Positions 1 through 23,114 of a stretch of 23,114 bases of DNA are shown here, in pieces (positions within the stretch are counted from its first letter, which is position 1; the number at the start of each line of letters is the position of its first letter). Source of the DNA: Pseudomonadota bacterium (GTDB taxonomy: Bacteria; Pseudomonadota; Gammaproteobacteria; Steroidobacterales; Woeseiaceae); contig JADFGH010000001.1 of NCBI GenBank assembly GCA_022567775.1, positions 1-23,114 of the forward strand, given 5' to 3'. The notes beneath the pieces were generated by a model. The model made no database searches, was not told where the DNA came from, and saw nothing but the letters and a program-made list of their open reading frames with translations. The translations under genes were made by a program, and so were the position numbers.

Positions 1-164
1 CGTAGACATCGGCCTTGTCGCCTCACGGATGGACCTCAGCTGCGGGCCGGCCGGCGGCGACAGCCCGCTGACACGCCCGAGACGGCCCGTGCCGCCCTCA
101 GCATACCACGGCTTGCAGCGTCGCTGCTACGGGCACGCCGTCCCGAACGCCAGCAGCAGGTCGA
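1..164. other. No recognisable gene at the left window edge
   Basis: I see no supported gene in these 164 bases. Short open frames exist on both strands because the DNA is GC-rich, but none has a recognisable motif or a plausible ribosome binding site. It is probably the region downstream of the minus-strand zinc-ribbon gene that ends at 165. Confidence 0.5.
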
Positions 165-581
165 TCAGGTCGAGGACGGCAGCGCCTTCCCGCACTCCGT
201 GCAGACAGCCGACTCGCCCATCGGATACGCACACTTCGGGCAGAGGCCGCGCCTCAGCCGCAGGAAGCGCCGGAGGGTGAAGGGGCCCGGGATGAGCAGC
301 CAGAGGATCGTGGCGTAGAAGATTGTGTTGAGAGCAAAGCCGGGCCAGATCGGCCGGAGTGGAATCGCCAATTTCACCCAAAACCACTCGACCCAATTAT
401 GGCGGACGGTCCCGGGCACGGTCCGGGGACCCACAGGGATCGGGCGGTAGAGCTCGTGCGCTTGCGGTAGCACCCAGCCGTATCTAATCGACCGTTGATA
501 TGGGAGTGTCTCCGACATCAGACTTTGAAATGGCCACCCGCGAGCGTCAAGGATGATCGGCTCCTGGTCCTCTAGAAGCAC
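165..581 (-). pseudogene. 5'-truncated planctomycete-type membrane protein with C-terminal zinc ribbon
   Basis: The frame encodes 138 residues if read from a GTG at 579-581. Around residues 72-102 there is a segment beginning with an IPLRPIWPGFALN motif and running into a hydrophobic stretch (FYATILWLLIPGPF) that looks like a membrane helix. It is followed by basic residues and a CPKC...CTEC four-cysteine zinc ribbon at the C-terminus. From memory, this arrangement is typical of short hypothetical proteins abundant in Planctomycetes, especially Phycisphaerae, which usually carry another 60-100 N-terminal residues. Here the open frame runs straight into the end of the IS630 element, so the gene appears beheaded by the insertion. 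The function is unknown. The sequence on the far side of the IS (1696-1786) does not continue the frame, so more than a simple insertion happened. I am confident of the ORF and zinc ribbon, and less sure of the phylum. Confidence 0.6.
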
Positions 582-583
582 TA

Positions 584-609
584 TTTGACACCTGTAGTTC
601 TAATGCACG
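584..609 (+). repeat. Left terminal inverted repeat of IS630 element
   Basis: This end matches the reverse complement of 1670-1695 with shared blocks TTGA, CCTGTA and AATGCACG at conserved spacing. The outer boundary is uncertain by one or two bases. Confidence 0.5.
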
Positions 610-611
610 GA

Positions 612-1175
612 TCATCGCAAACGAATCGGCAGAGGGGTTCCAGCGACGAAACCTCGGAGCAGATTGGGGCGTGAGGCAATGGCTGCTGCCTCCGCCTCGG
701 CGCGATCGTGCAGCTCCGTCAGATCGTGGATCCCGTGGTTCGCCAGGCGGTGGTACTTGAGATTGCTCCACACGCCCTCGACGGGGTTGAGTTCGGGGGC
801 ATAGGGCGGCAGGAACTCCACCGTCACCCGCCCACGACTGGCTGCGTACACCTTGACTCGGCGACTTCGGTGCGCGGTGAGGCGATCCCAGATGACGATG
901 ACCTCACCGCGGAGGTGTCGCAGAAGCGACCGGAGGAAAGCGATGACCTCCACCTCACCGACGTTGGCATCGGGATGCCACTGCAAGAACAGTCGCAACC
1001 GCTTCCGCTGAGGCGAGATGGACAGACCGCCGATGATGGAGACCTTCTTGTGGGCACGGCCACGGTGACGCAACACGGGTGTACAGCCGCGCGGCGCCCA
1101 AGTCCGCCGCACCGTCGGCAGCATCAACATGCCTGATTCGTCGATGAAGACGATGTGCGCCTGCTTACGAGCGGC
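612..1175 (-). CDS. IS630 transposase, DDE catalytic part (orfB)
   Basis: This is the C-terminal catalytic half of the transposase. It is open from the run of eight A (complement of 1176-1183) to the stop at 612; the first ATG inside it is at 1128-1130. The DDE triad of the IS630/Tc1-mariner superfamily is visible: D in HIVFIDESG just upstream of that ATG, D in VIVIWDRLTAHRS, and E in LPPYAPELNPVEGVWSNLK. Because the first catalytic Asp lies upstream of the internal ATG, a functional enzyme must be made by fusion with orfA, which requires a +1 shift (or loss of one A) at the A-run. No protein made from the ATG alone could be active. Confidence 0.75.
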   Translation of the reverse strand, partial: AARKQAHIVFIDESGMLMLPTVRRTWAPRGCTPVLRHRGRAHKKVSIIGGLSISPQRKRLRLFLQWHPDANVGEVEVIAFLRSLLRHLRGEVIVIWDRLTAHRSRRVKVYAASRGRVTVEFLPPYAPELNPVEGVWSNLKYHRLANHGIHDLTELHDRAEAEAAAIASRPNLLRGFVAGTPLPIRLR

Positions 1176-1641
1176 TTTTTTTTATGCGCGCCCAGTCCTC
1201 TCGGGTCCACCGGGAGATGCCCTCCTCGTCACGCTCGATGGCCTTCTTCTGAGGCTTCTGACATGACCATCCCAAGGAAGCCAGCAGTCGTGGGATGTGA
1301 TCGACGTGGTATTGGACGCCGTACTGCTGCTCGATCAACTCGGCAATGCGAGGGCACGTCCAAAGATCGGTCGAGAACCCATTGGCCTTCGCTCCCTTCA
1401 ACAGTCGCTTCACGAGGAGCGTCTTCTGACGTTTGGCCAGGCGGGCGGGGCGCCCCGGATGAGGCTTGGCGGCCAGCCCGGCCTCTCCCTTCCGTCGGTG
1501 GGCTTGTCGCCATCGACGGACACTGCTGGAATCCGCGCCTATACGATCGGCGACTTCGGTCGTCGAGAAGCCCTTGTCGAGCAACTCGATCCCCCTTCGT
1601 CGCCGCCGCTCCAACTCCGCTGCGCTGCCGTTTGGTCTCAT
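1165..1641 (-). CDS. IS630 transposase, DNA-binding part (orfA)
   Basis: This encodes 158 residues starting MRPNGSAAELERRRRR. Residues about 17-50 form a helix-turn-helix (KGFSTTEVADRIGADSSSVRRW), and a second winged-helix-like region with the LASLGWSCQKPQKKA motif follows, as usual for the N-terminal half of IS630 transposases. The frame ends at TAA just after an A8 run (1176-1183 on the plus strand, as T8). Skipping one A joins it smoothly to the catalytic frame. Two readings remain: transcriptional slippage or programmed frameshifting on the A-run, or a decayed element or homopolymer sequencing error. Confidence 0.75.
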   Translation of the reverse strand: MRPNGSAAELERRRRRGIELLDKGFSTTEVADRIGADSSSVRRWRQAHRRKGEAGLAAKPHPGRPARLAKRQKTLLVKRLLKGAKANGFSTDLWTCPRIAELIEQQYGVQYHVDHIPRLLASLGWSCQKPQKKAIERDEEGISRWTREDWARIKKSRS

Positions 1642-1669
1642 GAATCAATGTATCGGCCAATCGCCGTCT

Positions 1670-1695
1670 CGTGCATTGATTATACAGGGATCAAT
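1670..1695 (-). repeat. Right terminal inverted repeat of IS630 element
   Basis: This is the reverse-complement partner of 584-609. CGTGCATT at 1670-1677 and TACAGG further out mirror the left end. It lies about 30 nt upstream of the transposase start, as expected for the promoter-proximal end. Confidence 0.5.
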
Positions 1696-1736
1696 AACCC
1701 ACACTCGGTGGCCCAACTGGGCTTATGAAACGACTT

Positions 1737-1913
1737 CTAGACACATGACCACGTGATCAACCTAACGGGCCGCGGACACGAGACCCCGGCAATGATTTCA
1801 CCCTTGATCGGTTTTTCAGCCGCAGAGTCCGGAATGACGATGCCACCCTTTGAGGTGCGCTCCTCATCCATGCGTTTTACGATGACTCGGTCATGAAGCG
1901 GACGAATCTTCAT
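1737..1913 (-). pseudogene. groES: groES (GroES/Cpn10 co-chaperonin) 5' fragment
   Basis: From ATG at 1911-1913 the frame begins [15 protein letters not shown] and continues through [13 protein letters not shown] and [12 protein letters not shown]. This is an unmistakable GroES N-terminus, matching the family up to about residue 42 (near position 1787). After that the protein departs from GroES, where VGKGK is expected, and stops at TAG 1737-1739 after 58 residues. A full GroES has about 95 residues, so the C-terminal half, including the roof and dome region, is missing, and no groEL follows. A good ribosome binding site (AGGAG, about 8 nt upstream) and the heat-shock control region upstream are intact. 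The break faces the IS630 element about 90 nt away. GroES caps the GroEL folding chamber, and this fragment could not do so. Confidence 0.9.
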
Positions 1914-1978
1914 CGTTTAGATCTCCTATAAACTATTGATTATTAATGAACTAATGCGGTTTTCCTGACCGGCGCCTG

Positions 1979-2005
1979 TTAGCACTCGGCCTCGGTGAGT
2001 GCTAA
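1979..2005 (-). promoter_or_regulatory. CIRCE operator (HrcA binding site) upstream of groES
   Basis: This is a perfect inverted repeat TTAGCACTC-N9-GAGTGCTAA, the canonical CIRCE sequence. It lies 66 nt upstream of the groES start. HrcA binds CIRCE and represses groESL until heat stress. Its position directly downstream of a sigma-32-like promoter fits repression of initiation. Confidence 0.95.
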
Positions 2006-2033
2006 TGATAGGGGCCGCGCGGCAAATTTCAAG
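2005..2033 (-). promoter_or_regulatory. Sigma-32 (RpoH)-like heat-shock promoter for groES
   Basis: Read on the minus strand, CTTGAAA (2027-2033) is followed after about 12 nt by CCCCTATC (2007-2014). This is close to the RpoH consensus CTTGAAA / CCCCATNT with an acceptable spacer. It abuts the CIRCE operator, so the groES unit looks doubly heat-regulated: activated by RpoH and repressed by HrcA. The sites are read directly; the regulation is inferred. Confidence 0.75.
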
Positions 2034-2185
2034 CCCGCCGAACAGGTGGGATGCAAATTGCGGCGTGAGTCCATGACAGAACCGGTTAGCATCGGTATCC
2101 TGCCCCTCCGGTTCAGGCCCTTTATGTTCACATAATCGGTAACAATAGCTGCCCGGAGACGGTCCAATGTTGATACCCGAATCAT

Positions 2186-4471
2186 ATGCCCGAGAAAATG
2201 CTGAACGCCCTTAACTCAATGCTTGCCGCCCTGCTCCTGACGCTGCTATTGGCTGTGCCTGGGGCGTTGGCGCAGGACGAGGACGTGCTGCATCCGGAGG
2301 AGGCCTACCGCTACGCCGTGGCCGATAGCGGGGACGCGATCGAGATCGACTGGGTCGTGGAAGAGGGCTATTACCTCTATCGCAACAAGATGTCCTACGC
2401 CAGTAATTCCGACGCAGTCGTATTTGGCGAGGTCGTGCTGCCCGAAGGACTGCACCACGAAGACGAGTTCTTCGGCGTACAACAGATATACCGGGACCGT
2501 TTTTACGTAAGCATTCCTTACACGGTGGTCGGCGAGGCGCCGGCAACGATGGATCTCGTCATCAAGTCCCAGGGCTGCGCCGACATAGGCCTCTGCTATC
2601 CGCCGCAGACCTGGACCGAGACTGTACGGCTTGTACGGAACCTGGATCGCGGAAAAATTCAGCTTGGCGATGTCGGCACAATTGGCAGGTTTGGCAGCTT
2701 CGGCGGTGCCAACGATGATTTCCTGCCGGTCGACGAGGCATTCCAGCCAATCCTGACCGCGCTCGATGGCAATACCGTCGAAGTCGCCATCAGGGTCGCC
2801 GCCGGATACTACTTGTATAAGGACAAGATCTCGGCAACGGTCGATTCGGACCAGGTACAACTCGGCAAACTCGAGCTGCCGGCCGGCGAGATGAAAACCG
2901 ATCAGTATTTCGGGAACATGGAGGTCTATCACTTCGACGTGTTCGGACGCCTGCCGATGGCGCGTGCGACCCCGGAAGCAATGGACCTCGATCTGGAGAT
3001 CGGATACCAGGGCTGCGCTGACGACGGAATCTGTTATCCGCCGGTAAGCAAAATTATCACCGTCTCGTTGCCTGGGGCAACCGCTGTTTCCGCACTGGCG
3101 AGCGTTGCAGCAGCGAACGCGAGTGCAGCCCCCGTATCCGAACAGGCGCGACTGGCGCAAATCATCACCGGCTCAGGATTAGGCCTGGTGGTTGCAACCT
3201 TCTTCGGTCTTGGCCTGTTGCTTGCGTTCACGCCGTGCGTCCTGCCGATGGTGCCGATCCTGTCGGGCATCATCGCCGGCGAAGGCGACAACATCAGCCC
3301 CGCTCGCGGTTTTTCACTCGCATTGAGCTACGTCATGGGCATGGCGCTGGTCTACACCGCCGCCGGCGTGGCGGCAGCGGCGGCCGGATTACAGTTACAG
3401 GCGATGTTCAACCAGCCCTGGGTGCTGGTTTTGTTTTCGAGTTTGTTCATCGTGCTCGCGCTCGGCATGTTCGGCATGTTCGAGCTGCAGATGCCATCCG
3501 CGATCCAGTCCCGCCTTGCAACTATTGGTGGTAATCAGAAAACCGGGACCGCCATTGGCGCCTTTGTCATGGGCGCCATTTCGTCGCTGGTGGTCACAGC
3601 GTGCGTCGCCCCTGCCCTGATTGCCACATTGACCGTTATGGCGCAGACCGGCGACATGGTGCGGGGCGGTACCGCGCTGTTCGCAATGAGCATGGGCATG
3701 GGAGCACCGCTGCTACTCGTCGGTGCCGCGCAGGGCAAGTTGTTGCCCAAGGCCGGAGCGTGGATGGTCGCCGTGAAAAGTGCCTTTGGCTTCATGATGC
3801 TCGGCCTCGCAATCTGGATGATGTCGCGCGTGCTGCCGGATGAGGTGACACTGGCACTTTGGGGCATATTGATTTTCATGGCGGGCGTCTATCTCGGCGG
3901 CCTCACTACGCTGACCTCAGAGTCGTTTGGCGTACAGAAACTCGGTAAAGGCTTCGGCCTGCTGGCCATCATTTATGGCGCCGTCCTGCTGATCGGTTCG
4001 CTGGCCGGCAGTGACAGCATGTTGCGTCCGCTGGCGGCATTCAACACCGGCGGCGGTGCCATTGTCGCCGAACAGCGCGAGCTTGCGTTTCAGCGCATCA
4101 AGACGACCGCAGACCTGGATGCCGCGGTTGCCGCGGCTGCGCGCCAGGGCAAATCGGCGATGCTGGACTTCTACGCCGACTGGTGTGTCTCTTGTATCGA
4201 AATGGAGAAATACACATTTACTGACGCTGGTGTCCAGGAGGCACTCTCCAATACGGTATTGTTGCAGGCCGACGTAACGGCGAACGATGATGAAGACCAG
4301 GCGTTGCTGCAGCGCTTTGGTGTGTTCGGTCCGCCGACGATCATCTTCTTCGGCGCGGACGGAGTGCAACGACACGGCTTTGAGGTGGTCGGATACATGA
4401 AGGCTAAGGATTTTGCCGAGCACGTCAGGATGGCGACGGGGAAAAATTCAACAATGAGTGCACAGAACTAA
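2186..4471 (+). CDS. dsbD: DsbD thiol:disulfide interchange protein with two N-terminal alpha domains
   Basis: DsbD carries electrons from cytoplasmic thioredoxin across the inner membrane to periplasmic thiol proteins. Residues 1-29 are a signal peptide. A first alpha domain (about 30-150) has GYYLYRNK and a GCADIGLCYPP cysteine pair (C131/C137). A second, homologous alpha domain (about 178-296) has GYYLYKDK and GCADDGICYPP (C277/C283). The membrane beta domain follows (about 325-608), with C351 in FTPCVLPMVPIL and C473 in VVTACVAPAL. A C-terminal thioredoxin-like gamma domain carries WCVSC (C667/C670). At 761 residues it is about 200 longer than E. coli DsbD, explained by the duplicated alpha domain. 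The start could be ATG 2186 or the internal ATG at 2198; both leave a signal peptide. It is divergent from groES and 5 nt upstream of a TlpA-like gene that is a likely electron acceptor. Confidence 0.95.
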   Translation: MPEKMLNALNSMLAALLLTLLLAVPGALAQDEDVLHPEEAYRYAVADSGDAIEIDWVVEEGYYLYRNKMSYASNSDAVVFGEVVLPEGLHHEDEFFGVQQIYRDRFYVSIPYTVVGEAPATMDLVIKSQGCADIGLCYPPQTWTETVRLVRNLDRGKIQLGDVGTIGRFGSFGGANDDFLPVDEAFQPILTALDGNTVEVAIRVAAGYYLYKDKISATVDSDQVQLGKLELPAGEMKTDQYFGNMEVYHFDVFGRLPMARATPEAMDLDLEIGYQGCADDGICYPPVSKIITVSLPGATAVSALASVAAANASAAPVSEQARLAQIITGSGLGLVVATFFGLGLLLAFTPCVLPMVPILSGIIAGEGDNISPARGFSLALSYVMGMALVYTAAGVAAAAAGLQLQAMFNQPWVLVLFSSLFIVLALGMFGMFELQMPSAIQSRLATIGGNQKTGTAIGAFVMGAISSLVVTACVAPALIATLTVMAQTGDMVRGGTALFAMSMGMGAPLLLVGAAQGKLLPKAGAWMVAVKSAFGFMMLGLAIWMMSRVLPDEVTLALWGILIFMAGVYLGGLTTLTSESFGVQKLGKGFGLLAIIYGAVLLIGSLAGSDSMLRPLAAFNTGGGAIVAEQRELAFQRIKTTADLDAAVAAAARQGKSAMLDFYADWCVSCIEMEKYTFTDAGVQEALSNTVLLQADVTANDDEDQALLQRFGVFGPPTIIFFGADGVQRHGFEVVGYMKAKDFAEHVRMATGKNSTMSAQN

Positions 4472-4476
4472 AACTA

Positions 4477-5079
4477 ATGAACAAGAAATTTGCGATTATA
4501 TTTTCATTGGCCGGACTCCTTGCCGCAGGCATCGCGTTCACCATTTTCCGCAACCAGCCGCAGGCGATCGACGTGCAGCCGGTTGTCGAGGCGGCAACAC
4601 CGGTGGTTGTCGAGCGCTTGGACTTCTCACTGCCGGATCTCGATGGCAATGTGCGCAAACTTTCGGACTGGGACGGCAAAGCCCGGCTGGTGAATTTCTG
4701 GGCGACCTGGTGCGCACCGTGCCGCCGGGAGATTCCTCTCCTGAAAAGCACGCAGGAAGCACACGCAGGGAACAATCTGCAGATCATCGGGATTGCCGTC
4801 GACTTCCTGGAGCCGGTACAGGCCTACGCGGAAGAAACCGACTTCAACTACCCGATCCTGGTCGGGCAGGAAGACGCGATGGCTGCCGCGGAAGCATCGG
4901 GGCTGGAGTTCATCGGCATGCCTTTTACGATGGTGGTCGCACCGGGCGGCGAGCTTCTGAAAACGCATATCGGTGAGATCGTTGAGGCGCACATCGAGAA
5001 AATCCTGGGCGTATTCGAACAACTCGAGTCCGGCGAGATCGACCTCGCCGGCGCCAGGACTGCGCTGCAAGACCTGTAG
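4477..5079 (+). CDS. TlpA/ResA-like membrane-anchored thioredoxin
   Basis: This 200-residue protein has an N-terminal uncleaved anchor or signal (about residues 4-23), then a thioredoxin fold of the TlpA/AhpC-TSA type. The redox motif WCAPC is at residues 78-82 after VNFWAT. The cis-proline loop is in the GMPFTMVV region, the usual position for the family. It should act in the periplasm as a thiol reductase, for example in cytochrome c maturation or as a partner of DsbD. It begins 5 nt after dsbD, which supports co-transcription and reduction by DsbD. Its stop codon TAG (5077-5079) lies inside the first bases of an interspersed repeat (GTAGGAGGGGC), so the last residues may have been set by the repeat's arrival. 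Confidence 0.88.
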   Translation: MNKKFAIIFSLAGLLAAGIAFTIFRNQPQAIDVQPVVEAATPVVVERLDFSLPDLDGNVRKLSDWDGKARLVNFWATWCAPCRREIPLLKSTQEAHAGNNLQIIGIAVDFLEPVQAYAEETDFNYPILVGQEDAMAAAEASGLEFIGMPFTMVVAPGGELLKTHIGEIVEAHIEKILGVFEQLESGEIDLAGARTALQDL

Positions 5080-5300
5080 GAGGGGCTTTGTGTGCAGGGA
5101 CGCGCTAATGTCGCGACAAAATCGCCGGGAGCGATTTTGGATAACGCCATAGGCGTTAGCCCGACAAATCGTCAGGACAGACGATTTGGACGCCTGAGCG
5201 TAGCGAAGGCGCCCGAAGGGTGAGCTGCAGGGATGCAGCGAATCAACGGCTGAGGGCAGGATGCCCGAATCAACGACAGGATGTCCGAGAGCGACGAGCC
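5076..5300 (+). repeat. Mosaic interspersed repeat with nested hairpins (long copy)
   Basis: The head (GTAGGAGGGGCTTTGTGTG onward, to about 5116) and the tail (5274-5300, ending GAGAGCGACGAGCC) match, in inverse orientation, the two ends of the 78-nt copy inside purH. Between them is a chain of inverted repeats: 5117-5139 (CAAAATCGC/GCGATTTTG), 5142-5158 (TAACGCC/GGCGTTA), 5165-5188 (CAAATCGTC/GACGATTTG), 5191-5211 (CGCCT/AGGCG), 5224-5239 (GCTGCA/TGCAGC), 5254-5266 (GGGCA/TGCCC) and 5275-5285 (GACA/TGTC). The last three have GGGA or GGA loops. No protein is supported here. It fills the gap between two convergent genes. Confidence 0.8.
5224..5285 (+). repeat. Tandem hairpins with GGA loops and GAATCAACG spacers
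   Basis: Three hairpins with different stems follow one another: GCTGCA-GGGA-TGCAGC, GGGCA-GGA-TGCCC and GACA-GGA-TGTC. GAATCAACG occurs twice (5240-5248 and 5267-5275), giving a 27-nt period. The stems differ in sequence but pair fully, and the loop is kept. Confidence 0.75.
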
Positions 5301-5319
5301 CCAAACCGGGGTTGAGCCA

Positions 5320-5356
5320 TTCGCGGCTGAAGCCGCTCCCACAAATCCGCTCCTAC
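5320..5356 (-). repeat. REP-like palindrome, GTAGGAGCGG...GCGGCT/AGCCGC type
   Basis: On the minus strand this starts CGTAGGAGCGG, repeats TGGGAGCGG, and ends in the hairpin GCGGCT-TC-AGCCGC. It is the simple form of the interspersed repeat and belongs to the same sequence family as the blocks inside the DUF3426 gene. Its TAG is the stop codon of the TPR gene on the minus strand. Confidence 0.8.
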
Positions 5357-7239
5357 GTCTTGCATTGATACGGAACAGCTTGCGGCGCATACGGCTTGAT
5401 GCCTTGCGCCTCGAGGACGGCGAGGAAGTTCGGAAACTGGCTCGCATCGAAATGCCCGTATCCCAGGAAACTGGCGAGCGAGTGCATATCCTCGTCATTG
5501 TCGAGAGGCAGAAGTAATTCCAATGCTTCGTCATCCCGACCCATAATCTTCCGAGATAACCACATTGCAGCGGGCTCGTCCGGGTGATCCCGTAGCATCT
5601 TATTGAAGATACGTGTCCCCAGCTCAGACTTGCCCTCGGCGCAGGCCTGCCGCAGTGTCGCGAGGGCGCGATTGTCTGCCTCCATGTCGCTCGCCTGGAC
5701 GATTGGCAAGATTCTGCTCGCGCCGTCGATGTCACCCAGCCACAGCAACGCGCGTTGTGCCTGGTAGAGCACGTTGACGTTATCGGGGAAGCGCTCGATA
5801 GATTTTTCGGTGAATTCACGCAAGACTTCGGGGTTGTCGCCATAGAGCATTGACAATATCGACTGGACAGCGACGAGGGGATCATGACCGTCACGCTCGT
5901 AGAACTCGGCGACTGCCTCCACTGCCTCGTCATACATGCCAAGCTCCTGGAAAAGGCCCAGCAGAAATCCCTGTGCGTCATGATCATTCGGCCGCTGAGC
6001 CAGATAGGTGGTGATCAGGCGTAGCGCCTGCAGGTGTTTCATCTCGACATGCGCCTTGCCGGCGCGATAGGCGATCACGCTGACGGGATCCTTCTGGTGC
6101 CGGATCGCGTTGTCCATCGCCTCCTCATAGCGAGCCAGGATTTCCTCTGTCGGCAGCTCGGTCAGCCCTGATGCGATATTGACGGTCAACAACTGTAGCC
6201 GCCAGAACTCGGCGAGCCGCCGGTACGCGAGGGCAAATTCCGGGTCGAGTTCGATCGCGCGCTCGTAGGCCTCGCTGGCACTCAGGTACTCATAGACGTC
6301 ACCGGAGGCAATCGAGCTCACCCCGAAAGTCAGGCCCTGCAGATAGGCCTCGTACGCCGGCACCGAGCTCGTACCGGCAGAAACCATGCGGGCAAGCGCC
6401 TCCGGGTCCATGGCCGTCTCCAGTGCATTCGCAATCTGGATCGCGACCTCTTCCTGAATCTGGATGACGTCATCCATTGTCCGATCGTAGCTCTCGGACC
6501 AGAGGTGGAAGCCATCGTCGGCGCGGATGAGCTGTGCCGTTACTCGCAGACGATCGCCACTGCGGCGCACCGAGCCCTCGAGGATATGTTCGACACCAAG
6601 CGCCTTCGCGATCTCGGGAATGTTTTTGTCTGAATCCTTGTAATTGAACGATGATGTACGCGCAGCAACCAACAAGTCGGGTGTGCGCGCGAGGGAGTTG
6701 AGTATCTCTTCGGTCAGCCCGTCCACGAACCATTCCTGCTCGGCGTCCGAGGACATGTTGACGAACGGCAGCACGGCGATCGAGCGGCGCTTTGTTGCCA
6801 CTTCCGCGGGCTGTGTAGCCGACAGACTTTCCGCGTCCGGCGGCGGAGCGTCCGTCTTTGCAACCGGCTCGGCTGCCGGCGTGGCCGCATCAATGAGCTG
6901 CTGCCGATCCCATACGAAATAGCCGAGCGCGATGACCAGTGCACCGATGATGGCGAAGTCGAGTTTCCGTCCGGTCGAGGCGGTCACCGAGACTGCCAGA
7001 CTGACGTCACGGGTCTTCCTGATGCCATCGGGCGTCAGCTCGAATGCCCAGGCGAACAGCAGCGCGAGCGGGAAGCCAATGGCGAGGAACAGGACCAGCG
7101 TCTTGAAGACCCAGTCCGGCGCGCCGAACCCGGGCAACAGCGCCTCGGCGATCTGGATGACAAGCCAGCAGAAGATGACGTATGCGATGGCGACGCGGAC
7201 GACGTTGCGCCGCTTCAGTTCGTCAAAGAACCGTCCCAT
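5353..7239 (-). CDS. Membrane TPR protein with adenylate-cyclase-associated TolB/FlgO-like domain
   Basis: I place the start at ATG 7237-7239 because GGGGGA lies just upstream and MGRFFDELKRRNVVRVAIAY matches the usual start of this family; a longer frame upstream lacks support. That gives 628 residues. Residues about 12-35 and 46-68 are hydrophobic segments around the conserved PGFGAPDW and AWAFELTPDGI motifs, and about 94-110 is a third helix. Residues about 150-275 form the domain beginning SIAVLPFVNMSSD, seen next to class III adenylate cyclases and in TPR regulators. The rest is TPR-like helical repeats. There is no cyclase catalytic domain and no DNA-binding domain, so it is probably a membrane-anchored interaction or sensor protein of unknown partner. 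The family is common and often multicopy in Chromatiales and Xanthomonadales relatives. It converges on tlpA, and its stop TAG comes from a REP-like repeat. Confidence 0.82.
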   Translation of the reverse strand: MGRFFDELKRRNVVRVAIAYVIFCWLVIQIAEALLPGFGAPDWVFKTLVLFLAIGFPLALLFAWAFELTPDGIRKTRDVSLAVSVTASTGRKLDFAIIGALVIALGYFVWDRQQLIDAATPAAEPVAKTDAPPPDAESLSATQPAEVATKRRSIAVLPFVNMSSDAEQEWFVDGLTEEILNSLARTPDLLVAARTSSFNYKDSDKNIPEIAKALGVEHILEGSVRRSGDRLRVTAQLIRADDGFHLWSESYDRTMDDVIQIQEEVAIQIANALETAMDPEALARMVSAGTSSVPAYEAYLQGLTFGVSSIASGDVYEYLSASEAYERAIELDPEFALAYRRLAEFWRLQLLTVNIASGLTELPTEEILARYEEAMDNAIRHQKDPVSVIAYRAGKAHVEMKHLQALRLITTYLAQRPNDHDAQGFLLGLFQELGMYDEAVEAVAEFYERDGHDPLVAVQSILSMLYGDNPEVLREFTEKSIERFPDNVNVLYQAQRALLWLGDIDGASRILPIVQASDMEADNRALATLRQACAEGKSELGTRIFNKMLRDHPDEPAAMWLSRKIMGRDDEALELLLPLDNDEDMHSLASFLGYGHFDASQFPNFLAVLEAQGIKPYAPQAVPYQCKT

Positions 7240-7303
7240 AATCCCCCCGCAACTGACTCGAAAAATCGTTGCAAACCATATCATTAAAAGGGGCGATCGG
7301 CGG

Positions 7304-7323
7304 AATAGGGCTCTGACCCCATT
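7304..7323. repeat. Short GGGGTCAGAGCCCTATT-type interspersed motif
   Basis: On the minus strand the sequence reads AATGGGGTCAGAGCCCTATT. I recall this motif as a widespread short repeat in gammaproteobacterial intergenic regions, often beside REP-associated (RAYT/IS200-like) transposase genes. No transposase is present here, so it would be a footprint. It sits in the divergent region between the TPR gene and aroQ. Confidence 0.45.
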
Positions 7324-7345
7324 CGCGGCGGCCCGGTCGCGATTC

Positions 7346-7376
7346 TTGCGCCATCTACCTCGAAAAGCGTTAGAAT
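7346..7376 (+). promoter_or_regulatory. Possible sigma-70 promoter for aroQ-accBC
   Basis: TTGCGC (7346-7351) and TAGAAT (7371-7376) are acceptable -35 and -10 boxes, but the spacer is 19 nt, longer than ideal. The position, about 40 nt before the aroQ start, is reasonable. It is a tentative reading. Confidence 0.35.
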
Positions 7377-7415
7377 TGCCGCCATCTTCGGCAAACTGGC
7401 GAAAAACAGCCCACA

Positions 7416-7862
7416 ATGGCGAGCCTGCTCCTGATCAATGGCCCCAATCTGAATCTGCTCGGCAGCCGCGAGCCGGGCGTTTATGGCACAGCCAGCCTCA
7501 CAGAGGTAGAGGCCAGCCTTACCGAGCTTGCGACAGACCTAAGCCACAAGCTTGCCACGTTCCAGAGCAACGCCGAGCATGAAATTGTCGACAGGATCCA
7601 GGCGGCGCAGGCCGAAAAGGTCGACTTCATTCTCCTGAATCCCGGCGCCTTCACGCACACCAGCATCGCCATGCGTGATGCGTTGCTGGCGGTCAGCATT
7701 CCGTTCATTGAGATCCACCTGAGCAACGTATTTGCCCGCGAGGATTTTCGACACAAAAGCTATTTCAGTGATATCGCCGCCGGCTGCCTGTTCGGCCTTG
7801 GCGCATACGGTTATGAGCTGGCATTGCTTGCGGCATCCCGGCAACTGTCTGAGGACAAATGA
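7416..7862 (+). CDS. aroQ: Type II 3-dehydroquinate dehydratase
   Basis: This enzyme converts 3-dehydroquinate to 3-dehydroshikimate in the shikimate pathway. At 148 residues it has the normal length of the dodecameric type II enzyme. Family signatures are present: [18 protein letters not shown] with the lid arginine and tyrosine near the N-terminus, NPGAFTHTS in the middle, and [17 protein letters not shown], which contains the catalytic Glu/His and substrate-binding residues. It begins at ATG 7416. Its stop overlaps the accB start region (ATGATG at 7859-7864), indicating translational coupling. The order aroQ-accB-accC-prmA is a classic gammaproteobacterial arrangement, so it is likely expressed as one operon with fatty-acid synthesis genes. 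Confidence 0.96.
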
Positions 7863-8326
7863 TGGATATCAGAAAAGTAAAAAAACTCATCGAGCTGCTG
7901 GAAGAATCCGGCATTGCCGAGATTGAGATTACCCAGGGAGACGAATCTGTGAGAATCAGCCGCTTCGCTGCCAACGTCGCGCCGCCGGTGCCGGTAGCAG
8001 TGCCGCCGGCCGCAGCAGCGGCGCCACCTGCCCCGGCTGCCGCCTCACCGGTTGCCATGGCCGAAGCCGAGGAAGACGGTCATGTCGTGACGGCGCCGAT
8101 GGTTGGCACCTTCTACAATGCCGCCTCACCAGGCTCCCCGCCATTTGTGCAGGTCGGCGACCGGGTCAACGTCGGCGACACACTTTGCATTGTCGAAGCA
8201 ATGAAGATGATGAACCCGATCGAGGCTGAGGTTTCCGGAGCAATTAAATCAATTCGCGTGCAAAATGGTGAACCGGTCGAGTACGGACAGATTCTGTTCG
8301 TGATCGACCAACGCGCTGCCGAGTGA
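7862..8326 (+). CDS. accB: Biotin carboxyl carrier protein of acetyl-CoA carboxylase
   Basis: AccB carries the biotin that shuttles CO2 between biotin carboxylase and the carboxyltransferase in the first step of fatty-acid synthesis. It has an N-terminal [16 protein letters not shown] helix, an alanine/proline-rich linker (about residues 37-70) and a C-terminal biotinyl domain with VEAMKMMNP, where the lysine is biotinylated. Two adjacent ATGs (7859 and 7862) could start it. I chose the second because family members begin MDIRK and the GAGG at 7851-7854 is better spaced. It overlaps the aroQ stop and lies 15 nt before accC, its functional partner. Confidence 0.96.
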
Positions 8327-8341
8327 TCGGACAAATCTGCG

Positions 8342-9682
8342 ATGCTCGATAAGATCGTCATTGCTAATCGCGGCGAAATTGCCCTGCGAATATTGCGGGC
8401 CTGCCGGGAAATGGGCATTAAGACCGTTGCCGTACATTCGACTGTGGACAACAATCTGAAGCATGTTCTGCTGGCAGACGAGACCGTTTGTATCGGTGGC
8501 CCCCCATCGGCGGAAAGTTACCTCAACATGCCGGCGATCATCAGCGCCGCCGAGGTGACTGACGCGGTTGCGATCCACCCGGGATACGGTTTCCTGTCAG
8601 AAAATGCGGATTTCGCCGAGCGCGTGGAGTCGAGCGGGTTCGTATTTATTGGACCGCCGGCGAGCGTGATTCGGCAAATGGGTGACAAAGTCGCGGCGAT
8701 CCAGGCCATGAAGGCGGCTGGTGTGCCAACCGTTCCGGGCTCGGATGGGCCATTGGGTGACAACACCGACGAAAACCTGCGGATCGCCCGTGAAATTGCT
8801 TACCCGATCATCATCAAGGCCGCTGCTGGCGGCGGCGGTCGAGGCATGCGGGTCGTACATTCAGAAGCATCGCTGGTGAATGCAATAACGATCACACAAG
8901 CGGAGGCCGGTGCAGCCTTCGGCAACGAAACCGTTTACATGGAGAAATTCCTGGAGACGCCACGGCATATCGAAATCCAGGTCCTGGCAGATAATCACGG
9001 TAATGCCGTGCACCTCGGTGAGCGCGACTGCTCGATGCAGCGCCGGCATCAAAAAGTGATTGAGGAAGCGCCCGCGCCCGGCATCACTGAAAAGCAAAGA
9101 AATTTCCTCGGCGATCGTTGCGTGCAGGCTTGCAAGGATATGGGATATCGAAGCGCCGGCACCTTCGAGTTTCTGTACCAGGACGACGAGTTTTATTTCA
9201 TCGAAATGAACACGCGCCTGCAGGTCGAACACCCGGTTACCGAAATGATCACCGGTATCGATATCGTCAAGGAACAACTGCGAATCGCGGGCGGCGAGGC
9301 CCTGAGCTTCACGCAGGACGATGTACAACTTCGGGGTCATGCCATCGAGTGCCGGATCAACGCGGAAGATCCGAAGACGTTCTTGCCCTCGCCCGGCCTG
9401 GTACAACTCTGGCATGCACCGGGTGGACCGGGCATTCGGGTCGAGAGCCACGTGTACAGTGGTTACAGGGTGCCGCCTTATTACGATTCGATGATTGGTA
9501 AGATAGTGGCACACGGTAATGATCGACCAACCGCAATTGCGCGCATGCGCAATGCGCTGACCGAAATCGTCATCGAGGGCATCAAGACGAATGTGGCCCT
9601 GCACCAGGAAATTTTCCAGCACTCAGCGTTCCAGGCCGGCGGAACTGATATTCACTACCTGGAAAAACGGCTCGGACTGTAG
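8342..9682 (+). CDS. accC: Biotin carboxylase subunit of acetyl-CoA carboxylase
   Basis: AccC is an ATP-grasp enzyme that carboxylates the biotin of AccB with bicarbonate and ATP. The 446-residue length is standard. It opens [20 protein letters not shown], followed by [11 protein letters not shown], the glycine-rich ATP loop [13 protein letters not shown], the [31 protein letters not shown] segment (given here in parts: [15 protein letters not shown]), EEAPAP, and the metal-binding and catalytic region [16 protein letters not shown]. All expected motifs are intact. It follows accB directly, so the two are almost certainly co-translated. The accA and accD carboxyltransferase genes are not in this window, as usual. 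Confidence 0.97.
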
Positions 9683-9693
9683 CTCAATAGGTT

Positions 9694-10578
9694 ATGGAAT
9701 GGCGTCAATTTGTCATGAATCTCGAATCGATTGAGCCGGATCGGCTTGAGGAAGTCCTGCTCAGGCACGGCGCGCAATCGCTAACGCTGTCCGATGCCGG
9801 GGACGACCCGGTGCTTGAACCTGAACCCGGGGCTGCACCGCTTTGGAGCACTACGCGGATGACGGCATTGTTCGCCGCGAATGCGGATTTTGAACGCCTG
9901 CGGACTGACCTCGAGCACACGCTTGCGATTGACACGCTGCCGCGAAATCGCGTGGAATTGCTGACGGATCGCGCCTGGGAACGCGAGTGGCTGAAGGATT
10001 TCGTGCCGATGCGTTTCGGTGAACGACTTTGGGTATCGCCGGCCGGCTTGGTGGTCGACGCTGACGATGCCGTCGTCGTCCGGCTTGATCCCGGCCTGGC
10101 GTTCGGTACAGGCACACATGCGACAACCGCACTGTGCCTGGAATGGCTTGATAAGATCGAAATCGCAGGCAAAACACTGCTCGATTTCGGCTGTGGTTCA
10201 GGCATTCTTGCCATTGCCGGGTTGAAGCTGGGCGCGACATCTGTCACCGCCCTCGACATCGATCGGCAGGCAATAACGGCGACCCGGCAGAATGCGCTCA
10301 GCAACGATGTCGATAATCGGCTCGTAACGACGATGCAGATGGATCTGCTTGACGATCAGTTTGATTTTGTCGTTGCCAACATCCTGGCCGGCACGCTGAT
10401 CGACCATGCAGGATTCGTCTGTGACCGCCTGAGACCGGGCGGCCGGCTGGCGCTGTCGGGGATCCTTGCCGAACAGGTTGCGGATGTGACCGCGGCCTAT
10501 CAGCACTGCGTCGAGTTTGGCGCGGCGGATTATCGTGACAACTGGGCCCGCTTGTCGGGAACGAGAACCTGGGACTGA
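9694..10578 (+). CDS. prmA: Ribosomal protein L11 methyltransferase
   Basis: PrmA trimethylates lysines and the N-terminus of ribosomal protein L11 using S-adenosylmethionine. The protein has 294 residues, a normal length. An N-terminal substrate-recognition domain (about 1-100) is followed by the Rossmann methyltransferase fold with LDPGLAFGTGTHATTALCL, the SAM-binding LLDFGCGSGILAIAGLKLGA and the VVANILAGTL motif. The start MEWRQFVMNL fits the family better than the internal ATG at 9715. It is 11 nt after accC and ends just before the zinc-ribbon gene, and the accC-prmA adjacency is conserved in gammaproteobacteria. Confidence 0.95.
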   Translation: MEWRQFVMNLESIEPDRLEEVLLRHGAQSLTLSDAGDDPVLEPEPGAAPLWSTTRMTALFAANADFERLRTDLEHTLAIDTLPRNRVELLTDRAWEREWLKDFVPMRFGERLWVSPAGLVVDADDAVVVRLDPGLAFGTGTHATTALCLEWLDKIEIAGKTLLDFGCGSGILAIAGLKLGATSVTALDIDRQAITATRQNALSNDVDNRLVTTMQMDLLDDQFDFVVANILAGTLIDHAGFVCDRLRPGGRLALSGILAEQVADVTAAYQHCVEFGAADYRDNWARLSGTRTWD

Positions 10579-10581
10579 TGC

Positions 10582-12330
10582 ATGTTTACCGAATGCCCCG
10601 AATGTAGCACTGCATTTCGTGTCACCGCGAAGGTACTGCAACAGGCAGGTGGCCGGGTGCGCTGCGGCGGATGTGGCCACGCATTCAGTGCGATCGAACA
10701 TCTGACCGAAGAAGTGCCGGGCTCGAACGAGCAGGACAGCACTCCTCCTTCCGAAGCCGCCGATGACCTGACGTCCGACGACAAATTTGCGGAGACCAGC
10801 AGGCTGTTGTTGAAGACACTGGATGAACTCGCCGGTCCGCAAGATGTACGTATCGAAGATACAGGCTTCGAGTGGCAGGTTTTGGACGACGATGAGGACG
10901 AAGGAATCGCGGCTGAAGCCGCTCCCACAGAAGCCGCTCCCACAAAGGATGTCGCGGCTGGCGCCGCGCCCACGGAATCCGATGAAGAGCAGGCCGAGCC
11001 TGCCCTGAGCGAACAGGAGGACTGGACCGGCCTGCTCGAAGAAGTCGCCGAAGACGATACCGGAGCCGACGCCATATCGCTTGAAGTTGAAGAAGAACTC
11101 GCAGCCATTCATAACGAACTATCCACGAAACAAGATCCTGCGCCCGTCGATCTCAACTCCCAGTTCGATATGCAGGCGGAAGCGATGGGACTTGAAATTA
11201 CCGGCACGCACGATATCGAGGATGTAGATGAAGATGATCTGACCGACGCTGTGGCACTGACAGAGGATGACGAAGGAATCGCGGCTGGCGCCGCTCCCGC
11301 AGACGCCGTTCCCACAGATGACGAGGAAGAAGGAATCGCGGCTGGTCGCTCTCGCCCATCCATGGGCTCCGCGACATACGTACATCCTGTACAAAAAGCC
11401 GCTCCCTCAGAGCCCGCTCCCGCAGAAGAGGCGACTAAGCTGTCGCTTGAAGGTGCCGATGGCGCTGCGCCGGTAAAACCCGAATATTCGGTAGCCGATG
11501 AATTGCCCGAGCCGTCTGAGGAAGAGATGACCATCAATCAGCAGATTGACCAGGAATTGTTGGCTGCGGCGGATGAGGACATAGATTTAAAGGCTACGCT
11601 GGTTGGCCTCGAGGTCCCGGGCGGTTTGTTTGACGAGGACTCGCCAGAAGTTGAGTCGATCGTCATGGAAGGCGAAACCGTCCGTGGCTCCTTCGACGAG
11701 GAAGAAACCAGGCGCCCACGGCATGAGGCACTAAGCCGTTTCGATAACGCCGGCAATCTTGTCGACAGCTATATTGCAAACAGAGCTATGCGCGGTGGCC
11801 GGCGCAGGACGGATCCGGCGAGCTATGGCGTGATTGCCGGCACCATATTGTTGTCGCTGCTGCTGGTTGGCCAGGTCGTCCACGCCAACCGCGAGTCGCT
11901 TTCGACGGCCGGACTGTTCAATCAAACGATTGGATCGGTATATCGCATGTTCGGCAATCCCATAATGCCCGAGTGGGACATCAAGGGCTGGCAGTTTGAA
12001 GCAACGAATGGCAGTATCGCCGAAGACGAGGACGTGTTGACGATCTTGTCGCGCATCGGCAACAGGTCGCAGCAACCACTGCCATATCCCCTGGTGCATG
12101 TGTCACTGACCGACCGCCGGGAAGAAATAATCGGTAGTCGCGTACTCGAGCCGAACGAGTATCTTGCCGGCGATCTGGATCCTAGCAAGCCAGTGACACC
12201 CGGAGAAAATTTCACGGCAGTCATCACGATTGACGAGCCATCCGTCGACGCTACCGGCTTCAAACTGAACGTCTGTTACCGGGTAAGCCCGGGACGAGTG
12301 CGCTGCGCCACCGACGACTTCAAAAACTGA
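10582..12330 (+). CDS. Zinc-ribbon / DUF3426 membrane protein carrying in-frame interspersed repeats
   Basis: The protein has 582 residues. Residues 1-35 form an MJ0042-type zinc ribbon (C5, C8, C28, C31 in CPEC and CGGC). Residues about 40-405 are a long, highly acidic, probably disordered region. One membrane helix lies at about 413-436 (VIAGTILLSLLLVGQVV), and a C-terminal DUF3426 domain of about 145 residues is presumably periplasmic. The family sits between prmA and dusB-fis in many gammaproteobacteria; its function is not established. The acidic region contains three blocks whose DNA is the genome's interspersed repeat, read in frame as peptides such as GIAAEAAPTEAAPT and GIAAGAAP (10903-10975, 11275-11317, 11332-11421). 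Homologues are usually shorter. The start is 3 nt after the prmA stop. Confidence 0.88.
   Translation: MFTECPECSTAFRVTAKVLQQAGGRVRCGGCGHAFSAIEHLTEEVPGSNEQDSTPPSEAADDLTSDDKFAETSRLLLKTLDELAGPQDVRIEDTGFEWQVLDDDEDEGIAAEAAPTEAAPTKDVAAGAAPTESDEEQAEPALSEQEDWTGLLEEVAEDDTGADAISLEVEEELAAIHNELSTKQDPAPVDLNSQFDMQAEAMGLEITGTHDIEDVDEDDLTDAVALTEDDEGIAAGAAPADAVPTDDEEEGIAAGRSRPSMGSATYVHPVQKAAPSEPAPAEEATKLSLEGADGAAPVKPEYSVADELPEPSEEEMTINQQIDQELLAAADEDIDLKATLVGLEVPGGLFDEDSPEVESIVMEGETVRGSFDEEETRRPRHEALSRFDNAGNLVDSYIANRAMRGGRRRTDPASYGVIAGTILLSLLLVGQVVHANRESLSTAGLFNQTIGSVYRMFGNPIMPEWDIKGWQFEATNGSIAEDEDVLTILSRIGNRSQQPLPYPLVHVSLTDRREEIIGSRVLEPNEYLAGDLDPSKPVTPGENFTAVITIDEPSVDATGFKLNVCYRVSPGRVRCATDDFKN
10903..10975. 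repeat. REP-like repeat block inside DUF3426 gene (copy 1)
   Basis: GGAATCGCGGCTGAAGCCGC TCCCACA is followed by a half-repeat AAGCCGCTCCCACA and a third GTCGCGGCTGGCGCCGCGCC. The hairpin GCGGCT-GA-AGCCGC is the same as at 5323-5336. The flanking 19-nt sequence starting GACGAAGGAATCGCG recurs exactly at 11269. Confidence 0.85.
11275..11317. repeat. REP-like repeat block inside DUF3426 gene (copy 2)
   Basis: GGAATCGCGGCTGGCGCCGC followed by TCCCGCAG and a degraded second half ending GTTCCCACAG. It is in the same orientation and reading frame as copy 1, giving GIAAGAAPADAVPT. Confidence 0.8.
11332..11421 (-). repeat. Mosaic hairpin repeat inside DUF3426 gene (78-nt core, copy 3)
   Basis: The core 11332-11409 has the same length and the same arms as the purH copy at 14267-14344: GGAATCGCGGCT at one end, GTCGCTCTCG next, CTCCGCGACAT in the middle and AAGCCGCTCCC at the other end. 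The two variable hairpins here are CCCATCCATGGG and GTACATCCTGTAC. The frame is kept, encoding a GRSRPSMGSATYVHPVQKAA-like stretch. Confidence 0.82.
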
Positions 12331-12338
12331 GGTTCGTT

Positions 12339-13343
12339 TTGCGAATCGGCCCCTACGAATTGAAGAGCCCGTTTCTGCTCGCTCCCATGGCGGGCATTAC
12401 CGACGCGCCTTTTCGCAGACTGTGCCGCCGTTTTGGCGCCGGCATGACGACCTCGGAAATGACGACTGCCGACATTAGTTTGTGGAACACTGAAAAATCA
12501 CGCCGCAGACTGGACCTGGATATGGATGCCGAGCCAAGGGTCGTACAGATCGCAGGCTCGGATCCGCAGCAATTTGCGATTGCTGCGGCGCTTTGCGTTA
12601 GCCGCGGCGCCCAGATTATTGATATCAACATGGGATGCCCGGCTAGGAAAGTCTGCAGCAAGCTGGCCGGTTCCGCGCTGCTGCAAGACACGAAACTGGT
12701 GTCCCGTATTCTCGAATCAGTCGTCAGTTCGGTTGCTGTACCCGTAACACTGAAGATACGTACAGGATGGGACAAGCGTCATCGCAACGGCGTTGAAATC
12801 GCGCAGATTGCAGAGGCATCCGGCATCAGCGCGATCGCCGTGCATGGGCGCACTCGCGCTTGCCGTTTCAAAGGCGCCGCAGAATATGCAACGATTGCGC
12901 AAATCAGGGACAAGGTTTCAATACCTGTTATTGCCAACGGCGACATTACAACTTCCGAGAAGTCGCTTGAAGTTCTGCGTCTAAGCCGCGCTGACGGCTT
13001 GATGATTGGTCGCGCTGCACAAGGCCGCCCGTGGATTTTCCGCGAACTGAATTATTTCTTCGAAACCGGTAGTCACGCACCGTCGCTGGATAAAAGCGAA
13101 GTCCGTGATATTATCCTCGACCACCTTGGCGACCTGTACCAGTTTTATGGGGAAACGACTGGCGTTCGGGTGGCTCGCAAACACCTTACCTGGTATTGCG
13201 CCGGTTTGTATAACGCACAGGAATTCCGGTCACAGGTGGTGCGTGTCGATAGTGCTTCCGAGCAAATTCGTCTAACGCGGGAATTCTTTGTCAGCCGGCC
13301 ATTCTTTGACCGGCAGGCCGGGAGGGATTCTTTAGCCGCGTAA
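12339..13343 (+). CDS. dusB: tRNA-dihydrouridine synthase B
   Basis: DusB reduces specific uridines in the D-loop of tRNA using FMN and NADPH. It has 334 residues. It starts at TTG 12339 (LRIGPYELKSPFLLAPMAGI), with no ATG in the right place. FMN TIM-barrel motifs are present: PMAGITDAPFRRLCRRFGAG, DINMGCPARKVCSKLAGSAL with the catalytic Cys at about residue 100, KIRTGWD, AVHGRTR, IANGDI and GRAAQGRPW. It lies 8 nt after the DUF3426 gene and just upstream of fis. The dusB-fis operon is conserved in gammaproteobacteria, where dusB is the leader gene for fis. Confidence 0.96.
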   Translation: MRIGPYELKSPFLLAPMAGITDAPFRRLCRRFGAGMTTSEMTTADISLWNTEKSRRRLDLDMDAEPRVVQIAGSDPQQFAIAAALCVSRGAQIIDINMGCPARKVCSKLAGSALLQDTKLVSRILESVVSSVAVPVTLKIRTGWDKRHRNGVEIAQIAEASGISAIAVHGRTRACRFKGAAEYATIAQIRDKVSIPVIANGDITTSEKSLEVLRLSRADGLMIGRAAQGRPWIFRELNYFFETGSHAPSLDKSEVRDIILDHLGDLYQFYGETTGVRVARKHLTWYCAGLYNAQEFRSQVVRVDSASEQIRLTREFFVSRPFFDRQAGRDSLAA

Positions 13344-13394
13344 GAAACGCATTCCGGGAGTTTTTTGCAACGTCTACCTGGATGAGTCAGGACA

Positions 13395-13676
13395 GTGGCC
13401 CAGAAAAACACGAATAAGAACAAGGATTTAAATGCCTTAAATCACAGGAAGCCACTCAGAAAACACACCGAAGATGCACTGAACCATTATTTCAAGAGCC
13501 TGAACGGGGATCGTCCCGGCGATCTGTATGATCTCGTTTTGGGTGAAGTCGAAGAGCCGTTATTCAAAGCTGTTATGGATTACACGCATGGTAACCAGAG
13601 TCAGGCGGCGGGCATTCTTGGCATTAATCGGGGCACCCTGCGAAAAAAACTCAAAACCTATTCGCTTATTCGGTAA
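13395..13676 (+). CDS. fis: Fis nucleoid-associated DNA-binding protein
   Basis: Fis bends DNA and regulates rRNA, tRNA and growth-phase genes. The 93-residue product has the family's length. The C-terminal helix-turn-helix is clear: [20 protein letters not shown] followed by RKKLK. The N-terminal half has the beta-arm and dimer helices, more divergent than in enterics. The start is GTG 13395; the ATG at 13382 is in another frame. It follows dusB by about 50 nt and precedes purH by 9 nt. Promoter elements seen in enterics upstream of dusB were not recognised here. Confidence 0.93.
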
Positions 13677-13685
13677 GGGCAATTA

Positions 13686-14366
13686 ATGTTCAAAGTGCGG
13701 CGCGCGCTTGTCAGCGTTTCTGACAAGCGTAATTTGATTCCGTTTGCCCAGGGGCTACAGCGCCTGGGTGCAGAAATTCTGTCGACCGGCGGCACCTGCC
13801 GGCAACTTAACGAAGCGGGCATCGACGCCGTCGAGGTGTCATCCAGGACCGGGTTTCCCGAGATTATGGGCGGCCGGGTCAAAACATTGCACCCGATCAT
13901 TCATGGCGGACTGCTGGGCCGGCGCGGCACCGACGATGACGTCATGACCGAGCATGGCATCGAACCCATCGACCTGCTGGCCGTTAACCTGTATCCGTTC
14001 GAGGAAACCATCAGCAGAGCCGACGCATCGCTTGCGGACGCCATCGAGAATATTGATATCGGGGGGCCCGCCATGATCAGGGCGGCGTCCAAGAATCATG
14101 ATGGCGTTGTCGTTGTCGTCGATCCGGATGACTACAATGCGATCCTCGATGCGCTTCAGTCCGATCAAATGACAGAAGAATACCGCCGCAGCCTGGCGGC
14201 AAAAGCTTATGCGCTCACTGCAAGCTATGACATTGCAATTACCCGCTATCTTTCGGCATTGGATGAGGAATCGCGGCTCGTCGCTCTCGGACGTCCTGTC
14301 CTCCGCGACATTAGTGCGTCCCTGCACACAAAGCCGCTCCCACATTCCTGCTGTTGGCACCCGTAG
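13686..14366 (+). pseudogene. purH: Truncated purH: IMP cyclohydrolase domain only
   Basis: Full PurH is a bifunctional enzyme of about 520 residues: an N-terminal IMP cyclohydrolase (about 1-200) and a C-terminal AICAR formyltransferase, performing the last two steps of IMP synthesis. Here only 226 residues remain. The cyclohydrolase half is complete by motif: RRALVSVSDK, STGGTCRQL, GRVKTLHPIIHGGLL, NLYPFEET, ENIDIGGPAMIRAASKNH and VVVDPDDY, ending near SYDIAITRYLS. From about residue 194 the protein is encoded by an interspersed repeat (ESRLVALGR..., DISASLHTKPLPH) and stops at a repeat-borne TAG. No trace of the transformylase domain or of the usual downstream purD is present before relA. 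It could be a pseudogene, a split enzyme with a separate transformylase elsewhere, or the product of an assembly join at a repeat. Confidence 0.88.
14267..14344 (-). repeat. Mosaic hairpin repeat at the 3' end of truncated purH
   Basis: This is a 78-nt copy. Read on the minus strand it has the head TGTGGGAGCGGCTTTGTGTG, the hairpin GTGCAGGGACGCAC, the middle block ATGTCGCGGAG, the hairpin GGACAGGACGTCC and the tail GAGAGCGACGAGCCGCGATT. Head and tail match the long copy after tlpA, and the layout matches copy 3 in the DUF3426 gene. Confidence 0.85.
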
Positions 14367-14387
14367 GAGCGCCGTCCCGGCGCGATT
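14363..14387 (+). repeat. REP-like hairpin between purH fragment and relA
   Basis: GTAGGAGCGCC-GTCCC-GGCGCGATT has a stem GCGCC/GGCGC (14369-14383). Its TAG (14364-14366) terminates the purH fragment, and its far end overlaps the relA stop codon (14387-14389, minus strand). It could act as a two-way transcription barrier, but there is no T-tract for a classical terminator. Confidence 0.75.
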
Positions 14388-16519
14388 CAATTCCGGCGGC
14401 GGACCGAGGTTACATTCGGTAATTGTTCGAGCCGGTTGATGACGCGGCTGAGTGTCGGCAGACCGGGCACCGAGACATCTAAATCCATCGTCACCTGCAT
14501 CGACTGTTTGTCGGTCTGTGTCTGGATGCTGTCGACACTGACATTTTCGTCGGCAAATACACTGCTGACATCGCGCAGCAGGCCTTGCCGGTCGAATGCA
14601 TGCAGTTGCAACTCTGCCGGATAAATGGCGTCGGCGGCATTTCCCCAGTCAACGTCAATGACTCGCTCCGGATGACGGGCATGCAGGCTCAGGTAATTGC
14701 CGCAGTCCTGGCGATGAATACTGACGCCGCGGCCTTTCGTGATGTATCCAATAATGTCCTCAGGCGGCACCGGACGGCAGCAGCGTGCGAAATTGCATAG
14801 CAAATCCCCAACGCCGCTGATCGCGATGCCAGCAGAGCCGGATTTCTTCTGCGGTGACTGTCGCCGCTTGCGAATGACCTCCGCCGGTTCTTCCCGCCGC
14901 AGGTTCTGCACGGCTGAGGCGATCGAGGCCGCAGTAATGTCGCCGGCACCCAGGGCGATGTACAACGCGTCGTTGTTGCCGAACTTCAACTGTTTGGCCA
15001 GCTCTTGCGTAGCAAGGTCGCGAACATTCAGGCGCCCAAGTTCCCGCTCGAGCATTTCACGACCCTGGCGCTTGTTCTGCTCCTTGTCCCGTTGACGAAA
15101 CCAGCTTCGAACCTTGGTGCGACTCCGGGATGCGGCCAGGTAACCGAGTTGCGGACTCAGCCAGTCGCGACTCGGTTGTGGGTTCTTGCCCGTGATGATT
15201 TCAATCTTGTCGCCATTTTGGACTTTGTAAGTCAACGGCACGATACGGCCGTTGACCTTGGCGCCGCGGCAGCGATGTCCGACTTGTGTGTGCACATGGT
15301 AGGCGAAGTCGAGCGGCGTCGAGTTGGCCGGCATCTCGACGACATCGCCTTTGGGGCTTACCGCATAAACGCGGTCCTCGAATATGTCGCCGCGAATCTG
15401 CTCGAGAAGATCGCCATCGTGCCCGGTCGGTTCCAGTAAACTGCGCAACAGGTGTATTTTCTGATCGAACGATGCTGTGCTCGTGCCGCCTTCCTTGTAG
15501 CGCCAGTGTGCGGCGACGCCGAGTTCTGCATGGCGATGCATGTCATGAGTTCTGATCTGCACCTCGAGCGTCTGTCTGTCAGGCCCGATAACGGCAGTAT
15601 GCAGCGACTGGTAATTGTTGTCTTTCGGATTCGCAATATAGTCGTCAAACTCGCCCGGCAAATACGACCAGAGATTATGCACAACGCCTAATGCTGCATA
15701 ACAGTCGCTGACATCGCTGACGAGGACCCGCACCGCCCGGACATCGAAGATTTGGTCCAGGCCGCGGTTCTTTTTCTGCATTTTTCTCCAGATGCTGAAA
15801 ATGTGTTTGGGCCTGCCACTGATATCGGCAACGATGTCATTCCTTGCAAGTTCCGCTCCCAGCGTATCTTTCAGTTGCTCGATAAACGACTCGCGTTCAT
15901 TGCGCTTTTCTTTCAGTGTTTTCGCAATGTGCCTGTAGGTATCCGGCTCGAGATAGCGAAATGCCAGGTCCTCCAGCTCCCATTTGAACTGCCATACGCC
16001 CAGCCGGTTCGCCAGCGGCGCATAGATCTCCTGTGTTTCCACGGCAAGCGAGCGCTGTTCGGCCACATCTGCGGACTTTGCAAGGCGCAATCGGTACAGT
16101 TGTTCTGCAATGCGCACCAGGACCAGCCGCGCGTCGGACACCACCGCGAGCAGCATCTTGCGCAGTGCCTCCGACTGCTGAACGGCAAGTGCCTCACCCG
16201 GCTGCCAGTTGGGCGGGAGCGTGAAGCTCCCCAGTTGCACCAGCCCCTGAACGAGCTCCGGCAGACCCTCGATTTTCAGCTTCTGCAGATCCTTCAGCCC
16301 AATCAGGCCCTCTCTGCGCAGTGGATAGACCCGTACCGCCGCAACCAGGGCCTGCGGCAGCGCCAGCGGCTCCAGGATTAAACAAATCTGCTCACCCTGC
16401 AGGCGCGCCGCCAGGATATCCGGGCGATCCGGCAGGGTGGCTGCAAAATCATCGACCCGGGTGACAATAACGGCGGGTTCGGCATCGATCTGCCTGTTTT
16501 CGGTTTCAGAAATAGCCAT
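14387..16519 (-). CDS. relA: RelA-type (p)ppGpp synthetase
   Basis: This 710-residue protein belongs to the long RSH family. The N-terminal third resembles the hydrolase fold but lacks the HD catalytic motif, so hydrolase activity is unlikely. The synthetase domain (about 235-345) has RPKHIFSIWRKMQKK, FDVRAVRVL and GEFDDYIANPKDNNYQSLHT; the EFDD form (E290-D293) marks the synthetase-only RelA rather than SpoT. Then come a TGS domain (about 382-445, VYAVSPKGDVVEMP), a helical part, a cysteine-containing zinc-finger/RIS region (CNFARCCRPVPPEDIIGYIT) and a C-terminal ACT domain. It responds to amino-acid starvation on ribosomes. It is divergent from yebC and convergent with the truncated purH, about 20 nt away. 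Confidence 0.93.
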   Translation of the reverse strand: MAISETENRQIDAEPAVIVTRVDDFAATLPDRPDILAARLQGEQICLILEPLALPQALVAAVRVYPLRREGLIGLKDLQKLKIEGLPELVQGLVQLGSFTLPPNWQPGEALAVQQSEALRKMLLAVVSDARLVLVRIAEQLYRLRLAKSADVAEQRSLAVETQEIYAPLANRLGVWQFKWELEDLAFRYLEPDTYRHIAKTLKEKRNERESFIEQLKDTLGAELARNDIVADISGRPKHIFSIWRKMQKKNRGLDQIFDVRAVRVLVSDVSDCYAALGVVHNLWSYLPGEFDDYIANPKDNNYQSLHTAVIGPDRQTLEVQIRTHDMHRHAELGVAAHWRYKEGGTSTASFDQKIHLLRSLLEPTGHDGDLLEQIRGDIFEDRVYAVSPKGDVVEMPANSTPLDFAYHVHTQVGHRCRGAKVNGRIVPLTYKVQNGDKIEIITGKNPQPSRDWLSPQLGYLAASRSRTKVRSWFRQRDKEQNKRQGREMLERELGRLNVRDLATQELAKQLKFGNNDALYIALGAGDITAASIASAVQNLRREEPAEVIRKRRQSPQKKSGSAGIAISGVGDLLCNFARCCRPVPPEDIIGYITKGRGVSIHRQDCGNYLSLHARHPERVIDVDWGNAADAIYPAELQLHAFDRQGLLRDVSSVFADENVSVDSIQTQTDKQSMQVTMDLDVSVPGLPTLSRVINRLEQLPNVTSVRRRN

Positions 16520-16618
16520 TTGGCGGATTTAGACGGGTGTGCGGGAATCTTTTAACCGTTATCATACGCCGTGATATTGGGCGAAACATCGGCAATTAGC
16601 AGGCAGCAGCGTGTGCCC

Positions 16619-16636
16619 GCACCCGCACGCGGGTGC
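16619..16636 (+). other. Hairpin in the yebC leader
   Basis: GCACCCG-CACG-CGGGTGC forms a 7-bp stem with a 4-nt loop, about 40 nt before the yebC start. There is no T-tract. It could be a structured leader or coincidence. Confidence 0.3.
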
Positions 16637-16674
16637 TGAATGGAACATCCGGGAACCGGCGAGAATCTCAGCTT

Positions 16675-17418
16675 ATGGCGGGACACAGTAAATGGGCGAA
16701 TATCCAGCACCGCAAGGGCGCCCAGGACAAGAAGCGCGGCAAGCTCTTCACCAAGCTGATCCGGGAAATTACCATCGCCGCGCGTATCGGCGGCGGCGAA
16801 ATTGCAGCCAATCCACGGCTGCGGCTGGCAGTCGACAAGGCGAAGTCGCAAAGCATGCCAAAGGACAACATCGATCGCGCCATCAAACGTGGATCGGGTG
16901 ACCTCGACGGCGTGGAGTACGTCGAAATCCGTTATGAGGGCTACGGCCCGGGCGGGGCGGCCGTAATAGTGGACTGCATGACGGACAACAAGAACCGTAC
17001 GGTTGCCGAGGTGCGGCACGCGTTCGCAAAATTTGGCGGCAACCTGGGCGCTGACGGATCGGTCAGTTACATATTCAATCATGTCGGCCTCCTGAATTAC
17101 CCGGCCGGCAGCGACGAACTCGCGCTGATGGATGCGGCCATAGATGCCGGCGCCGAGGACGTCATTGTCGACGACGATAAATCCATCGAAGTGCTGACCG
17201 ATCCCGCAGATTTTGAGGAAGTCCTTGACACGATGAGAGCGTCCGGATTCGAGCCCGAGCATGCCGAGCTGACGATGCGCTCATCGACCAGCACCGATCT
17301 CGGGTTGCAGGCTGCTGGTTCGATGATCAAAATGCTCGAAATGCTGGAGGATCTGGACGACGTCCAGAACGTCTACAGCAACGCCGACATTGCGGATGAA
17401 GTGTTGGCCCGACTTTGA
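16675..17418 (+). CDS. yebC: YebC/PmpR family protein (translation factor / regulator)
   Basis: The start at ATG 16675 gives [20 protein letters not shown], the canonical beginning of the family; an upstream in-frame ATG at 16633 is rejected. The 247-residue product shows [51 protein letters not shown] and the acidic middle domain [13 protein letters not shown]. YebC-type proteins were first described as DNA-binding regulators, and more recently some members were shown to help ribosomes through proline-rich stretches. It is located directly upstream of ruvCAB, the standard neighbourhood, and lies 8 nt before ruvC. Confidence 0.95.
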
Positions 17419-17426
17419 GGTGATTT

Positions 17427-17951
17427 TTGACGGTACGCCTGCGCATTCTTGGAATTGACCCCGGGTCACGCCTGACCGGGTTCGCGGTCCTTGACTGCCA
17501 TCAGGATTGCGCCACCTATGTCGCCAGTGGCGCTGTCAAGACTGTTGAGGGCGCCTTCAAAGACCGGCTCAGGCTCATTTTTCAATCGATCAATGCAATC
17601 GTTGCGGAATACCGGCCGGATGTGCTCGCTATAGAAAGTGTCTTCGTACACAAGAACGCCAGCAGCGCACTGAAGCTGGGGCATGCCCGGTCCGCCGCTA
17701 TTTGCGCCACTTTCGAGTTTGACCTCGAGGTATTTGAATACGCGCCGCGCGAGATCAAGCAGGCGGTCGTCGGTACCGGAGCTGCGACCAAAGCCCAGGT
17801 CCAGCACATGGTTCGTGCGCTGCTGAAACTCGATGGCGATCCGTCTCCGGACGCAGCAGACGCGCTGGCAACGGCACTTTGTCACGCCAATCAGCGCCGC
17901 TTGCAGGCCACGCTGCGCGGCGTCAAAGCGATGGCAGGCGGCGTCCAGTGA
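17427..17951 (+). CDS. ruvC: Holliday junction endonuclease RuvC
   Basis: RuvC cuts Holliday junctions as a dimer in complex with RuvAB. The protein has 174 residues and begins at TTG 17427, since no ATG or GTG lies closer before the conserved LRILGIDPGSRLTGFAV. The four catalytic acids can be placed as D11 (GIDPGS), E70 (AIESVF), D142 and D145 (PDAADALA), equivalent to E. coli D7, E66, D138 and D141. Its last codon overlaps the ruvA start (GTGA), so the two are translationally coupled. Confidence 0.96.
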   Translation: MTVRLRILGIDPGSRLTGFAVLDCHQDCATYVASGAVKTVEGAFKDRLRLIFQSINAIVAEYRPDVLAIESVFVHKNASSALKLGHARSAAICATFEFDLEVFEYAPREIKQAVVGTGAATKAQVQHMVRALLKLDGDPSPDAADALATALCHANQRRLQATLRGVKAMAGGVQ

Positions 17952-18538
17952 TCGGATCTCTGCAAGGCCGGCTCATTATCAAACAGACACCTTTGATCAT
18001 CGTTGAGTGCGCCGGCGTCGGTTATGAAGTAGAAACCCCGATGTCCACATTTCTTGAGCTGCCGGCCGTCGGCACTGAAATCTTCCTGCACACGCATCAC
18101 CTGGTTCGTGATGACGCGCAGTTGCTGTACGGCTTCTCCACTGAGGATGAGAAGGTCCTGTTTCGCCTGCTGCTCAAGGTCAGCGGTGTCGGCGCGAAAT
18201 TGGGACTGTCAGTACTCTCGGGAATGGGCGTAGGCGACTTCGAACGCTGTGTCCGCTACGAGGATACGGCGATGCTGGTCAGGATTCCGGGCGTGGGCAA
18301 AAAGACCGCAGAACGTCTGATTATCGAAATGCGCGACAGGATCGGGCAGTCGCCTGCGCAGGCAATCATGGCGAAGGCCGGCAAGGTGGCAACCGACCCA
18401 CGCAGCGAAGCCTTTGATGCCCTGGTTGCCCTTGGTTACAAACCCGCCGAGGTCAAACGGCTGCTTGCTAAACTGGACATCGAAGACAAATCGGCGGCAG
18501 ACATCATCCGACTGGCACTAAGGCAGGCTGTAACCTGA
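17948..18538 (+). CDS. ruvA: Holliday junction branch migration protein RuvA
   Basis: RuvA binds the four-way junction as a tetramer and loads RuvB. The start at GTG 17948 gives the family's usual MIGSLQGRL beginning (196 residues). It shows the OB-fold domain I, two helix-hairpin-helix motifs in domain II ([16 protein letters not shown] and [18 protein letters not shown]) and domain III ([20 protein letters not shown]), which contacts RuvB. It overlaps ruvC by 4 nt and ruvB by 1 nt (TGATG). Confidence 0.96.
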
Positions 18539-19587
18539 TGAGCGCTATAGAGCATGACCGCATATCGAGCGCCATTCCCCGGGAAGAGGACAAGGCGTTC
18601 GATCGGGCCATTCGGCCAAAGACCCTGCGTGATTTCATCGGGCAATCCAAGGTCAAACAGCAAATGGACATATTCATCACCGCGGCGAGAAATCGCACGG
18701 AGGCACTTGACCATCTGTTGATATTCGGCCCGCCGGGTCTCGGCAAGACCACGCTGGCACACATCGTCGCCAACGAGATGAAAGTCAATATGCGTCATAC
18801 GTCGGGCCCGGTGCTGGAAAGACCTGGCGACCTGGCTGCGATCCTGACCAACCTGGAACCGAACGATGTGTTGTTCGTGGACGAGATTCATCGGCTGAGT
18901 CCGGTGGTCGAGGAAGTCCTTTATCCCGCGATGGAGGATTTTCAGCTCGACATCATAATTGGCGAGGGTCCGGCGGCCCGCTCGATCAAGCTGGATTTGC
19001 CGCCATTCACCCTGGTTGGCGCCACCACGCGTGCCGGCCTGCTGACATCACCGCTCAGGGACCGCTTCGGCATCGTGCAACGACTCGAGTTTTACTCAAC
19101 GGAGGAACTCGAACAGATCGCTGAGCGGTCTGCGCGCATCCTGAACCTGCCGCTGGATGCGGGCGGAGGCCGGCAGATCGCGGGCAGGGCACGAGGCACG
19201 CCGCGCATCGTCAATCGCCTGTTGCGCCGGGTGCGTGATTACGCGGAGGTGGAGGCTGAGGGCGTGGTAACCGAGTCAGTCGCAATCAGCGCGATGGATA
19301 TGCTGGACGTCGATCCCAACGGCTTCGACGCGATGGACAGGCGCCTGCTGCAAACCATCATCGAGAAGTTTGATGGCGGGCCGGTGGGCGTTGAGTCCCT
19401 GGCTGCAGCCCTGGGCGAGGAGCGGGGCACGATCGAAGATGTGCTCGAACCTTATTTGATACAACAGGGATTCATGATGCGCACGGCGCGTGGCAGGGTG
19501 GCCACCCGCAACGCCTATTTGCATTTTGGCCTGACGCCACCGGCACGGGAAGCCATTCCGGAGCTACCGCTTTTCGAGCAACCCTGA
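18538..19587 (+). CDS. ruvB: Holliday junction branch migration ATPase RuvB
   Basis: RuvB is the hexameric AAA+ motor that drives branch migration with RuvA. The 349-residue product carries Walker [10 protein letters not shown] (residues 64-72), Walker [11 protein letters not shown] (111-120), the sensor region [11 protein letters not shown] and a C-terminal winged helix with [15 protein letters not shown]. The N-terminal [11 protein letters not shown] motif is present. The start ATG overlaps the ruvA stop. Confidence 0.97.
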
Positions 19588-19605
19588 GCTATACGTCGCG
19601 AGCTA

Positions 19606-20031
19606 TTGGACAATTCGAGCAGTCATAAGCCCTTCGCCTGGCCAGTCCGCGTTTATTACGAGGACACGGATGCACAAGGGCGGGTTTATTTCGCGAACTA
19701 TTTCAAGTTCATGGAACGCGCCAGGACGGAATGGTTGCGCTATCTCGGTGTCGAACAGGATGTTCTCCTGAATGAGGAACGGAGATTCTTCGTGGTAGTG
19801 GAGTCGCAGGCAGATTTCCTGATTCCAGCGAATTTCAATGACGAATTGCTGGTAACGGTGGATCTGTTGAAAGTCTCGCGAGCGAGTTTTCTGATCAAGC
19901 AGGAAATCTATCGCAAGAATTCCGCAAGCGAATTATTGTGCCGGGGCACGACACGAGCTGCATTCCTGAATGCGGACACGTACAAGCCGGTCAAGGTAGC
20001 CGCTGCAATGTTTGAGGACCCTGAAAAATGA
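19606..20031 (+). CDS. ybgC: YbgC-type acyl-CoA thioesterase of the Tol-Pal operon
   Basis: This hotdog-fold thioesterase is conserved as the first gene of tol-pal operons and is linked to phospholipid metabolism. The product has 141 residues from a TTG start at 19606, and WPVRVYYEDTDAQGRVYFAN matches the family's N-terminus. The catalytic aspartate is kept (D22). The position of the active-site histidine of E. coli YbgC (H25, in GGVVYH) is phenylalanine here (QGRVYF, F29), as in some other 4-hydroxybenzoyl-CoA thioesterase relatives. The stop overlaps the tolQ start by 4 nt (ATGA). Confidence 0.92.
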   Translation: MDNSSSHKPFAWPVRVYYEDTDAQGRVYFANYFKFMERARTEWLRYLGVEQDVLLNEERRFFVVVESQADFLIPANFNDELLVTVDLLKVSRASFLIKQEIYRKNSASELLCRGTTRAAFLNADTYKPVKVAAAMFEDPEK

Positions 20032-20717
20032 CAACAGATATGTCGATCCTGAGCCTGGTAATGGGTGCGAGTTTCATAGTGCAATTCGTACTCCTGATTT
20101 TGCTGGCTACGTCAGTCGCTTCCTGGAACATCATATTTACCAAGCGCAGGCTGATACGCCGGACTAAATCTGCGTCGGATGATTTCGAAGCCAGCTTCTG
20201 GTCCGGCGGTGACCTGAATACGCTGTATCGCAGCGCCAGCCGGCAAAAAGGCGGCAGCAGCGGCATGGCCAGCATTTTCGAATCGGGCTTCAGGGAGTTC
20301 AATCGCGTCTCCCAACAAGGCGATGTGGAACCGGACAAAGTCGTGGAGGAATGCCGGCGGGCAATGCGTGTATCGCAGATGCGCGAGGTCGACAGGCTCG
20401 AGCAAAGTCTCGCAACGCTTGCGACCATCGGATCAACCAGCCCGTATGTCGGCCTGTTTGGAACCGTCTGGGGCATCATGAATTCCTTCCGGGCGCTCGG
20501 CAATGTGCAGTCTGCAACGCTCGCAATGGTGGCCCCGGGCATCGCAGAGGCGCTGATTGCCACGGCGATGGGATTATTTGCAGCCATACCGGCGGTGATT
20601 GCCTACAACCGCTATGCCGACAAGGTGGTGCGGCTCGAAATTCGCTACGACGGTTTCATGGAAGAATTTTCGAGCATTCTGCAAAGACACGCACGCAGTC
20701 AGCGAAAGGCAGTTTGA
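20028..20717 (+). CDS. tolQ: TolQ, proton-channel subunit of the Tol-Pal system
   Basis: TolQ with TolR forms the inner-membrane motor that energises TolA for outer-membrane constriction during division. The 229-residue product has the first membrane helix at about 8-32, a cytoplasmic loop, then two helices in the conserved LATIGSTSPYVGLFGTVWGI and VAPGIAEALIATAMGLFAAI regions, typical of the TolQ/ExbB/MotA family. It overlaps ybgC by 4 nt and precedes tolR by 1 nt. Confidence 0.96.
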   Translation: MTTDMSILSLVMGASFIVQFVLLILLATSVASWNIIFTKRRLIRRTKSASDDFEASFWSGGDLNTLYRSASRQKGGSSGMASIFESGFREFNRVSQQGDVEPDKVVEECRRAMRVSQMREVDRLEQSLATLATIGSTSPYVGLFGTVWGIMNSFRALGNVQSATLAMVAPGIAEALIATAMGLFAAIPAVIAYNRYADKVVRLEIRYDGFMEEFSSILQRHARSQRKAV

Positions 20718-20718
20718 G

Positions 20719-21180
20719 ATGCGTTCACCCATGCAAAAACGCAAACTGATTGGCGAGATCAACGTCGTCCCTTACATCGACGTCATGCTGGTGCTGCTGG
20801 TCATATTCATGGTGACTGCACCGCTGCTGACGCAGGGTGTCACTGTTGAGCTGCCTAAAGCAGGCGCTGAACCGATCGCGAATGTTTCGAATCATCCGCC
20901 GCTCGTCGTCAGTGTCGATGCCGAGGGCAACCTGTACATCAATGTCGGGGATGATGAAGACGAACCGGTATCAGGAAAGGATATCGTGGCGCGTACCGGT
21001 GCCGTGCTGCGCAATCGTCCAGATACGCCCGTGCTCATCAAAGCGGACCGGCACGTTCAGTACGGCTTCGTCGTCGGCGCAATGGTATTGCTGCAACAGG
21101 GAGGCGCTGAACACGTCGGTTTCGTCACCGACCCGCTGGATACCTATCCGGTACCGGAAGAAGGCGATCTGAAACGTTGA
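20719..21180 (+). CDS. tolR: TolR, motor partner of TolQ
   Basis: TolR is a single-helix inner-membrane protein whose membrane aspartate takes part in proton flow. I chose ATG 20719 (MRSPMQKRKLIGEINVVPYI), giving 153 residues; a longer frame from 20599 overlaps tolQ and is not supported. The helix with the key aspartate is VVPYIDVMLVLLVIFMVTAP. The periplasmic ExbD/TolR domain follows, including VLIKADRHVQYGFV. The end overlaps tolA by 4 nt. Confidence 0.95.
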   Translation: MRSPMQKRKLIGEINVVPYIDVMLVLLVIFMVTAPLLTQGVTVELPKAGAEPIANVSNHPPLVVSVDAEGNLYINVGDDEDEPVSGKDIVARTGAVLRNRPDTPVLIKADRHVQYGFVVGAMVLLQQGGAEHVGFVTDPLDTYPVPEEGDLKR

Positions 21181-21980
21181 TACGCGACAAGCACAACATC
21201 GTTCCGCTGTTCCTTGCCGCGGTTTTTCATGTGCTGATTTTCGGCGGGCTGGTGCTGGCTATCGATTTTTCATCGCCGGCGTATCCGGCCGTGCCGCTTG
21301 CCATCACCGCGACCCTCATTACGGAAGCAGACCTGCCGAAAGCTCCGCCGGTTGAGGAACCGGAGCCCGAGCCGCAACCGGAACCGGACACCTCCGTCGA
21401 GGACCGGATCCGCGCAGAGGAAGTCAGGCGGCAGGCAGACATGCGCGAGGAGCAGGAACGCATTCGTCTCGAAGAACAGGCCGATCAGAAGCGCCGGCAG
21501 GAGGAAGCGGCTGAGCGCAAGCGGCGCCAGGAACAAGAGGTCGAACGATTACGGGCAGAGGCAGAGCGCAAGCGGCTCGAGGATATCGAACGGCAGCAGT
21601 TGGAAAATCAGCGCCTGCGCCTGGAGGCTGAAGAAGCCGAGTTGCAAAAAAGGCGGCAGGCTGAACTGGATGCCGAAGATATGCGGCTGGCAGCGCTGAG
21701 TGCCAATGACACAATGCGCTGGGTGTTCGCGCTGCAACAACAGATTGCGCGGAATTTCGTTCTGCCTGCTTCTGCCCCTGAAAACCTCGAATGCGTGGTC
21801 CACATCCGGCAACTTCCGGGTGGTCAGGTGGTCAGTGTTGAGGTCGGCCGCTGCAACGGCGATGAGTCAGTACGTCGCGCCATTGAAGCAGCGGTTTACA
21901 AGGCTTCGCCACTACCGTCACCGGACAATCCGGGTGTTTTTGATCGGGACTTGCGGATCACGTTCAAACCTGAACAATAG
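21177..21980 (+). CDS. tolA: TolA, periplasm-spanning protein
   Basis: TolA links the TolQR motor to Pal and TolB. It starts at TTG 21177, overlapping the tolR stop (TTGA). The 267-residue product has an N-terminal membrane helix (about 10-29), a proline/glutamate segment (PPVEEPEPEPQPEP), a long charged coiled coil of E/R/K/Q repeats (about 75-178) and a C-terminal globular domain (about 183-267) with two cysteines (ECVV and GRCNG). It is much shorter than E. coli TolA (421 residues), mainly through a shorter coiled coil, which is common outside the enterics. Confidence 0.93.
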   Translation: MIRDKHNIVPLFLAAVFHVLIFGGLVLAIDFSSPAYPAVPLAITATLITEADLPKAPPVEEPEPEPQPEPDTSVEDRIRAEEVRRQADMREEQERIRLEEQADQKRRQEEAAERKRRQEQEVERLRAEAERKRLEDIERQQLENQRLRLEAEEAELQKRRQAELDAEDMRLAALSANDTMRWVFALQQQIARNFVLPASAPENLECVVHIRQLPGGQVVSVEVGRCNGDESVRRAIEAAVYKASPLPSPDNPGVFDRDLRITFKPEQ

Positions 21981-21993
21981 AGGCACTTCTGGT

Positions 21994-23114
21994 ATGGCCT
22001 GGGATTTGAAAATGCGGAATTTTGTTGTCCGGCGGTTGGTCGTGTTCGGGCTCTGTGCTGTATTAGGCGGTCAGGTACAGGCCGAGCTAAAATTTGAAAT
22101 TACCGACTTCGTCGGCAAACGAGCCCCGGTTGCCGTGGTTCCCTTCGGTTGGGAGGGCGACGCCGAAAACGCCCCCTTCGATATTTCCGCCGTCATCACG
22201 GCAGATCTCAGCCGCAGCGGCCGTTTCGCACCCATCGCAGAGAATGACATGCTGCAAAAGCCGACCACGGGCATCGAGGTGGACTTCGATGACTGGTCTA
22301 TCCTGGCGGTAGAGGCGGTGGTTATCGGCAAGGTCACACAAACGGGCGCAAATGCTTACAGCGTGCAATTTCAGTTATTCGATGTCTTCAAGCGCGAGCA
22401 ACTGGTCGGCTACCGGATGCCGGCAAGCCGCGGCACCATGCGGCGGGTTGCGCATCGTGCAGCCGATATGATCTACGAAAAACTTACCGGCATTCCGGGT
22501 GTATTCGGCACCAAGGTCGCCTACGTTACGGCACAAGGCCGGGATGACGATCGTCTGTTTACGCTGGTGGTCGCCGATGCAGATGGCGAAAACGAAATCA
22601 CGATCATGGAGTCCACGGATCCGATCATGTCGCCGGCCTGGTCGCCAGACAGCCGCCGGCTTGCCTACGTGTCATTCGAGAACAACATCTCGACAATCTA
22701 TGTGCAGACCCTGCGCACCGGTAATCGGATCAAGGTATCCAGCCGTGCCGGCATTAACGGGGCCCCGGCGTTTTCGCCCGATGGCCGGAAACTGGTGCTC
22801 ACCCTTGGCGGGATCGACGGCAATCTCGATATCAATATACTGGACCTCGCGACCCGGAAAGTTACCCGGCTGACGACGAATCGGGCGATTGATACCGAGG
22901 GGACCTGGGCGCCCGATGGCCGTGCTATCTATTTCACCTCGGATCGCAGTGGTGGCCCCCAGGTCTACAGAGTCGGTGTGAATGGCGATTCACCTGAGCG
23001 CATAACCTTCGAAGGCAGTTATAATGCGCGGCCACGACTTTCCCCGGATGGCAGCCGACTGGCACTGGTGCATCTGGACCGGGGAAATTACCGAATTGCG
23101 GTGCTTGACCTCGA
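21994..23114 (+). CDS. tolB: TolB, periplasmic beta-propeller (3' end outside window)
   Basis: The frame is open from ATG 21994 to the window end (373 codons, no stop). Residues about 1-31 form a signal peptide ending near VQAE; an ATG at 22012 is an equally possible start. The N-terminal TolB domain (FVGKRAPVAVVPFGW) is followed by beta-propeller repeats with the family's WSPDSRRLAYVS, FSPDGRKLVL, WAPDGRAIYFTSDRSG and LSPDGSRLALV motifs. TolB binds Pal and competes with peptidoglycan for it. It is 13 nt after tolA. Pal and CpoB would be expected beyond the edge. Confidence 0.95.
   Translation, partial: MAWDLKMRNFVVRRLVVFGLCAVLGGQVQAELKFEITDFVGKRAPVAVVPFGWEGDAENAPFDISAVITADLSRSGRFAPIAENDMLQKPTTGIEVDFDDWSILAVEAVVIGKVTQTGANAYSVQFQLFDVFKREQLVGYRMPASRGTMRRVAHRAADMIYEKLTGIPGVFGTKVAYVTAQGRDDDRLFTLVVADADGENEITIMESTDPIMSPAWSPDSRRLAYVSFENNISTIYVQTLRTGNRIKVSSRAGINGAPAFSPDGRKLVLTLGGIDGNLDINILDLATRKVTRLTTNRAIDTEGTWAPDGRAIYFTSDRSGGPQVYRVGVNGDSPERITFEGSYNARPRLSPDGSRLALVHLDRGNYRIAVLDL

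Follow-up and report, generated by a model that had tools for sequence, protein, structure and literature searches.

The window analysed here is a stretch of 23,114 nucleotides, contig C86 of an assembly of 403 contigs that is 82.95% complete and 3.09% contaminated; judged by its contig, completeness and contamination figures, the source assembly is probably a metagenome-assembled genome. The reading frame with the purH start was read from the sequence at positions 13686-14366 and encodes 226 amino acids. Its N-terminal part (13686-14266, plus strand, approximately residues 1-194) holds the IMP cyclohydrolase domain. Pfam places MGS (PF02142) at residues 17-128; of the 311 positions of AICARFT_IMPCHas (PF01808), just the first 62 are matched. 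The PurH homology is lost past approximately residue 194, around position 14267, and a 78-nt composite REP-type element follows (14267-14344, plus strand). The frame terminates at the TAG at 14364-14366, inside a second repeat, a GTAG-tagged palindrome with the sequence GTAGGAGCGCCGTCCCGGCGCGATTC (14363-14388, plus strand), which lies at the 3' end of a relA-type gene identified by Pfam and NCBIfam (14387-16519, minus strand). The relA stop codon (14387-14389) overlaps the last two bases of this repeat.

An earlier note on this DNA had described purH as cut at its domain boundary by an interspersed repeat, with the frame crossing a 78-nt repeat and ending at the TAG of a second one. The cut at the boundary is borne out by the reading frame, the Pfam matches and the repeat copies, and the note is right in substance. 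The note had also placed relA one base away. This holds roughly for the repeat only; the relA stop codon lies 20 bases past the purH stop. A DNA search of a plasmid collection with the purH frame gave distant matches only, to purH wherever annotated, among the 20 of 21 records listed.

The 78-nt element was delimited by a covariance model match and consists of an outer stem and two inner hairpins. The purH copy reads in frame as ESRLVALGRPVLRDISASLHTKPLP. Its outer arms are GCGGCT and AGCCGCTCCCACA, the latter being the reverse complement of a GTAG/GTGG-type foot. An alignment of eight copies shows four helices: the outer REP stem, the two parts of a first hairpin, and another hairpin. In this fold, 98.8% of the 168 cells pair, and 4 of the 21 pairs are changed on both sides. 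All of the two-sided changes lie in the inner hairpin parts; the base helix of hairpin 1 is invariant, two outer-stem cells are unpaired, and neither helix shows two-sided changes. The covariation score was reached by none of 500 shuffles and the number of two-sided pairs by 2 of 500, and slid structures scored well below; the structure was drawn from the same sequences and a fold, so these statistics lean their way. When folded as DNA, the purH copy forms a three-way junction, with z values of -3.00 on one strand and -2.17 on the other, and the copy in a DUF3426 gene gave a z value of -3.61. An Rfam search of positions 14200-14450 returned no match.

Copies of the element are dispersed through the genome. 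At least seven further near-full copies and one split copy (5075-5300) were found by DNA search, and the model search found at least 15 copies in this genome and 13 in the congener G003, with matches in 9 of the 12 genus genomes; these counts are lower bounds because 40 of 57 candidates were scored in the DNA search and 150 of 339 in the model search. Two of the 15 copies lie in frame in recognised genes, namely purH and the DUF3426 gene. The other 13 have no evident gene across them, the reading frames here being judged by eye and without a family search. The gene context in G003 was examined for 12 of the 13 copies, with that on contig C51 left out. The second in-frame copy of the window (11332-11409, plus strand) is located in the DUF3426 gene (10582-12330, Pfam), in a frame other than that of purH. 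Several REP-type copies were also observed in frame within this gene at 10891-11429, again in a frame differing from that of purH. At the DNA level, in-frame insertion is seen in the DUF3426 gene and, as a weak copy of 45.7 bits, in an APH/choline-kinase-like reading frame of G003 (contig C22, L220, positions 21718-21794). The element was also examined for selection on open frames, an idea that was set aside: in total open frames, two of eight copies stand out, with 13 and 14 of 500 shuffles attaining as many, and six do not.

The second repeat forms a hairpin (z value of -2.74) and has at least eight other matching places in the genome, with 40 of 57 candidates scored; one of them is at the stop of lpd on contig C128. 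Simple REPs were counted by an exact pattern, GTRGGAGCGGCT..AGCCGCGA, which occurs at 54 sites in this genome, compared with zero for the reversed control pattern. By this pattern, simple REPs are present in 7 of the 12 genus genomes. The repeats have a short palindromic stem, rich in G+C, with a GTAG/GTGG foot, and many dispersed copies that are mostly intergenic, as is characteristic of GTAG-type REPs. The Y1_Tnp transposase domain gave no matches in this genome, which is 83% complete, and one or more in 8 of 11 congeners. Seven Y1_Tnp neighbourhoods were read: REPs lie near those on G007:C337 and G001:C3, and no GTRGGAG foot was found in the other five.

Full-length PurH proteins carrying the same kind of insert were identified among public homologues. 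P0002, with 540 amino acids, equals the window frame at 214 of 217 residues, with the insert and its peptide included, and then continues as normal PurH. The two sequences run together up to and including residue 217 (KPLP); beyond it, the window reads HSCCWHP and P0002 reads QPLGERILYSG. In NCBIfam, P0002 scores past the cut-offs of the bifunctional PurH family; its matches to the two Pfam domains are nearly complete in length, and it also matches solved PurH chains such as 3zzm. It resembles bifunctional PurH (AICAR transformylase/IMP cyclohydrolase) in having both domains, and differs in the linker between two conserved motifs, which is 47 residues long rather than the usual 23. P0009 (541 amino acids) and P0060 (540 amino acids) are full-length PurH proteins with related inserts. 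In all three, known as protein sequences, the host protein continues beyond the in-frame insertion. These observations indicate that the purH insert is very probably real, that is, an in-frame element of GTAG-REP type in the interdomain linker of PurH.

Among the best 120 of 8000 scored homologues, 12 have short inserts, 3 have long inserts, 2 have possible remnants and 103 have none. The short inserts read SRLKPLPQ or similar, and the possible remnants consist of EESRL only; judging by the peptide, we take the 12 short inserts to be REP-derived. Outside the linker, P0001, which has no insert, shares 98.8% identity with P0002 (493 columns compared). On a quickly built tree that holds 115 of these homologues (all 120 but five unparsed ones, P0060 among them), the insert states are scattered. 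The four states need 11 changes on this tree, and its well-supported branches alone force at least five changes for the short insert form; the root was placed by midpoint and the support is SH-aLRT only, so that gains and losses of the insert look alike. The structure prediction of P0002, made from a shallow alignment of 39 rows, was mediocre (mean pLDDT of 69.9, pTM of 0.57). The predicted pLDDT is below 50 for residues 194-252, insert included; this fits a flexible linker and proves little. As a separate observation, P0122 (304 amino acids), from a JGI contig of 9531 bases in another assembly, is a PurH cut after the same element and followed by an unrelated tail. Its cut may be real or may reflect another false join.

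The rest of purH was found in the same assembly as the window. The transformylase part lies at positions 2-517 of contig C258 and covers PF01808 positions 142-311, and it is followed by purD (769-2055) and then a moeA-like gene, named by NCBIfam with scores below the equivalog cut-offs. On C258, the purH frame enters open from the contig edge and runs without a stop to its natural end. The contig starts within purH, approximately 82 codons past the element; these codons are in neither contig, and no overlap of both purH parts on one contig was found in the assembly. The spacer that separates the purH stop from the start of purD holds a simple REP, at 738-760 of C258 (L015). The earlier note had reported the transformylase half and purD as missing. 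They are indeed absent from the window, but the genome search that the note had proposed for them located both on C258.

Gene order in close relatives, a comparison also proposed there, shows purH whole and relA elsewhere. All 14 loci that were compared (L023-L033, L044, L045 and L053, of 80 fetched) have the two purH parts next to each other. Within the available stretch of each of these loci, purD is downstream in 11 and moeA in 5. In G003, the nearest congener, dusB-fis-purH-purD-moeA stand one after another, with identities of 89.7-95.3%. All 12 genus genomes have purH matches, located on two contigs in this genome and in G011. The PurH linker has 23 residues and no insert in all 10 parsed congeners (of 11, G006 being the one left out). 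The relA gene belongs in relatives to a block with ruvC, ruvA and ruvB, away from purH: all 15 relative loci have it next to ruvC, and purH was found in none of them, in stretches of 3.5 to 13 kb. The frame of lpd, a dihydrolipoyl dehydrogenase of the 475-amino-acid type, lies within 1.6 kb past the relA 3' end in 12 of 14 flanks (L122 and L128 are without it, and L129 was excluded as too short); it was recognised by its start and length, with one of the twelve named by NCBIfam. In this genome, lpd is on C128, where the second repeat provides its TAG stop codon. Past this repeat, C128 leads to a DUF6090 gene rather than to relA, so the neighbourhood there is unsettled. Elsewhere in the window, NCBIfam assigns one gene to the YebC/PmpR family.

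Taken together, it is highly probable that a whole purH with an in-frame 78-nt element was joined falsely to relA during assembly at the repeat. The location of the remainder of purH on C258, the whole purH in 14 of 14 loci, the position of relA elsewhere and the normal continuation of P0002 all argue that the join to relA is false, and a false assembly join is the most likely account of it. The purH gene would be a single gene, followed by purD and the moeA-like gene as in relatives, and this step is well supported. The 78-nt composite REP would stand in frame at the junction of the two PurH domains and lengthen the linker by approximately 24 residues. The assembly would have left purH inside the repeat and run on into the 3' flank of relA, and the remainder of purH would have become contig C258. 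The cause of such a jump would be that both the element and the second repeat have copies scattered across the genome. From the divergence between the window and P0002, the join is likely to lie at 14330-14362 (unstranded), in the 3' arm of the element and the spacer to the second repeat. The element itself would belong to the GTAG-type REPs and owe its mobility to an IS200-like (RAYT-type) transposase, candidates for which lie next to such REPs in two congeners; its persistence in purH may reflect an interdomain linker that accommodates additional residues.

Some observations stand against this explanation. The two purH parts share no contig, the repeat beside lpd on C128 leads away from relA, and P0122 is cut after the same element. 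For the nature of the element, the zero Y1_Tnp matches in this genome, the five of seven congener neighbourhoods that lack such REPs, and the outer stem and hairpin 1 base without two-sided changes also weigh on this side. The arm in which the window and P0002 diverge is short, and the join requires a matching copy on the relA side, where none is visible. Against P0002, C258 shows 12 differences in 241 residues and the window part 3 in 217; three of the 12 are in the first 13 residues of C258, at the contig end. This unequal divergence suggests that the window part and C258 may stem from different strains.

A real rearrangement could have produced the same junction if recombination between repeat copies had split purH in this strain, so that the first part next to relA would be dead or act as a cyclohydrolase only. 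An interspersed repeat is a natural site for such recombination, and P0122 is a second truncated protein that ends after the same element; nevertheless, the undamaged remainder of purH with purD on C258, the near-identical full-length protein with the same insert and the lack of purH in the 15 relA loci of relatives make this improbable. Less credible still is a functional split, in which a free IMP cyclohydrolase is made here and the transformylase is translated separately on C258. The break does fall at the domain boundary and leaves the first domain complete. Furthermore, the 216-residue chain of ForH (6nko) matches the cyclohydrolase domain alone among solved structures, which indicates that short proteins of this fold exist. 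The frame on C258, however, does not look like a separate and complete transformylase gene: its PurH homology runs from the first codon at the contig end with no start there, so that any true start would lie past that end, the approximately 82 missing codons belong to the transformylase side, and such a split occurs in none of the 14 compared loci. It is equally hard to believe that the insert-bearing PurH proteins, known as protein sequences alone, are assembly products and that no real purH has the element, since P0002, P0009, P0060 and the twelve short-insert proteins keep the frame into normal PurH, which random joins would not restore beyond the insert.

These results leave the false join between repeat copies as the best supported of the three options in the earlier note. 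A purine auxotroph with an inactivated gene does not agree with a stop-free purH remainder and purD, nor with a near-identical full-length PurH that contains the repeat; the stop-free remainder and the same protein also speak against a split purH with a free IMP cyclohydrolase. The note had not foreseen that the repeat is a probable in-frame insertion in purH.

GTAG-tagged REPs are known in intragenic, in-frame copies, and their ends supply TAG stops to neighbouring genes (PMC3733652). The repeats studied here resemble them in the foot on a short palindromic stem, in their dispersal, in the presence of some copies in frame within genes, and in the supply of a TAG stop, here to the purH frame and to lpd. 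The 78-nt form differs in that it encloses two further hairpins and forms a three-way junction. REPs have been described as parts of longer palindromes, and REP units as linked to stem-loops unrelated to them (PMC3733652), so a composite build is not new in itself. Rickettsia palindromic elements (RPE) are also found in frame in otherwise normal proteins, to which they add tens of residues (PMC3733652), and the palindromic insertion in purH is alike in this respect. They belong to another lineage, the likeness is one of description rather than of sequence, and the element here is without a general sign of open-frame selection.

The short inserts, the composite form and the apparent remnants occupy the same place in PurH, in the same frame, in different lineages. 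From these sequences, there is about an even chance that a mobile REP repeatedly lands in and remodels the PurH linker of this clade, being gained, nested and lost there. REPs have been reported at about the same recB site in two Xanthomonas species (PMC3733652); the main text of that paper does not mention purH. A limited literature search found neither the composite three-way-junction REP form nor a recurrent purH site in print, and no paper on an intragenic palindromic REP in purH or on palindromic repeats in Woeseiaceae. If the linker is such a recurrent site, it would be a natural linker-length experiment in an enzyme of purine synthesis. An in-frame element where the domains of a core enzyme meet would let the linker tolerance of PurH be asked, and its presence and absence in a PurH pair of 98.8% identity offers a route to asking how REPs enter and leave genes. 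Dispersed repeats of REP type can also make a fragmented assembly mimic a purine auxotroph or a split enzyme.

Other repeat-related features were observed in the window. A larger relative of the element with inverted repeats lies at 5075-5342 on the minus strand, and the fold of 5075-5345 has a z value of -5.82. The halves of the 78-nt form are approximately 160 nt apart in this composite, with further hairpins between them, several with TCC-type loops, and an exact simple REP lies beside it at 5321-5342. Pieces of the composite match G005:C9, G008:C134, G011:C117, G001:C69 and others, with a different order in some. At 612-1641 on the minus strand, two adjoining reading frames carry DDE_3 and HTH_33 domains, and this pair is perhaps an IS630-like transposase in two pieces.
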